Positions 1 to 64,000 of a stretch of DNA of 64,000 bases are shown one piece after another. Made by a program: the position numbers and the translations under genes. How positions within the stretch are numbered: position 1 is the stretch's first letter; each line of letters opens with the position of its first letter. The notes under the pieces were generated by a model. The model saw only the letters and a program-made list of their open reading frames with translations, searched no databases and was not told the origin of the DNA. The DNA is from Pararhodobacter zhoushanensis. GTDB lineage: Bacteria; Pseudomonadota; Alphaproteobacteria; Rhodobacterales; Rhodobacteraceae. Where the stretch lies: NCBI RefSeq assembly GCF_003990445.1, contig NZ_REEZ01000017.1:35928-99927 (forward strand), given 5' to 3'.

Positions 1-808
1 AGAGCTGGAAGCCGTGCAGGGCTTCGGCCGGGTTCTGGTGCTGGGCGCGCATGAACCAGCGGGGCTCGTACGCGCCGATGGGCAGGATGGCGGCGCGCAG
101 CTTGCCGTGGCGGGCGGAGAGGCTGTCGTAGGGTTTGCCACCGTCAAAGCCGGTGTCCCCGATATGCAGGATCGCCCCCGCTGGCCCCTTGATCACGAAG
201 CTGGCCCAGAGCGCCATGGAGCGGTCGCGGGTGCCGCGCGCCGACCAGTGGTGGCAGGGTTCGAAATCGACGCTGAGCGGGCCGAGCGAGACACTCTCGC
301 CCCAGTCGCCGGTCAGGCAGCGCAGGCCGGTAGGGCGCAGGATGGTGTCATTGCCAAGAGGGGTGATGACCACCGGATCATGCGCGGCCTTGAGGCGTTT
401 GAGGGTGGCGAGGTCGAGGTGGTCGTAATGGTTGTGGCTGAGCAGCACCGCGTCGATGCGCGGCAGATCGTCAAAGCCGATCCCGGGGTCGATGACCCGG
501 CGCGGACCGGCCAGCTGGGTCGGTGAGGCGCGCGGTGACCAGACCGGATCGGTGAGCAGGTTGAGCCCGGCGGTCTGGATGAGCAGGGTGGCGTGGCCGA
601 CCATGGTGATGGTCAGATCGTCTACGGCGGGCTCGGGCCGGGCCGTCGCGGGCGCGGGGAGGCGTTTGGGCCATTTCTGGCGGGTGCCGCCGAACTGCCA
701 GCGCAGCGCATCGCGAATGCCGGTCGGGCCCTGACCCTGCGGGTTGAAAAACCGCGTGCCGTCGAAATGGTCGGTGATCGGGCCGGCGTAATAGGGGTTG
801 CGGGGCAT
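1..808 (-). CDS. MBL-fold metal-dependent hydrolase (partial, C-terminus beyond the window)
   Basis: Reading the minus strand from an ATG at 808 gives an open frame of 269 codons that runs off the left edge. A strong Shine-Dalgarno (AGGAGGGA, complement of 813-820) precedes the start. The translation carries the metallo-beta-lactamase signature SHNHYDHLD and a later HIGDTGFDG stretch supplying further metal ligands. The N-terminus ([22 protein letters not shown]) and the [11 protein letters not shown] region resemble the NAPE-PLD / UlaG-like branch of lipid- or lactone-hydrolysing MBL proteins. By family it is probably a soluble zinc hydrolase; the substrate is unknown. It is divergent from cmk with about 94 bp between the starts. 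Confidence 0.85.
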
Positions 809-902
809 GTGGTCCCTCCTGTTGGTGCTATATTGGGCTGGCACCGGGGGTTTCAACCGCGCAGGGGCTGCGTTAGGCAAATCGAAACGAATGAGGGTGA
901 TG

Positions 903-1487
903 ATGATCTTCACAGTCGCAGTGGATGGCCCGGCGGCGGCGGGCAAGGGAACGATCAGCAAGGCTTTGGCCGACCGCTTCGGGTTGGCGCATCTGGATAC
1001 GGGGCTGTTGTACCGGGCGGTCGGGGCCAAAGGCGGCGATCCGGTGGCGGCGGCGCAGGGCCTGACGCCGGAGGATCTGGCGCGGGATGATTTGCGCAGC
1101 CTCGCGGCGGGCGAAGCGGCGAGCAGGGTCGCGGCCATTCCCGCCGTGCGCGCGGCGCTGACGCAGTTTCAGCGCGACTTCGCCCGGCGTGAGGGCGGGG
1201 CGGTGCTGGACGGGCGCGATATCGGGACGGTGATCTGCCCTGAGGCGGAGGTGAAGCTGTACGTCACCGCCAGTGCCGAGGTGCGGGCGCATCGGCGCTG
1301 GCTGGAGGTGGGCGGCGATGCGGCGCAGGTGTTGGCCGAAGTGGTCGCGCGTGATGAGCGGGATATGGGCCGGGCCGACGCTCCGCTGAGACCGGCAGCC
1401 GATGCGGTGCGGGTTGATACGTCGGCGCTGAGCATCGACGAGGCCGTGGCGCAGGCGGCGACGCTGGTGGCGGCGCGGCTGGGCTGA
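903..1487 (+). CDS. cmk: Cytidylate kinase
   Basis: Phosphorylates CMP and dCMP with ATP in pyrimidine nucleotide synthesis; cytosolic. The N-terminus [13 protein letters not shown] is the P-loop, [13 protein letters not shown] is the conserved CMP-binding segment, and [16 protein letters not shown] matches the lid region. About 194 residues, slightly short for the family. The frame is open further upstream, but homology starts at the cluster of ATGs at 891, 900 and 903; I chose 903 because it sits directly before the P-loop strand. The stop overlaps the start of the next gene (TGATG). Family assignment is secure; the exact start is not. Confidence 0.93.
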
Positions 1488-1930
1488 TGGGAGGGTGGAC
1501 CGCGCGGTGCCTGTGCGGGGAGGTGCGCGTGACGGCGCTGGGCGAGCCTGTGCGCGTGGGGATCTGCCATTGCCTCGATTGCCGCCGGCATCACGGGACG
1601 CTGTTTTTCGCGGCGGCGATCTTTGCGCAGGCGGCGGTGACGGTCGCTGGAGAGACCAAGTCCTATGAGGGGCGGCATTTCTGTCCGCGCTGCGGCTCGT
1701 CGGTGTTTGCGCAAAGCGGCGATGAGATCGACCTTCATCTGGGCGCGATGGAGGCGGCTGAGTCCTTGGTGCCGCAGTATGAGCTTTGGACTGTGCGTCG
1801 GTTACCATGGTTGCCGGAGTTTCCGGACATGGTTCAGATACCGCGGAACCGGGAAAGCCCTGATAGCGTAGAGGGTTGGCGAGAGATCGAAGATGAGAGC
1901 GGTTTGGATGGACGCGGTTTGAGCGGCTGA
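1487..1930 (+). CDS. GFA-family (CENP-V/GFA domain) zinc protein
   Basis: A 147-residue protein with the two Cys pairs of the GFA fold: CLCGEVR near the N-terminus, CHCLDCRR about 20 residues later, and CPRCGSSVF in the middle, a typical zinc-binding pattern. The family is named after glutathione-dependent formaldehyde-activating enzyme, but most members have no proven activity. Homology appears to end near the segment PDMVQIPRNRE; the last roughly 28 residues look like read-through into sequence that was once non-coding. Its ATG overlaps the cmk stop, so it is probably cotranscribed and translationally coupled with cmk. Confidence 0.85.
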   Translation: MGGWTARCLCGEVRVTALGEPVRVGICHCLDCRRHHGTLFFAAAIFAQAAVTVAGETKSYEGRHFCPRCGSSVFAQSGDEIDLHLGAMEAAESLVPQYELWTVRRLPWLPEFPDMVQIPRNRESPDSVEGWREIEDESGLDGRGLSG

Positions 1931-2231
1931 CGCTTAGGCGGGGCAGCAGGGCGCGGAGGTTCCGGCGGGTTGAGAACGGCGGGCTGCCTGTCGGCACGTT
2001 CAAGGTTGCACGACGCAGCGATCCTGCCCGGCCCCGGTTGCGTGACCCGCTGCGACGGCCGCGGCACTGGCTGTGCCCCCGGTGTTCGCCGGCAAAACGA
2101 TGGGACGCGACGGCGGGGAACTCGATCGGCACCTGACACGTTCTCTGAGGCAAGACCCTGCTGTCGCCGAGCTTTCCCTTGCCCCCCAATGCAGGCTATA
2201 GCGGTGCAAGCGCCAGCCCACAGGAGACCCG
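1931..2231. other. Non-coding gap before psd
   Basis: About 300 bases between the GFA-family gene and psd. Open frames crossing it on both strands have no recognisable protein features. The last 15 bases carry the psd ribosome binding site (AGGAGACCC). I found no convincing terminator, RNA gene or repeat. Confidence 0.5.
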
Positions 2232-2942
2232 ATGCCCGACCTCTCGCACGATTCCATGCTTTCTACGGTGATCAAGCCGGTTCACCGCGAAGGCTATCCG
2301 TTTATCGGGCTGTTCGCCGCCGTGACGTTGGTGTTGTTCCTGATCTGGCAGCCACTGGGTTGGGTCGGCGTGGTGCTCACCATCTGGTGCTACTATTTCT
2401 TCCGTGATCCTGACCGCTATACGCCGCAGCGCAGCGGGCTGATCATCAGCCCGGCGGACGGCGTCATCTCGCTGATCGAACCGGCGGTGCCGCCAGTCGA
2501 GCTGGGCATGGGCGAAACGCCGATGACCCGCGTCAGTGTCTTCATGAATGTGTTCAATTGCCACGTGAACCGCCTGCCGATCGCTGGTGAAATCACGGCG
2601 GTCAGCTATCGTCCCGGCAAGTTCTTCAATGCCTCGCTGGACAAGGCGAGCGCCGATAACGAGCGCAACTCGGTCGCGGTGCGGATCGCCGACGGGCGGC
2701 AGATCGCCGTGGTGCAGATCGCCGGACTGGTGGCGCGGCGCATCGTTTGTGACGTCAAGCCCGGCGCGGTTCTGGAGGCCGGCGAACGGTTCGGCATGAT
2801 CCGATTCGGTAGCCGTCTGGATGTTTACCTGCCCGAGGGCGTGCAACCCATGGTCTCTCTTGGCCAAACCATGGTTGCGGGCGAAACGGTGTTGGCGGAC
2901 CTGATGCTGGGCGAGCCTGCACGTCTGGCCGAGGTGCGTTGA
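2232..2942 (+). CDS. psd: Phosphatidylserine decarboxylase (short form)
   Basis: Decarboxylates phosphatidylserine to phosphatidylethanolamine at the inner membrane, using a pyruvoyl group made by self-cleavage. The 236-residue length and the layout (hydrophobic N-terminal anchor around residues 24-55, then FFRDPDR and SPADG) fit the short PSD-A class. The autocleavage site is visible as RFGSRLD, Gly193-Ser194, so a large beta and a short alpha subunit are expected. AGGAGACCC precedes the ATG. Only 3 bp separate it from pssA, the enzyme that makes its substrate, so the two form an operon. Confidence 0.95.
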
Positions 2943-2945
2943 GCG

Positions 2946-3707
2946 ATGATGGATGAGCCACGCCTTGACGATGACGGCGAGGTGGCGGACCGCCGCTCGC
3001 TGCCGCTGGTGCAATTGATCCCCAATCTGGTGACATTGCTGGGGCTGTGCGCCGGACTGACCTCGATTCGCTACGCGCTGGACGGCTGGTATCAGACCGC
3101 CGCGGCGTTGATCGTTCTGGCGGCCTTGATGGACGGGATGGATGGGCTGTTGGCGCGCAAGCTGAACGCGTCCAGCCATTTCGGAGCCGAGCTTGATTCG
3201 CTCAGCGACTTCGTCTGCTTCGGGGTCGCGCCGGGGATCTTCGTCTTTCACTTCGTTGCGCAGGACTGGCCGGGCACCGGCTGGCTTTTGGTGCTGGTTT
3301 ACGTGCTGTGCGCCTGCCTGCGGTTGGCGCGTTTCAACGTGAACCGCAACGCGCCGCCACCGCCGGGCCGGGCGCATTTCATCGGGGTTCCGGCACCCGC
3401 CGGGGCGCTGTTGGGGCTGTTGCCGGTCTATCTTTCGCTTTCAGGCTGGGTTCAGACCGAACATTGGCCGGTGCTGTCGTCGCTCTATATGGCGGCAATC
3501 GGTTTGTTGATGATCTCGCGCCTGCCAACCCCGTCGCCCAAGGCCTGGCGCGTGCCGCGCAAGCGCGCGGTGCTGGTATTGGTAGGCGTCGCGGTTTTTG
3601 CCGGCGCTTTGGCGACCAAGCCGTGGACTGTGCTGGTGCTGACCGATCTGGCCTATCTGGTGGTGCTGGCCTGGGGCAGTTGGCGCGACCGTCGTGCGTT
3701 GGCGTAA
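2946..3707 (+). CDS. pssA: CDP-diacylglycerol-serine O-phosphatidyltransferase
   Basis: Integral membrane enzyme that transfers a phosphatidyl group from CDP-diacylglycerol to L-serine, giving phosphatidylserine, the substrate of Psd encoded just upstream. The CDP-alcohol phosphatidyltransferase signature is complete: DGMDGLLARKL followed by FGAELDSLSD, with the expected spacing of the four aspartates. Several hydrophobic segments follow. 253 residues. Two consecutive ATGs (2946, 2949) could both serve as start. No terminator is evident before the tRNA-Asp promoter. Confidence 0.95.
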   Translation: MMDEPRLDDDGEVADRRSLPLVQLIPNLVTLLGLCAGLTSIRYALDGWYQTAAALIVLAALMDGMDGLLARKLNASSHFGAELDSLSDFVCFGVAPGIFVFHFVAQDWPGTGWLLVLVYVLCACLRLARFNVNRNAPPPPGRAHFIGVPAPAGALLGLLPVYLSLSGWVQTEHWPVLSSLYMAAIGLLMISRLPTPSPKAWRVPRKRAVLVLVGVAVFAGALATKPWTVLVLTDLAYLVVLAWGSWRDRRALA

Positions 3708-3725
3708 AAACCGTCACATAGGCGC

Positions 3726-3754
3726 TTGACCTCACCGATGGGTGTCGGTATTGC
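3726..3754 (+). promoter_or_regulatory. Promoter of first tRNA-Asp
   Basis: TTGACC (3726-3731), a 17-base spacer and TATTGC (3749-3754) match the housekeeping sigma consensus and end 11 bases before the tRNA. The preceding GCGC and the discriminator CCCTCAT also occur at the second tRNA promoter. Confidence 0.65.
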
Positions 3755-3765
3755 ACCCCTCATGC

Positions 3766-3842
3766 GCGGTTGTAGCTCAGTTGGTTAGAGTACCGGCCTG
3801 TCACGCCGGGGGTCGCGGGTTCGAGCCCCGTCAACCGCGCCA
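3766..3842 (+). tRNA. tRNA-Asp (GTC), copy 1
   Basis: A complete 77-base cloverleaf: acceptor stem GCGGTTG/CAACCGC, D-loop AGCTCAGTTGGTTAGAG, anticodon stem CCGGC/GCCGG with loop CTGTCAC (anticodon GTC at 3800-3802), T-arm GCGGGTTCGAGCCCCGT, discriminator G and encoded CCA. It reads GAC/GAT aspartate codons. An identical copy lies 385 bases downstream. Confidence 0.97.
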
Positions 3843-3853
3843 CTTTCTTCCTC

Positions 3854-3880
3854 AGGGCCCCTTATGGGGCCTTTCTTTTT
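3854..3880 (+). terminator. Intrinsic terminator after tRNA-Asp copy 1
   Basis: Hairpin GGCCCC-TTAT-GGGGCC (3856-3871), with possible extra pairs at its base, followed by TTTCTTTTT. Confidence 0.85.
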
Positions 3881-4187
3881 GCGCTGTTTCCCGCTGGGTT
3901 GCGTAAAATCAAAGGTATGGCGCGCGTTGTGCGCGGCTGCGTCGACGGACCTACGATCCCGTCCCACGTTCGACCGGGGACTGTCGGGGACGCTGTGGAC
4001 CCGGGGCTCTCGCACCGCCAAGCCCGCGCCATGGTTGCAGGCCGACAGGGCAGGGCCATGGGCGTCTAGTTGCAGCGCAATCGCAGGAATTATCCAGTCA
4101 TGGCCGGGGTTTGGCATGCACCAGGGCTGTCGGGCGTGTGGGACCGCGACGTCAGAAAACTTTGCGCAAGTTTTGCCGTTTTCGCGC
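3881..4187. other. Non-coding spacer between the two tRNA-Asp genes
   Basis: About 300 bases with no convincing coding frame, RNA or repeat. It lies between the terminator of the first tRNA and the promoter of the second. Confidence 0.5.
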
Positions 4188-4216
4188 TTGACGCCCTGCG
4201 CCGGACCCCATAGATC
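4188..4216 (+). promoter_or_regulatory. Promoter of second tRNA-Asp
   Basis: TTGACG (4188-4193), a 17-base spacer and TAGATC (4211-4216), ending 11 bases before the tRNA. The layout is the same as at copy 1, including GCGC just before the -35 box and CCCTCAT just before the transcript. Confidence 0.7.
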
Positions 4217-4227
4217 ACCCTCATCGC

Positions 4228-4304
4228 GCGGTTGTAGCTCAGTTGGTTAGAGTACCGGCCTGTCACGCCGGGGGTCGCGGGTTCGAGCCCCGTCAACCGC
4301 GCCA
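4228..4304 (+). tRNA. tRNA-Asp (GTC), copy 2
   Basis: Base-for-base identical to the tRNA at 3766-3842, with anticodon GTC and encoded CCA. The conserved flanks (CTCAT upstream, CACTTTC downstream) indicate a local duplication that included the promoter. Confidence 0.97.
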
Positions 4305-4325
4305 CTTTCCTTAGATTTGAATGAT

Positions 4326-4352
4326 AATCCTCCCCTCTGGGGGGATTTTTTC
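4326..4352 (+). terminator. Intrinsic terminator after tRNA-Asp copy 2
   Basis: AATCC-TCCCC pairs with GGGGGGATT around a short loop and is followed by six T residues. It separates the tRNA from the murD transcription unit. Confidence 0.8.
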
Positions 4353-4532
4353 GTTCTGGGATCCTTCTTCCTTCAACGCATTCTTAACCGTCGGGCCTTA
4401 GCCTTGGGTGACGCTTGCGTATAGAAAGGAGGACGTTTCAAACAGCTGGCAGCCGCAGCCCCGCAGGGCAGACCTTTCGCTTGATCCGACGCTGGGATAG
4501 CGTGCGGGCGAAACGGCTAGTCGGGGACGAAC

Positions 4533-5921
4533 ATGATCGCTGTCGAGGGATACCAGGGGCTGCGCGTGGGCGTGTTGGGGCTGGGACGGTCGGGTTTGGC
4601 GACCTGTGCGGCGCTGATGGAGGGCGGAGCCGAGGTCTGCGCCTGGGATGACAGCCCCGAGGCACGCGACAAGGCGAATGCCGAGGGCTACGGCACGGTC
4701 GATCTGACCAAGCAGGGCACGGTCGAGGGGCTGGATGCGCTGATCACCTCGCCGGGGATCCCGCATCTGTATCCCGCGCCGCATCCGGTGATCGCAGCCG
4801 CCTTGGCGGCCGGTGTGCCGGTGGACAATGATATATCGTTGTTCTTCCAGTCGCTTGAGAATCGCGATGAGCCGCCCAAGGTGATCTGCGTCACCGGCTC
4901 GAACGGCAAATCGACCACCACCGCGCTGATTGCGCATCTGCTGACGGTGGCGGGACGCGATGTGCGGATGGCGGGCAACATCGGGACAGGTGTGCTGTCG
5001 ATCGAATTGCCGGGCGAGGGGGGCGTGGTGGTGCTGGAGCTTAGCAGCTACCAGACCGACCTTGCGCGTCGCTTGGCCCCGGATGTAGCGGTGTTCACCA
5101 ATCTGAGCCCCGATCATCTGGACCGCCACGGTGGTATGGGCGGCTATTTCGCTGCCAAAAAGCGGCTGTTCACCGAGGGAGCACCCGCACGGGCGGTGAT
5201 TGGCGTTGATGAGGTGGAGGGGCAATACCTGGCCACCCAACTGGCGCAAAGCGTCGATGATACGCGGGTGATCCGGGTGTCGTCAGGGCAAAAACTGAAC
5301 GGGCCGGGCTGGTCAGTCTCGGCGCGCAAGGGGTTCTTGTCGGAATGGCGCGGCGGCAAACAGGCGCATTCGATTGACCTGCGGCCGATGGCGGGACTCC
5401 CGGGTGCTCATAACCACCAGAACGCCTGTGCCGCCTACGCAGCCGTGCGCGCATTGGGATTGGCCCCGCGTCAGATTGAGGCGGGGCTGGCGAGCTTCCA
5501 AGGCCTGCCGCATCGCAGCCAGCTGATTGGCGAAAAGGATGGCGTGGCTTTCGTCAACGATTCCAAGGCGACGAATGTGGACTCGGCGGCCAAGGCGCTG
5601 CAGGCATTCCCCAAGATCCGCTGGATTGCCGGCGGTCTGGGCAAAGAGGGCGGCATTGCCGCGCTAACCCCGCATCTGGGCGCGGTGCGCAAGGCCTATA
5701 TGATCGGCCACTCGGCGCGCGACTTTGCGCTTCAGCTGGGCGACACGCCGCATGAGATCTGCGAAACGATGGAGCGTGCTGTGGCGCGCGCGGCCGAAGA
5801 GGCCGAACCGGGGGATGTTGTGTTGCTGGCCCCAGCCGCGGCAAGCTTTGATCAATACCCGAATTTCGAGAAACGCGGCGAGGCTTTTGCAGCGCTTGTG
5901 CAGGACCTGCTGGGGCGCTAA
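4533..5921 (+). CDS. murD: UDP-N-acetylmuramoyl-L-alanine--D-glutamate ligase
   Basis: Cytosolic Mur ligase that adds D-glutamate to UDP-MurNAc-L-Ala in peptidoglycan precursor synthesis. The N-terminal Rossmann-like domain starts GLGRSGLA, the central ATPase P-loop is [23 protein letters not shown] follows, and the C-terminal domain has [15 protein letters not shown]. 462 residues, normal length. GGGGACGAAC precedes the ATG. In the usual alphaproteobacterial cluster murD follows mraY; here a tRNA-Asp gene and its terminator lie directly upstream, so this gene begins the local division cluster. Confidence 0.97.
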
Positions 5922-5975
5922 GGCGGCGGACGGGGCGTGAAGCCTGCGGATTTTCCGGCAATCAGGGGCGGGCGC

Positions 5976-6881
5976 ATGGCGGTTGAGGCGGAAACGGGTC
6001 TGGCCGAAGAGGGCGACAGCCTCAAAGGCTTTCTTCTGGCGCTCTCGGCCTATCTGCTGTGGGGCATCCTGCCGCTGTACCTGTCGTTGTTCGACAGCGT
6101 CGGGCTGGTCGAGGTGCTGGCGCACCGGGTGATCTGGTCGGTGCCAGTGGCGCTGATGATCCTGTTAGGACTGGGCCGAACCGGCGATCTGCGGCGCGCG
6201 CTGGTCTCGCCGCGGCTGCTGGCCATGGCCGGGCTGACCGCAATGCTGGTGACGGTGAACTGGGGCGTTTACCTTTACGCGATCCAGACCGATCAGGTCC
6301 TGGACGCGGCGCTGGGTTATTACATCAACCCGCTGTTCTCGGTCTTTCTGGCCGCCGTTTTCCTGCGCGAGCGGTTGAGCCTGTGGCAAGGGCTGGCCGT
6401 GGCGCTGGCCGTCGCGGCGGTGGTTGTCCTGACAGTCGAGGCGGGGCGTCTGCCGCTGATTTCCTTGGCGTTGACGGGCAGTTGGGGGCTGTATGCTTTT
6501 TTCAAGCGCGCGCTGCCGATCGGGCCAAATCAAGGGTTTACGCTGGAGGTGATCCTGCTCAGCCCGGTGGCGCTGGCCTATCTGGCGTGGCTGTGGTCGC
6601 AAGGCTCGATGAGCTTTGGGTACGCGGGTGCTGGGTTGACCGCATTGCTGATGGGCGCGGGTGTGATCACAGCGGTGCCGCTGATGCTTTATGCCAACGG
6701 GGCGAAACGGCTTACGCTGAGCACGATGGCGTTGATGCAATACATCGTGCCAACGCTGGTGTTTCTGGCGGCCGTGTGGGTGTTCGGCGAGACGTTCGAC
6801 GGGGCAAAGCTGATCGCGTTTCCGATGATCTGGGCGGCTCTGGTGGTCTATACCATCGACACATTGCGCCGCCGCCGCTGA
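5976..6881 (+). CDS. rarD: EamA-family transporter RarD
   Basis: Inner-membrane protein with about ten hydrophobic segments, belonging to the RarD branch of the drug/metabolite transporter superfamily. The N-terminal KGFLLALSAYLLWGILPLYLSLF is typical. The transported substrate is not established for the family. I chose ATG 5976 (301 residues, GGGGCGGG upstream); GTG 5937 would add 13 residues. It sits between murD and ftsW on the same strand with short gaps, so it probably shares their transcript, although it has no known role in division. Confidence 0.88.
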   Translation: MAVEAETGLAEEGDSLKGFLLALSAYLLWGILPLYLSLFDSVGLVEVLAHRVIWSVPVALMILLGLGRTGDLRRALVSPRLLAMAGLTAMLVTVNWGVYLYAIQTDQVLDAALGYYINPLFSVFLAAVFLRERLSLWQGLAVALAVAAVVVLTVEAGRLPLISLALTGSWGLYAFFKRALPIGPNQGFTLEVILLSPVALAYLAWLWSQGSMSFGYAGAGLTALLMGAGVITAVPLMLYANGAKRLTLSTMALMQYIVPTLVFLAAVWVFGETFDGAKLIAFPMIWAALVVYTIDTLRRRR

Positions 6882-7001
6882 TCCGCAACGCCGAGACTCG
6901 CCGATGTGATCGCAAGTCTCTGGCCAAGATTCCGCATTCGCGCTATTCTTGCCTGAAGACCCGGCAAACGGGCTTATAACAGGCAAAGTGAGCAGACCCC
7001 C

Positions 7002-8168
7002 ATGACGGAAATGGTTCATGGCAGCATGCCCGCCCATGTGGGCGAGCCGGTGCTGTCGCGTTGGTGGCGCACGGTAGATCGTTGGACGATTTCGAGCGTC
7101 CTGTTGCTTGTCGCAGTTGGATTGCTGCTGGCTCTGGCCTCGTCGCCGCCGCTGGCCGCGCGCAACCATTTGCCCCCGTTCCATTATTTCGAGCGACACG
7201 CGATCTACGCGGGTCTGAGCGTCACAGTGATGCTCTTCGTCTCGATGCGTAATCCAGAAACGATCCGCCGATGGGGTGTGCTGGGCTTTGGCCTTGGATT
7301 TGCGACGCTGCTGGCGTTGCCCGTGATCGGCACCGACTTTGGCAAGGGCGCCGTGCGCTGGCTGAGCCTTGGGTTCACAAGCGTCCAGCCGTCGGAATTT
7401 GTCAAACCCTGTCTGGCGGTGACGGCCGCCTGGCTGCTGGCGGCGGGGCAGGATCTGAACGGACCGCCGGGTCGGCTGCTGTCGCTGGGCGTTGTGCTGA
7501 CCACCGTCGGTCTGTTGGTGATCCAGCCGGATTTCGGCCAGTCGGTGCTGGTGCTGTTTGGCTGGGGTGCGATGTATTTCGTCTCGGGCGCGTCGATCGT
7601 GATCATTCTGGGGCTGGCCGCCGCGGCGGTGAGCGGCGGGTTCGTCGCCTATATGTTCTCGGAGCACTTCGCGCGCCGGATTGACGCCTTTCTGTCGTCG
7701 GAGCTGGATGCACGCTCACAGCTGGGCTATGCGACCTCGGCCATTCAAGAGGGCGGGTTGTTCGGGCTGGGCGTGGGCGAAGGGCAGGTGAAATGGCAGC
7801 TGCCCGATGCGCATACCGACTTTGTGATCGCCGTCGCGGCCGAGGAATACGGCTTCATGATGGTGTTGATCATCATCACGCTTTACGCGGTGATCTGCCT
7901 GCGCGCCCTGTCGCGCCTGACGCGTGAGCGCGATCCGTTCATCCGGCTGGCCGGAACCGGTCTGGTGGCGATGATCTCGGCGCAGGCGATGATCAACATG
8001 GGCGTGGCCGTGCGGCTGCTGCCTGCGAAGGGGATGACGCTGCCGTTTGTCAGTCAGGGCGGCTCGTCGCTGCTGGCGATGGGGCTGATGGTGGGCATGC
8101 TGCTGGCCTTGACGCGCACACGGCCGCAGGGTGAAATCGGCGATCTGATGCAAACACGGGGGCGATAA
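7002..8168 (+). CDS. ftsW: Septal SEDS glycosyltransferase FtsW
   Basis: Polytopic SEDS protein that polymerises lipid II at the division septum together with the class B transpeptidase FtsI. Family marks seen here: [27 protein letters not shown], the large periplasmic loop with [18 protein letters not shown], and [15 protein letters not shown]. 388 residues. It stops 2 bp before murG. FtsW rather than RodA is supported by its place between murD and murG. Confidence 0.95.
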
Positions 8169-8170
8169 TC

Positions 8171-9283
8171 ATGGCTAACCCGGCAGGAAAGGCCCCGCTT
8201 GCGGTCATCGCGGCAGGTGGGACCGGGGGGCATATGTTCCCGGCGCAGGCATTGGCCGAAGAGCTACTGGCGCGCGGCTGGCGCGTCGTTTTGTCTACCG
8301 ACGCGCGCGGCGCGCGGTACGCGGGCGGGTTTCCCGATGCGGTCGAGCGCCGCGTCGTCGGCTCGGCGACCTTTGCGCGCGGTGGCGCGGTGGCGAAGCT
8401 GGCGGTGCCCTTTCGTATTCTGGGCGGCGTGGTCAAGGCGGTCGCGGGCATGGTTTCCGACCGGCCCGCTGTGGTGGCGGGGTTCGGCGGGTATCCGTCG
8501 ATCCCGGCCCTGACAGCAGCGACCGTGTTGCGCATTCCACGGCTGATCCACGAACAAAACGGCGTGCTGGGCCGGGTGAATGAGCTGTTCGCCAAGCGTG
8601 TTTCGGCTGTCGCCTGCGGCACCTGGCCGACGGTACTGCCCAAGGGCGTTGCCGGGCACCAGATCGGCAACCCGGTGCGGGGCGCGGTGCGTGAACGCGC
8701 GGCGTCGCCCTATATCGAGCCGGGCAATTATCCGATGTCGCTGGTGATCATTGGCGGCTCTCAGGGCGCGCGCGTCCTGTCGGACGTGGTGCCGGCGGCG
8801 CTCGCCGGTTTGCCTGACAGTCTGCGCCAGCATGTGCGCGTGGCGCATCAGGCGCGACCCGAGGATCTGGACCGGGTGGCGGCGGCCTATGAGGCCGCGG
8901 GCATTCCGGCCGAGGTCGAGCCGTTCTTCGCTGACATCCCGCGCCGGTTTTCCGAAGCGCAGCTGGTGATTTCACGCTCGGGCGCGTCGACGGTGGCGGA
9001 TCTGACGGTGATCGGCCGGCCGTCGATTCTGGTGCCCTATGCCGCCGCGATCCGCGGTGAGCAGGAGGCCAACGCGCGCGGTCTGGTTGAGGCCGAGGCG
9101 GCGGTGTTGATGCCCGAAAGCATGTTCACGCCCGAGGCGCTGGCGGCGACGATTTCGACGATCCTGACCACCCCGCAGGCTGCCGCGCGCATGGCGCGCG
9201 CCGCGACGCGGCTGGGCTTGCCCGACGCTGCGATGGCGCTGGCCGATCTGGCCGAGCGCCTCGCCGGTCCCCCCGAACACTGA
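8171..9283 (+). CDS. murG: Lipid II synthase MurG (GlcNAc transferase)
   Basis: Peripheral inner-membrane GT-B glycosyltransferase that adds GlcNAc from UDP-GlcNAc to lipid I, forming lipid II. Visible motifs are the N-terminal [12 protein letters not shown] loop, [18 protein letters not shown], the second glycine-rich loop [16 protein letters not shown], and the C-terminal [12 protein letters not shown] donor-binding region. 370 residues, as expected. It lies 2 bp after ftsW and 8 bp before murC, within one operon. Confidence 0.97.
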
Positions 9284-9291
9284 GAGTTCCG

Positions 9292-10701
9292 ATGACGCGC
9301 TTGATGCTTCCGCCGGGTCTGGGCCCGATCCATTTCATCGGCATTGGCGGGATCGGCATGTCCGGTATCGCCGAAATCCTGCTCGGCGAGGGCTTCGCCG
9401 TACAGGGCTCGGACGCCAAGGGCAGTGCGATCACCGAACGGCTGGCCGGTCTGGGTGCGGTGATTCATGTCGGGCATGATGCGGCGCACGTGGCGGGGGC
9501 GGCGGTGATCGTCGCCTCGACCGCCATCAAGCCCAGCAACCCCGAGATGGCCGAGGCGCGGCGTCTGGGTCTGCCGGTGGTGCGGCGGGCGGAAATGTTG
9601 GCCGAACTCATGCGCTTGCGGCGCAATATTTCCATCGCCGGGACGCATGGCAAGACGACGACCACCACGATGATGGCGGCGATGCTGGACGCGGGCGGGT
9701 TCGATGCGACGGTGGTCAACGGCGGGGTGATCCACGCGTACGGCTCGAACGCGCGGGCTGGGGCGGGCGAGTGGATGGTGGTCGAGGCGGATGAGAGCGA
9801 CGGCTCGTTCAACCTGTTGCCGACGCAGATTGCCGTGGTGACCAACATCGACCCGGAACATCTTGAACACTGGGGCTGCTTCGACGCCCTGCGCGCCGGG
9901 TTCGACCGCTTTGTGCAGGGTATTCCGTTCTATGGATTGGCGGTGCTGTGTACGGATCATGCCGAAGTCGCTGCGCTGGCCGAACGGGTGCATGACCGGC
10001 GGGTTGTGACCTTTGGTTTCAACGCCCGTGCTGACGTGCGGGCTGAGGGGCTAAGGTACGAAAAGGGACAGGCCGTTTTCGATATTGCGCTGGGACATGG
10101 TGCCGAATGTCGGAAAATTGAAAGTCTGACACTTCCGATGCCGGGTGATCATAACGTGTCGAACGCGCTGAGCGCGGTGGCGGTGGGGCTGCATCTGGGG
10201 ATGAGCGACGACGCCATCCGCGCCGCATTGGCCGGGTTCGCCGGGGTCGGGCGGCGGTTTACGCGGGTCGGTGAGGTGAACGGCGTCACGGTGATCGACG
10301 ATTACGGCCATCATCCGGTGGAAATTGCGGCTGTTATCAAGGCCGCACGGCAGGCGCTGGGGGGCACGGGGCGGGTGATCGCCGTGCACCAGCCGCACCG
10401 CTACACGCGGCTGAGCGCGCTTTTCTCTGACTTCACCACCTGTTTTGACGGTGCCGATGTCGTGGCCATCGCCGAGGTCTATTCGGCGGGCGAAGAGCCG
10501 ATTGCCGGGGCGGATCGCGACAGCCTTGTCGCGGCGATCACGGCGCATGGCCACAAATCCGCCCACGCGCTTCTGCGCGAGGCGGATCTGGAGGCATTGG
10601 TGCGGGCCGAGGCGCAACCGGGTGACATGGTGGTCTGTCTGGGCGCCGGGACGATCAGCGCCTGGGCGCAGGCGCTGCCGGGGCGGCTGGCCGAGGGGTG
10701 A
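9292..10701 (+). CDS. murC: UDP-N-acetylmuramate--L-alanine ligase
   Basis: Adds L-alanine to UDP-MurNAc, the first amino acid step of the peptidoglycan stem peptide. Features: the N-terminal [16 protein letters not shown] nucleotide-fold loop, the P-loop [32 protein letters not shown], and [13 protein letters not shown] plus HQPHRYTR in the C-terminal domain. 469 residues. The order murG-murC-murB-ddl matches the conserved alphaproteobacterial cluster. Confidence 0.97.
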
Positions 10702-10765
10702 GCGTCTGCCTTGTTTTTAAGGGGGAGCCGGGCATACTCAGCCAACGGCAACCTGAGGAGGACGC

Positions 10766-11071
10766 ATGGAAATACTGGTCTTTGGTTTTGGCGCGCTGTG
10801 TTGCGGGGGCATCCTGGGCGGTCTGTTGGCGCGGTTCGCCTCGCCGCGCGCCGCGATGATCGGCGGGCTGGCTTTGGCTGTGGCGGCGGCGGTATCGCTG
10901 CTGATCGGCGCGGGGCAGCAGGGATGGGATGGCATGGGCTATACCATCGTGGGCGCGCTGTTGCTCGCCCCTATGGCGCTGGCGACGACAGCGGTTGGCG
11001 CGCTTGCGTGGTTTGGGCGGCGACGGGCACGCGCTGCTGCCAGACGCGCCACAGATCCAGAGCGGCGTTGA
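10766..11071 (+). CDS. Small hydrophobic protein between murC and murB
   Basis: A 101-residue protein with an excellent ribosome binding site (GAGGAGGACGC before the ATG). It has three hydrophobic stretches, roughly residues 3-24, 29-48 and 59-83, and a basic C-terminal tail rich in Arg and Ala. This predicts a small inner-membrane protein with a cytoplasmic tail. I do not recognise the family. Small membrane proteins of unknown function also occur between murC and murB in other Rhodobacterales, but I cannot confirm this is one of them. Its last 100 bases overlap an opposite-strand frame at 10971-11216. Confidence 0.7.
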   Translation: MEILVFGFGALCCGGILGGLLARFASPRAAMIGGLALAVAAAVSLLIGAGQQGWDGMGYTIVGALLLAPMALATTAVGALAWFGRRRARAAARRATDPERR

Positions 11072-11216
11072 CTGACAGGCCGATGACGACGGCCACGGCC
11101 ATGAGCCGGCCATCATAGACACCGGCATTCAGGCCGATAAGAACGACAGAGCAAGCGACCGCTGCCGCAACGAGAGTGGGCATCGCTGCGCGCAAAACTG
11201 GGTGGAGGGTTTGCAT
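10971..11216 (-). CDS. Possible small membrane protein, antisense to the murC-murB gap
   Basis: An 81-residue frame starting at ATG 11216 on the minus strand. The first 52 residues form two plausible transmembrane helices (AAMPTLVAAAVACSVVLIGL and LMAVAVVIGLSVNAALDL) and third codon positions are mostly G or C. Against it: no Shine-Dalgarno is visible, and its 3' part overlaps the better-supported gene at 10766-11071. It also fills the otherwise empty space before murB. I list it as possible only. Confidence 0.35.
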   Translation of the reverse strand: MQTLHPVLRAAMPTLVAAAVACSVVLIGLNAGVYDGRLMAVAVVIGLSVNAALDLWRVWQQRVPVAAQTTQARQPLSSPAP

Positions 11217-11294
11217 AATGTTTACCGCTTTTATGAGTGTTTTGCAGAAGGAACGCGTTTGTGAAGCGCTGGTTCCGACGAATGAGGCCATTGC

Positions 11295-12230
11295 GTGAAA
11301 GAACTGAGCTACACCCCCCGCGGCGCGCTGACCCCCAATCGGGCGCTTGCCGATCTGACATGGCTGCGCGTTGGTGGGCCGGCAGATTGGCTGTTTCAAC
11401 CGGCGGATGAAGAGGATCTGGCGGCGTTTCTGGCGGCATTGCCCGCTGATGTGGCGGTGTTCCCGATGGGCGTGGGATCGAACCTGATCGTGCGCGATGG
11501 CGGCATACGGGCGGTGGTGATCCGGCTGGGACGCGGGTTCAACGGCATCCGGGTCGAGGGCGGACAGGTCTTTGCAGGCGCGGCGGCGCTCGACGCGCAT
11601 GTGGCGCGAAAGGCGGCAGAGGCGGGGCGCGATCTGACCTTCCTGCGCACCATTCCGGGCAGCATCGGCGGCGCGGTCAGGATGAACGCGGGTTGCTACG
11701 GGCAGTATGTCGCCGACCGGCTCGAGTCGGTGCGGGTGATCACGCGGAACGGCGAGGCGCGCAGCCTCAAAGCGGCTGAACTGGCGATGCAATACCGCCA
11801 GACGACGTTGCCCGACGGCTGGGTGATCGTCGAAGCCGTGTTCAATGCGCCACAGGGGGAACCCGCTGCGTTGGCCGCGCGGATGGACGAACAGCTGGCA
11901 AAACGCGATGCCTCGCAGCCGACAAAGGACCGCACGGCGGGGTCGACCTTCCGCAATCCGGCGGGGTTCAGCTCTACCGGTAGGGCCGATGACGTTCATG
12001 ACCTCAAGGCGTGGTCTGTGATCGACGCGGCTGGCATGCGCGGCGCGACGCGGGGCGGGGCGCAGATGTCGCCGATGCACGCGAATTTTCTGGTCAACAC
12101 CGGGGGGGCGTCGGCCGCCGATCTGGAGGGACTGGGTGAGGAGGTCCGAAAAAGGGTGTTCCAAAACAGCGGGATTACGCTAGAATGGGAAATCATGCGG
12201 TTGGGCGAAGCAGCCCCGTCGCAGGACTGA
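11295..12230 (+). CDS. murB: UDP-N-acetylenolpyruvoylglucosamine reductase
   Basis: FAD-dependent, NADPH-using enzyme that reduces the enolpyruvyl group to give UDP-MurNAc. FAD-binding motifs [12 protein letters not shown] and [19 protein letters not shown] are present, and GSTFRNP holds the catalytic serine region. The C-terminal [19 protein letters not shown] is typical. 311 residues, type II size. It follows murC after the small membrane protein gene and precedes ddl. Confidence 0.97.
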
Positions 12231-12322
12231 CCGGGCGATAGACCCGGCACCGTGGATCAAGGGGCCTGAGCAGCCCTCCACGTATAAAAATGGGGCAAAA
12301 AGCCCCACGAGAGGCAGAGTTG

Positions 12323-13243
12323 GTGGGCACGTCGAGCAGGACGCCCCCTACAGTAGCGGTTTTGATGGGCGGACCCTCGGCTGAGCGCGAGGTTTCCCTG
12401 TCGTCGGGGCACATGTGCGCCATCGCGCTGCGGGAGGCCGGATTCACAACGGTTGAGGTCGATGCCGGCCGCGATCTGGCTGAGAAGCTGATCGCGATGA
12501 AGCCGGATGTCGTGTTCAACGCCCTTCACGGGCGTTGGGGCGAAGACGGCTGTGTGCAGGGTCTGCTGGAATGGCTGAAGATCCCCTACACGCATTCTGG
12601 CGTGCTGGCCTCGGCTCTGGCGATGGACAAGCAGCGCACCAAGGACACGTACCGCGCCGCCGGGTTGCCAGTGGTCGAGAGCCGTCTGGCCTGCAAGGAC
12701 GAGGTGCGCGCGCGGCATGTGCTGCCGCCGCCCTATGTGGTCAAACCCTTCAACGAAGGCTCATCGGTCGGCGTCTGGCTGGTGATGGAAGAGAACAACG
12801 GCCCGCCGCAGCTGGATGACGCCATGCCCGAGGTGGTGATGGTCGAAGCCTATGCGCCGGGGCGCGAGATGACGACCAGCGTGCTGGGCGACCGGGCGCT
12901 GACGGTGACGGATATCGTGACCGAGGGCTGGTATGATTACGACGCGAAATACAAGCCCGGCGGCTCGTCGCATGTGATCCCGGCGCAGCTGCCGCAAGAG
13001 ATTTTCGATGCCTGCATGGACTATGCGTTGCGTGCCCATCAGGCGCTGGGGTGCCGGGGCCTGAGCCGCACCGATTTCCGCTGGGACGAGACGCGCGGCC
13101 TGGAAGGGTTGGTGCTGCTGGAGACCAACACCCAGCCCGGCATGACGCCGACATCGCTCAGCCCCGAGCAGGCCGCGTATTGCGGCATCAGCTTTCCCGA
13201 GCTGATGCGCTGGTTGGTCGAGGATGCCTCATGTCAACGGTGA
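12323..13243 (+). CDS. ddl: D-alanine--D-alanine ligase
   Basis: ATP-grasp ligase that makes the D-Ala-D-Ala dipeptide of the stem peptide. Motifs: [38 protein letters not shown], and [12 protein letters not shown] near the C-terminus. I prefer a GTG start at 12323 because GAGAGG lies about 8 bases upstream and the family normally begins a few residues before the first beta strand. The longer ATG start at 12290 has no ribosome binding site. A perfect GGGGC-AAAAA-GCCCC hairpin (12292-12306) would then lie in the 5' untranslated region. The 3' end overlaps ftsQ by 13 bp. Confidence 0.93.
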
Positions 13244-14514
13244 TCCGGGATGCACGGGGCGAGCGGGTCGATGCCACGCCGCGTCGCGCCGACACCAGCC
13301 AGCGTGAATGGCCCGACCGCCACGAAATGATGCCGCCGCCGGTTGCGGCGGGGCGGGTGTTGCGGGCGGCCAAGCCGATGCCCGCGCAATGGCCCGATGA
13401 GATGCCGGAATATTCTTGGCCGCCGCTGCCCGACGCCGAGCGCCACGCGCGCGCGCCGCGCCGTGCGGAGCTGCCCGCGAATGATCCGGTTGCACCGCCG
13501 GTGACTGGGCGCGGGCCTGTGCGTCCGGCGCCGGGGCCTGCGCGCCGCGTGCAGCCCGAGTCCGATCTGCTGGAGCCTGACCACCGGGCCGAAGCGCCAA
13601 CGATTGCGTCGCTTGAGTGGACGATCCCCGACGCGGCCGAGCCGCGCGGTCCGGTGAACGATCCGTCGCCGAGCCGTCTGTCGTACCGGCTGAACCGGTT
13701 GTGGCTGACGCCGATGGTGCGGCATTTCGTGCGCATCGGCTTGCCGGTGATGCTGATCGCTGCCTTTGCCGGGGGATGGTTCTCGCAAGAAGAGAACCGG
13801 ACGGCGCTGGTGACGTGGGTCGAGGGGGTCAAGACCACGATCCAGAACCAGCCGATGTTCGAAGTTTCGTCGATGGATGTGCAGGCCCGCTCGCCCGAAG
13901 TGGCCGAGGGGGTGGCACAGATGTTGGGGGTCAGTTTCCCGGTGTCGAGCTGGGATCTCGATCTGGGGGCGTTGCGCGCCCGGGCCGAGGAACTGGACGC
14001 GGTCGAGCGCGCCTGGCTACAGGTCCGCACCGGCGGCGTGCTGGAAGTGCGCGTGACCGAGCGCGTGCCGGCGATGGTCTGGCGTAATGCCGGCGGGCTG
14101 GATCTGGTCGATGCGACCGGGCACCGCGTGGCGCGTCTGGCGACGCGTGCGGCCCGTGCCGATCTGCCGCTGATTGCCGGTGACGGTGCGCCCGAGGCCA
14201 TCGCCGAAGCCCGCGCGCTGCTGGCCTCGGCCGCGCCGATCCTGCCGCGCATTCGCGGGCTGGTCCGCGTTGGTAACCGCCGCTGGGATGTGGTGCTGGA
14301 CCGCAACCAGCGTATCCAGCTGCCTGCGACGGGCGCTGTCCCGGCGCTGGAGCTGGTCGTGGCGATGACCGAAGGCGCCCAGCAACTGCTTTCACGCGAT
14401 GTCACAGTTGTCGACATGCGCAACCCCGACCGGCCGACCCTGCGTTTGACCGAAGACGCGATGGCCGAACTGACCCGAAACCGCACCCTGGCAAGAGGAG
14501 CCCCCACACGATGA
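13231..14514 (+). CDS. ftsQ: Cell division protein FtsQ
   Basis: Bitopic division protein that links cytoplasmic and periplasmic divisome parts. About 150 residues of Pro/Arg-rich cytoplasmic tail precede one transmembrane helix (around [19 protein letters not shown]), then a POTRA-like domain ([23 protein letters not shown]) and the FtsQ beta domain ([21 protein letters not shown]). 427 residues, longer than the E. coli protein because of the cytoplasmic tail. The ATG at 13231 lies within the last codons of ddl, and the stop overlaps ftsA (ATGA). Confidence 0.93.
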
Positions 14515-15845
14515 CCGACCTCTACCAATCGCAGCGCGCCATGCGGAGCATGCGGAGCCAAGCCATGCAGCGGGGCGTTATCGCGGTGATGGACATCGGC
14601 ACCCACAAGGTTGCCTGTCTGATCCTGAAATTCGGCGTGTCCGACGGCCCGCGCGAAGGCTCGGGCGTCGGCGCGATGGCCGGGCAGGCGGCGTTCCGGG
14701 TGATCGGGGCGGGCACGACCTGCTCGCGCGGGGTGCGTTTTGGCGAGATCGCGGCAATGCGCGAGACCGAGCGCGCTGTGCGCACCGCGTTGCAGAACGC
14801 GCAGAAGATGGCGCAGACCCGTGTAGATCATGCGATCCTGACCTTCTCGGGCGGGGATCTGCGCAGCTACGGGCTGGAGGGTCTGGTTGAGTTGGAGTCC
14901 GAGCGCGTGTCCGAAAATGACATCGCGCAGGTGCTCGACAGCTGTCTGGTGCCGGATCTGGGCTCGGGCCGCGAAGTGCTGCACGCACAGCCGGTGAACT
15001 TCATGCTTGATCACCGCTCAGGTCTGGCCGATCCGCGCGGTCAGGCGGGGCGGCAGTTGGGCTGCGACATGCATCTGCTCAGCGTCGATACGGATGTCGT
15101 GCAGAACCTTGTGCATTGCCTCAAGCGCTGCGACGTCGAAGTCGCCGGGCTGGCCGCTGCGTCCTATGTGGCCGGCCGGTCGTCGCTGGTCGAGGATGAG
15201 CAGGAGCTGGGCGCTGCGGCCATCGACATGGGCGGCGGCACCACCAGCCTGTCGATTTTCATCAAGGGTCACATGGTCTTCTCGGACGCGGTGCGGCTGG
15301 GCGGGGACCACATCACCGGCGACATCGCCAAAGGCTTGCAGATCCCCTATTCGACCGCCGAGCGGATCAAGACCTTCTACGGCGGCTTGCATGCCACGGG
15401 TCAGGATGACCGTCAGCGCATCGAGATCGGCGGCGACAGCGGCGACTGGGACAAGGACCGTCGCACCGTGACGCGCAGCGAGTTGATCGGCATCATGCGT
15501 CCGCGCATGGCCGAGATTCTGGAAGAGGTGCGCGCGCGGCTGGACATTGCCGGGTTCGACCATTTGCCCAGCCAACAGATCGTGCTGACCGGCGGCGGCA
15601 GCCAGGTGCCGGGACTGGACGGCATGGCCTCGCGCATTCTGGGGCCGCAGGTGCGGCTGGGCCGTCCGATCCGCGTGCCGGGGCTGCCGCAGGCCGCGAC
15701 CGGGCCGGAATATGCCGCCATCGTCGGGCTGTGCCAGTTTGCGGCGCATCCGCAGGACGAATGGTGGGATTTCGACATTCCCGCACAGCGCTTTGCGGCG
15801 CGTCCCCTCAAGCGCGCGATGAAGTGGTTCCGCGATAACTGGTAA
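14511..15845 (+). CDS. ftsA: Cell division protein FtsA
   Basis: Actin-like ATPase that tethers FtsZ to the membrane and recruits later division proteins. Seen: VIAVMDIGTHKVACLIL (phosphate 1), AAIDMGGGTTSLSIF (phosphate 2), VLTGGGSQVPGLDGMASRIL (adenosine), and a C-terminal amphipathic helix rich in Lys, Arg and Trp (PLKRAMKWFRDNW) for membrane binding. 444 residues. Its start overlaps the ftsQ stop. Confidence 0.96.
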   Translation: MTDLYQSQRAMRSMRSQAMQRGVIAVMDIGTHKVACLILKFGVSDGPREGSGVGAMAGQAAFRVIGAGTTCSRGVRFGEIAAMRETERAVRTALQNAQKMAQTRVDHAILTFSGGDLRSYGLEGLVELESERVSENDIAQVLDSCLVPDLGSGREVLHAQPVNFMLDHRSGLADPRGQAGRQLGCDMHLLSVDTDVVQNLVHCLKRCDVEVAGLAAASYVAGRSSLVEDEQELGAAAIDMGGGTTSLSIFIKGHMVFSDAVRLGGDHITGDIAKGLQIPYSTAERIKTFYGGLHATGQDDRQRIEIGGDSGDWDKDRRTVTRSELIGIMRPRMAEILEEVRARLDIAGFDHLPSQQIVLTGGGSQVPGLDGMASRILGPQVRLGRPIRVPGLPQAATGPEYAAIVGLCQFAAHPQDEWWDFDIPAQRFAARPLKRAMKWFRDNW

Positions 15846-15920
15846 GCCTTTCGACAGCCCGTGTGCGCCGAAAAGCCCAATAAATTTGCTCTGAATTCAG
15901 GCGTCTGCGCCCGGCGACAG

Positions 15921-15943
15921 GCGATTTCCCGCACGGAAATCGC
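15921..15943. repeat. Perfect 9-bp inverted repeat between ftsA and ftsZ
   Basis: GCGATTTCC - CGCAC - GGAAATCGC forms a strong hairpin about 76 bases after ftsA. It is not directly followed by a T run; the nearest one is at 15964-15971. It could be a weak terminator, an attenuator or a regulator site ahead of ftsZ. Confidence 0.6.
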
Positions 15944-16092
15944 CCAGTTGTCTGTTCCGATTCGTTTTTTTGATGACGAGGAGTCGCAGCCGGGTTAAGA
16001 TTGTTATAAATCTGGCAAATCACCAACGACCGGATGACGAACCCGAGCACATCGGACCGGAAAATCCGGCAGAAAAATACAGGCGGACAGGC

Positions 16093-17874
16093 ATGGCACT
16101 CACCTTTATCGCGACCGAGAAGAAAGATTTGACTCCGCGGATCACCGTTTTCGGTGTGGGCGGAGCGGGCGGGAATGCCGTCAACAACATGATCGAGCAG
16201 AACCTCGAGGGCGTTGATTTCGTCGTCGCCAACACGGATGCGCAGGCGCTTCAGCAGTCGCGCGCGCCGATCCGGGTTCAGCTGGGTGTGCAGGCGACCG
16301 AAGGTCTGGGGGCCGGTGCGCGCCCCGAGGTCGGGGCTGCCGCCGCTGCCGAGACGCTCGAAGAGATCATGGATCATCTGACCGGCGCGCATATGTGCTT
16401 CATCACCGCCGGTATGGGGGGTGGCACGGGCACGGGCGCGGCGCCGATCATCGCGCATGCCGCGCGTGAGATGGGCATCCTGACCGTCGGCGTCGTGACC
16501 AAGCCTTTCGCCTTTGAAGGCGCCAAGCGCATGCGTCAGGCCGAAGAGGGCGTCGAAGAGCTGCAAAAGGTCGTCGACACGCTGATTATCATCCCCAACC
16601 AGAACCTGTTCCGGCTGGCGAACGAGCGTACGACCTTCACCGAAGCCTTCGCGCTGGCCGATGACGTGCTCTATCAGGGCGTCAAGGGTGTGACCGATCT
16701 GATGGTCCGTCCGGGCATGATCAACCTCGACTTCGCCGACGTTCGCGCGGTGATGGACGAGATGGGCAAAGCCATGATGGGCACGGGCGAAGCGACCGGC
16801 GAAGACCGCGCGCGTCAGGCCGCTGAAAAGGCAATTGCCAACCCGCTTCTGGACGAGATCAGCCTGCATGGTGCCAAGGGTGTGTTGATCAACATCACCG
16901 GTGGCCACGATCTGACCCTGTTCGAACTGGACGAAGCCGCCAACCTGATCCGCGAAAAGGTCGATCCCGAGGCCAACATCATCGTCGGCTCGACGCTGGA
17001 CGAAACGATGGAAGGCGCGATCCGTGTCTCGGTCGTCGCGACCGGCATCGAAGCGCGCGAGCAGACCGTTGAAGTCCCGCGGCGTCGTCTGGCCGAGCCG
17101 CTCACGGTTGAGGCCGCTCCGGTTGCTCCGGCACCGGTGCAAGAGCCCGCCGCCTATGAGCCGCCGATGTTCGAAGCGCCGCAGGAGCCGCAGTATCGCG
17201 AAGAGCGCTACGAAGAGGCTGCCTATGAGCCGCAGTATGACGAACAGGCTTATGAGCCGCGCTACGAGCCGCAGCCCGAGCCGCGTCAGCAGACCGCCTA
17301 TCGCGAAGAACCCCGTCACGAACAGCGCCAGGAACCGCGTCACGAGCAGATGCGTGAAGCGCCTTCCGCTCCGGCACCGGTGCAGGACGATTTCTTCCTG
17401 GAAGACATCCTGCGCGAACAGCCGCGCGCCCAGCAGCGCCCGGCACCGCAGCCGGCCCGCATGGCCCCCCCGGTGCAACAGCAGCCGGTTCAGCAGCAAC
17501 CCGTGCAGCAACAGCCCGAAGCGCAATACACCGCGCCGCGGCCCAGCCGCCCAGTCGGTGAGCCGTCGCCCGAGGTTCTGGCCCGTCTGCGTCGTGTGGT
17601 CGAAAAGCAGCCCGAGCAGCAGGCGACCCAGCGTCGCCCGGTCCCGGCGCCCGCGCCGCAGCCAGTTGCCCAGCAGCCCGAACAGCGCCGCAGTCTTGTC
17701 GGTGGCCTGATCAACCGGATGACCGGCGCGCAGGCCTCGCATGGTGGTCATGGTGAACAGACGGCCCGCGCCGTGCGCCAGCAGCCTGCTGTTCAGGCCT
17801 ATGATGATGACCCGCATCACCGCGCTCAGGATCAGATCGAGATCCCGGCGTTCCTGCGTCGTCAGGCGAATTAA
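16093..17874 (+). CDS. ftsZ: Cell division GTPase FtsZ
   Basis: Tubulin-like GTPase that forms the division ring. The tubulin signature GGGTGTG is at residues 109-115, with [13 protein letters not shown] at the N-terminus and [11 protein letters not shown] in the core. After the core (about residue 320) comes a long linker rich in Pro, Gln, Glu and Tyr, ending in the conserved C-terminal peptide EIPAFLRRQ that binds FtsA. 593 residues; long linkers are usual in alphaproteobacteria. I start at MALTFIA; the frame is open upstream to 15970, but that extension is not conserved in the family. The 247-base upstream gap suggests its own promoter. Confidence 0.96.
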
Positions 17875-17915
17875 GATCACGGTGGTGATCACATCGCACC
17901 GATGACCAAGACGTA

Positions 17916-17945
17916 AAGAACCGGCGAGAGCCGGTTCTTTTCTTT
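17916..17945 (+). terminator. Intrinsic terminator after ftsZ
   Basis: AAGAACCGGC-GAGA-GCCGGTTCTT, a perfect 10-bp stem with a GNRA tetraloop, followed by a T-rich tract. Confidence 0.9.
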
Positions 17946-18036
17946 TGTTTTCAAGGCATTTAGACCTGTTCACTTTACGTGCGCGGAATGTCGCGCAGCG
18001 GTGATCTGTCTGTTACATCGTGTTACAAAGCGTGAC

Positions 18037-18065
18037 TTTACCTCTGAAGGCTCGCTCCATAGATA
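18037..18065 (+). promoter_or_regulatory. Possible lpxC promoter
   Basis: TTTACC, a 17-base spacer and TAGATA lie about 38 bases before the lpxC start and downstream of the ftsZ terminator. The match to the housekeeping consensus is only partial. Confidence 0.4.
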
Positions 18066-18102
18066 CCCTGTGAAGATATGCCTAACGTCCCGAGGACCCC
18101 TC

Positions 18103-19029
18103 GTGCAGACCACTTTGTCCACTCTTACGCGCTTCGACGGTACCGCCCTGCATTCAGGCGATGCCGTGACGCTGACGGTGTACCCGGCCCCGGCCGGGCA
18201 TGGCATCGTGTTCGAGCGCCTCGATCTGGATCTGCCGGTCGCGGCGCGTCGCGTGGCGGTAACGCCGGATGCGTTGATCGAGGCGAATCTGTGCACGAAG
18301 ATCGGCAACGATCATGGCACGACTGTGGCAACCATCGAACATCTGATGGCGGCCTTTGCGGGCTGCGGTATCCACAATGCGCTGGTGACGCTGACCGGGC
18401 CGGAAGTACCGATCCTTGACGGGTCGTCGCGTGCCTATGTCGCGGCTTTTGTCGCGGCTGGCTTTACCACGCTGAACGCACCGCTGCGCGCGATCCGGGT
18501 GCTCAAGCCTGTCGAAGTGCGCATGAACGACGCCTGGGCCCGACTGGAGCCGGCGGATTCGCTGTCGATCGCGTTCGAGATCGACTTCCCCGATGCGGCC
18601 ATCGGCCATCAGGTTTATGATCTGGAACTGCGCAATGGCACATTCGTGCGTGAGCTGAGCAATTGCCGCACCTTCTGCCGTCAGGCGGATGTCGATTTCA
18701 TGCGCGCCAACGGGCTGGCGCTGGGTGGCACCTATGAGAATGCCGTGGTGGTTGAGGGCGACGCTGTTCTCAGCCCCGGCGGCCTGCGCCGCGCCAATGA
18801 GCCGGTGCGCCACAAGATGCTCGATGCGATGGGCGATCTGGCTGTCGCCGGTGCGCCGATTCTGGGCCGCTACATCGGCCACCGGGCGGGACATACCGTC
18901 ACGGGCCGTCTGGTGCGGGCGCTGATGGCTGATCCGCTGGCCTGGGAATGGGTCACCGTGGACAGCGAGCAGGCGCATTCGATGCCGGGCGCCGGGGTCT
19001 GCGCCGCCGACCTGCTGCCTGCGGCCTGA
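18103..19029 (+). CDS. lpxC: UDP-3-O-acyl-N-acetylglucosamine deacetylase
   Basis: Zinc deacetylase that commits UDP-acyl-GlcNAc to lipid A synthesis. Motifs: TLHSG-type N-terminus (TALHSGD), TIEHLMAAFAGCGIHNA with the first zinc His, ILDGSSRAYV, and HKMLDAMGDLAVAG, which supplies a second His and the Asp ligand. The GTG at 18103 follows GAGGA by 6 bases and gives 308 residues, the family norm; upstream starts would add unrelated sequence. Its place after ftsZ is conserved across many proteobacteria. Confidence 0.95.
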   Translation: MQTTLSTLTRFDGTALHSGDAVTLTVYPAPAGHGIVFERLDLDLPVAARRVAVTPDALIEANLCTKIGNDHGTTVATIEHLMAAFAGCGIHNALVTLTGPEVPILDGSSRAYVAAFVAAGFTTLNAPLRAIRVLKPVEVRMNDAWARLEPADSLSIAFEIDFPDAAIGHQVYDLELRNGTFVRELSNCRTFCRQADVDFMRANGLALGGTYENAVVVEGDAVLSPGGLRRANEPVRHKMLDAMGDLAVAGAPILGRYIGHRAGHTVTGRLVRALMADPLAWEWVTVDSEQAHSMPGAGVCAADLLPAA

Positions 19030-19210
19030 GCAAGGCTCCGCGCAGCCGTCAACTCCCCGACACGCCGCGCGATTTTCCCTGCATTGCCGTTTTGCGTGCG
19101 TTTGGCAAACGTGCTAACAGACGCCCTGAAGCCCCCAAGAGGGGTGGGTGGGATTCGGAGCGATGGCGCGACCATGGCCCGCATTGTTGAAGTGAAAGAT
19201 GAGGGACGGC

Positions 19211-20056
19211 ATGGGCGGCACCGGGCGCAAATACGCTTCGCTGGCGGTGACGGGGGCGCTGGTTCTGGCGCTGTCGGCATGCTCCAATAACGTCGGCGCG
19301 GATGAGCCGCTGGACGCCTTCACCGCAGAAGAGATCTTTGCCCGCGGTGAATACGTGTTGGAAAACAGCGCACGCACGGATGCGTCGCTGCGCTATTTCC
19401 GCGAGGTCGAGCGCCTTTACCCGTATACCGACTGGGCGCGCCGTTCGATCGTGATGCAGGCCTATGCGCTGCACCGTGACCAGCAATATGAAGAAGCGCG
19501 CGCCACCGCGCAGCGTTTCCTTGATCAGTACCCCGGCGATCCCGATGCGGCCTGGGCTGCCTATATCGTCGCGCTGACCTATTACGATCAGATTGAAGAC
19601 GTGGGCCGCGATCAGGGCCTGACCTTTCAGGCGCTGACGCAGTTGCGCTACGTGATCGAGCAATACCCGAACACCGAATATGCCCGCTCGGCGGTGCTGA
19701 AATTCGATCTGGCCTTTGACCGTCTGGCCGCCAAAGAGATGGAGATCGGGCGCTATTATCTGGCGCGCGGCAACTATCAGTCGGCGATCAACCGTTTCCG
19801 CGTGGTGGTCGAGGATTACCAGACCACCAGCCAGACCCCCGAAGCCCTGCACCGTCTGGTCGAGGCGTATCTCGCGCTGGGTCTGCGCGGTGAAGCGCAA
19901 ACGGCGGGGGCCATTCTGGGCCACAACTTCCGTTCGAACCCGTTCTACGAGGACAGCTTCCGTCTGCTGTCGAGCGCAGGTCTGACCGATGAAGCCTCGG
20001 GCGAGAGCTGGCTGAGCGAGATCTATCGCCGGACAGTGCGCGGCGAGTGGATCTGA
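19211..20056 (+). CDS. bamD: Outer membrane assembly lipoprotein BamD
   Basis: Lipoprotein of the BAM complex that inserts beta-barrel proteins into the outer membrane. A signal peptide ends in the lipobox LSAC, then TPR-type repeats follow (for example ASLRYFREVERLYPYTDWARRS and QSAINRFRVVVEDYQTT). About 281 residues. I choose the ATG at 19211 because GAGGGACGG lies just upstream; ATG 19199 is an alternative. The gene lies between lpxC and recN, a common alphaproteobacterial arrangement. Confidence 0.93.
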   Translation: MGGTGRKYASLAVTGALVLALSACSNNVGADEPLDAFTAEEIFARGEYVLENSARTDASLRYFREVERLYPYTDWARRSIVMQAYALHRDQQYEEARATAQRFLDQYPGDPDAAWAAYIVALTYYDQIEDVGRDQGLTFQALTQLRYVIEQYPNTEYARSAVLKFDLAFDRLAAKEMEIGRYYLARGNYQSAINRFRVVVEDYQTTSQTPEALHRLVEAYLALGLRGEAQTAGAILGHNFRSNPFYEDSFRLLSSAGLTDEASGESWLSEIYRRTVRGEWI

Positions 20057-20074
20057 TCCGATAGGATAGCCTCC

Positions 20075-21724
20075 ATGCTGCGTAGCCTCGCGATCCGCGA
20101 CATGCTGCTGATCGAGCGGCTGGACCTGGAGTTTCATCCGGGGCTCAATGTGCTGACCGGCGAGACCGGGGCGGGCAAGTCGATCCTGCTCGACAGTCTG
20201 GGCTTTGTGCTGGGCTGGCGGGGCAGGGCGGAACTGGTCCGTCAAGGGGCTGCGCAGGGCGAGGTCGAGGCGGTTTTCGAACTGGCCGAGGATCATCCCG
20301 GACGCGCGGTGTTGGCCGAGGCCGGTATTCCCTTTGAAGACGACCTGATCCTGCGCCGTGTGAACACCGCCGAGGGGCGCAAGACGGCGTGGATCAATGA
20401 CCGCCGCGCCTCGGGCGAGGTGTTGCGGCTGCTGTCGGAAACGCTGGTCGAATTGCATGGCCAGCACGACGACCGCGGGCTGCTGAACCCGCGCGGCCAC
20501 CGCCAGTTGCTCGATGCTTATGCCGGGGCCGAGACCCTGCTGGCCGAGGTGCGTGGCCACTGGCGCGCGCTGGCCGAGGCGCGGCGCGCCCGTGAGGGCG
20601 CGGCGGCGCGGCTTGACACGCTGCGCGCCGAGGAAGACTTTCTGCGTCACGCGGTCAAGGAACTGGACCAGCTGGACCCGCAACCGGGTGAAGAGGCCGT
20701 CCTCGACAGTCGCCGCCGCCTGATGCAGGCCGCCGTGCGCCTGACCGGCGACATCCACCGGGCCCGCGCCGCCTTGGGCGAGGATGGGGTCGAGCGCCTG
20801 ACACTTGACGCGCTGCGCTGGCTTGAGGACGCGGCGGACGGCGTCGAGGGGCGGCTGGACGCGGCGATCGAGGCGCTGGGTCGCGCGATGGGCGAACTGG
20901 CCGAGGCGACGGCGGGGGTCGAGGCCTGTCTGGGCGCGCTGGACACGGATCCGGGTGAGTTGGAGCGGGTCGAAGAGCGGCTCTTCGCCCTGCGTGCGCT
21001 GGCCCGTAAGCACGGTGTGCAGGCCGATGATCTGGGCACCCATGCCGACGGTCTGCGCGAGCGGCTGGAAGCGCTGGATGCGGGCGACAATGGCGTGGCC
21101 AAGCTGGCACAGGCCGAGGCCGCAGCACGGGCGCGCTACGATGCAGCCTGCGATGCGCTGACCGCGCTGCGGCGTGGGGCGGCCAAGGCGCTGGATGAGG
21201 CGATGGCGGCTGAACTGGCACCGCTGAAGATGGAGCGCGCGGTGTTCCAGACCGTGCTGACCCCGGCGGATCCGGGGCCCGAGGGTGCCGATGCGGTCAG
21301 CTTCGAGGTTGCCACCAACCCTGGTGCACCGGCGGGGGCGCTGAACAAGATCGCCTCGGGCGGTGAGTTGTCGCGGTTCCTGCTGGCGCTGAAGGTCTGC
21401 CTGAGCCGGGGTGTCACCGGCGTGACGATGATCTTCGACGAGATCGACCGGGGTGTGGGCGGGGCGACAGCCGATGCCGTCGGTCGGCGTCTGCGGGCGC
21501 TGGCCGAGGGGGCGCAGGTGCTGGTCGTGACTCACTCGCCGCAGGTCGCGGCGCTGGGTGCGCACCATTGGCGCGTTGAAAAGCGCGTGAAGGATGGCCA
21601 GACCCTCAGCGATGTGATGCCGCTTTCCGCCGATCAACGCGTGGATGAGATTGCCCGCATGCTCTCGGGTGATACCATCACCGACGCAGCGCGCGGCGCG
21701 GCGCGGGCGCTTATCGGCGCCTGA
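20075..21724 (+). CDS. recN: DNA repair protein RecN
   Basis: SMC-like ATPase acting in double-strand break repair. The N-terminal Walker A is TGETGAGKSILLDSLGF, with the family segment HGQHDDRGLLNP and a central helical arm. The C-terminal ABC signature LNKIASGGELSRFLLALK and Walker B MIFDEIDRGVGG are followed by VTHSPQVAALG. 549 residues. It starts 18 bp after bamD and is probably cotranscribed with it. Confidence 0.96.
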   Translation: MLRSLAIRDMLLIERLDLEFHPGLNVLTGETGAGKSILLDSLGFVLGWRGRAELVRQGAAQGEVEAVFELAEDHPGRAVLAEAGIPFEDDLILRRVNTAEGRKTAWINDRRASGEVLRLLSETLVELHGQHDDRGLLNPRGHRQLLDAYAGAETLLAEVRGHWRALAEARRAREGAAARLDTLRAEEDFLRHAVKELDQLDPQPGEEAVLDSRRRLMQAAVRLTGDIHRARAALGEDGVERLTLDALRWLEDAADGVEGRLDAAIEALGRAMGELAEATAGVEACLGALDTDPGELERVEERLFALRALARKHGVQADDLGTHADGLRERLEALDAGDNGVAKLAQAEAAARARYDAACDALTALRRGAAKALDEAMAAELAPLKMERAVFQTVLTPADPGPEGADAVSFEVATNPGAPAGALNKIASGGELSRFLLALKVCLSRGVTGVTMIFDEIDRGVGGATADAVGRRLRALAEGAQVLVVTHSPQVAALGAHHWRVEKRVKDGQTLSDVMPLSADQRVDEIARMLSGDTITDAARGAARALIGA

Positions 21725-21798
21725 GCCGGCGGCGGCAGGGATCGGGGAACTGGTGCCTGTTTCGCGCGTTAGGTCAAAAACGCTGGAGAGCAGGGACA

Positions 21799-22161
21799 AT
21801 GAACAAGATCATCACGACAGGCGCGGTATTGGCCGGGTTGACGCTGGCGGGTTGCGGGGAAATGCCCGACATGCGGGGGCGGATGCCTCATCTGGGCGGC
21901 GGCGGGATGTCCGAGCCGATCAGCGCAGGGCCGACGACGATGGCCCCCGCGTCAAGCAACGCCGAGCAGGCCTGCATGGCGGCGGGCAGCAACGCGGGCT
22001 TCAACGTGCAGGGGGTCGTGGGGACGCATGAGGTGACAGGGGCCGATGGCATGGCCGTGTCGCGCGATGTGATGCTGGATGTCGACCGCAGCGGGCAGAG
22101 CCTGCAGGTGCGCTGCAGCTATGCCTATGACACGGCCTCGGCGCGGATCATGACGCTGTAA
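21799..22161 (+). CDS. Small hypothetical lipoprotein
   Basis: 120 residues with a lipoprotein signal peptide: Lys near the N-terminus, a hydrophobic stretch and the lipobox LAGC at about residues 16-19. After a Gly/Met/Pro-rich linker comes a compact domain with two Cys (EQACMAAG and QVRCSYAYD) that could form a disulfide, and a VSRDVMLDVDRSG segment. I do not recognise a functional family. It sits alone, 74 bp after recN and convergent with purS. Confidence 0.8.
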   Translation: MNKIITTGAVLAGLTLAGCGEMPDMRGRMPHLGGGGMSEPISAGPTTMAPASSNAEQACMAAGSNAGFNVQGVVGTHEVTGADGMAVSRDVMLDVDRSGQSLQVRCSYAYDTASARIMTL

Positions 22162-22205
22162 GCAGGCGGCGCGCTTCGGGGGCATCGAGCCCCCTCATCG
22201 CGCGC

Positions 22206-22268
22206 GGGGGGCGCTGCCCCCCACCGGGCCGTTCCGGCCCGCCCCCCGGGATACTTACGGAGCAAAGA
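22206..22268. repeat. GC-rich intergenic repeat unit, copy A
   Basis: GGGGGGCGCTGCCCCCC, an inner GGGCCG-TTCC-GGCCC hairpin, then CCCCCCGGGATACTTACGGAGCAAAGAG. The second half is found again, inverted, at 22296-22326. Similar CCCCGGGATATTT..GCAAAG units are familiar between genes in Rhodobacterales genomes (recollection, not searched). Confidence 0.55.
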
Positions 22269-22295
22269 GGGGCGTTAACGAAGGGTTAACCGCGC

Positions 22296-22326
22296 TTTCT
22301 TTGCTCTTCAAATATCCTCAGGGGGT
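22296..22326. repeat. Intergenic repeat unit, copy B (inverted)
   Basis: TTTCTTTGCTCTTCAAATATCCTCAGGGGG is close to the reverse complement of the end of copy A (CTTTGCTCCGTAAGTATCCCGGGGG). The pair fills the gap between convergent recN-side and purS-side genes. Confidence 0.5.
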
Positions 22327-22345
22327 GAATTCGCTGAAAGCGAAG

Positions 22346-22368
22346 AGGGGGGCTGAAAGCCCCCCTTT
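22346..22368. terminator. Possible bidirectional terminator
   Basis: AGGGGGGC-TGAAA-GCCCCCCT hairpin followed by TTTG on the plus strand, between the convergent lipoprotein gene and purS. The T runs are short on both sides. Confidence 0.5.
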
Positions 22369-22394
22369 GTCCGATCCGTGATCCCGCGCTGCGC

Positions 22395-22634
22395 TTAGAG
22401 CAGTTCGATCTCGTAGCGTTCGATCACCGTGTTGGCGAGCAGCTTGTCGCACATCGCCTTGACCGCCGCTTCTGCAGCCTCGCGGTCAGTCTCGGTCAGA
22501 TCCAGTTCGATCATCTTGCCCTGACGGACGCCCTCGACCCCGGCGAAGCCCAGAGCGCCCAGAGCGTGGCGGATGGCTTCGCCCTGGGGGTCCAGAACGC
22601 CGGTTTTCAGCATCACATGCACGCGCGCCTTCAT
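22395..22634 (-). CDS. purS: Phosphoribosylformylglycinamidine synthase subunit PurS
   Basis: Small subunit of the three-part FGAM synthase (PurS-PurQ-PurL) of purine synthesis, thought to help dock PurQ with PurL. 79 residues with the family pattern: KARVHVMLKTGVLDPQGEAI, a central GFAGVEGVRQGKMIEL and a C-terminal ANTVIERYEIELL. GAGGGACGAT precedes the ATG. It starts 11 bp after purC, which is upstream on the same strand, and purQ/purL would be expected further along in many relatives but are not here. Confidence 0.92.
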   Translation of the reverse strand: MKARVHVMLKTGVLDPQGEAIRHALGALGFAGVEGVRQGKMIELDLTETDREAAEAAVKAMCDKLLANTVIERYEIELL

Positions 22635-22645
22635 AGGATCGTCCC

Positions 22646-23407
22646 TCAGTTCATCAGTTTCGGCTTGGTGATCGGCGTGGCGTTGGTTGGCATCACGCCC
22701 AGACGCCGCGCCACTTCGGTATAGGCTTCCGACAAGTTGCCCAGATCGCGGCGGAACACGTCCTTGTCCAGCTTTTCGCCGGTCTTGACGTCCCACAGCC
22801 GGCAGCTGTCGGGGCTGATCTCGTCGGCGATCACCAGACGCTGGAAGTCGCCTTCATAGATCCGGCCGATTTCGATCTTGAAGTCGATCAGCTTGATGCC
22901 GACGCCCATCATCACGCCCGACAGGAAGTCGTTCACGCGCAGCGCAAGCGCGATGATGTCGTCGAGATCCTGATGCGTGGCCCAGCCAAAGGCGAGGATA
23001 TGTTCCTCGCTGACCATCGGGTCATGCAGCTCGTCATTCTTGTAGTAGTATTCCACGATCGGGCGGGGCAGCGGCGTGCCCTCGTCAATGCCCAGCCGTT
23101 TCGAGATCGAGCCAGCGGCGACGTTGCGCACGACAACCTCGAGCGGGATGATCTCGACCGCGCGGATCAGTTGTTCGCGCATGTTCACCCGGCGGATGAA
23201 ATGCGTCGGCACGCCGATCTCGTTCAGGCCGGTCATGAAATATTCGGACAGCCGGTTGTTCAGAACGCCCTTGCCCTCGATCTGCGCCTTTTTGGCGCCG
23301 TCGCCGGCACTGGTGTCGTCTTTGAAATACTGGATATAGGTTCCGGGTTCCGGGCCTTCGTAAAGGATTTTGGCCTTGCCCTCGTAAACCTTGGTGCGTC
23401 TCGCCAT
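22646..23407 (-). CDS. purC: Phosphoribosylaminoimidazole-succinocarboxamide synthase
   Basis: SAICAR synthetase of purine synthesis, joining aspartate to CAIR with ATP. Motifs: [44 protein letters not shown], and the catalytic-domain end [10 protein letters not shown]...[11 protein letters not shown]. 253 residues, normal for the short bacterial form. It is the promoter-proximal gene of a purC-purS unit and is divergent from the ATPase inhibitor gene. Confidence 0.96.
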
Positions 23408-23626
23408 GTCAGGTGATTCCCCGAAGGGCCCGCTGCTGGCGCGGGCTGCTGAAGTCAGCGCTGGCTATACGCCAAGCTGTCGCAACCCGCAAGCGCAGCC
23501 CCCGAATGCCTGCGTTGCCCGGCCCTGCGGCACTGTGTGCGTGCAAACAAGGCTTGCAGCGCGCGGCGTCTCCCCCCATATCTGAGGCGGAAACGACCCC
23601 ACGGATTTGCACGAGAGGCCAGCCCC

Positions 23627-23941
23627 ATGTCGACCTTTGACGAACGCGAAAATGCCTTTGAAGCCAAGTATGCCCATGATGCCGAAATGGCGTTCAAGGC
23701 CTCGGCACGCCGCAACAAGGCGATTGGCCAATGGGCCGCTGCGCTGCTGGGCAAGACCGGCGATGCGGTCGACGCCTATGCGATGGAAGTGATCTCTGCC
23801 GACTTCGAAGAAGAAGGCGACGAGGATGTGATCCGCAAGCTGGTCCGCGATCTGGACGGCAAGGCGACCGAAGCCGAGATCCGCACCAAGATGGCCGCCG
23901 TGATGCTCGAGGTCAAAGACAAGATGGTCAAAGAGGGCTGA
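23627..23941 (+). CDS. F1-ATPase inhibitor zeta subunit (DUF1476)
   Basis: A 104-residue protein with the N-terminal FDERENAFEAKYAHD that defines the alphaproteobacterial zeta family (formerly DUF1476). In Paracoccus denitrificans this subunit inserts its N-terminus into F1 and blocks ATP hydrolysis; I infer the same role here. The body is a four-helix domain (KATEAEIRTKMAAVMLEVKDKM at the C-terminus). The ATG at 23627 follows GAGAGG. Its presence supports an alphaproteobacterial origin. Confidence 0.93.
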   Translation: MSTFDERENAFEAKYAHDAEMAFKASARRNKAIGQWAAALLGKTGDAVDAYAMEVISADFEEEGDEDVIRKLVRDLDGKATEAEIRTKMAAVMLEVKDKMVKEG

Positions 23942-24032
23942 ACGCCCCTTTGCTAGCCGCTTTGTTACCGGCTGCATAACCATGATGAGCGGGCTGCATT
24001 TGCGCCGCGCCTCGGGATATGCGAAAAGATCG

Positions 24033-24058
24033 ACGCGCCGCGCTTTGCGGCGCGTTTT
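24033..24058 (+). terminator. Intrinsic terminator after the zeta subunit gene
   Basis: ACGCGCCGC-GCTTT-GCGGCGCGT, a perfect 9-bp stem running into TTTT. Confidence 0.8.
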
Positions 24059-24079
24059 GCATTTACCGAGGTTTCCCCC

Positions 24080-25123
24080 ATGACGAGCCCGTCCGATCCT
24101 CTGAGCCTTCTTCTGGCCGAACGCGGTGTGCTGTTGGCCGATGGGGCCACGGGCACGAACCTGTTCAACATGGGGCTTTCCTCGGGCGATGCGCCCGAGT
24201 TCTGGAACGTCGATCACCCGGACCGGATCACCAAGCTCTACGCCGACGCGGTCGAGGCGGGGTCGGATCTGTTCCTGACCAACACGTTCGGCGGCAACGC
24301 CAGCCGGTTGAAACTGCACGAGGCGCAGGGCCGCGTGCGGGAGTTAAACCGCCTCGGGGCCGAGATTGGCCGCGCGGTGGCCGACAAGGCGGGCCGCAAG
24401 GTGCTGGTTGCCGGCTCGATGGGCCCGACGGGCGAGATTTTCGAGCCGATCGGCGCGCTGACGCATGCCTTGGCGGTCGAGATGTTCCACGAGCAGGCCG
24501 AAGGTCTGAAAGAGGGCGGGGCGGATGTGCTCTGGGTCGAGACGATCTCAGCCCCCGAGGAATACCGCGCCGCTGCCGAGGCCTGCGCGCTGGCGGGCAT
24601 GCCCTGGGCCGGGACGATGAGCTTTGACACGGCGGGGCGGTCGATGATGGGCGTGACCTCGGCCGATTTCGTCAAGCTGGTTGGCAAGCTGAAGCATGCG
24701 CCGGTGGCCTTCGGGGCGAATTGTGGGGTGGGGGCGTCGGATCTGATGCGCACCATTCTGGGCTTCATGGCCCAAGGGCCGGAACTGCCGGTGATTGCCA
24801 AGGGCAACGCGGGGATCCCGAAATACGTCGACGGCGCGATCCAGTATGATGGCACGCCCGCGCTGATGGCCGATTATGCGATGCTGGCCCGTGACGCCGG
24901 GGCGAAGATCATCGGTGGTTGCTGTGGCACCATGCCCGAGCATTTGCGCGCCATGCGCGAGGCACTGGACACCCGTCCGATGGGCGAGCGTCCGACGCTG
25001 GAGCAGATCACCGCGGCGCTGGGGCCGCTGTCGTCGGCCTCGGACGGGACCGAGGCGGGCTGCGGCGATCCCTCGCACAACCACGGGCGCGAGCGTCGCG
25101 GTCGTCGGCGTCCTGCCAGCTGA
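24080..25123 (+). CDS. bmt: Betaine--homocysteine S-methyltransferase
   Basis: Zinc methyltransferase of the homocysteine S-methyltransferase (pfam02574) fold. Features: DGATGTNLF near the N-terminus, the first zinc Cys in FGANCGVGASD, and the Cys pair in IIGGCCGTMPEHLRAM. The overall sequence fits the marine alphaproteobacterial betaine-homocysteine enzyme, which takes a methyl group from glycine betaine (dimethylglycine as product). Specificity for betaine over other donors is inferred from similarity only. 347 residues with an Arg-rich tail. Terminators flank it, so it is probably a single-gene unit. Confidence 0.87.
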   Translation: MTSPSDPLSLLLAERGVLLADGATGTNLFNMGLSSGDAPEFWNVDHPDRITKLYADAVEAGSDLFLTNTFGGNASRLKLHEAQGRVRELNRLGAEIGRAVADKAGRKVLVAGSMGPTGEIFEPIGALTHALAVEMFHEQAEGLKEGGADVLWVETISAPEEYRAAAEACALAGMPWAGTMSFDTAGRSMMGVTSADFVKLVGKLKHAPVAFGANCGVGASDLMRTILGFMAQGPELPVIAKGNAGIPKYVDGAIQYDGTPALMADYAMLARDAGAKIIGGCCGTMPEHLRAMREALDTRPMGERPTLEQITAALGPLSSASDGTEAGCGDPSHNHGRERRGRRRPAS

Positions 25124-25131
25124 GAGTTTTG

Positions 25132-25158
25132 CGCCCGGTCCTCAGGACCGGGCGTTTT
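25132..25158 (+). terminator. Intrinsic terminator after bmt
   Basis: CGCCCGGTCC-TCA-GGACCGGGCG, a 10-bp stem followed by TTTT. Confidence 0.9.
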
Positions 25159-25233
25159 CATTGGCTTGGGGGCGCAACTTGCACCGCCGGACCGGTATGA
25201 TTACATCTTGGTCGACAAGAGAAAAGGTGACCC

Positions 25234-27069
25234 ATGTTCCGACTGCCTGCATTGACCGACCTTCGCCGCTTTGACATCAACGCATCGGGCAAGGGCTTGG
25301 GCAATCTGCCGGAATGGGATCTGAGCGATCTGTATCCGTCTGAGGATTGCGTCGAGATCACCCGCGATTTTGACTGGCTCGACAGTGCCTGCGCCGCCTT
25401 CGCCAGCGCCTATGAGGGCAAGCTGGCGGCGTTGGACGCGAGCGGGCTTCTGGCCTGCATCCGTGACTATGAGGCGATCGACATCACCGCGGGCCGCCTG
25501 ATGAGCTACGCGGGCCTGCGCTATTACCAGATGACCACCGATTCCAGCCGCGCCAAGTTCATGGCCGACGCGCAGGACCGGGTAACGGTGGCGACGACGC
25601 CGCTGGTGTTCTTCTCGCTGGAACTGAACCGGATTGACGACGCGGCGATGGAGTCGATGCTGTCGGCCAATGACGAGCTGAACCGCTATCGCCCGGTGAT
25701 CGAGCGGATGCGCGCCATGCGCCCGCACCAGCTGTCGGACGAGTTGGAGAAATTCCTGCACGACCAGTCGACCGTGGGTGCTGCGGCGTGGAACCGGCTG
25801 TTCGATGAGACGATGGCGAGCCTGTCGTTCGAGGTACCGGGCGAGGAAGATCCGCTGCCGCTGGAATCGACGCTGAACCTGCTGACCGATCCGTCGCGCG
25901 ACCGGCGCGAGGCCGCAGCGCATGCGCTGGCGGCGGTGTTTCAGGCCAACATCCGGCTCTTTGCCCGCGTGCACAACACGCTGGCCAAGGAAAAGGAGAT
26001 CAGCGACCGTTGGCGCAAAATGCCGACGCCGCAACACGGACGGCACCTGTCCAACCATGTCGAGCCCGAGGTCGTGCAGGCCCTGCGCGACGCCGTGGTT
26101 GCCGCCTATCCGCGCCTGTCGCACCGCTATTATGCCTTGAAAGCCAAGTGGCTGGGTCTGGAGGAACTGGAAGTCTGGGACCGCAACGCGCCGCTGCCAA
26201 TGGAGACGACGCGGCTGGTCAGCTGGCCTGAGGCGCAGGAAACCGTGCTTTCGGCCTATGCCGATTTCGACCCGCGCATGGCCGAGCTGGCCAAGCCGTT
26301 CTTCTCGGACGGCTGGATCGACGCGGGCGTGAAAGCGGGCAAAGCGCCGGGGGCTTTTGCGCATCCGACGGTGACCACCGTGCACCCGTATGTGATGCTC
26401 AACTATCTGGGCAAACCGCGCGACGTGATGACGCTGGCGCATGAGCTGGGGCATGGCGTGCACCAGCGGCTGGCAGCCGGGCAGGGCGAATTGCTCTCCT
26501 CGACGCCACTGACGCTGGCCGAGACGGCCTCGGTCTTTGGCGAGATGCTGACCTTCCAGCGCCTGCTGTCCAAGGCGACCACCAAGGCCGAGCGCAAGAC
26601 GCTGCTGGCCGGCAAGGTCGAGGACATGATCAACACGGTCGTGCGGCAGATCGCGTTCTATGATTTCGAGTGCAAGCTGCACGCCGCCCGCCGTGAAGGT
26701 GAGCTGACGCCGGATGACATCAACGTACTGTGGATGTCGGTGCAGGCGGAAAGTCTGGGGCCGGTGTTCACCTTCATGGACGGGTACGAGACCTTCTGGT
26801 CCTACGTCCCGCATTTCGTGCACTCGCCGTTCTACGTCTATGCCTATGCCTTCGGCGACGGCTTGGTGAACGCGCTCTATGCCGCGTACCGCGACGCGCC
26901 CGAAGGGTTCCAGGACAAGTATTTCGCCATGCTCTCGGCGGGTGGCTCGATGCACCACAAGGAGCTGCTGGCGCCCTTTGGTCTGGATGCCTCGGACCCC
27001 GCGTTCTGGGACAAGGGGCTGAACATGATCTCGGGCTTCATCGACGAGCTGGAGGCGATGGAAGAGTAA
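25234..27069 (+). CDS. pepF: Oligoendopeptidase F (M3 family)
   Basis: Cytosolic zinc metallopeptidase that cuts short peptides. The M3 active site HELGHGVHQRL lies near residue 402, with the downstream Glu in LAETASVFGEML. The 611-residue length and the conserved segments SPFYVYAYAFGDGLVNALY and GGSMHHKELLAPFG are those of the PepF/M3B clade. AAAAGGTGACCC precedes the ATG. It is convergent with murQ. Confidence 0.95.
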   Translation: MFRLPALTDLRRFDINASGKGLGNLPEWDLSDLYPSEDCVEITRDFDWLDSACAAFASAYEGKLAALDASGLLACIRDYEAIDITAGRLMSYAGLRYYQMTTDSSRAKFMADAQDRVTVATTPLVFFSLELNRIDDAAMESMLSANDELNRYRPVIERMRAMRPHQLSDELEKFLHDQSTVGAAAWNRLFDETMASLSFEVPGEEDPLPLESTLNLLTDPSRDRREAAAHALAAVFQANIRLFARVHNTLAKEKEISDRWRKMPTPQHGRHLSNHVEPEVVQALRDAVVAAYPRLSHRYYALKAKWLGLEELEVWDRNAPLPMETTRLVSWPEAQETVLSAYADFDPRMAELAKPFFSDGWIDAGVKAGKAPGAFAHPTVTTVHPYVMLNYLGKPRDVMTLAHELGHGVHQRLAAGQGELLSSTPLTLAETASVFGEMLTFQRLLSKATTKAERKTLLAGKVEDMINTVVRQIAFYDFECKLHAARREGELTPDDINVLWMSVQAESLGPVFTFMDGYETFWSYVPHFVHSPFYVYAYAFGDGLVNALYAAYRDAPEGFQDKYFAMLSAGGSMHHKELLAPFGLDASDPAFWDKGLNMISGFIDELEAMEE

Positions 27070-27095
27070 TCTTCCCGGCTTTTGAACGGCTTGCT

Positions 27096-27124
27096 CGGCC
27101 GCGCTCAGTCCTTGAGCGCGGCCG
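27096..27124. terminator. Palindrome at the pepF/murQ convergence
   Basis: CGGCCGCGCTCA-GTCCT-TGAGCGCGGCCG is a perfect 12-bp stem. It overlaps the last codons of murQ and lies 27 bp after pepF. No T run follows on either strand, so it may act as a bidirectional, non-canonical terminator. Confidence 0.5.
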
Positions 27125-27983
27125 AAAGCTTTCCGCCGGTGGCCGTCAGGCGGGCTGTTGCGGCCTCGGCGTCGAGGGTCAGCACCAGCATTGCCACCGC
27201 GGTCTTGATGTCGCCCCCGGCCTTCAGCGCCTTTTCGGCGGCCTCAAGGCTCTCGCCCGTGAGGTCGGCAATCATGGCGACAGCGCGGGCGTGGAGTTTG
27301 ACGTTGGTCGGGCGCATCTCGATCATGCGGCCCCGGTAGACGAAGCCCAGCCGGATCATGATCCCGGTGCTCAGGCAGTTCAGCAGCACCTTTTGCGCGG
27401 TGCCCGCTTTCATGCGGGTCGAGCCTGCGATGATCTCGGCCCCGGTGGCGGCGGTCAGGGCAATGTCGGCCTCGGTTGCGAGCGGCGCTTCGGGGGCATT
27501 GGTGATGCTGAGGGTCAGCGCACCGATGGCCTTGGCGGCAGCGAGGCCCGCGCGGACATAGGGCGTGCGGCCCGAGGCGGCGACGCCGATGACAACATCC
27601 GTAGCGGTGAGGTGCAAGGCTTTGAGTGCCTCCGGGGCCTCGGTGACGCTGTCCTCGGCTCCCTCGACGGCATTCACCACCGCACCGGGACCGCCCGCCA
27701 TCAGGGCGATGGCGCGCTCGGGCGGCCAGTTGAAGGTGGGCGGCAATTCGGCGGCGTCGAGCACCGCCAGACGGCCCGAGGTGCCAGCCCCCAGATAGAT
27801 CAGCCGCCCACCTTTCGCGAGGCGTTCGGCAGCGGCGTCAATGGCTTGCGCGAGGGCTGCCTGCGCGCCGGCAGCGGCGGAAACGGCGGCAAGCTGGGTT
27901 TCCAGCAGAGCGCTGGCGAGGTCGGCGGTCGGCCAGTCCTCGATCCCGGCGAAGCGGGCGGCGGCGTGTTCGGTGCTGCTCAT
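27105..27983 (-). CDS. murQ: N-acetylmuramic acid 6-phosphate etherase
   Basis: Cleaves the lactyl ether of MurNAc-6-phosphate to GlcNAc-6-phosphate and D-lactate in cell-wall recycling. A SIS fold with YLGAGTSGRLAVLDAAELPPTF near the N-terminus, GVAASGRTPYV, and GSTRMKAGTAQKVLLN, all diagnostic for MurQ. 292 residues. Its start overlaps the stop of the upstream sugar kinase gene (ATGA), which could supply phosphorylated amino sugar. Confidence 0.96.
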   Translation of the reverse strand: MSSTEHAAARFAGIEDWPTADLASALLETQLAAVSAAAGAQAALAQAIDAAAERLAKGGRLIYLGAGTSGRLAVLDAAELPPTFNWPPERAIALMAGGPGAVVNAVEGAEDSVTEAPEALKALHLTATDVVIGVAASGRTPYVRAGLAAAKAIGALTLSITNAPEAPLATEADIALTAATGAEIIAGSTRMKAGTAQKVLLNCLSTGIMIRLGFVYRGRMIEMRPTNVKLHARAVAMIADLTGESLEAAEKALKAGGDIKTAVAMLVLTLDAEAATARLTATGGKLSAALKD

Positions 27984-28861
27984 GCGATCTCCGATCGGGC
28001 GAGGGCGGCGGCGGCGAGCGCCGCGTCAGGATGGGGGAAGCTGAGGGTCAGGCCGGGTGACCCCGCTTCTATCGCTGCGCGTATGCTCGGGTGCAGCGCG
28101 ATGATGCCACCAAAGACCGCGACCGGACCGGGGCCTGCATGGGTGACGATGGTGCGGCACAGGCGCGCGATCTCATCGCCTGCGCGGGTCAGCAGGTCCA
28201 GCGCCAGCGGGTCGCCTTGTGCGGCGGCCTCGGCCACCGGGCGGGCGAGGGCGGCAATGCCTCCGCGGTGATGGCCATAGATATAGCGGCGCGTGTCTTC
28301 CCAGTCGCTGCCGCCCATCGCGTCAAACACCAGCCGGGCGAGGGTTTCAGCACCCTGCGGCTTGCCGTAATCCTCAACCAGTCGCCAGAGCGCGCGCACG
28401 GCTTGCAAGCCGATCCAAGCGCCCGAGCCCGCATCGTCGAGCAACATGCCGCGTCCGCCGACCAGCGTGGTCGTCCCCCCCGCCAGCGAAAAGCCGACCG
28501 ATCCCGTGCCCGCCGTCACCACATGCCCGCCACCACGCGGCCAGACCGCGTGCCAGGCGAGCACCATGTCATTGACCACGCGCACGCGGTCCGGGGTAAG
28601 GCTCAACGCTTGCGCCGCTGCGTGCAACAGGGCGGGATCCTTGGCAAATCCCGCGCCGGTGACGCCCAGATACGCACCGGACAAGGGACCGGTGGCGGCC
28701 CGGATGCCGGTCAGGGCCGCGTCAAAGGCGGCACGCTCGGCGGGATCAAAGACCATCCCGTTCGCGCCCGATGTCTTGCCGCGCGCGAGCACCGCACCAG
28801 GCCCATCGCAAAGCACCCAGCGCGTCGCGGTGCCGCCCATGTCTACGCCCAGCCAGCTCAT
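27980..28861 (-). CDS. BadF/BadG/BcrA/BcrD-type sugar kinase (amino-sugar kinase)
   Basis: An ASKHA-fold kinase of 293 residues. The phosphate-1 loop is GVDMGGTATRWVLCD, with TGAGFAKD, VTAGTGSVGFSL (phosphate 2), DDAGSGAWIGLQAVR, and a C-terminal VAVFGGIIAL adenosine motif. Relatives phosphorylate N-acetylglucosamine or MurNAc. Coupling to murQ (4-bp overlap) suggests a role in amino-sugar salvage from peptidoglycan. Which sugar it uses cannot be told from sequence. Confidence 0.85.
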   Translation of the reverse strand: MSWLGVDMGGTATRWVLCDGPGAVLARGKTSGANGMVFDPAERAAFDAALTGIRAATGPLSGAYLGVTGAGFAKDPALLHAAAQALSLTPDRVRVVNDMVLAWHAVWPRGGGHVVTAGTGSVGFSLAGGTTTLVGGRGMLLDDAGSGAWIGLQAVRALWRLVEDYGKPQGAETLARLVFDAMGGSDWEDTRRYIYGHHRGGIAALARPVAEAAAQGDPLALDLLTRAGDEIARLCRTIVTHAGPGPVAVFGGIIALHPSIRAAIEAGSPGLTLSFPHPDAALAAAALARSEIA

Positions 28862-28925
28862 GCCCGCGCTCCTGCTTTCATCGGGCGACGATAGACCGGT
28901 GCCCCGTCCGCGCCAACAGCCTGCA

Positions 28926-29831
28926 TCAGTCCCAGGCGCGGCCTTCGGCGATCAGGTTCAGCAGGTATTTGCCGTATTCGTTCTTGGCCAGCGGCCGGGC
29001 GATGATCTGAAGGTCTTCGGCGCTGATCCAGCCCTGCTGGAAGGCGATTTCCTCGGGACAGCCGGTCTGCAAGCCCTGCCGGGCCTGCAGCGTGCGCACG
29101 AAATTTCCCGCGTCCAGCAGGCTGCCATGCGTGCCGGTGTCGAGCCAGGCGTAGCCCCGGCCCATGCGCTGCACATCCAGCGCGCCCTCGTCGAGATAGG
29201 TTTGCAGCAGGTCCACGATCTCGACCTCGCCGCGCGGTGAGGGTTTGATCGCGCGGGCCCGCTCTGACGCGGTGTCGTCAAGGAAATACAGGCCGGTGAC
29301 GGCATAGTTCGACGGCGGGACGGTGGGCTTTTCAACGATCTGCGTGACGCGCCCGGTGTCATCCATCCCGACGACGCCATAGCGTTCAGGATCCGAGACG
29401 CGGTAGCCAAACACCGTGCCGCCGTTTGGGCGCGCGTTGGCTTCGGCCAGCAATTCCGGCAGGCCGTGGCCGAAAAAGATGTTGTCGCCCAGCACCATGA
29501 CCGACGGGGCGCCATCAAGGAACTCTTCGGCCAGAATGAAGGCCTGCGCCAGACCGTCGGGCGAGGGCTGCACGATATAGGTGAAGCTGAGGCCCCAGCG
29601 TGACCCATCCCCTAGCGCGCGCTGGAACTGCTCTTGATCATGCGGTGTGGTGATCACCGCGATCTCGCGGATCCCGGCCAGCATCAGGACCGACAGCGGG
29701 TAATAGATCATCGGCTTGTCGTAGATCGGCATCAGCTGTTTCGAGACACCGATGGTGATCGGAAACAGGCGGGTGCCCGATCCTCCGGCCAGAATGATGC
29801 CCTTGCGTTGACGGGGCGTTGCGGCGGTCAT
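28926..29831 (-). CDS. rfbA: Glucose-1-phosphate thymidylyltransferase
   Basis: First step of dTDP-L-rhamnose synthesis: dTTP plus glucose-1-phosphate gives dTDP-glucose. Nucleotidyltransferase motif [22 protein letters not shown], followed by [31 protein letters not shown] and EKP. 301 residues. The ATG at 29831 overlaps the rfbD stop (ATGA) and has AGGAGATT upstream. It is the last gene of rfbCBDA. Confidence 0.96.
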
Positions 29832-30676
29832 GGGATCAATCTCCTGACATCGGCACGGGTCTGGGCCTTCCAGTCGGGCTGGGGCAGGCCAAAGTCGCGC
29901 AAAAGCGTGGTGCCGTCGAGCCGCGAGTTCAGCGGGCGCGGCGCCGGGGTTGGGTAGTCGGCGGTGGGAATGCCGGTCACGGTCACGCTGCGGTCTGCGG
30001 CGGCGAAGATTTCGCGGGCGAAATCGGCCCAGCTGACGAAGGGCGCGCCGGCGATGTGCCATGTCCCGCCAGGATGGCCGTTGAACAGGGCTTCGGCCAT
30101 GGTGATCAGCGTGCGCGCAATGGCCTCGGCTGGTGTGGGGCCACCGATCTGGTCATCGACAATGCTGAGCGCGTCGCGGGTTTCGGACAGGCGCAGCATG
30201 GTCTTGAGGAAATTCGCGCCATGGGTCGAGAACACCCACGAGGTGCGCAGGATCGCAGCGCGGCCTCCGGCGGCGCGGATCGCCTGTTCGCCGGCCAGTT
30301 TGGTGCGGCCATAGGCGTTGAGCGGGCGGGTGGGGGCGTCTGTCTGCCAGGGCGCATCGCCTGAGCCGTCAAAGACATAGTCGGTCGAGACGTGAAGAAA
30401 GGGAATGCCGCGCGACGCGCAGGCCGCCGCCATCGCGCCGGGGGCAAGCGCGTTGACGGTCAGCGCGTCGGTCTCTTCACTCTCGGCCTTGTCCACGGCG
30501 GTCCAGGCGGCGGCGTTGATCACCACATCCGGGGCGTGGCTATGGATCGCCGCGGCGCAGGCGGCAGGGTCCAGCAGATCGGCCTGCGCCCGGTTCAGGC
30601 AGACCGCGTCCTTGGGCAGCAACGGGGCGAGGGCCCGCGCGACCTGACCGGTTTCGCCGAAAACAAGGATGCGCAT
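29828..30676 (-). CDS. rfbD: dTDP-4-dehydrorhamnose reductase
   Basis: Last step of dTDP-L-rhamnose synthesis. An extended SDR with [15 protein letters not shown] as the NADPH loop, [10 protein letters not shown], and the YGRTKLAGE catalytic Tyr-Lys pair. 282 residues from the ATG at 30676, which follows AAAGGTC. Translationally coupled to rfbA. Confidence 0.95.
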
Positions 30677-30755
30677 CGTATGACCTTTCTTGCTGTTCTG
30701 AGCGTCGCGCGCGAAAGCGGCAGCGCTGAGGCCGGGGCGGGGCGACAGGGCGGCG

Positions 30756-31793
30756 TTACGCTGTGCCGAGCCGTTTGCCGACCCCTTGCCGCGCCTGCAG
30801 CGGCCGCCACCACGCATCGTTGTCGAGATACCAGCGCACCGTCCGGCGCAGCCCTTCTTCGAGCGTGACGGACGGACGCCAGCCTAGCTCGTCGCGGATG
30901 CGCGAGGGGTCGATGGCATAGCGCAGGTCATGGCCCGGCCTGTCGGTGACAAAGGTGATCTGCTCGGCATAGGGCTGCGCGGCGGGGCGCATCTCGTCGA
31001 GCAGGGCGCAGATCAGGCGTACGATGTCGATGTTGCGCGCCTCGTTCTCGCCACCGATGTTATAGCTGCGCCCGGTCTTGCCCTGTTGCAGAACCAGCAG
31101 CAGCGCTTCGGCGTGATCCTCGACATAAAGCCAGTCCCGCACGTTCTCTCCGGCGCCATAGACCGGGATCGGCAGCCCGGCGATGGCGTTCAGGATCACC
31201 ACGGGGATCAGCTTTTCGGGGAAGTGAAACGGGCCATAGTTGTTCGAGCAATTGGTCAGCACGACCGGCAGGCCATAGGTCTCACCCCAGGCGCGGACCA
31301 GATGATCGCTGGCGGCCTTGGATGCGGAATAGGGGCTGCGTGGGTCGTAGGGGGTGGTTTCCGTGAACATCCCTGTCGGCCCCAGCGAGCCGAACACCTC
31401 ATCCGTAGAGATGTGGTGGAAACGGAAATTGTCTGACTTTCTACTTTCCTGCCAATAGGCCCGAGCCGCTTGCAGCAGCGCGTAGGTGCCCGTCACATTG
31501 GTGTCGATAAACGCGCCGGGGCCGTCGATGGATCGGTCCACGTGGCTCTCGGCTGCAAGGTGCATCACGGCATCAGGGCGATGGCGCTGGAAAATATCCG
31601 TGAGCGCTTCGGCGTCGCAAATGTTTGCATTTTCAAATGAATACGCCGGGTTCTGATCGACGCTGGCGACGTTCTCCAGGCAGGCCGCATATGTCAGACA
31701 ATCGACATTGACCACCCCGTGGCCCTGTTCAATTGCCCGCCGAACAACAGCAGAGCCGATAAAGCCCGCACCCCCGGTTACAAGCAGTTTCAT
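30756..31793 (-). CDS. rfbB: dTDP-glucose 4,6-dehydratase
   Basis: Second step of dTDP-rhamnose synthesis, an NAD-dependent extended [16 protein letters not shown] at the N-terminus, [25 protein letters not shown], and [15 protein letters not shown] with the catalytic Tyr and Lys. 345 residues. Its ATG overlaps the rfbC stop by 4 bp. Confidence 0.96.
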
Positions 31794-32353
31794 GCGGGCT
31801 CCCAGGTGAAGGGTGAGGTCCAGTCAGCGAGGGTGGGGGCGGCGCTGTCTTTGTCAGACAATTGAATATCTGACATTTTAAAGCCCCAATCCACGCCGAC
31901 AGAGGCAAAATGCACGGCGCCGTCACACTCGGGTGCGTAATGGTCGGTGCATTTGTAGATGATCTCGGTGTCGGGTTCGCGCGTGACAAAACCGTGCAGA
32001 AAGCCTGCAGGGATCCACAGCTGGCGCCCATTCTCGGCGCTTAACTCTTCGCTCACCGATTGCCCGTAAGTCGGCGAGCCGCGGCGGACGTCCACCGCTA
32101 CGTCCAGCAGCCGCCCACGACCGCAGCGTACCAGCTTGCCCTGCGCATGCGGCGGGGATTGATAGTGCAGGCCGCGCAACGTGCCGACGCGGGCGCTCAG
32201 CGAATGATTGTCCTGCACGAACTCTGGCAGATCCAGCCCTGCGGCGCGCAGCGTCTTGCGGTTCCAGCTTTCGCTGAACCAGCCGCGGGCATCGCCAAAG
32301 CGGCGTGGGGTCAGGATGAGGACGCCGGGAAGCGCGGTTTCTTCAATCTGCAT
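31790..32353 (-). CDS. rfbC: dTDP-4-dehydrorhamnose 3,5-epimerase
   Basis: Third enzyme of the rhamnose pathway, a cupin-fold epimerase. [41 protein letters not shown] with the catalytic His, and GFLHGFVT are typical. 187 residues from ATG 32353; longer open frame upstream is not conserved. It is the promoter-proximal gene of rfbCBDA, about 80 bp after kdsD on the same strand. Confidence 0.95.
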
Positions 32354-32432
32354 CAGGAGGCCTTTGGCTTGGGCGCTTAAGTCTACCGCGAGAGCACGCG
32401 TGTGAACAAGGCGCGATGGTGATCGGTGAGCA

Positions 32433-33407
32433 CTAGACGACCCCGGCGCGCAGGCAGTCGTGCAGATGCAGAATGCCCAGCGGCGTGCCAGTCGCATCGG
32501 TGACAAAAAGCGCGGTGATCTTGTGCGCGTTCATCACCGCCAGTGCCTCGGCTGCCAGCGTCTCGGGGCGCACGGTGATCGGGTTACGGGTGGCCACGGT
32601 TTGCGCTGTGCGTCCCATCAGCCCGTCCATGTTGCGGCGCAGGTCACCGTCAGTGATCACGCCGGTCAGCGCGCCGGCGGCATCGACCACCCCGGCAACG
32701 CCAAACCCGCGTGACGTCATGGTCAGGATCACTTCGGTCATCGGTTGGGTGGTGTTCACCAGCGGCAGGCTGTCGGCACCGTGCATCAGCTGCGCGGCCT
32801 TGGCCAACCGGGCACCCAGTTTGCCACCGGGATGATAGGTGCGGAAATGTTCAGGTTTGAAGGCGCGGGCCTCCATCAGGGCGACGGCGAGCGCATCGCC
32901 CAGGGCCAGCGTCAGCGTGGTCGAGGTTGTGGGGGCCATGCCGATCGAGCAGGCCTCGGGCAGATCAGGCAGGGTCAGCTTGCAGGTGGCGGTGCGCATC
33001 AGTGAGCTGTCGTCGCGCTTTGAGATGCCGACAATCGGGATGCTGAAGCGGACGCAATGGGCAATGATATCGCCCAGTTCCGAGGTCTCGCCCGAGTTCG
33101 AGATCAGGATGCAGGTGTCCTGCGGCGTCACCATGCCCAGATCACCGTGGCTGGCCTCGGCGGGATGGACAAAGAAGGACGGCGTTCCGGTCGAGGCAAG
33201 CGTGGCGGCGATCTTGCGGCCGATATGGCCGGATTTGCCCATCCCCGACACGATCACTCGGCCCGTGCGGTCCAGGATCAGTTGCACAGCGGCTGGCAGG
33301 TCCGCAGGCAAGTCGGTCGAGAGGGCCATCAGGGCCTCGGCTTCGACCTGAAGGACGCGCCGCGCGACGGCAGCGGTATCAACCGAAACAATCGTGTTCA
33401 AAGCCAT
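32433..33407 (-). CDS. kdsD: Arabinose-5-phosphate isomerase KdsD/KpsF
   Basis: Interconverts ribulose-5-phosphate and arabinose-5-phosphate, the first step toward Kdo for lipopolysaccharide or capsule. SIS domain with SGMGKSGHIGRKIAATLASTGTPSFFVHPAEASHGDLGM and SNSGETSEL, then two CBS domains (ITDGDLRRNM and HKITALFVTD). 324 residues. It lies upstream of the rhamnose operon on the same strand, consistent with surface polysaccharide synthesis. Confidence 0.93.
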   Translation of the reverse strand: MALNTIVSVDTAAVARRVLQVEAEALMALSTDLPADLPAAVQLILDRTGRVIVSGMGKSGHIGRKIAATLASTGTPSFFVHPAEASHGDLGMVTPQDTCILISNSGETSELGDIIAHCVRFSIPIVGISKRDDSSLMRTATCKLTLPDLPEACSIGMAPTTSTTLTLALGDALAVALMEARAFKPEHFRTYHPGGKLGARLAKAAQLMHGADSLPLVNTTQPMTEVILTMTSRGFGVAGVVDAAGALTGVITDGDLRRNMDGLMGRTAQTVATRNPITVRPETLAAEALAVMNAHKITALFVTDATGTPLGILHLHDCLRAGVV

Positions 33408-33582
33408 TTCTCAATCCTTACAGCGAGAACGAAGGCCCGGGTGGGGCCTGCGTTGTCTGGACGCCTTCAGAGTCCCGCCCGGGCTTCCGGGCGATGACGA
33501 CGGGCGACGGCCTGCTGTTCCTCGCATGTTTGAGCGACGAGGTGTAGAGGCTGCGGTGCGCGCAGGGCGCGATCGGCGGCTG

Positions 33583-34593
33583 TCAGTCCGGGCTGAACCA
33601 GACCGCGCTGTTGAGCATTCGTCGGATCAGATCGCTTTGACTGCGCGTGCCGGTGCGGGCGAAGAGCGACTTCGAGCAGCTGCGGGTGGTCTCGATGGTC
33701 CAGCCGAGCCGGGCGGCGCATTCCGCCAGTGACAGCCCGTCACAGAGCAGGGCCGCCAGCCGTGTTTCGCTGGGTTTGAGGTCGAAGGCAGCGCCAAGGG
33801 CAGGCTGCGCGAGGTGCCGGGCGCTGGGAGCCAAGCGCAACAACGCGCGCAGGGTCGGCTCGAGCCCCGGGGCGCGGGGCGAAAGGCCGGGGAGCAGCGA
33901 CAGTTGCAACAGCGGGGCGCGTTCCAGTGTCAGGATCTGCGGGTCGGCGTCTGGGAGCAGCGCCTTGTCGATCCTGCGACGCAGGTCACGGGCAAGCGTG
34001 GCGTCGCGAAAGTCCAGCCGGTTGTCGAGCGTCAGGCGCAGCGCGGGCGAGGCGGCGATCAGCGCGCGCGCGCCGTCGTCGCTGGCGCTGATGCGGGCGG
34101 TGGCATCGAGCCAGAGCCAACCCGCGCCAAGATCCTGCGCGGCGCGGGCGCTTTGGTGGGCGCGGGCGCGTTCGCCCGCCAGTGCCAGCCATGTCTCTAC
34201 CGCCTGAGCAAGGTGGGGCGCGAGATTGCTGAGTTTCACGCCGTCGATCGCGTCAAACTCGGGCCGGGTAGTGGTGATGACCAGCCACACCTGCACGTCC
34301 CCGCGCGGCGAGACGCGCAGGGCGCGCAGGGGCGTGGTTGCCCCTGCGATCTCTCCCTGCCCATAGACCCGGTCCGTGCGCAGCCCCTCAAGTGGCGGCA
34401 CCGTGGCGGTGGGGTCGGTGCTGTAGGTGAGCGTGTCACTGCCGGCCGCGATCCGCAGATGGGCGGCATGCGCACGGGTCAGGGCGATGAGCGCATCAAG
34501 AAACGCGCCCCAGGGGGGCGCGGTCTCGGCGGGTTGCGCTGCACAAGAATAGAGCAGGCGCAGGGTTTCGACGTCTAGGCTGCGTCCCAGCAT
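33583..34593 (-). CDS. LuxR-type transcriptional regulator
   Basis: 336 residues. The C-terminal ~65 residues form a LuxR helix-turn-helix: LKPSETRLAALLCDGLSLAECAARLGWTIETTRSCSKSLFARTGTRSQSDLIRR. The N-terminal 250 residues have no recognisable autoinducer-binding or receiver domain; they may hold a PAS-like sensor (GWLWLDATARISASDDGARALIAA). It is divergent from cysD with about 110 bp between them, so control of cysD-cysNC is possible but unproven. A hairpin (AGGCCC/GGGCCT, 33433-33449) beyond its 3' end could be its terminator. Confidence 0.85.
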   Translation of the reverse strand: MLGRSLDVETLRLLYSCAAQPAETAPPWGAFLDALIALTRAHAAHLRIAAGSDTLTYSTDPTATVPPLEGLRTDRVYGQGEIAGATTPLRALRVSPRGDVQVWLVITTTRPEFDAIDGVKLSNLAPHLAQAVETWLALAGERARAHQSARAAQDLGAGWLWLDATARISASDDGARALIAASPALRLTLDNRLDFRDATLARDLRRRIDKALLPDADPQILTLERAPLLQLSLLPGLSPRAPGLEPTLRALLRLAPSARHLAQPALGAAFDLKPSETRLAALLCDGLSLAECAARLGWTIETTRSCSKSLFARTGTRSQSDLIRRMLNSAVWFSPD

Positions 34594-34705
34594 GCGGGGG
34601 TTTTCGCTTTTGTGAAGGCAAGCCTCCCATATGGGGGGTTCCGCCTTGTAGTGCCGCTGTTAGGTGGGGGTCAACAACGATGCGTCAAACGACAAGGATC
34701 CGGCA

Positions 34706-35611
34706 ATGCCCGCGAAGACTCTGACCCACCTGCAGCGGCTGGAAGCCGAAAGCATCCACATCATGCGCGAAGTCGTCGCCCAGGCGGACAAGCCGGTGAT
34801 GCTGTATAGCGTCGGCAAGGACAGCGCGGTCATGCTGCATCTGGCGAAGAAGGCTTTCTATCCGTCGCCGCCGCCGTTCCCGCTGCTGCACGTCGATACC
34901 ACCTGGAAATTTCAGGACATGTACAAGCTGCGCGACAAGGCTGCGGCCGAGGCGGGCATGGAGTTGCTGGTGTACCAGAACCCCGAGGCCAAAGAGCGCG
35001 GGATCAATCCGTTCGACCACGGCGCGCTGCACACCGATATGTGGAAGACCGAAGGCTTGAAGCAGGCGCTGGATCTGTACGGGTTCGATGCGGCCTTTGG
35101 CGGCGCGCGGCGCGATGAGGAGAAGAGCCGGGCGAAGGAGCGGGTGTTCTCGTTCCGCTCGGCCAACCACCGCTGGGATCCGAAAAGCCAGCGGCCCGAG
35201 CTGTGGCGCCTCTACAACGCCCGCAAGGCCAAGGGTGAGAGCATGCGGGTGTTCCCGATCTCGAACTGGACCGAACTGGACATCTGGCAATACATCCACC
35301 TGGAGGGCATTGAAATCGTGCCGCTTTATTTCAGCGCGCCGCGTCCGACGGTGGTCCGCGACGGGCTGACGCTGATGGTTGATGACGAACGTTTCCCGCT
35401 GCGTGAAGGCGAGGTGCCGGTGATGCGCTCGATCCGGTTCCGTACGCTGGGCTGCTACCCGCTGACCGGCGCGGTCGAGAGCGAGGCCAAGACGCTGCCC
35501 GAGGTCATTCAGGAGATGCTGCTGACCACCACCTCGGAACGGCAAGGCCGGGCGATCGACCATGATCAGGCCGCCTCGATGGAGAAGAAGAAGCAGGAAG
35601 GCTATTTCTGA
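34706..35611 (+). CDS. cysD: Sulfate adenylyltransferase subunit 2
   Basis: Catalytic subunit of ATP sulfurylase; makes adenosine 5'-phosphosulfate from sulfate and ATP. PP-loop [47 protein letters not shown], and the [14 protein letters not shown]-terminal region. 301 residues from ATG 34706, the family length; GTG 34664 would add 14 residues. It is 47 bp upstream of cysNC. Confidence 0.96.
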
Positions 35612-35658
35612 GCCGCCGCTTTCTTCTTAGCAATTTCAACACCCTCTGAGGTGACTAC

Positions 35659-37560
35659 ATGACCGATCCTATCTACAAGACCGACGCGCTGATCGCGGAA
35701 AACATCGACGCTTATCTGGAAACCCACCAGCACAAGACCATGCTGCGCTTCATCACCTGCGGGTCGGTGGATGACGGCAAATCGACGCTGATCGGGCGGC
35801 TGCTCTACGATTCAAAGATGATCTTTGAGGACCAGCTGGCAGCACTCGAAGCCGACAGCAAGCGGGTGGGCACGCAAGGCCAAGAGATCGACTTTGCTCT
35901 GCTGGTTGACGGGCTGGCCGCCGAGCGCGAGCAGGGCATCACGATTGACGTGGCCTACCGCTTTTTCGCGACCGAAAAGCGCAAATTCATCGTCGCCGAC
36001 ACGCCCGGCCACGAGCAATACACCCGCAACATGGTGACCGGTGCCTCAACAGCCGATCTGGCGGTGATCCTGATCGACGCGCGCAAGGGCGTGCTGACGC
36101 AGACCCGGCGTCACAGCTATCTGGTGAACCTGCTGGGCATCCGCCACATCGTTCTGGCGGTGAACAAGATGGATCTGGTGGACTATGATCAGGCTACCTA
36201 TGACCGGATCGTTGCCGACTACCGGGCCTTTGCCACCAGCATTGGCATCAAGGACTTCACCGCGATTCCGATTTCGGGCTTCAAGGGTGACAACATCACC
36301 GCGTCCAGCGAGAATACGCCGTGGTACAGCGGCCCGTCGCTGCTGCCCTATCTTGAGGCGGTCGAGGTCAACATCACCGCCGATCAGGAACAGCCGTTCC
36401 GCATGCCCGTGCAGTGGGTGAACCGGCCGAACCTCGATTTCCGGGGTTTCTCGGGGATGATTGCCAGCGGGACGGTCAAACCGGGCGATGCGGTGCGGGT
36501 GCTGCCGTCGGGCAAGACATCGACCATCGCGCGCGTTGTGGCTTTCGGCGGTGACAAGGATGAGGCGGTAGCGGGCGAATCCGTCACGCTGACGCTGGCC
36601 GACGAGATCGACTGCTCGCGTGGGCAGGTCATTGTGGCGTCTAAGGCTCCGCTGGAAGTGGCCGACCAGTTCGAGGCCAGCGTCGTCTGGATGGACGAGC
36701 ACGAGATGGTCGCCGGTCGGGCCTATTGGCTGAAGATCGGCGCGCAGATGGTCTCGGCCAAGGTCGCGCAGCCCAAGTATGAGGTGGACGTCAACACGCA
36801 GGAGCATCTGGCGGCCAAGACGCTGGATCTGAACTCGATCGGGGTGGCGACGATCACCACCGACCGCGAGATCCCCTTTGCGCCCTATGCTGAAAGCCGC
36901 GATCTGGGCGGGTTCATCCTGATTGACAAGATCACCAACCACACGGTCGCTGCCGGGATCATCCACTTCTCGCTGCGCCGGGCGTCGAACATCCATTGGC
37001 AGGCGACGGACATCGGCCGTGATCACCACGCGGCGATGAAACACCAGAAACCGGCGGTGGTCTGGCTGACGGGTCTGTCGGGGTCGGGCAAGTCGACTAT
37101 CGGCAACGCGCTGGAGAAAAAGCTGGCGCGGATGAACCGGCATACCTTCCTGCTGGACGGCGACAATGTGCGGCACGGGCTGAACAAGGATCTGGGCTTT
37201 ACCGAGGCCGACCGGGTGGAAAACGTCCGCCGTGTCGGGGAAGTGGCGCGTCTGATGACTGATGCGGGGCTGATCGTCGTTACGGCCTTCATCTCGCCCT
37301 TCCGGTCCGAGCGCGACATGGTGCGCGGGATGATGGAGCCGGGGGAATTCATCGAGGTCTTCGTCGACACGCCGCTGAGCGTGGCGGAAGAGCGCGACGT
37401 GAAGGGGCTGTATGCCAAGGCCCGCTCGGGTCAACTGAAGAACTTCACCGGCATCGATTCGCCCTATGAAGCGCCCGACAATGCTGAAATCCGCATTGAT
37501 ACGACCGCGATGACGGCGGATGAGGCTGCGGACAAGATCATCGAACGCCTGATCCCCTGA
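35659..37560 (+). CDS. cysNC: Bifunctional sulfate adenylyltransferase subunit 1 / APS kinase
   Basis: Fusion of the GTPase subunit of ATP sulfurylase with APS kinase, giving PAPS. The N-terminal EF-Tu-like GTPase has [17 protein letters not shown] (about residues 35-51), [12 protein letters not shown] and NKMDLVD. The APS kinase domain begins near residue 465 with [18 protein letters not shown] and [15 protein letters not shown]. 633 residues. With cysD it makes activated sulfate for cysteine synthesis or for sulfation. Confidence 0.97.
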
Positions 37561-37580
37561 GGATTGCACACTGCAAGAAC

Positions 37581-37610
37581 CGCCGCCGGGTTACGCCCCG
37601 GCGGCGTTTT
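37581..37610 (+). terminator. Intrinsic terminator after cysNC
   Basis: CGCCGCCGGG-TTACGC-CCCGGCGGCG, a 10-bp stem followed by TTTT. Confidence 0.9.
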
Positions 37611-37753
37611 GCGTTCGGTGGGGGCTGTGGACATGCCGCAATTCTGCGCAAATGCCCGGGAAGTTGGCGGTAACGGGCCGAGTTTTGCGTTTCCCGGTGG
37701 CACAGGGCGCGTGGGGGCCTAAGGTAAAGGCAAATCACCGACAAGGTTGAAAC

Positions 37754-40700
37754 ATGGCCATTTACGCGTCCATCCACCATCTGACCCACTACACCTATGA
37801 CCGTCCGGTCACATTGGGGCCACAGATCATCCGGCTCAGGCCCGCGCCGCATTCGCGCACGCGGGTAATCTCGCATTCGCTCAAGGTCAGCCCGGCGGGG
37901 CATTTCGTGAACCACCAGCAAGACCCCTATGGGAACTGGCTGGCGCGGTTCGTGTTCCCCGAGCCGGTGACCGAGTTCAAGATCGAGGTTGATCTGACCG
38001 CCGACATGACGGTTTACAACCCGTTCGACTTTTTCGTTGAGGAAAGCGCCGAGCACTGGCCGTTCGAGTATCCCGAAGAACTGCGCGCCGATCTGTCGAT
38101 CTACCGTCAGCCTGAGCCGGAAGGCCCGCTGCTGGCGCAGCTGATCGGGGGCCTGGATTATTCGCGCCAGCGCACGGTGGACATGCTGGTCGGGCTGAAT
38201 GCCAAGATCGCCGGGGTGGTCAATTACACCATCCGCATGGAGCCGGGGGTGCAGACGCCTGAGGAGACGCTGGGGATCGGCTCGGGCTCGTGCCGCGACT
38301 CGTCGTGGCTGCTGGTGCAGGTGCTGCGGCATCTGGGCTTTGCGGCGCGGTTTGTGTCTGGCTATCTGATCCAGCTGAAAGCGGATGTGAAATCGCTGGA
38401 CGGTCCTTCGGGCACCGAAAACGACTTTACCGACCTGCATGCCTGGGTAGAGGTGTTCCTGCCCGGCGCGGGCTGGATCGGTCTTGATCCGACCTCGGGC
38501 CTGTTCACCGGCGAAAGCCACATCCCGCTGGCCGCGACCCCGCATTACCAGAACGCCGCGCCGATCAGTGGCGGGTATACGGCGGAAGGGACGCTCAAGA
38601 CCGATTTCGCCTTTGACATGACCGTCACCCGCGTGGCCGAGCATCCGCGTATCACCAAGCCGTTCTCGGATGAAAGCTGGGACCGGCTGAACGCGCTGGG
38701 CAAGCAGGTCGATGAAAGCCTGACCAAGGGCGATGTGCGCCTGACCATGGGCGGTGAGCCGACTTTCGTGTCGGTCGATGATTTCGAGAGCGCCGAGTGG
38801 AACACCGACGCCGTCGGCCCGCAAAAGCGCGCGCTGGCCGATGATCTGATCCGCCGGCTGCGCGGGCGGTTCGCGCCGGGCGGGTTCCTGCACTACGGGC
38901 AGGGCAAATGGTATCCGGGCGAAAGCCTGCCGCGCTGGACCTTCTCGCTGTACTGGCGGCGCGACGGGCAGCCGGTGTGGAAGAACCCCGAGCTGGTGGC
39001 GCGCGAAAGCCAGCCCAAGCCGCATGGCTCGGTCGAGGCGGGGCAGTTCATGGAGCGCTTTGCCGAGCAGTTGGGCATCCAGAAGCATTACGCGCAGCCC
39101 GCCTATGAAGATCCGGCCGAGTGGATCCTGAAGGAAGCGCAGCTGCCGCCGAACGTGACGCCCGAGAACTCCAAGCTGAAAAACCCCGAGGACCGCGCGC
39201 GCTATGCCCGGGTGTTTGACCGGGGCCTGACCGAAGCGTCGGGCTATGTGCTGCCGATCCAGCGCTGGCAGAGCAAGGCCACGGCCTCGCATTGGCGCTC
39301 CGAGATGTGGAAACCCCGGCGCGGCAAGCTGTTCCTGGTGCCCGGCGACAGCCCTGTCGGCTTCCGCCTGCCGCTGGGCGCGCTGCCCTATGTGCCGCCC
39401 GCGCAGTATCCCTATTCCTATCCCGCCGACACCACGCTGCCCTATGCCGCCTTGCCCGATTTCCACGAGGCGATTCAGGCGCGGCGCAGCAAGGTGCAGG
39501 AGGAAATCGACCGGCTGGCCGCCGAAGAGGCCGAGCGCGACGCGCTGGAAGCCGCCGAGCGCAAGGCGATGTTGCCCGGCGTTACCGACCAGCATGACCA
39601 GAAGGTGACGCGCAGCGCCGAGGATGACAGCGACAAGCAGGCGGTCAACGAGCAGGGGGTGGACCCGGTGACGGGCGCTGTGCGCACGGCGATTGCGATT
39701 GAGCCGCGCGACGGGCGGCTCAACCTGTTCATGCCGCCCTGTGATACGCTTGAGGATTATCTGGAGCTGTTGGCCGCGGCTGAGGTGACTGCGCAGGAGC
39801 TGAACCTGCCGATCCATATCGAAGGCTACGCGCCGCCGAATGATCCGCGCCTGAACGTGATCCGTGTCGCGCCCGATCCGGGCGTGATCGAGGTTAACAT
39901 TCACCCGGCCCACAGCTGGGACGATTGCGTGGCAACGACCGAGGCGATCTATGAGGAAGCGCGCAACTCGCGGCTGGGCGCGGATAAATTCATGATCGAC
40001 GGGCGCCATACCGGCACCGGCGGCGGCAACCATGTGGTCGTGGGTGGTGCGGTGACGACGGATTCGCCGTTCCTGCGGCGGCCCGATCTGCTCAAATCGC
40101 TGATCCTGATCTGGCAGCGGCATCCGTCGCTCAGTTACCTGTTCTCAGGGCTGTTCATCGGGCCGACCTCTCAGGCCCCGCGTATCGACGAGGCACGGCA
40201 CGATACGCTCTATGAGCTGGAAATCGCGCTGAACCAGATCGGCGATCCGGTGCAGGGCGGCAATCTGCCGCCGCCCTGGCTGATCGACCGGCTGCTGCGC
40301 AACATGCTGACCGATGTGACCGGCAACACCCACCGCGCCGAGATCTGCATCGACAAGCTCTATTCCCCCGACGGTCCCACGGGGCGGCTGGGTCTGGTCG
40401 AGTTCCGCGGCTTTGAGATGCCGCCGCATCCGCGCATGTCGCTGGCGCAGCAACTCTTGCTGCGGGCGATCATCGCGCGCTGCTGGAACAGCCCGGTGGT
40501 GGGCAAGCCGGTGCGCTGGGGCACGGTGCTGCATGACCGCTTCATGCTGCCGCATTACCTGTGGGAAGACCTGCTCAGCCTGCTGGGCGACCTGCGCCAG
40601 AACGGGTTCGATTTCGATCCCGTCTGGTTCGAGGCGCAATCCGAGTTCCGCTTCCCGTTCTGCGGTCAATTGGAAGTCGAGGGCGTGCATCTGGAGGTCC

Positions 40701-41203
40701 GTCAGGCGCTGGAGCCGTGGCATGTGCTGGGCGAAACGGGCGCGATTGGCGGCACGGTGCGCTATACCGACAGCTCGGTCGAGCGGCTGCAGGTCAAGCT
40801 GACGACGCTGCATCAGGACCGTTACCGGGTGATGGTGAACCAGCGGCCGGTGCCGCTGGCGCGCACGCAGACCTCGGGCGTGTCGGTCGGCGGGGTGCGC
40901 TATAAGGCGTGGCAACCGGCGGAATCGCTGCATCCGGTGTTGCCCGTTAATACGCCCTTGGTGTTTGACATCTACGATGACTGGACCGGGCGGGCGCTGG
41001 CGGGCTGCACCTATCATGTGGCGCATCCGGGGGGGCGTAATTATGACACGTTCCCGGTCAATGCTTATGAGGCGGAAGCGCGGCGTCTTGCGCGGTTCGA
41101 ACCCTTCGGGCACACCGCAGGATCGTATCGCCCGGCGCCCGAGACGCCGCATCCGGAATTCCCACTCACGCTGGACTTGCGCCGTCCAGCGGGTCTGCAC
41201 TGA
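37754..41203 (+). CDS. Transglutaminase-like protein fused to DUF2126
   Basis: A 1149-residue protein. Residues 1-270 form a bacterial transglutaminase: N-terminal beta domain ([12 protein letters not shown]...), then the catalytic Cys in [12 protein letters not shown] near residue 180, His in DLHAWVEVF and Asp in GLDPTSG. The remaining ~850 residues are the DUF2126 region ([44 protein letters not shown]). The cluster with circularly permuted ATP-grasp and alpha-E genes is widespread and predicted to build or cleave peptide-like amide bonds; no substrate is established. It starts an apparent three-gene operon. Confidence 0.93.
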
Positions 41204-41218
41204 CACGTCAGGTGCCCT

Positions 41219-43645
41219 ATGCCACCGTCCGCTGTGAAAAAGACGCGCGACATCTTTGCCGATTACGGGCTGACGCCCGGCGTCGCCGATGAGCTGTTTG
41301 ACGGGGCCGGGCAAATGCGCCCGGTCTGGCAGCGTTTTGTCGAACGGTTTGCCCGGCTGAGCGTGACGGATCTGGCCGCTCGGTTCGAGCGTGGCAATGC
41401 GTATCTGCGCGACACCGGGGTCTATTACCGGCAATACACCGGCGACCCGCTGGCCGAGAGGGACTGGCCGCTCGCGCCCATCCCGGTGATCCTGCACGAC
41501 AGCGAATGGGACGAGATCTGCACTGGGCTGGAGCAGCGGGCCGATCTCCTTGAAGCGGTCGTTGCGGATCTTTACGGCCCCGGTCGGCTGGTGAGCGAGG
41601 GGCATCTGCCAGCCTCGCTGATCGCCGGATCGCCGCAATGGCTGCGGCCCATGGTCGGGGTCGAGCCTGCGGGCGGGCATTTCCTGCATCATCTGGCCTT
41701 CGAGATCGGGCGCTCGCCGGATGGCTCGTGGCTGGTGCTAGGTGACCGGCTCGAAGCGCCGTCGGGGGCTGGCTTTGCGCTGGAAAACCGCATGGCGACC
41801 GGGCGGATCTTCCCTGAGCGGTTCCCGCGCGCCTATATTCACCGGCTGGCCAGTTTCTTCCTCGATTTCCGCGCGACGCTGGACCGGCTGGCGACGGCTG
41901 GGGGTAACCCCTTGGCCGGGGCGGCAATTCTGACGCCGGGGCCGTCGAACGATACCTATTACGAGCATACCTATATCGCGCGCTATCTCGGCCTGATGCT
42001 GCTGGAAGGCGAGGATCTGCTGGTCGAGAACGGCGAGGCGATGGTGCGCACGATCGAGGGGCCAAAGCCCCTGGGCGTGCTCTGGCGGCGTATTGACGCC
42101 AGCTTTGCTGACCCGCTTGAGTTGAACGCCGAAAGCCACATCGGCACGCCTGGGCTGGTCGAGGCCGCGCGGCAGGGCAAGCTGGCGATGGTCAATGCGC
42201 TGGGTTCGGGCGTGCTGGAGATGCGCGCGATGATGGCGTTTTTGCCGCGCATTGCGCAGGTGTTGCTGGGGCAGCCGCTGGCGCTGCCCAACATCGCGAC
42301 ATGGTGGTGCGGCGGGGCCAAGGAGCGCGCCTATGTGCGCCAGAACGCGCACAAGATGCTGATCGGTCCGGCCTCGACCATTGACCTGCCGTTTGATGTC
42401 ACCGCGCGTTCGGCGCTGGGCGGGCAGTTCGCGGGCGGGGTCGAGGGCAAACTGGCCGACTGGATCGAGGCGCAGGGCGCGGCACTGGTCGGGCAAGAAG
42501 CGGTAGCGCTGTCCACGACGCCCGCCTGGGTGACCGAGCCGGGCGAGACGCTGGCCGAAGGACGCCTGCAACCGCGCCCGATGACGGTGCGGGTGTTTGC
42601 CACGCGCACGCCGCAGGGCTGGCGGTTCATGAAGGGCGGCTATGCGCGGATCGGGCGTTCGGGCGATGCGACGGCGCTGGCGATGCAAAAGGGTGGCTCG
42701 GTCGCCGATGTGTGGATCGTCTCGGACCGGCTGGTGCCCAAAGTGTCGCTGCAACCCAGCGCAGGGGCGCCGTTCCGACGGGCCAGCCCCGGCGTGGTGC
42801 CGGCGCGGGCGGCGGACAATCTGTTCTGGCTGGGCCGCTATATCGAGCGGACCGAGGATGCGGCGCGGCTGATCCGTGCCTATCACCTGCGGCTGGCGGC
42901 CACGGACAACTCGGCGGACCCGCTGCTGCGGCGGCTCAGGGCATTTCTGGGCGGCTACGGTGTCGATATTGCGCAACCCATGCCCGATGCGCTGCTGGAC
43001 CGGATCAGCGTGGCGCGGTCGTGTGCGGCCAAGGTGCGTGATCGCTTTTCGGTTGATGGCTGGGCCGCAGTGGTCGATCTGGACCGCACGGCCAAGACGA
43101 CACTGCGTGATATCAAGCCCGGCGATGACGCGGCGCGGGCGATGGGCGTTCTGGTGCGCAAGCTCTCGGGCTTCTCGGGGCTGGTGCAGGACAATATGTA
43201 CCGCTTTCAGGGCTGGCGGTTCCTGACGCTGGGCCGTGCGCTGGAGCGGGCCGATGCGCTGACCGCGTTGCTGCACGGGCTGACCGATGCCGAGGCGCCT
43301 GAGGGGGCGCTGGATCTGGCGGTCGAGGTGGCTGACAGCGTGATCACCCACCGGCGGCGCTATTCGGTGGAAACCTCGCGCGATACGGTCATCGACCTGC
43401 TGGCGCTGGATGCGGATAACCCGCGCTCGGTGCTGTTTCAGATGCAGGTGATGCGTGCGCAGGCGTCGGCGCTGCCGAACGCGATGGATAACGGGCGTTT
43501 GTCGCCGCTTCTGCGCGGCATCGTGCCGCTGGACTCGCTGCTCAGCGTGGTCAGCCCCGATAAGATCGACGCGGATCAGCTTTTGCACATTCGCGCCGAG
43601 CTGGCAGGCATTTCTGACCTGATCACGGCGGCGTATCTGCGTTAA
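41219..43645 (+). CDS. Circularly permuted ATP-grasp protein fused to alpha-E domain
   Basis: 808 residues combining two domains often encoded separately. Residues ~1-500 are the circularly permuted ATP-grasp type 2 region (YYRQYTGDPLAERDWPLAPIPVIL; KPLGVLWRRIDASFADPLEL; LPNIATWWCGG). Residues ~520-808 are the all-helical alpha-E domain (RAADNLFWLGRYIERTEDAARLIRAYH). ATP-grasp members of this type are predicted amide- or peptide-ligases. It lies 15 bp after the transglutaminase-DUF2126 gene and 9 bp before a second transglutaminase gene, so the three are cotranscribed. Confidence 0.92.
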   Translation: MPPSAVKKTRDIFADYGLTPGVADELFDGAGQMRPVWQRFVERFARLSVTDLAARFERGNAYLRDTGVYYRQYTGDPLAERDWPLAPIPVILHDSEWDEICTGLEQRADLLEAVVADLYGPGRLVSEGHLPASLIAGSPQWLRPMVGVEPAGGHFLHHLAFEIGRSPDGSWLVLGDRLEAPSGAGFALENRMATGRIFPERFPRAYIHRLASFFLDFRATLDRLATAGGNPLAGAAILTPGPSNDTYYEHTYIARYLGLMLLEGEDLLVENGEAMVRTIEGPKPLGVLWRRIDASFADPLELNAESHIGTPGLVEAARQGKLAMVNALGSGVLEMRAMMAFLPRIAQVLLGQPLALPNIATWWCGGAKERAYVRQNAHKMLIGPASTIDLPFDVTARSALGGQFAGGVEGKLADWIEAQGAALVGQEAVALSTTPAWVTEPGETLAEGRLQPRPMTVRVFATRTPQGWRFMKGGYARIGRSGDATALAMQKGGSVADVWIVSDRLVPKVSLQPSAGAPFRRASPGVVPARAADNLFWLGRYIERTEDAARLIRAYHLRLAATDNSADPLLRRLRAFLGGYGVDIAQPMPDALLDRISVARSCAAKVRDRFSVDGWAAVVDLDRTAKTTLRDIKPGDDAARAMGVLVRKLSGFSGLVQDNMYRFQGWRFLTLGRALERADALTALLHGLTDAEAPEGALDLAVEVADSVITHRRRYSVETSRDTVIDLLALDADNPRSVLFQMQVMRAQASALPNAMDNGRLSPLLRGIVPLDSLLSVVSPDKIDADQLLHIRAELAGISDLITAAYLR

Positions 43646-43654
43646 GTATGCGTC

Positions 43655-44539
43655 ATGATCTATGACATCGCCCTGACGATTGACTATGACTATGCGGCTC
43701 CGTCGGACCGCTCGCGCACCCTGGTGCGGCTGATGGCACCCAGCCTGCCGGGCGAACAGCAGGTGCTGTCGCAGCGCCTGACGCTTGAGCCCCGGCCCGA
43801 CGAACAGCGGGAGATGGAAGATTTTTTCGGCAACGCCACGACGACGGCCGTCTGGCACCGCCCGATCGGGGCGTTGGCGCTGACTCTGGCCCTGAAGATC
43901 GAGCGACTGGTCCCTGTCGAGGGCGCAGACCTGTCGCCGCTGCTGCGCGATCTGGATGACGCCTTGGCGGGGTGCACAGATCTCGGGCCCGACTCGCCGC
44001 ATCATTTTCGTGGTCCGTCTGCCCGGGTGCCTGAAGTGGCTGAGATTTCGGCCTTTGCACGCAAGACCGTCGGCAAGGGCATGACAACGCGGCAGGCAAT
44101 CGAGGCGCTGGGCGGTGCGCTGCATCAAGCGATGGCGTTCGACGCCGAGGCAACCTCGGTCGAGACCGGCCCGGCCGAGGCATTCGCGCAGCGCAGCGGG
44201 GTTTGTCAGGACTTTGCACATGTGATGATCGCCGGGCTGCGCGCGCTGGGGATCCCCGCGGGCTATGTCTCGGGCTTTCTGCGCACCTTGCCGCCGCCCG
44301 GTGAACCCCGGCTGGAGGGCGCGGATGCGATGCACGCCTGGGTGCGGGCCTGGGCCGGGCCGGTGACCGGCTGGATCGAGTTTGACCCGACCAACGACCA
44401 GCCCGCCGGCGTGGATTACATCACCGTTGCGCGCGGGCGGGACTACCGCGATGTGTCGCCGGTTATGGGGGTGATGCGCACCACGGGCGGGCAGGACAGC
44501 CGCCATTCGGTCGATGTGGTGCCAGCTGACGAAAGCTGA
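43655..44539 (+). CDS. Transglutaminase-family cysteine protease-like protein
   Basis: 294 residues with the same architecture as the first 270 residues of the large protein two genes upstream: a beta-rich N-terminal domain (DYDYAAPSDRSRTLVRLMAPSLPGEQQVL) and a transglutaminase core with Cys in RSGVCQDFAHVMIAGLRALGIPA (about residue 183), His in DAMHAWVRAW and Asp in IEFDPTNDQ. No signal peptide is visible, so it is probably cytoplasmic. Third gene of the ATP-grasp/alpha-E/transglutaminase operon. Confidence 0.92.
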   Translation: MIYDIALTIDYDYAAPSDRSRTLVRLMAPSLPGEQQVLSQRLTLEPRPDEQREMEDFFGNATTTAVWHRPIGALALTLALKIERLVPVEGADLSPLLRDLDDALAGCTDLGPDSPHHFRGPSARVPEVAEISAFARKTVGKGMTTRQAIEALGGALHQAMAFDAEATSVETGPAEAFAQRSGVCQDFAHVMIAGLRALGIPAGYVSGFLRTLPPPGEPRLEGADAMHAWVRAWAGPVTGWIEFDPTNDQPAGVDYITVARGRDYRDVSPVMGVMRTTGGQDSRHSVDVVPADES

Positions 44540-44638
44540 CATCCGGTCTGTTGCATGGGGCCGTGTTGCGTCGGGTCGGGCACTCCACGCTTCCTAGCGG
44601 GTCTGACCCTATGGTCCGCCTTCGACAAGGAGGCCGAC

Positions 44639-46231
44639 ATGGACGAGACATCCACCAATCTGAGCCTGCCGTATTTGCAGGCCGCGCAGGCGCAAAAGCA
44701 CCTGACCCACAATGCTGCATTGGAAAAACTGGACGTGATCGTCCAGTTGAGCGTGCAAAGTTTTTCCGAAAACACGCCGCCGCTGACGCCTCAAGAAGGG
44801 CAGGTCTGGGCTGTCGGCCCGGCGCCGGTCAACGACTGGGCGGGGCAGGCGGGTGTCCTGGCAGCCTATGCCAATGGCGGCTGGCTGTTTCTGGCACCCC
44901 AGACAGGCTGGCGCGCGACCCTAGAGACCGAGATCCGGGTCTGGGACGGCGCGGGCTGGGTTGCGCCCGATCTGCCTGATTTGCAGAATGTGCCGGGTGT
45001 GGGCGTCAACACCAGCTATGACAGCACCAACAAGCTGGCCGTGGCGGCAGCAGCGACGCTGATGACCCATGACGGCGCGGGCCACCAGCTGAAGGTCAAC
45101 AAGGCGGCGAGTGGCGACACGGCATCGCTGGTGTTCCAGACCGGCTTTTCAGGCCGTGCCGAGATGGGAACGCTGGGTGACGACAGTTTCGGCGTCAAGG
45201 TCAGCCCGGACGGCACGGCCTGGACAACCGCGCTCAGCGTCGATGCCGCCACCAATGCCACGACGGTGGCCCAGCTGCTTCTGGGCAGCGCTCTGTCCCC
45301 GGCTCAAGGCGGCACCGGTGTCGCCAATGATCTGGCCGCAACCCTGACGCGGGTGGGCAATCATGCCGTGACGCTGACCACGACGGCGGCAACGTCGCTG
45401 ACACTGCCGACTGTGGGCACGCTGGCGACCCGCGACGGGACCGAGACGCTTGGCAACAAGACCCTGAGCGCGCCGGTGATCAACACGGGCGTCACCGGGA
45501 CGGCGGTGACGCAGAGCGCGGTCGACACAACGGCGGGGCGTTTGCTCAAGACCGGGGATGCCGGGGTGCTGGGCGCGACGGCACCGACCATTTCGGATCT
45601 GGACGCCTTTCTCTATGGTGGCCTTGCCACGAACGGGGCGAACAGCGGCGCGACGGGACTGCCCGCTGCCTATAGCGGGATGGCGATCCAGTACATGCCG
45701 GCGTCCGTTGGCTCGGGAGCACAGTTTGCCGTTCGGGCCAATGGCGCCGATGCAACCGAGGCCTTCGTGCGCAACAGAGGGTCAAGCGTCTTTGGCGCCT
45801 GGGCGCGTTTGCTGCATACCCGCAACATCGCGGGTGCGGTCTCGCAGGTCGGCGGGGTGCCGACGGGGGCGGTGATGGAGTATGGCAGCAATGCCAACGG
45901 CAAATATGTCCGCTTGGCCAACGGATTGCAGCTTTGCTGGCATACGCTGAGCCTTGGCGGGCCAACCGCCAACGGCTCGGGCACGCGTGCTGCACCGTTC
46001 TACACCAACAGCGCCGACTGGAGTTTGCCTGCAGCTTTTGCGGTGGCGCCCAAATTCATGGGCCTTGCGTGTCAGGGGGCACCGGCGCCGATCGGTGATC
46101 GCATTTTCAACATCAGCTACGCGACGCTCACGACAACCGCCGTGACCTACATCCGCGCGCACCGCGCCAGCAGTGGCACCGATGCGACGGCCGTAGCGGC
46201 GGATGTCTTTGCCCTTGGTCTGTGGTTCTAA
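44639..46231 (+). CDS. DUF2793 phage-type tail fibre protein
   Basis: 530 residues from ATG 44639, which has a strong AAGGAGG. The N-terminus (TNLSLPYLQAAQAQKHLTHNAALEKLD...) is the DUF2793 domain found at the start of tail-fibre proteins in Rhodobacterales phages and gene transfer agents. The middle is Thr/Ala-rich and repetitive, as in fibre shafts. Near residues 317-400 is a knob-like segment (DLDAFLYGGLATNGANSGATGLPAAYSGMAI...). No head, tail tube or terminase gene is nearby. I recall that the Rhodobacter capsulatus gene transfer agent uses a tail-fibre gene located away from its main cluster; this could be an equivalent. Confidence 0.8.
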   Translation: MDETSTNLSLPYLQAAQAQKHLTHNAALEKLDVIVQLSVQSFSENTPPLTPQEGQVWAVGPAPVNDWAGQAGVLAAYANGGWLFLAPQTGWRATLETEIRVWDGAGWVAPDLPDLQNVPGVGVNTSYDSTNKLAVAAAATLMTHDGAGHQLKVNKAASGDTASLVFQTGFSGRAEMGTLGDDSFGVKVSPDGTAWTTALSVDAATNATTVAQLLLGSALSPAQGGTGVANDLAATLTRVGNHAVTLTTTAATSLTLPTVGTLATRDGTETLGNKTLSAPVINTGVTGTAVTQSAVDTTAGRLLKTGDAGVLGATAPTISDLDAFLYGGLATNGANSGATGLPAAYSGMAIQYMPASVGSGAQFAVRANGADATEAFVRNRGSSVFGAWARLLHTRNIAGAVSQVGGVPTGAVMEYGSNANGKYVRLANGLQLCWHTLSLGGPTANGSGTRAAPFYTNSADWSLPAAFAVAPKFMGLACQGAPAPIGDRIFNISYATLTTTAVTYIRAHRASSGTDATAVAADVFALGLWF

Positions 46232-46241
46232 GGAGGAACGC

Positions 46242-46559
46242 ATGCATATCACACTCTCTCCCTGTCAGGGTCTGCCCGGTGCCGCTGAAACAACTGTCTC
46301 GGTGATGAACGAGGTTCTGACCGTTGACGGCGTGGCTTATGACCTTTCAGGCGTGCCCGAAGGTGGCGAAGGCAGGCCCGTGGGCGGCGATCATCCCTTT
46401 ATCGGTGTCGTGACCCGACAGGGCGGTGAGATCCGATGCACGGTGCGGGTGATCTTGGGCGATGATGCTGCCCGCGATCAGCCGGAAAGCGGCTGGAGCC
46501 TGAGCGCGTCGGCGGGGGCCGTTGCCCTTCCGGCGGTGCGGGTGGAGGCAGGCCAATGA
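46242..46559 (+). CDS. Small protein of the tail-fibre module
   Basis: 105 residues, ATG 46242 after a perfect AGGAGG. Mostly beta-rich and acidic, with DGVAYDLSGVPEGGEGRPVGGDHPFIGVVTRQGGEIRCTVRVILGD. I do not know a functional family. Its position between the fibre gene and the chaperone-like gene, with overlapping stop and start (ATGA) to the latter, suggests a part in fibre assembly or structure. Confidence 0.75.
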   Translation: MHITLSPCQGLPGAAETTVSVMNEVLTVDGVAYDLSGVPEGGEGRPVGGDHPFIGVVTRQGGEIRCTVRVILGDDAARDQPESGWSLSASAGAVALPAVRVEAGQ

Positions 46560-46885
46560 CTTTCACCCTGACCATAAAGACCGCCGAAGACCGCGCAGCC
46601 GAGGCTCTGGCAATGCTCAAGGCGCAGATCGTCGCGGCGGTGGACGCCCGGGTTGAGGCGCAAGCGCGCGCCTTGGGCTACAACGATGCCGCCGCCTGCG
46701 CCGGGTATGCCAATTCAACAGTGGGGCAGTGGGCCGCCGAAGCGCAGGCGTTCATCGCGTGGCGCGATGCCGTCTGGCTAGCGATGTATCAGGCACAGGA
46801 TCAATTGGTGCAGGAAGGCGGGACGCTGAGCTTGGACGCAGTGCTCGCTGACTTGCCGGTCTGGGGCTCAATCGACCCCGAATAG
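46556..46885 (+). CDS. Tail-fibre assembly chaperone-like protein
   Basis: 109 residues. The central stretch [29 protein letters not shown] has the pattern of phage tail-fibre assembly chaperones, which often follow the fibre gene and carry an AEAxAFIxWRDxVW helix. Its start overlaps the preceding gene by 4 bp. Its last 18 bp overlap the 3' end of ugd on the other strand, an unusually tight convergent junction. Confidence 0.72.
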
Positions 46886-48034
46886 ATCACGGGTGAAAAC
46901 CTTGTCCGCCACGTCGCTCAAATCGGCGGCGTGGCGGTTGGCGATGATGACATCGGACTGCGCCTTGAACGCGGCGAGATCGCGCTCGACCCGCGCGCCG
47001 TTGAAGCTGTCCTGCGCAAGCGCCGGTTCGTGGATGATGACAGTGATGCCGCTCTCTTGCAGCCGCTCCACGATGCCATGCACGGCGCTTTCGCGGAAAT
47101 TGTCGCTGTCCACTTTCATCGCCAGCCGGTAGACGCCGACAACGCGCGGGGCGCGGGCAATGATCTGGTTGGCGATAAAGTCCTTGCGGGTGCGGTTCGC
47201 CTCGACTACGGCGGCGATCAGGTTTTGCGGGACATCCTGATAATTGGCCAGCAACTGCCGGGAATCCTTGGGCAGGCAATAGCCGCCATAGCCGAAGGAC
47301 GGGTTGTTGTAATGCCCGCCTATACGCGGATCCAGCCCCACGCCATCGACGATCTGCCGCGTATCCAGCCCGCGTGACAGGGCGTAGCTGTCCAGTTCGT
47401 TGAAATAGGCGACGCGCAGGGCGAGATAGGTGTTGGCGAAGAGCTTGATCGCCTCGGCCTCGGACGGATCGGTGAACAGGATCGGGCAATCCTGCTTGAT
47501 CGCCCCGTCGCGCAGCAGACCGGCAAAAACCCGCGCGCGCTCGCTGCGTTCGCCGACGACGATGCGCGACGGGTGCAGGTTGTCATACAGCGCGCGGCCT
47601 TCGCGCAGGAATTCGGGCGAGAACAGGATTGCGTCATGCCCGGTCCGGGCGCGCAATTGCAGGGTATAGCCCACCGGGATCGTCGATTTGATCACCACAA
47701 CCGCCTGCGGCGCATAGCGCAGCACGTCGCGGACTACGGCCTCGACGCTGGCGGTGTCAAAAGCGTTGGTCAGCGTGTCGTAATTGGTGGGAGTGGCGAC
47801 GACGACATAGGCCGCGCCGGTGAAGGCCTGCGCCGGATCGGTGGTCGCTGTCAGGTCCAGCGCGTGATGCGACAGATACGCCTGAACCTCGGCATCCACG
47901 AGGGGCGAGCGGCGCTCGTTGACGGCGCGCACCCTCTCGGCCGAGATATCCAGCGCGCAGACCTCATTGCCCTGCGCCAGCAAAATGGCGTTCGACAGGC
48001 CGACATAGCCAAGTCCCGCAACAGCAATTTTCAT
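46868..48034 (-). CDS. ugd: UDP-glucose 6-dehydrogenase
   Basis: NAD-dependent four-electron oxidation of UDP-glucose to UDP-glucuronate, a precursor for acidic exopolysaccharide. Rossmann loop [49 protein letters not shown], and catalytic Cys in [18 protein letters not shown]. 388 residues from ATG 48034, matching the shorter family form. First-listed gene of the minus-strand polysaccharide island. Confidence 0.95.
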
Positions 48035-48136
48035 CGCACAGTACCTGCATTTGTGCGCCACACCCGACAGGTCTGACCCTTTGAGAACAGGGGCAGACCT
48101 GCCGGTTCAATCGGGCAAATGCAAGGCTGGTCCGCG

Positions 48137-49495
48137 TCAGTCCTGTAGCATTGCGGTAATCGCGGCCAGCGATGCGTCCAGCGGAACGCCCCGGCTTTCC
48201 ATGTTCAGCCGCACCACCGGTTCGGTGTTGGACGAGCGCAGATTGAAGCGCCAGTCGCCCATATCCAGACTGATACCGTCGGTTTCATCCACGCCGCGGG
48301 CGTCGGGCTCATAGCGGGCGCGCACGGCGGCGATGGTCGCTTTGGGGTCGGTCGGGTGAAAGTTGATCTCGCCCGAGGACGGAAAGGCCGCGCGGCGCTG
48401 CGCCACCAGATCGGCCAGCGCGCCCTTGCGGCTGACCAGCTCGGCCATCAGCACCATGGGGATCATGCCGCTGTCGCAGAACACGAAGTCGCGGAAATAA
48501 TGGTGCGCCGACATCTCGCCGCCGTAGACGGCGTTCTCATCGCGCATGGATTGCTTGATGAACGCATGTCCGGTGCGCGATTGCACCGCCGTGCCGCCTG
48601 CCTTGGCAACTACGTCCTGCGTGTTCCAGATCACGCGCGGGTCATGGATGATCTTGGCACCGGGTTCCTTGGTCAGAAAAACCTCGGCCAGCAGGCCGAC
48701 GATGTATTCGCCGTCCACAAAGCCGCCCGTGTGGTCGAAGAAGAAGCAGCGGTCGAAATCGCCGTCCCAGGCGACGGCCATGTCGGCCCCCTCGGCCAGC
48801 ACCTTGTCGGCAGTGACCGGGCGGTTTTCGACCAGCAAGGGGTTGGGGATGCCGTTGGGAAAGCTGCCATCCGGCGTGTGGTGCATGCAGATGAAGGTCA
48901 GCGGCGAGCCTTTGGCGGCCAGTGCCTCGGCGATTGCGTCAAAGGTCGGACCTGCGGCGCCGTTGCCAGCGTTCACCACGATCTTGAGCGGCTTGAGCGC
49001 CGAGACGTCGACAAAGCTGAGCACCCGCTCGACATAGGCCGCGCGGGCGGGCCCCGCGATGTCGGTGACGCTGCCACCGGGCAGGGCAGGGCCGAAATCA
49101 TCCGCCTCGGCCAGTGCCTTGATCGACGACAGGCCGGTCGCGGCGTCAAGCGGGGCCGAGCCTGCGCGGACCATCTTCATGCCGTTGTAATCCATGGGAT
49201 TATGCGACGCCGTCACGCAGATCCCGCCATCCGCACCGAACTGCGTGGTGGCAAAATACATCTCTTCCGTGCCCGAAAGGCCAAGGTCCAGAACCTCGCA
49301 CCCCTCGGCCACCAGCGCCTTGGCGACCGAGGCCGCCAAGGCCTCGGAGCTGGCGCGGATGTCGCGGCCAAGCACAACCTTCTTGGCCCCCAGCGCACGG
49401 GCGAAGCCGCGACCGATGCGAAAGGCGATCTCTTCGTCCAGATCAATGCCCAGCTTGCCACGGATGTCATAGGCTTTGAAGCAGGTCAGGCTCAT
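48137..49495 (-). CDS. manB: Phosphomannomutase / phosphoglucomutase
   Basis: Interconverts hexose-6-phosphate and hexose-1-phosphate; with ManC it leads to GDP-mannose. Alpha-D-phosphohexomutase fold: catalytic phosphoserine in [16 protein letters not shown], metal loop [14 protein letters not shown], sugar-binding [10 protein letters not shown], and the C-terminal RSSNTEP phosphate loop. 452 residues. Its ATG overlaps the manC stop by 4 bp. Confidence 0.95.
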
Positions 49496-50931
49496 CCCTT
49501 GGCCCCCTGACCGCGCGAATAGACGTCCTCGTAGCGGATGATGTCATCCTCGCCCAGATAGGCACCGGTCTGCACCTCGATCAGCACCATCGGCACCTTG
49601 CCGGGGTTCTCCATGCGGTGCACGGCGCCCAGCGGGATATAAACCGACTGGTTTTCCGTCACCAGCTTGACCTCACTATCGACCGTCACCTTGGCCGTGC
49701 CCGACACCACGATCCAGTGCTCGGAACGGTGATGGTGGCTTTGAAGCGACAGGGCCGCGCCGGGGTGGACGTGGATGCGCTTGACTTGAAAGCGGTCGGC
49801 CAGCACCAGCGTTTCGAACCAGCCCCAGGGGCGGTGATCGACCGGGAAGCTTTCGGCCTGCTTGGCCCCCTTGGCTTTCAGCGCGGTGACGGCTTTCTTG
49901 ACGTCCTGCGCGCGGTCCTTGTGGGCAATCAGCACAGCGTCGGCCATGGCGACGGCAACGATGTCCTTCAGGCCGATGCCGACCAGCTCTACCGCGTCGG
50001 ATTCCGACCGCAACAGCGTATCCTGGCAATCAATCGCCAGTGCCGCGCCCGAGGTTACGACGCCCGTCGCATCCGGCCCGCCCTCGCGCCAGACGGCTTC
50101 CCAGCCGCCCAGATCCGACCACACGCCGCCATAGGGGATGACCGACAGGTTGTCGGCCTTTTCCATCACGGCATAGTCGATCGAGATATCCTCGATCGCG
50201 GCCCAGGGATCAGGGGCAAGGCGGGTAAAGCCCAGATCCGCCTGCGCCTGGTCCAGCGCGTCGCGTACCAGTGCCAGAATGGCGGGCTGATAAGCCTCGA
50301 AAGCGGCGATCAGGGTGCGGGCCTCGAACAGGAAGATCCCGGCGTTCCACAGATGCAAACCGCCGTCGAGCATGCTTTGCGCCGTGGAAAGGTCCGGCTT
50401 TTCGACAAAGCGCACCAGCGGCTGCACGACGGGGGCAAATCCTGCGTCGGGGGCGGTGCTCAGCTCCAGCCAGCCATAGCCGGTTTCGGGGCGGTCGGGG
50501 CGGATGCCGAAGGTGACCAGTTGCCCGGCGCGCGCCGCCTCAGTCGCAGCCTGCACGGTATCGCGGAAATGCTTCGCGTCAGGGATGACATGATCCGAGG
50601 GGGCTACGAGCATCAGCGCGTCGGGATTGCTGGCGCTGATCTGCAGCGCGGCTGCCAGAATCGCCGGGGCAGTGTTGCGCGCCGAGGGTTCGATCAGGAT
50701 GGCGGCGGGCGTTACCTCGGCACTGGTCAGCTGCTCGGTGACGATAAAGCGAAAGTCCGAGCCGGTCACGACCACGGGTTGCGCGAACCCGTCGCCGGAC
50801 AGGCGCTGCGCCGAGGTCTGAAACAGGCTGGCGTCCCCGACGAGCGACGAGAATTGCTTGGGGTATGATTTGCGCGACAGGGGCCACAAGCGCGTACCCG
50901 AGCCGCCACACAGAAGAACAGGATGAATCAT
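49492..50931 (-). CDS. manC: Mannose-1-phosphate guanylyltransferase / mannose-6-phosphate isomerase
   Basis: Bifunctional type II enzyme. The N-terminal nucleotidyltransferase has [22 protein letters not shown]; the C-terminal cupin isomerase has [28 protein letters not shown]. 479 residues from ATG 50931; a longer frame starts in non-conserved sequence. It supplies GDP-mannose for Gmd, encoded upstream on the same strand. Confidence 0.95.
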
Positions 50932-51268
50932 GGAAGTTGCAGCCTCAAAAAGAATTGGTGGTGTGCCCGAGTGATCCGAAGAGAGCCTTATCCGATGCAC
51001 TCAGAGAACTAAGTGTCTGAGCGGTGGAAGAAATCAGACGAAATTTGCAGATGTTCGGTCGCGTTCGCCGGCGCGCGTGGTGATGGGTCGGCCGTTGAGG
51101 GGTGTCCGTGAACGGTGCCGGGCCCTTCGAACGCAATTGTCGCTGGTTTTGCCCAAAAAGTAGCCTCCTGAACATGCCGGTCAGAAACTGGGTGTCTGTC
51201 CCATCGTGTCGTTCCTCAGCGCCTTGCGGTCCCGATCATTGCAGGATCTTGGGGCGGTCAGACGCATC
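50932..51268. other. Non-coding gap between fcl and manC
   Basis: 337 bases, noticeably more AT-rich near manC than the surrounding genes, so probably the manC-manB promoter region. I found no convincing hairpin terminator, promoter consensus or small gene. Confidence 0.45.
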
Positions 51269-52243
51269 TTACTTGTCCCGGATGCTACCAGAATCCTGCT
51301 CAAGGAACCACTGATACGTCCCGGCGATCCCCTCGTCCAAGCCGACCCGCGCGCGCCAGCCCATATCGGCAAGACGGCTGACATCCATCAATTTGCGCAT
51401 GGTGCCGTCGGGCTTGCTTGGATCGGTGTCGATCCGGCCCTTGAACCCGGTCGCCGCCGCCACGGTTTGCGCCAGTTCAAGGATCGTCACATCGGTGCCC
51501 GAGCCGACATTGATATGGCTCAGCATCGGCTGTGTGTTCGCGGCGTAAACGTCTTGCGGCAGGTCGAGCACAAAAAGGCTGGCTTCGGCCATGTCGTCGA
51601 CATGCAGGAATTCGCGCATCGGTTTGCCCGAGCCCCAGATCGTCACCACCTCGGTCCCGGCCTGTGCGGCTTCGTGGAAGCGGCGGATCAGGGCGGGCAG
51701 GACGTGGCTGTTCTGCGGGTGGAAATTATCGCCCGGTCCGTACAGGTTGGTCGGCATTACCGACCGGTAATCGGTGCCATGCTGGCGGTTGTAGCTTTCG
51801 CACAGCTTGATCCCGGCAATCTTGGCGATGGCGTAGGGCTCGTTGGTGGGTTCGAGAACGCCGGTCAGCAGCGCATCCTCCCGCATGGGCTGCGGCACGG
51901 CCCGGGGGTAGATGCACGATGAGCCCAGTTGCAGCAGACGCGTGACCCCGGCAGCAAAAGCCTGATGGATCACGTTGCACTCGATCATCAGGTTTTGGTA
52001 AATGAAATCAGCGGGGTAGGTGTTGTTGGCCATGATCCCGCCAACCTTGGCGGCGGCCAGGATCACCACGTCGGGCCGCTCGGCCTGCATGAAGTCGCGC
52101 ACGGCAGGCTGGTCGGTCAGGTCAAGTTCTGAAGACGTGCGGGTGATCAGCGTCAGATCCTCACCTGCCTCCTGCCGTGCCTTCAACCGACGCAAAATCG
52201 CGCCGCCAACCATGCCTCGATGTCCGGCGATGTAGATTTTCAC
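51269..52243 (-). CDS. fcl: GDP-L-fucose synthase
   Basis: Epimerase-reductase that turns GDP-4-keto-6-deoxymannose (made by Gmd) into GDP-L-fucose. SDR motifs: [41 protein letters not shown], and YAIAKIAG with catalytic Tyr and Lys. 324 residues. The start is GTG at 52243, overlapping the stop of the upstream hypothetical gene (GTGA), which implies translational coupling. Confidence 0.95.
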
Positions 52244-52812
52244 GAAGTTTCCTGTCCTGCTGGCTTGCTCCCGGGCATGTCGCTGGCTGAGCGTGTACGC
52301 GGGGCGATCTTGTTGGATGCATTCTCAAGGATCTGATCCCAGACTGCCTCAGATGTGACATTGGCGGTCGCATAATCGGCAAATCGATCGATCCGGGCGA
52401 TGTGTAAATTGTCGCCATAGGCTTCGACGGTCCCCGGCAGAAGATTGCCTTTGTCAGTCACATAGAGAAGCTGCGCGCCTCCCCGCCTGGACACCAGATC
52501 GGCAAGGGTCTGAAGCTCTGCCTTGGGCAGCTCCTGGCGACCCTTGTAGACAAAGATCATATCCGGGTTCTGCAGCTGTTCTTCCAGACATTGCCGCAGA
52601 TGCGACACCTTGTGGATCTCTTTTGAGTAGACCGCTTTGTGATCCTCTATGAAGACACTGTCGCGGACCTTGTCTGTGTGAAACCGGACACCCGTACCCC
52701 GGTCCAGCAACATCTTGGGACTGGTCGGTTCCAGATTTTCGGACAGATGGCGCGCCATGACAAACCCGAACTCGCAGTTGTCGCTTAAGCTCTCAAAACG
52801 GGCAATATCCAT
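52240..52812 (-). CDS. Conserved protein of the polysaccharide island (CEFG-motif family), short form
   Basis: 190 residues starting [17 protein letters not shown], the N-terminal signature of a family common in Rhodobacterales surface-glycan loci (ESLGxNCEFGxVQRxxG), function unknown. Family members usually continue with an LLRWA-type stretch of about 50 residues; here the sequence passes directly to [15 protein letters not shown] and then a normal C-terminal part ([36 protein letters not shown]). It may be an internal deletion or a short subfamily. The base composition is lower in GC than in fcl. Coupled to fcl by overlapping stop and start. Confidence 0.7.
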
Positions 52813-52950
52813 TGGAATTCGCTATCCTTTTATCTTTACGACAAGACATCTGAGGTCACGATTTCCTTCTGCAACGACCTTCAGTTCTGAAAAGTCCCTC
52901 AGATGCTCTTGGGTTAACCGAGCACCGGAGGGACAATAGCTTTCAGGACC

Positions 52951-54075
52951 TCAGTTTTCCACCGATACCGGCAGATCCATGCCATGTGCCTTGAGAAGCG
53001 CGTGGCGTTTGGCGGTTTTGAGGTCTTCGGCGACCATCTCGGCGCACATTTCCTGAGCAGTGATCTCAGGAACCCAGCCCAATGTTTCCTTGGCTTTGGT
53101 CGGATCGCCCAGCAGGGTTTCCACTTCGGCCGGGCGGAAATAGCGCGGGTCGATGCGGACCAGCACATCGCCGGGTTTCACGGCCGGAGCCTTGTCGCCG
53201 GTGACCGACACCACGGTTGCTGTCTCGTCAACATCCGTGCCGGTAAAGGCCAGTTCGATGCCCAGCTCGCGGGCCGACCAGGTGATGAACTCGCGCACCG
53301 AATACTGCACGCCGGTCGCGATGACGAAGTCGTCCGGCGCGTCCTGCTGCAGCATCATCCATTGCATCCGGACATAGTCCTTGGCGTGCCCCCAGTCGCG
53401 CAAGCTGTCGATGTTGCCCATATACAGGCAGTTCTCGAGGCCCTGCGCGATATTGGCCAGACCACGGGTGATCTTGCGCGTCACGAAGGTCTCGCCGCGG
53501 CGCGGGCTTTCGTGGTTAAAGAGGATGCCGTTGCACGCATACATGCCATAGGCCTCGCGGTAGTTTACCGTGATCCAGTAGGCGTACATCTTGGCCACAG
53601 CATAGGGGCTGCGCGGGTGGAACGGCGTCGTCTCGCGCTGCGGGATTTCCTGCACCAGCCCGTAGAGTTCCGAGGTCGAGGCCTGATAGAACCGGCAGGT
53701 TTTCTCCAGCCCCAGAAAGCGGATGGCTTCGAGCAGGCGCAGCGTGCCGATGCCGTCGACATCGGCGGTGTATTCGGGGGCTTCAAAGCTGACCGCGACG
53801 TGGCTCTGGGCGCCGAGGTTATACACCTCGTCCGGCTTCACCTCGGACAGGATGCGCGTCAGGTTCGAGGTGTCGGTCAGGTCGCCGTAGTGCAGCTTGA
53901 ACCGTGCGTTGTCGATGTGCGGGTCTTGGTAAATGTGGTCGACACGCTGGGTGTTGAACAGAGAAGCCCGGCGCTTGATGCCGTGAACTTCATAGCCTTT
54001 TTCAAGAAGAAATTCGGCCAGATATGAACCGTCCTGGCCGGTGATGCCGGTGATAAGCGCTTTTTTGACTGTCAT
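52951..54075 (-). CDS. gmd: GDP-mannose 4,6-dehydratase
   Basis: Makes GDP-4-keto-6-deoxy-D-mannose from GDP-mannose, the first committed step to GDP-L-fucose. SDR motifs: [42 protein letters not shown], and [19 protein letters not shown]. 374 residues from ATG 54075 (AGGAAA upstream). Product goes to Fcl, two genes downstream. Confidence 0.96.
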
Positions 54076-54384
54076 TTTCCTACGCAACCTTGAGGCGGGC
54101 GAACATGAAATTTTTCGCTTTGCGCCGTTTTACAGGTGGGGTGCTGCATGTGCAACAAAGGATGGGATCGGCTGGAAATCCTATATTGAAGCTAAATACT
54201 GGCGTCTTTTGCAGCCCGTTTGGCCGCATGACGCTGCGGGGATGCAGGTGCAGCAATCGTGGCGCGGAACGAGGGTCAGTGCAACCGCGAAGTGGCGGTG
54301 CGCGGCCTCCCGGATCGGCCGGGCCGACCCGGTCCGCACCTGCCGTCCCGGTGGGCGTTCCGGCCACCTTTTTGCGCATCGCAC
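54076..54384. other. Non-coding gap upstream of gmd
   Basis: 309 bases with no supported gene. The half next to gmd is AT-richer than the rest and probably holds the gmd promoter. No clear terminator for the upstream glycosyltransferase gene was found. Confidence 0.45.
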
Positions 54385-55311
54385 TCAAAAATCTATCCCG
54401 CTGCGTTCCAGCGTTCGCCACGGTCGCGCCAGACGCTGTGCGACCTCGGAGAACGAGCTCCATTCGCTTGCCAGAAAATGTGGCGCGGCGGTCAGAAGGA
54501 TCAGATCGGCCAGCGCATACTGCATTTGCTGTGGCGAACGATCGAACCGCTCGCGTCGCAAGAACCGCACCCGCGTGCCGTAGCGTTGGTGTAGTGCGCC
54601 ATAGGTTGCGGCCAGATCGGCGGCGACAAACACGCTGAGGTCGGGCTTGATGATCAGCATCCGGTCAAGCCGCGTGATGAAACGGCTGACATCGCTTTTC
54701 CGCCGCCATGCGACCAGTTCGGCGTGACGGCTTTGTGGCCAGTTGTCGGGGGCTTCATAGGGCAGATGGTCGAATTCCGGGCCGGTGCCCATGCGGATAT
54801 GTGCAGCAACATCGACCGGATGATCAACGCGTGCGACCAGCGCGCGCACCTCGGGCGAGGGGCGCAGCGCGCGCAGGAAGCGGTTTTCCGCCTGAATCGT
54901 CCGGTGGGGGCTGTGCAGCGTATAGGCGGAACGCACATAGACATCGCCATCGTCGGGCCAGTCGCGGGCATTCAACACCTCGCGGAACTGCGAGCCGGGT
55001 TCGATTTCCATGTAGTTGTAAACCCGGGCAGCCCGTTCGCGCATCAGCGCGCCCGCTTCGCCGTCGATGACGGTGCCGTCATAGGCGAGCAGATCGTGCA
55101 AGGTCGCTTTGCAATGCTCGTCACGGTGCCAGACGGTGACCAGATCGCGCCCGGTGTTGTGCGCAATGACCGCGCCCGAGGCGAGCGCGCGCAGCCGGTT
55201 GCAAAGCCCATGCTGGGCGTCAAGGTACAGGCGGGGCCGACGTCGTCGCACAAGAGACGGTGCGCCCGGTCTCTTGGGGCCACCGTCAGGGGGGGATGCC
55301 GAACGACGCAC
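54385..55311 (-). CDS. Putative fucosyltransferase (GT-B, NodZ/GT23-like)
   Basis: 308 residues, GTG start at 55311. The N-terminal YLDAQHGLCNRLRALASGAVIAHNTGRDLVTVW is the acceptor/donor loop pattern seen in NodZ- and O-fucosyltransferase-like enzymes. AAHIRMGTG matches the HxRxG donor-binding motif, and the C-terminal ADLILLTAAPHFLASEWSSFSEVAQRL matches the conserved Ser-rich segment. The neighbours gmd and fcl make GDP-L-fucose, the donor expected for such an enzyme. Function is inferred from motif and context; no signal peptide or membrane segment seen. Confidence 0.7.
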   Translation of the reverse strand: MRRSASPPDGGPKRPGAPSLVRRRRPRLYLDAQHGLCNRLRALASGAVIAHNTGRDLVTVWHRDEHCKATLHDLLAYDGTVIDGEAGALMRERAARVYNYMEIEPGSQFREVLNARDWPDDGDVYVRSAYTLHSPHRTIQAENRFLRALRPSPEVRALVARVDHPVDVAAHIRMGTGPEFDHLPYEAPDNWPQSRHAELVAWRRKSDVSRFITRLDRMLIIKPDLSVFVAADLAATYGALHQRYGTRVRFLRRERFDRSPQQMQYALADLILLTAAPHFLASEWSSFSEVAQRLARPWRTLERSGIDF

Positions 55312-55317
55312 CGGCGA

Positions 55318-56634
55318 TCAGCCTTTTGCGCCGGGCGATTTCGGCCCGAGATGATGGCGTGCGGCCCGCGCCAACCCCGTCACCCGCCACGAGGCCGAGC
55401 CGTAGACGCGCGTCAGCTCGTCGCTCAGCTCGCGGCGTTGGAGGCGCAGACGGTCACGTTCGGCCTGCGCTGCCGCAAGCGCATCGGCACTGGCCTGAGC
55501 GGTGGCTGAATCGGCAAGGAGCTGCGCGGAGAGCAGCGCGATCTTGCGCCGTTCGCTGTCATGCGCTTCGGTCAGCGCACGCTCGAGCGCCTCGTTCGTA
55601 GCCTTGAGCATCAGCCGATCAGCCAACCGGTCCGTCAACGTGGCGATCCGGGCGCGGTGACGCGCGGCATCGGCCTCCATCTGCTGGTCCTGCTCGGCGT
55701 GCTGCGCCAGCTCTTTTCGGTGCTGCGTCAGGGCTTTTTCCAGCGCAGTTACCTTGGCGCGGGCTTGGTCGGTGTCGCGGCTTGCTTGCACGAGGGCCGT
55801 TTCAAGCTGCACCAGTTGTTGGGTCAGCAGGTCCGACTGCGCCAGTGCATCGCCAAGCGCACGGGTCTTGCCGTCAAGGTCTGCAGCGCTCTGTCGTTGT
55901 GCCTCGCGCGCTTTTTCCAGCGCGGCCCGCTGCCCGGCGCTGTCTTTCTTCAACTGCCCGATCTCTGACCGGGCGTGGTCGTGGCTGTCCCGAATGTGGC
56001 GGTCGGCTTCGGTCTGCTGTGCGACGGTTGCCTGCAAGTGCCGGAACTGCGCCTCAAGCGCGCGCCGCTGGGTCAGCGCGCTGATCACGGTATTCAGGGT
56101 ATCGGTGGGGGCAGCGGGGGCCAGTGTGCCGGCCGAGAGCTCTTCGATCAGCGCCGTCACCGTCTCGTCGCTTTGCAGCAGGGCTTGGGCTGCAACGCGA
56201 TAAATCGCATCCGGCAGGGCAGGCGGGTCGATCGCAGGTGCCGCAACGGGGCCATCATGGCCACAGCGCCGCGCGATCTCGGACCACAGTGCGGTGGCAT
56301 CGGGTTGTGTCAGACTGCTCAGATCGATCAGCGTCAGTCGCCGACGTGCCTTGCGCAGATGCGCGGCCAGATCGCGGCGCGTGGCCAGCCAGTTCTGATA
56401 GGCCTGTGCCGTGTCTTGGTGTTCGCCGAGCGCCAGCGCCAGACTGTCCAGCGGGTTCAGGGTAACAACAAGCACCGGACCGTCACCGTCGAGCAACCCG
56501 TCAAGCGAAGGCGCTTGCCGCGTTCCCGGTCCAAGCGCGTCGCAAATGCGGGTCAGGGTGGCACGTCCCGGCGTATCCAGGAAGAAAACCGCCGGTTGCG
56601 CCGATGTCGGCGTGTCGCTGCGTGTCCGTTTCAT
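55318..56634 (-). CDS. Large coiled-coil protein of the polysaccharide island
   Basis: About 438 residues. Residues ~1-170 look globular (VFFLDTPGRATLTRICDALG; VLVVTLNPLDSLAL; RRLTLIDLSSLTQPDATALWSEIARRCG), possibly sulfotransferase- or nucleotide-fold-like but not assignable. Residues ~190-400 are a long coiled coil rich in Ala, Gln, Arg and Leu. The end, VYGSASWRVTGLARAARHHLG, is the tail seen in many Rhodobacterales glycosyltransferase-associated proteins. The gene ends 6 bp before the putative fucosyltransferase start. ATG 56634 was preferred; TTG 56664 is possible, neither with a good ribosome site. Confidence 0.7.
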   Translation of the reverse strand: MKRTRSDTPTSAQPAVFFLDTPGRATLTRICDALGPGTRQAPSLDGLLDGDGPVLVVTLNPLDSLALALGEHQDTAQAYQNWLATRRDLAAHLRKARRRLTLIDLSSLTQPDATALWSEIARRCGHDGPVAAPAIDPPALPDAIYRVAAQALLQSDETVTALIEELSAGTLAPAAPTDTLNTVISALTQRRALEAQFRHLQATVAQQTEADRHIRDSHDHARSEIGQLKKDSAGQRAALEKAREAQRQSAADLDGKTRALGDALAQSDLLTQQLVQLETALVQASRDTDQARAKVTALEKALTQHRKELAQHAEQDQQMEADAARHRARIATLTDRLADRLMLKATNEALERALTEAHDSERRKIALLSAQLLADSATAQASADALAAAQAERDRLRLQRRELSDELTRVYGSASWRVTGLARAARHHLGPKSPGAKG

Positions 56635-56730
56635 CCAGAGATCAAGGTACCAAAATTCTGACAATCATATCTTGAAACACATCCGACTCGCTTAATCCAG
56701 CCACGAAGCCGTGCGGCTGAGGTGGCAGTG

Positions 56731-57477
56731 TCAGGCCTCGCTGGAAAGGGTATAGGGTACGCTCGCCAACCCGCGGCTTGCCGGAATGCAAAACAGCCGC
56801 ATGGCGCGCAGATGCAGTGAGAAATCGGCGGCTGGCAGGTCGAAGGCAAGGGTGTGATACCCCTCGTTCCCGCAGATCGCGTCGAAGGGCGCCAGCGTGT
56901 GAAACGCTGCTGTCACGCGGTTCTCGGTGTTCAGGCGCAAGGGTTCCAGCCATGGCGTGTCTTCCGTCCCCCACGAGGTCGCGCTGCGCAGAAAGAGCGC
57001 GACGTCCGTTGTCTGATCCATGCTGCCTTCGACCAGCAGACACAGCACGTCTCCGACCTGCAGCGTCGTGGAACCAAGATCGAAATTGAGCGTCAACCAG
57101 CGCGGTGCCCCGGTCACGGCACCGGCAATCTGCACAAGCTCGTCTCGGGCGCTTGTCGCAGTCAGGGTGACCTGCGCAGCCTCATTGTCCCAGCTGGGAT
57201 AGATTTTCGGTGTGAACTGAGCGTCATTCACCAACGTCTCGCTCAGCTCTGCCGCGCGCAGGGCGGCCAGCGGGCCGCGCGTGAAGACGTCGAAAATGTC
57301 GGACACGGTGACCTCACCTGTGAGCGGTCGGATGAGTTGGACACTATCAGCCCGGGGCGCGGCGTACACGCTCTTTTGGTCTGCGTGGCGGGCCCTTGGC
57401 GGCTGCGCGCCGATGGGTGGGGCGGTCAGAGCGGGCAGGGTGACACGAACTGGCCCCGGGCACGGGGTCGCTGTCAA
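56731..57477 (-). CDS. Hypothetical protein, beta-rich
   Basis: Unrecognised. The reliable part is the last ~190 residues (SDIFDVFTRGPLAALRAAELS to SVPYTLSSEA). It looks beta-sandwich-like: alternating hydrophobic strands such as WLTLNFDLGSTTLQVGDVLCLLVEGS and YHTLAFDLPAADFSLHLRAMRLFCI. The start is uncertain: TTG 57477 gives 248 residues, and GTG codons further in give shorter products. It lies at the upstream edge of the polysaccharide island, about 97 bp before the coiled-coil gene, and is divergent from the stressosome operon. Confidence 0.55.
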   Translation of the reverse strand: MTATPCPGPVRVTLPALTAPPIGAQPPRARHADQKSVYAAPRADSVQLIRPLTGEVTVSDIFDVFTRGPLAALRAAELSETLVNDAQFTPKIYPSWDNEAAQVTLTATSARDELVQIAGAVTGAPRWLTLNFDLGSTTLQVGDVLCLLVEGSMDQTTDVALFLRSATSWGTEDTPWLEPLRLNTENRVTAAFHTLAPFDAICGNEGYHTLAFDLPAADFSLHLRAMRLFCIPASRGLASVPYTLSSEA

Positions 57478-57563
57478 AACCTGACCGGAATTAAGCGGGT
57501 GTTCATGAACGGCGTCTAAACTCTGTGCGTGAACCGAGGCTTTCGGCAAAGACAGGTAAGCAG

Positions 57564-58478
57564 ATGAATGAACTCCTCTCCGGGTCTCACAGGGCTCACC
57601 GCAGCAGCGCGACAAGCAACGCCACCCATGATGCGTTGGCGTGGTTCGATCTGGGGCAGGTCGACCGGGATCAGGCAGCAAGGCTCGGTCCGATCAGCGA
57701 TCAGGTGGCCGACCAGATCATTGAGGAATTCTATGCCCATATTCTGCGCTTTGACCACGCAGCACAGAAATTCTCGTCCAAAGATCAGATCGATCAGGTG
57801 AAGGCGGGGCAGAAAAAGTACTTCACTGACCTGATCTCGGCCGAACTTGACGACGCCTACGTTGCCGACCGTCGCCGCATCGGCGGAATCCATGAGGTGG
57901 CGGGGATCACCCCCACACTCTATATCGGCTCTTACGCCTATTACTTGCACCGGCTGGGCACCCTGATCGGCGACATGATGGCCGAAGATCCGGCAACGGC
58001 CTTCCGGCTGTTCCTGTCGCTGGCCAAGATCGCTCATTTCGACATGGCGCTGGCGCTCGAAAGCTATGTCGAGACGCGCGAAGCAACGATCGAGCGGCAA
58101 CAACGCCAGATGAGCGAACTGCCCACGCCGGTGCTCAAACTCAAGCCGGGGCTGCTGTTGATCCCCGTCGTCGGGATGCTGGACAGATCACGGGCGCGCA
58201 GTCTGACCGTGTCGCTGCTTGAAGGTATACGCCAGTTCCATGCCCGCGCGGTGGTGCTCGACATTACCGGGGTGGCCGACGTGGACAGCTCGGTGGCCAA
58301 CCACCTGATCCAGTCCATGCAGGCCGCGCGGTTGATGGGCGCGCGCTCGATCCTGACCGGGGTGTCGTCAGATGTGGCGCAATCCTTGGTCAAGATTGGC
58401 GTGACGGGGGCTGATCTGAACACCGCCGGCGATCTGGAATCCGGCATTATCGCAGCCGAAGCGATCCTGGTGAGGTAG
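57564..58478 (+). CDS. rsbR: RsbR-type stressosome sensor (globin domain + STAS)
   Basis: 304 residues. The N-terminal ~165 residues are a sensor-globin domain; RIGGIHEVAGITPTLYIGSYAYYL keeps a His (His110) at the usual proximal heme position. The C-terminal STAS domain (residues ~188-304: LLLIPVVGMLDRSRARSL; VVLDITGVADVDSSVANHL) has Ser242 where RsbR proteins carry a phospho-accepting Ser/Thr. In known stressosomes RsbR and RsbS form a large shell that holds RsbT until signalled. AGGTAAG precedes ATG 57564. It leads rsbS-rsbT-rsbX and two histidine kinase genes. Confidence 0.9.
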   Translation: MNELLSGSHRAHRSSATSNATHDALAWFDLGQVDRDQAARLGPISDQVADQIIEEFYAHILRFDHAAQKFSSKDQIDQVKAGQKKYFTDLISAELDDAYVADRRRIGGIHEVAGITPTLYIGSYAYYLHRLGTLIGDMMAEDPATAFRLFLSLAKIAHFDMALALESYVETREATIERQQRQMSELPTPVLKLKPGLLLIPVVGMLDRSRARSLTVSLLEGIRQFHARAVVLDITGVADVDSSVANHLIQSMQAARLMGARSILTGVSSDVAQSLVKIGVTGADLNTAGDLESGIIAAEAILVR

Positions 58479-58481
58479 AAC

Positions 58482-58844
58482 ATGACCATCCGTGTGCCGG
58501 TTTTGCAGCAAGGAAAGGTGCTGATCGTGTCGGTGCAGGATGCGCTGTCAGACAGCGACCTGCTGAATGTGCAACAGGACCTTCTGGACAAGGTGTTTTC
58601 GGTCAACGCCACAGGGGTCGTCATCGACGTGAGCGCGTTGGACGTGCTCGACAGTTTTGGCACGCGGACCTTGTCCGATATTGCCGCCGCGATCCAGTTG
58701 CGCGGGGCAAAGACCGTGATCGTCGGCATTCAGGCCGATGTCGCCATGTCCATGGTGCTCTTGGGGTTGTCGCTGCCGAGGGTGGCCACTGCGCTGGACC
58801 TTGAGGCGGGCATGGCGTTGCTGGGCCAAAGGCATGTCGCATGA
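58482..58844 (+). CDS. rsbS: RsbS-type STAS scaffold protein
   Basis: 120-residue single STAS domain. GVVIDVSALDVLDSFGTRTL carries the phospho-acceptor Ser58 in the family DSF motif, followed by VIVGIQADVAMSMVLLGL. RsbS proteins co-assemble with RsbR and bind RsbT until phosphorylated by it. It starts 3 bp after rsbR and overlaps rsbT by 4 bp (ATGA). Confidence 0.93.
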   Translation: MTIRVPVLQQGKVLIVSVQDALSDSDLLNVQQDLLDKVFSVNATGVVIDVSALDVLDSFGTRTLSDIAAAIQLRGAKTVIVGIQADVAMSMVLLGLSLPRVATALDLEAGMALLGQRHVA

Positions 58845-59257
58845 GCACGGTAGAAAGCGATATCGTCATGGCCTGTCAGATCACGTCCGATGCCGATGTC
58901 GTCTCGGCCCGCCAACGGGGGCGCACGGTCGCTGCCGATATGGGCTTCAGCCGACCGGATCAGGCGCTGATCGCCACCTCCATTTCCGAGCTGGCGCGCA
59001 ACATCGTCAACTACGCCAAAACCGGAACAATCGAACTGTCGCTGGTGGACCGCGGCCGCAAGCGTGGCTTGCAGGTCGTCGCCAATGACAACGGGCCGGG
59101 GATCGAAAACCTCGAAGCCGCCATGACTGACGGGTTTTCGACCACCAGATCACTGGGGCTTGGTCTGCCGGGGACGCGGCGGATGGTCGATGACTTCCAT
59201 ATCGTCTCGGAGCCGGGCAAAGGCGTCAGGGTGACGGTTGTCAAATGGTTGCATTGA
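58841..59257 (+). CDS. rsbT: RsbT-type serine/threonine kinase
   Basis: 138 residues of the GHKL anti-sigma/switch kinase type. N-box SISELARNIVNYAKTG, G1 box VVANDNGPGI, and the RsbT-typical STTRSLGLGLPGTRRMVDDF. RsbT phosphorylates RsbS and RsbR, leaves the stressosome and activates a partner through an RsbU-like N-terminal domain; such a domain is in the histidine kinase encoded two genes downstream. 13-bp overlap with rsbX. Confidence 0.94.
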   Translation: MSTVESDIVMACQITSDADVVSARQRGRTVAADMGFSRPDQALIATSISELARNIVNYAKTGTIELSLVDRGRKRGLQVVANDNGPGIENLEAAMTDGFSTTRSLGLGLPGTRRMVDDFHIVSEPGKGVRVTVVKWLH

Positions 59258-59886
59258 ACGCCGGGGGCGACATCAAGCTTGCCGGCTGTGGTTTGATGCT
59301 CAGCTGGGCGGTGATGGCCATCGCCAGGAAAACTTATGAGCCCAGCGGTGACGGCTATGGCATCTGGCGACAACCGGATGGTCTGTTGGTCGCCGTCGCC
59401 GATGGCTCGGGGAGTGGGCAAAAGGCGGCCGAGACAACCGATCTGTGTCTGAAAACGCTGGAAGCATCGACCGGGCATCTGGACGCGGATTTTCAGCGTT
59501 GCCATCAGGCTCTCAAACGCGGCCGCGGCGCCGCGCTGGCCTTGATCAGGATCAATGATGAGACGGGCATGATGACATGGGCCGCGGTGGGCGATGTTGA
59601 CGGCACGCTGTTTGCTCACACGGCTGGCCGTCGGACACCGGCAGGCGGGCTTACCCGGATCGGTGGCACGCTGGGTCTCACCTTCAACGGAGCTGCGCCG
59701 CAATCGCAGTTGCTCAGGCCCGGTTCTCTGATCGTGCTGACAACCGACGGGGTGCGGCGTGAGTTCGCGCAGGACATTGCCCCCGACCTGACGGCCGCAG
59801 CGGCCGCCGAGCAGATCCTGCACGCGTTCCGCCGCCCCGACGATGATTCCCTCGTTCTGGCGATCGAACTGCGGGCCCTGCAATGA
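59245..59886 (+). CDS. rsbX: RsbX-type PP2C phosphatase
   Basis: 213 residues of the SpoIIE/RsbX phosphatase fold. Metal-binding aspartates lie in VAVADGSGSGQKA, AAVGDVDGTLF and LTTDGVRREF. RsbX resets the stressosome by dephosphorylating RsbS and RsbR. Nothing suggests an extra sensory domain. Its start lies inside rsbT, and its stop overlaps the next gene by 4 bp, so five genes from rsbR to the kinase are tightly packed. Confidence 0.88.
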   Translation: MVALNAGGDIKLAGCGLMLSWAVMAIARKTYEPSGDGYGIWRQPDGLLVAVADGSGSGQKAAETTDLCLKTLEASTGHLDADFQRCHQALKRGRGAALALIRINDETGMMTWAAVGDVDGTLFAHTAGRRTPAGGLTRIGGTLGLTFNGAAPQSQLLRPGSLIVLTTDGVRREFAQDIAPDLTAAAAAEQILHAFRRPDDDSLVLAIELRALQ

Positions 59887-61088
59887 CAAAGTCACAGCCC
59901 CCACACGAGGCCTTTGCGGACGCGACCGACCCGGCGCGCCTCGATCCAACAGGTGCCGAGCCGCAGGCCATTGCCCGGCGGTATGAGGAGGCGTTGCGCG
60001 GGTGCGTTGAAGAGGACAGCGAAGCCGGGCTGATGGCAGCCTATTCGCTGGCGCGTGAAGCCCTGCCACTGGATATCCAGCTAACGGAAATCATGGACAT
60101 ACATTTCGCGGCCTCCCAGGCGCTTCTTGTCGACCACGGTCACTCACAACAATGCCGCGACCAGATCGAGAGTTTCGTGGTCGAATTTCTGTCAGTGTAT
60201 GACATGGCCCTGAAAGGGTACAAAACGAGCGTCCCACGATTGCTGCAAGAGGTCGCCGACCGCCAGAAGGCAGAGGCCGAATTGCGACAGGCGTCGGCAC
60301 AACTGGCCGCCCAGCGAGATACGCTCGACAAGCTCGTCGCCGACCGTACGCGCGATTTGTTGAAAAAAACTGAAGTTCTGGACAAGACTTTGGACCATTT
60401 GCGGCAGGCAAACCGTGAGCAGGCCGAGTTCACCTATGCGATCTCCCACGATCTGAAATCGCCCTCCAACACCATCACCATGCTCTCGGATGAACTGGAA
60501 ATTTCCTTGAGCGAGCGCCTGGATGCGGATGCGGCAGAACTCTTGTCGCTGATCCGCATGACGTCTGTGCGGATGGGCAGGCTGGTCGATGACGTTCTGG
60601 CGTATTCGCGTTGCCTCGATCATCAAGCGCCTCTGGCGCGGGTCGATGTTAACAAAGTCCTGCGCGATATACTTGAAGATCTGCGTTTCGACATCATCCG
60701 GTCGGAGGCGACAGTCACTGTAGCCGACGTTCCGTCGATCATTGGCGACCCGATGCAGGTCAAGCTTTTGTTTCAGAACCTGATTTCAAACGCGATAAAG
60801 TATCGCTCTCCCGGTCGGCCGCCACGCGTCCTGATCACGGCAAAGATTCAGCCCACGCAAGTCAGGGTGACGGTCAGTGACAATGGCATCGGCATAGCCC
60901 CGCAACATTTCGAGCGGATCTTTACCCTGTTTCAGCGCCTGCATACCTATGACGCCTATCCGGGAAGCGGCATCGGGCTTGCCCTGTGCAAGCGAATTGC
61001 AGCCAACCTAGGCGGCGAACTCAGTCTTACGTCGCGACAGGGTGTCGGAAGTTCCTTTTCGATAGCCTTGAAAAGATGGGTGGAATAA
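59883..61088 (+). CDS. Histidine kinase with RsbU-like N-terminal domain
   Basis: 401 residues, no transmembrane segment. Residues ~30-113 (IARRYEEALRGCVEEDSEAGLMAAYSLAREALPLDIQLTEIMDIH) resemble the RsbT-binding N-terminal domain of RsbU. A coiled coil (~114-185) leads to the HisKA domain with His189 in YAISHDLKSPSNT, then HATPase boxes NLISNAIKYRSPG, SDNGIGIAPQHFERIF and GSGIGLALCKRIA. In Bacillus the same N-terminal domain sits on a phosphatase; here it is on a kinase, so RsbT would be expected to switch a phosphorelay. Confidence 0.88.
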   Translation: MTKSQPPHEAFADATDPARLDPTGAEPQAIARRYEEALRGCVEEDSEAGLMAAYSLAREALPLDIQLTEIMDIHFAASQALLVDHGHSQQCRDQIESFVVEFLSVYDMALKGYKTSVPRLLQEVADRQKAEAELRQASAQLAAQRDTLDKLVADRTRDLLKKTEVLDKTLDHLRQANREQAEFTYAISHDLKSPSNTITMLSDELEISLSERLDADAAELLSLIRMTSVRMGRLVDDVLAYSRCLDHQAPLARVDVNKVLRDILEDLRFDIIRSEATVTVADVPSIIGDPMQVKLLFQNLISNAIKYRSPGRPPRVLITAKIQPTQVRVTVSDNGIGIAPQHFERIFTLFQRLHTYDAYPGSGIGLALCKRIAANLGGELSLTSRQGVGSSFSIALKRWVE

Positions 61089-61198
61089 GCCAGCGGCTTA
61101 ATCGAACCGCTGCGCGCTTCAAGCGCATCGTTCCTGGTAATGGTTTCATAACACTTTCCAGCGTATACCGGGACGAAAGCTTGAATAAGGTTTCGACC

Positions 61199-61945
61199 GT
61201 GCACAGCAAATCGAGCGTCAGTTATGGGGCAGGGCCGCCCGCAAATGAGAGCGGCGACTTCGATGACTTCGTCTATGTGATCAGCCATGACCTGCGCAAT
61301 TCCATCCGCGCTTTGATCGAGGTGCCGCAATGGATCGCTGAGGATCTCGAAGCTGCCGGACACAGCGTTGAAGGCACGCTCGGCGAAAATCTGGATCTTC
61401 TGAATGCGCACGCAAGGCGGTTGGATCAGATGCTTCACGATCTCTTGGTCTATTCGCGCATCGGTCGAGGGCAAGAAATCTGCAAAAATGATCTGGCGGC
61501 AGCGATTGCCACTGTCTGTTCCGAACAGAAAATTCCGCCGGACGTGCGGATGGACGTTGTCTTGAAGACGCCGACAATAGTCATGCGCGACGGTGACCTT
61601 TTAACCTTGCTGGGCGCCTTGCTATCCAACGCCCTGCGCCACCGCGACGCTGACATGCGCCATATCACGATCGGTTCCCGCGCAGAGGGGGGCGGAACCG
61701 TTCTGTCGTTTCGCGACGATGGTCCCGGCGTTCGGCCTGAGTTCCGCGAAAAAATCTTTCAGGTAATGACAACATTAAAGTCGCGCGATGAGGTGGAGGG
61801 CAGCGGCATGGGCTTGGCGCATGTCCAGAAGATTTTGAAAGTCCATGGCGGTCGCCTTGCCTGGGTCGATCAGCCGGACGGGCGTGGTGTGGGTTTCGAA
61901 CTGTGGTTTTCGGACACGGGTTGCGAAGAAGCGCCGCGAATTTGA
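61199..61945 (+). CDS. Second histidine kinase, no sensor domain
   Basis: 248 residues from a GTG at 61199 (AAGG 8 bases upstream); the frame stays open upstream to 60986, inside the previous gene, but the extra sequence is not domain-like. His30 lies in YVISHDLRNSIRALIE, followed by dimerisation helices, LLSNALRHRDADMRH, RDDGPGVRPEFREKIF and EGSGMGLAHVQKIL. There is no obvious input domain or membrane anchor, so it must be controlled by protein contacts or act as a phosphotransfer partner. Confidence 0.85.
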   Translation: MHSKSSVSYGAGPPANESGDFDDFVYVISHDLRNSIRALIEVPQWIAEDLEAAGHSVEGTLGENLDLLNAHARRLDQMLHDLLVYSRIGRGQEICKNDLAAAIATVCSEQKIPPDVRMDVVLKTPTIVMRDGDLLTLLGALLSNALRHRDADMRHITIGSRAEGGGTVLSFRDDGPGVRPEFREKIFQVMTTLKSRDEVEGSGMGLAHVQKILKVHGGRLAWVDQPDGRGVGFELWFSDTGCEEAPRI

Positions 61946-61963
61946 GGAAAACCTGTCGGATCG

Positions 61964-62041
61964 ATGGATGAAGATACGCGGCAGTCGGCGGACTTCTTTA
62001 CGGTTCTTAAGGACATTTTGCACAGACTCGAGGCGAAGTAA
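61964..62041 (+). CDS. Possible 25-residue peptide
   Basis: ATG 61964 to TAA 62041 encodes MDEDTRQSADFFTVLKDILH... ending RLEAK, an amphipathic helix-like peptide, between the second kinase and the response regulator. A GAGGAAA lies about 13 bases upstream, somewhat far. It may be chance or the remnant of a longer regulator gene. Confidence 0.2.
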   Translation: MDEDTRQSADFFTVLKDILHRLEAK

Positions 62042-62062
62042 GAGCGAGAGGGAGCAATCAAC

Positions 62063-62728
62063 GTGGCGCCAAAATCACCTGAATTCTCCTCTGCTAACCT
62101 GGCAAAGCTACCCGAAATCCGCACACTTGTGCTGGACGACAGCAGTTTTGATCGCAAACGCATCTGCCGAATGGGAAATGGCCTCGACTTTAAGCTGCGC
62201 ATCGAAGAGGCGGCCTCGGTTGCTGGCTTGAAGGAGTGTTTAGATCGGCAGAATTTTGACCTGTTTCTCATTGACTACAAGATGCCAGAATCGGATGGAC
62301 TTGCTGCGCTTGACGTAATTCGCAGCCACAAGAACCAGTCAGAGGCCGTTTCCATCATGATATCGGGGCAGGCCGATCAACGCATCGCCGTGAGTGCGAT
62401 GAAAAGCGGATGCCAGGATTTCATTCTGAAATCAGATATTTCACCAGACTACTTGCGGGGGACCGTCCTTTCTGCACTAAGGGGCTTGCGCCAGTTCTCT
62501 CAATACTTTGGTGACCCAAAACCCGTTTTGAATCTGGAGGAGATTCGAAGTTTCATGCAGATCGCGCTTGAAGATACATATGTTCGCTCAATCTTGCGGG
62601 AGACACTTCAGGAAGGCCTGCGCGACGCTGTGCGCGCCATTGGCGTGAACTTCGGTCTGCCCCCTGGTGCGGATATGACTCAGTTTTTGCTCGATTCCGA
62701 ACAACCAGACAGTTTTCTGTTTCGGTAA
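62063..62728 (+). CDS. Response regulator with novel C-terminal domain
   Basis: 221 residues, GTG start after GAGGGAGC. Residues ~20-140 are a receiver domain: acidic pair Asp25-Asp26, phospho-acceptor Asp71 in LFLIDYKMPESDG, Ser101 and Lys123 in FILKSD. The C-terminal ~80 residues (LNLEEIRSFMQIALEDTYVRSILRETLQEGLRDAVRAIG) are helical, with no helix-turn-helix or known enzyme motif. It probably receives phosphate from the kinases just upstream and acts by protein contact. Confidence 0.87.
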   Translation: MAPKSPEFSSANLAKLPEIRTLVLDDSSFDRKRICRMGNGLDFKLRIEEAASVAGLKECLDRQNFDLFLIDYKMPESDGLAALDVIRSHKNQSEAVSIMISGQADQRIAVSAMKSGCQDFILKSDISPDYLRGTVLSALRGLRQFSQYFGDPKPVLNLEEIRSFMQIALEDTYVRSILRETLQEGLRDAVRAIGVNFGLPPGADMTQFLLDSEQPDSFLFR

Positions 62729-62906
62729 GGGAGAAAGGAAGTTTTTTCGAATTGTCGATCTAAGTGTTTAGTCCCGGCATCTGGTGGATCGGGTTTAGGA
62801 TGAATCTATCTGTCTCTGATGTCCAGATTTTGCAGATGTATTCGTAGGGCGTGAGGCCGTTCAGCGTCTTCAGCCTGCTTGCGAAGTTGTAGGTGAGGAG
62901 GGAACA

Positions 62907-62931
62907 GGCGACAGTCCTGTGGACTGTTGCC
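62907..62931. repeat. Palindrome inserted in the transposase 3' part
   Basis: GGCGACAGTCC-TGT-GGACTGTTGCC, an 11-bp stem with one G-T pair, inside an apparent ~44-bp insertion that shifts the transposase frame. Confidence 0.65.
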
Positions 62932-63738
62932 CCCGACGCAAGTTGATGTCGGCAAGGTGTGTGCGGAGCTGGTCGTGGCTGTCATAGTGGAATCGCTTGA
63001 CGGTTGTGTCCTTGATCGTGCGGTTCATCCGCTCGACCTAGCCGTTGGTCCAAGGATGGTTGGGCTTGGTCAGGCGGTGCTCGATGCCGTTGGCCTCACA
63101 GATCATGTCGAAGCGCATCGGCCGGGAGGTAATGGTGTTGCGGTTCCGCAGCTGCTCTGCGAACTGAATACCGTTATCGGTGAGAATGGTGTGGACCTAA
63201 TAGAGCACGGCCTCGAGCATGTGCTGCAGGAACTCCCAGGCCGACTTTCTGTCAGCTGTAGCAACGAGTTGAGTGACGACGAAATTGGACGTCCGGTCGA
63301 TGCCGACGAACAGGTAGAGCTTGCCTTCGGCGGTCTGCACCTCAGCAATATCGATGTGGAGGAAGCCTATCGGGTAGCGCCTGAACTTCTGGCGCTTGCG
63401 CTTGTCACCTTCCACGTCCGGCAATCGTGAGATCCCATGACGCTGAAGGCAACGGTGCAGTGCAGACCGCGTCAGATGCGGTATCGACGGTTGCAGGGCA
63501 TAGAGGCAGTCGTCCAGCGGCAGCAGCGTTTGGCGCCGGAACGCGACGACCACCGCCTCCTCGGCTTGCGTCAGCACCGTTGAGCGCGGTTCCGTCGGCC
63601 CGGTCTTCATATCCTCGACTGTCACGCGCTTGCGCCACTTCGCAACCGTCTTGGGATTGATGCCCAATTCCCGGCTCGGCTGCGCGAGCGAAGCTTGCGA
63701 TCGCTGTATTGCTGCTCGGCCAGCGTGCGTGCCCTCTC

Positions 63739-63766
63739 GGCAGATTTGCCTTGCAAATCGCCTGCC
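63739..63766. repeat. Palindrome inserted in the transposase 5' part
   Basis: GGCAG-ATTTGC-CTT-GCAAAT-CGC-CTGCC, an 11-bp stem with a 3-base bulge, inside an apparent ~45-bp insertion near the transposase N-terminus. Confidence 0.6.
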
Positions 63767-63863
63767 GGGTAACAGTGCGTGGCGCAGCCGTGACGAACTT
63801 GTCCCTTGTTGCTTCCTTCCATTCCTGAGAAGGGATCGCACCATCAAACCGTGGGATCAGACA

Positions 63864-64000
63864 CCTGGTGCCAAGGGCAACTGGCCCCGGTTCGCGTGCA
63901 CCGACGCAGCCGGGGCTAATTCTTAGGCTCAGGACCCATTAATCGTCTTGCGGACTGCTTGGCTGCGTGATTCATGCTCGCGAACTGATGGGGGCAATGA
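63864..64000. other. Unassigned sequence at the right edge
   Basis: 137 bases beyond the IS. Contains an imperfect hairpin GCCCCGG..GCGT/ACGC..CCGGGGC (63884-63916), then TTAGGCTCAGGACCCATTAA, which looks like the end of another insertion sequence. No gene can be supported before the window ends. Confidence 0.3.

Follow-up and report, generated by a model that had tools for sequence, protein, structure and literature searches.

A globin-type stressosome operon with a predicted two-component output in Pararhodobacter zhoushanensis

The window analyzed here, a stretch of 64,000 nucleotides from Pararhodobacter zhoushanensis (Rhodobacteraceae, Alphaproteobacteria), contains a gene cluster at positions 57564–62728 that, according to the gene calls and Pfam matches, encodes RsbR, RsbS, RsbT, and RsbX, followed by a histidine kinase with an RsbU_N domain (HK1), a second histidine kinase (HK2), and a response regulator (RR). 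This cluster is a stress-sensing one, probably an oxygen sensor. With moderate confidence, we interpret it as a globin-type stressosome (haem-containing and probably O2- or redox-sensing) with a two-component output, in which HK1 and HK2 would act on RR and RR would act by protein contact. Its features are as follows.

57564–58478, forward strand: rsbR, protoglobin sensor domain and STAS domain (Pfam Protoglobin, 115.4 bits; STAS, 45.3 bits)
58482–58844, forward strand: rsbS, single STAS domain (Pfam STAS, 45.7 bits)
58841–59257, forward strand: rsbT, GHKL-type switch kinase (Pfam HATPase_c, 43.5 bits)
59245–59886, forward strand: rsbX, single-domain PP2C (SpoIIE-type) phosphatase (Pfam SpoIIE, 35.3 bits)
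59883–61088, forward strand: HK1, RsbU_N (27.8 bits), HisKA (His189; 31.5 bits), and HATPase_c (86.6 bits), with a long helical linker; predicted RsbT target
59979–60209, forward strand: RsbU_N domain of HK1 (PF08673, 31.1 bits, E = 1.1e-6)
61076–61945, forward strand: HK2, HisKA (28.0 bits) and HATPase_c (60.2 bits), scanned from 60986, without a recognised sensor domain
62063–62728, forward strand: RR, receiver (Asp71; Response_reg, 52.0 bits) and a C-terminal extension of approximately 90 residues

All seven genes lie on the same strand, and the first four follow the R-S-T-X order of globin-type RsbRSTX modules. An earlier reading made from the sequence only had described these four genes as having overlapping ends; their order and coordinates held, as did the overlaps between rsbS and rsbT (4 bp), rsbT and rsbX (13 bp), and rsbX and HK1 (4 bp), but rsbR and rsbS are separated by a gap of 3 bp. 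The mechanically delimited ORF of HK2 starts at 60986, and its actual start is likely 61076, which overlaps the end of HK1. The two-component motifs sought in HK1, HK2, and RR were all present, namely His189 and the N, G1, and G2 motifs of HK1, the kinase motifs and His71 of HK2 (numbered from the 61076 start), and Asp71 of RR. The statement that the operon lacks RsbV, RsbW, and SigB-type genes also stood, as none occurred among the genes called or the Pfam matches, and no sigma-factor output was found beside the operon among the genes called up to the contig end, where the window and the downstream view both stop. The SigB operon of Bacillus subtilis has the composition RsbRST-U-V-W-SigB-X. 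The operon in the window resembles it in combining RsbT with an RsbU_N target, but the target is a kinase rather than a PP2C phosphatase and lies downstream of RsbX, RsbR is a putatively haem-type globin, and the RsbU phosphatase, RsbV, RsbW, and sigma factor of a SigB-type partner switch are not found in it.

In terms of the stressosome core, residues 23–294 of RsbR matched the V. vulnificus RsbR chain 7o0i_B in a comparison with PDB sequences (E = 1.4e-34), and Tyr57 and His110 aligned with one Tyr and one His of that chain; judged from the alignment, these are the putative haem residues (distal Tyr and proximal His). Because RsbR is a protoglobin with a haem-type His and Tyr, the module appears to be a globin (O2-type) stressosome like that of Vibrio. 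The protoglobin domain had been overlooked in the sequence-only reading. The serine of the D-S-F motif in RsbS is residue 58, which we take to be the phosphorylation site. RsbT was 63% and 57% identical to two RsbTs from the family in the alignment, and retains Arg24, Arg28, and Asp97, which presumably correspond to R19, R23, and D92 of B. subtilis RsbT. A comparison of RsbT with PDB sequences returned no rows at E = 0.001, and no relative was found among the viral contigs; plasmid records gave 18 matches (best, 51% identity), none of which carried a Rhodobacteraceae name. In the RsbR globin of V. brasiliensis, the proximal His and distal Tyr are described as having haem roles, and RsbT kinase is reported to be active with unliganded Fe(II) RsbR (PMC4976288). 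The globin RsbRSTX modules described in Vibrio and other Gram-negative bacteria (PMC9237108; PMC4976288) share with the operon in the window the protoglobin–STAS RsbR, the same R-S-T-X order, and signalling genes directly downstream.

The link from the stressosome to the kinases depends on the N-terminus of HK1, which had been said to resemble the RsbT-binding domain of RsbU. The profile check bore this out: RsbU_N matched residues 33–109 of HK1 above the Pfam cut-off of 25.5 bits, both in the protein scan and in the genome search (27.8 and 31.1 bits, respectively), and HK1 was the only match genome-wide at E ≤0.001. When the N-terminal 122 residues were compared with the PDB, the sole row up to E = 10 was B. 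subtilis RsbU (2j6z), a weak match (E = 1.2). Glu47 of HK1, which was at least 90% conserved in an alignment of 12 RsbU_N proteins, aligned with position 24 of RsbU, given as an RsbT-binding residue in PMC12143880. AlphaFold predicted a helical bundle and one long helix for residues 1–181 (mean pLDDT 89); a fold comparison of this region was discarded as proof of kinship with RsbU_N, because helical bundles match too many folds. Since HK1 carries RsbU_N, signalling from RsbT to the kinase is the natural reading, and RsbT would bind HK1.

Under the proposed mechanism, the RsbR–RsbS core would hold RsbT, and a change of ligand at the globin of RsbR, presumed to bind haem, would lead RsbT to phosphorylate RsbR and RsbS and depart, after which RsbX would reset the core. 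Once free, RsbT would bind HK1 at its RsbU_N domain and linker, and the coiled coil would pass this on to the kinase part, which would be either activated or inhibited. HK1, together with HK2, would set the phosphorylation of RR by phosphotransfer, and RR may act through contact with a protein rather than with DNA. Of this scheme, the order of the genes, their domains and catalytic motifs, the haem-type residues, and the presence of RsbU_N on HK1 were read directly from the sequence. The proposal that RsbT turns on a phosphorelay through a kinase was upheld as far as RsbU_N on HK1 is concerned, but not in its phosphorelay, as Pfam detected no Hpt domain or hybrid receiver in the seven operon proteins; two kinases acting on a single receiver fit equally well. 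RR had been described as lacking a DNA-binding domain, and indeed Response_reg was its sole Pfam match at E = 0.1. Its AlphaFold model, built from three sequences, had a mean pLDDT of 67, with a better receiver part and C-terminal helices mostly below 60. A motif in the C-terminal tail (acidic-x-F/L-x-F/L near the end) was considered as a family hallmark and rejected, because it was present in only eight of 35 relatives of 180–300 residues.

The module is unusual in alphaproteobacteria, as had been supposed: RsbU_N was detected in five of 295 genomes of the family (four over the Pfam cut-off) and in three of 289 genomes of the class, P. zhoushanensis itself being included in both counts. Among 71 RsbT loci fetched, 62 had an RsbU_N gene, which was of the kinase type in 19. 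The wiring itself is not new and was already in print. Globin RSTX modules whose outputs are of the HisKA/REC type are reported by Heinz et al. (2022; PMC9237108), for example, from Ruegeria; as far as a text description allows comparison, these resemble the operon in the window. The same authors report RsbU_N-like domains on some downstream proteins in alpha-, beta-, and gammaproteobacteria. Histidine kinases with RsbU_N and a linker in rsbT operons, similar in architecture to HK1, were noted in eLife in 2025 (PMC12143880); the kinase modelled there is a gammaproteobacterial NreB, whereas HK1 is of the HisKA type (PF00512). The cluster in the window therefore belongs to a kind already described, even though a literature search pairing "stressosome" with "Rhodobacteraceae" found nothing by those words, as Heinz et al. 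do name Ruegeria. In the excerpt of PMC12143880, an experimental test is credited solely to a GGDEF case in Moorella, and none was found there for a kinase; the window offers a compact, testable case of the step proposed in print, in which a stressosome would signal to a histidine kinase by way of RsbU_N. In V. vulnificus, the downstream proteins, for which the excerpt of PMC9237108 reports no detected RsbU_N, are predicted to act on c-di-GMP, whereas HK1 has RsbU_N and RR has no recognised enzyme domain.

The new point here is that HK2 and RR resemble a pair that recurs in the family. Homologues of HK2 were found in 44 of the 295 family genomes (E = 1e-25) and those of RR in 45 (E = 1e-12), many of the latter matching in the receiver part only, so that RR points to a receiver family of this breadth. 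Both occurred in 41 genomes, no more than 2.5 kb apart in 37 of these, and 38 of the 41 had no RsbU_N match. Elsewhere in the family, such pairs also occur next to HAMP or PAS kinases (an ORF listing with a G+C filter, which missed several known HK2 and RR genes, was used for neighbours only). This distribution lends some weight to a reading that we consider rather unlikely, in which HK1 alone is linked to the stressosome, and HK2–RR is an independent pair that lies downstream by chance and answers another signal. The G+C contents of RR (51.5%) and HK2 (56.4%), lower than the 61–64% of rsbRSTX, point the same way, as does genome G250, in which the stressosome and an HK2–RR pair are on different contigs (C3 and C8). 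However, HK2 overlaps the end of HK1, and the HK1–HK2–RR arrangement recurs outside the window, in a broken syntenic copy (L019), in genome G246 (L017), where rsbRSTX was not seen, and in Mangrovicoccus HB161399 (L021), where RR is on the opposite strand. In the HK2 tree, the three linked HK2s fell in three places, and the well-supported branches force at least two changes; a single clade of linked HK2s nevertheless stayed above the 0.05 rejection level (AU test, p = 0.0586), two of the three were on long branches, and one of them is that of G246, for which no rsbRSTX was seen. We tentatively suggest that stressosome operons sensing O2 may have taken up an existing, sensor-less HK2–RR pair on more than one occasion, via an RsbU_N kinase, with one receiver integrating the O2 signal with other inputs of the cell.

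A partner switch might also be hidden elsewhere in the genome, with HK1 and HK2 feeding a SpoIIE/PP2C protein with an N-terminus that is REC-like by eye (L098, RbaY-like), and hence an RsbV/RsbW-like pair (L006 and L018) on contig C34. These genes exist, and RbaV, RbaW, and the REC-PP2C protein RbaY, an alphaproteobacterial Rsb-type switch, share one pathway in Rhodobacter capsulatus (PMC3999984). Nonetheless, we regard this as very improbable, because the counterparts are unlinked to the operon, whose own RR is the obvious partner, and because RbaVWY homologues are reported in other Rhodobacterales, whereas the stressosome of the window is rare. The excerpt of PMC3999984 describes RbaVWY without stressosome genes. 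We give scarcely any weight to RsbT acting on HK1 as a Ser/Thr protein kinase rather than by binding RsbU_N. Heinz et al. (PMC9237108) raise such a mode of action for those downstream sensor kinases that lack RsbU_N, but HK1 has this domain, which they read as marking proteins that RsbT targets directly. Finally, the stressosome had been contrasted with the PhyR–NepR–EcfG system; its rarity was confirmed, but the two are not alternatives, as NepR is present on another contig of the same genome, with PhyR- and EcfG-like ORFs recognised by eye beside it. The stressosome, the RsbV/RsbW-like pair, and NepR thus coexist in one genome.

The operon occupies window positions 57564–62728, and the rsbRSTX genes, two kinases and regulator that the sequence-only reading placed there all carry fitting Pfam domains:

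57564–58478, + strand: rsbR, Protoglobin and STAS
58482–58844, + strand: rsbS, STAS
58841–59257, + strand: rsbT, HATPase
59245–59886, + strand: rsbX, SpoIIE/PP2C
59883–61088, + strand: HK1, histidine kinase, RsbU_N, HisKA and HATPase_c
61076–61945 (likely), + strand: HK2, second kinase, HisKA and HATPase_c
62063–62728, + strand: RR, receiver protein, Response_reg alone

The RsbU-like N-terminus ascribed to HK1 was borne out by a profile search, in which RsbU_N, the RsbT-binding domain of RsbU, scored modestly (27.8 bits in the protein scan and 31.1 bits in the genome search) but above the curated cut-off of 25.5. HK1 was the sole match to this domain at E 0.001 in the 4.8 Mb genome. The operon is very probably a globin stressosome with an adjoining RsbU_N kinase, and we consider it fairly probable that RsbT controls HK1 and that HK1, with HK2, controls RR. 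An apparent broken transposase gene lies between RR and the contig end (62760–63850, − strand).

RsbR is a globin-coupled sensor, a feature overlooked by the sequence-only reading. Its residues 23–294 match Vibrio vulnificus RsbR (7o0i; E 1.4e-34), in which a His and a Tyr are the aligned counterparts of His110 and Tyr57. Since the available part of a study of V. brasiliensis RsbR assigns the haem and ligand roles to a proximal His and a distal Tyr (PMC4976288), RsbR is likely to bind haem. The same source reports that unliganded Fe(II) RsbR leaves RsbT active.

The wiring itself is of a known kind, because the accessible portions of three publications already describe it. Heinz et al. 2022 (PMC9237108) listed globin RSTX modules whose outputs are of the HisKA/REC type and, in alpha-, beta- and gammaproteobacteria, downstream proteins that carry RsbU_N; RsbT has been proposed to activate proteins with RsbU N-terminal domains, kinases included, via the linker (PMC12143880); and in V. 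vulnificus, mutants of the RSTX module and of the downstream kinase had similar phenotypes (PMC10014275). The P. zhoushanensis operon is another member and bears an additional kinase–receiver pair, HK2–RR.

We surveyed 71 RsbT loci from GTDB species contigs, found with a pattern scan made from three RsbTs and biased to that query. An RsbU_N ORF, called with a home-made profile, was present in 62 of them; 19 were fused to a kinase domain, six to PP2C and one to a putative HD-GYP-like domain, and 36 had no recognised output. Loci labelled Actinomycetota accounted for 34 of these 36 and for all six PP2C loci, so that kinases made up 19 of the 22 RsbU_N genes outside Actinomycetota in this sample. 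Pfam found RsbU_N and kinase domains in all 11 scanned kinase loci (L027, L032, L033, L036, L038, L059, L060, L061, L069, L073 and L082), RsbU_N falling slightly under the cut-off in L032, L036 and L060. The remaining two output-less loci were L019, a broken copy, and L026 (genome G226, Mangrovicoccus algicola). The protein at L026:9007–9999 has a degenerate-looking kinase part and only a Pfam RsbU_N match below the cut-off (22.6 bits), and is perhaps a pseudokinase output. The 34 actinomycetotal ORFs (e.g., L043:9684–9974, L046:9699–10097 and L076:9702–9995) were often about 95–130 residues long, with RsbU_N at the end of longer ORFs. By eye, an RsbS-like ORF preceded them in five of six loci inspected; they are perhaps free RsbT-binding proteins. 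In a betaproteobacterial MAG, a second RsbT-like protein (L028:10050–10481) directly follows the RsbU_N kinase.

The set-up is unusual in an alphaproteobacterium, as had been supposed: own genome counted, RsbU_N occurred in 3 of 289 genomes of the class and in 5 of 295 Rhodobacteraceae genomes (four above the cut-off). RsbT relatives with at least 60% identity were found in 4 of 394 family genomes, again including P. zhoushanensis, and a further nine had only weaker matches (about 34–41% identity). The contig ends downstream of the operon, and rsbV/rsbW-like and ECF-like genes occur elsewhere in the genome. One contig (C23) encodes NepR (46.8 bits; family model for NepR only) beside ORFs that by eye resemble PhyR, EcfG and a kinase. 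Another (C34) encodes an RsbV/RsbW-like pair, with STAS at 60.4 bits and HATPase_c_2 at 79.4 bits. It also encodes a PP2C protein (SpoIIE, 137.1 bits) in which a REC part was recognised by eye; the arrangement is like that of rbaVW and rbaY of Rhodobacter capsulatus, which lie apart according to the available text of PMC3999984. Also in this genome, a small protein that by eye resembles an Hpt domain (L098:368–694, −) lies beside the PP2C protein with the REC-like N-terminus (L098:850–2124, +), and is possibly part of the feed to RbaY-like phosphatases.

HK1–HK2–RR recurs in G246 (L017), Mangrovicoccus HB161399 (L021), where RR is on the opposite strand, and L019. In G246, HK1 is broken in frame and the contig ends just upstream, leaving rsbRSTX beyond view; this genome had no entry in the RsbT search and may have been outside that 394-genome draw. 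L019, labelled Novosphingobium sp. MW5, aligns with window 51036–62738 (about 11.7 kb) at 83–93% identity; gaps and broken genes are numerous, and the similarity stops about 10 bases past the RR stop. The contig probably comes from a close relative and was mislabelled or poorly assembled. Elsewhere, the gene after HK1 encodes a small CheY-like receiver (L014/L020, the latter from G250, and L022) or a 155-residue receiver (L015). At the Poseidonocella locus (L025), HK1 is present, an RR homologue is encoded on the opposite strand, and HK2 was not found.

Homologues (HK2, E ≤1e-25; RR, E ≤1e-12) among the best 9–10 candidates per genome, some of them long kinases that are not HK2-like, occurred in 44 (HK2) and 45 (RR) of 295 family genomes. 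On the same candidates, both were present in 41 genomes versus about 7 expected by chance, and lay within 2.5 kb in 37 of the 41; three of the 41 had an RsbU_N match (G000, G246 and G250). G+C content drops along the operon, from 61–64% in rsbRSTX to 57.5% in HK1, 56.4% in HK2 and 51.5% in RR (mean of window 1–57000 in 700-base steps, 65.1%, s.d. 3.1). When 37 HK2-like kinases were placed in a quick tree, the three stressosome-linked HK2s fell in three places. Taken together, the spread and co-occurrence of the pair, the tree and the G+C drop suggest that HK2–RR may be an addition to the operon. Its capture on more than one occasion is a tentative and somewhat doubtful reading: the starred branches of the tree force at least two changes, L146 and L021 have long branches, and a single grouping of the three was not rejected (AU p 0.0586). 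Among 11 fetched regions (10 for pairs and G188 for HK2 alone), HK2–RR adjoined a HAMP kinase in L186 and L190 and a PAS kinase in L192. By eye, in three genomes (L190, L193 and L196) the HK2-type kinase and a GroEL-like gene are no more than about 5 kb apart, possibly a conserved location.
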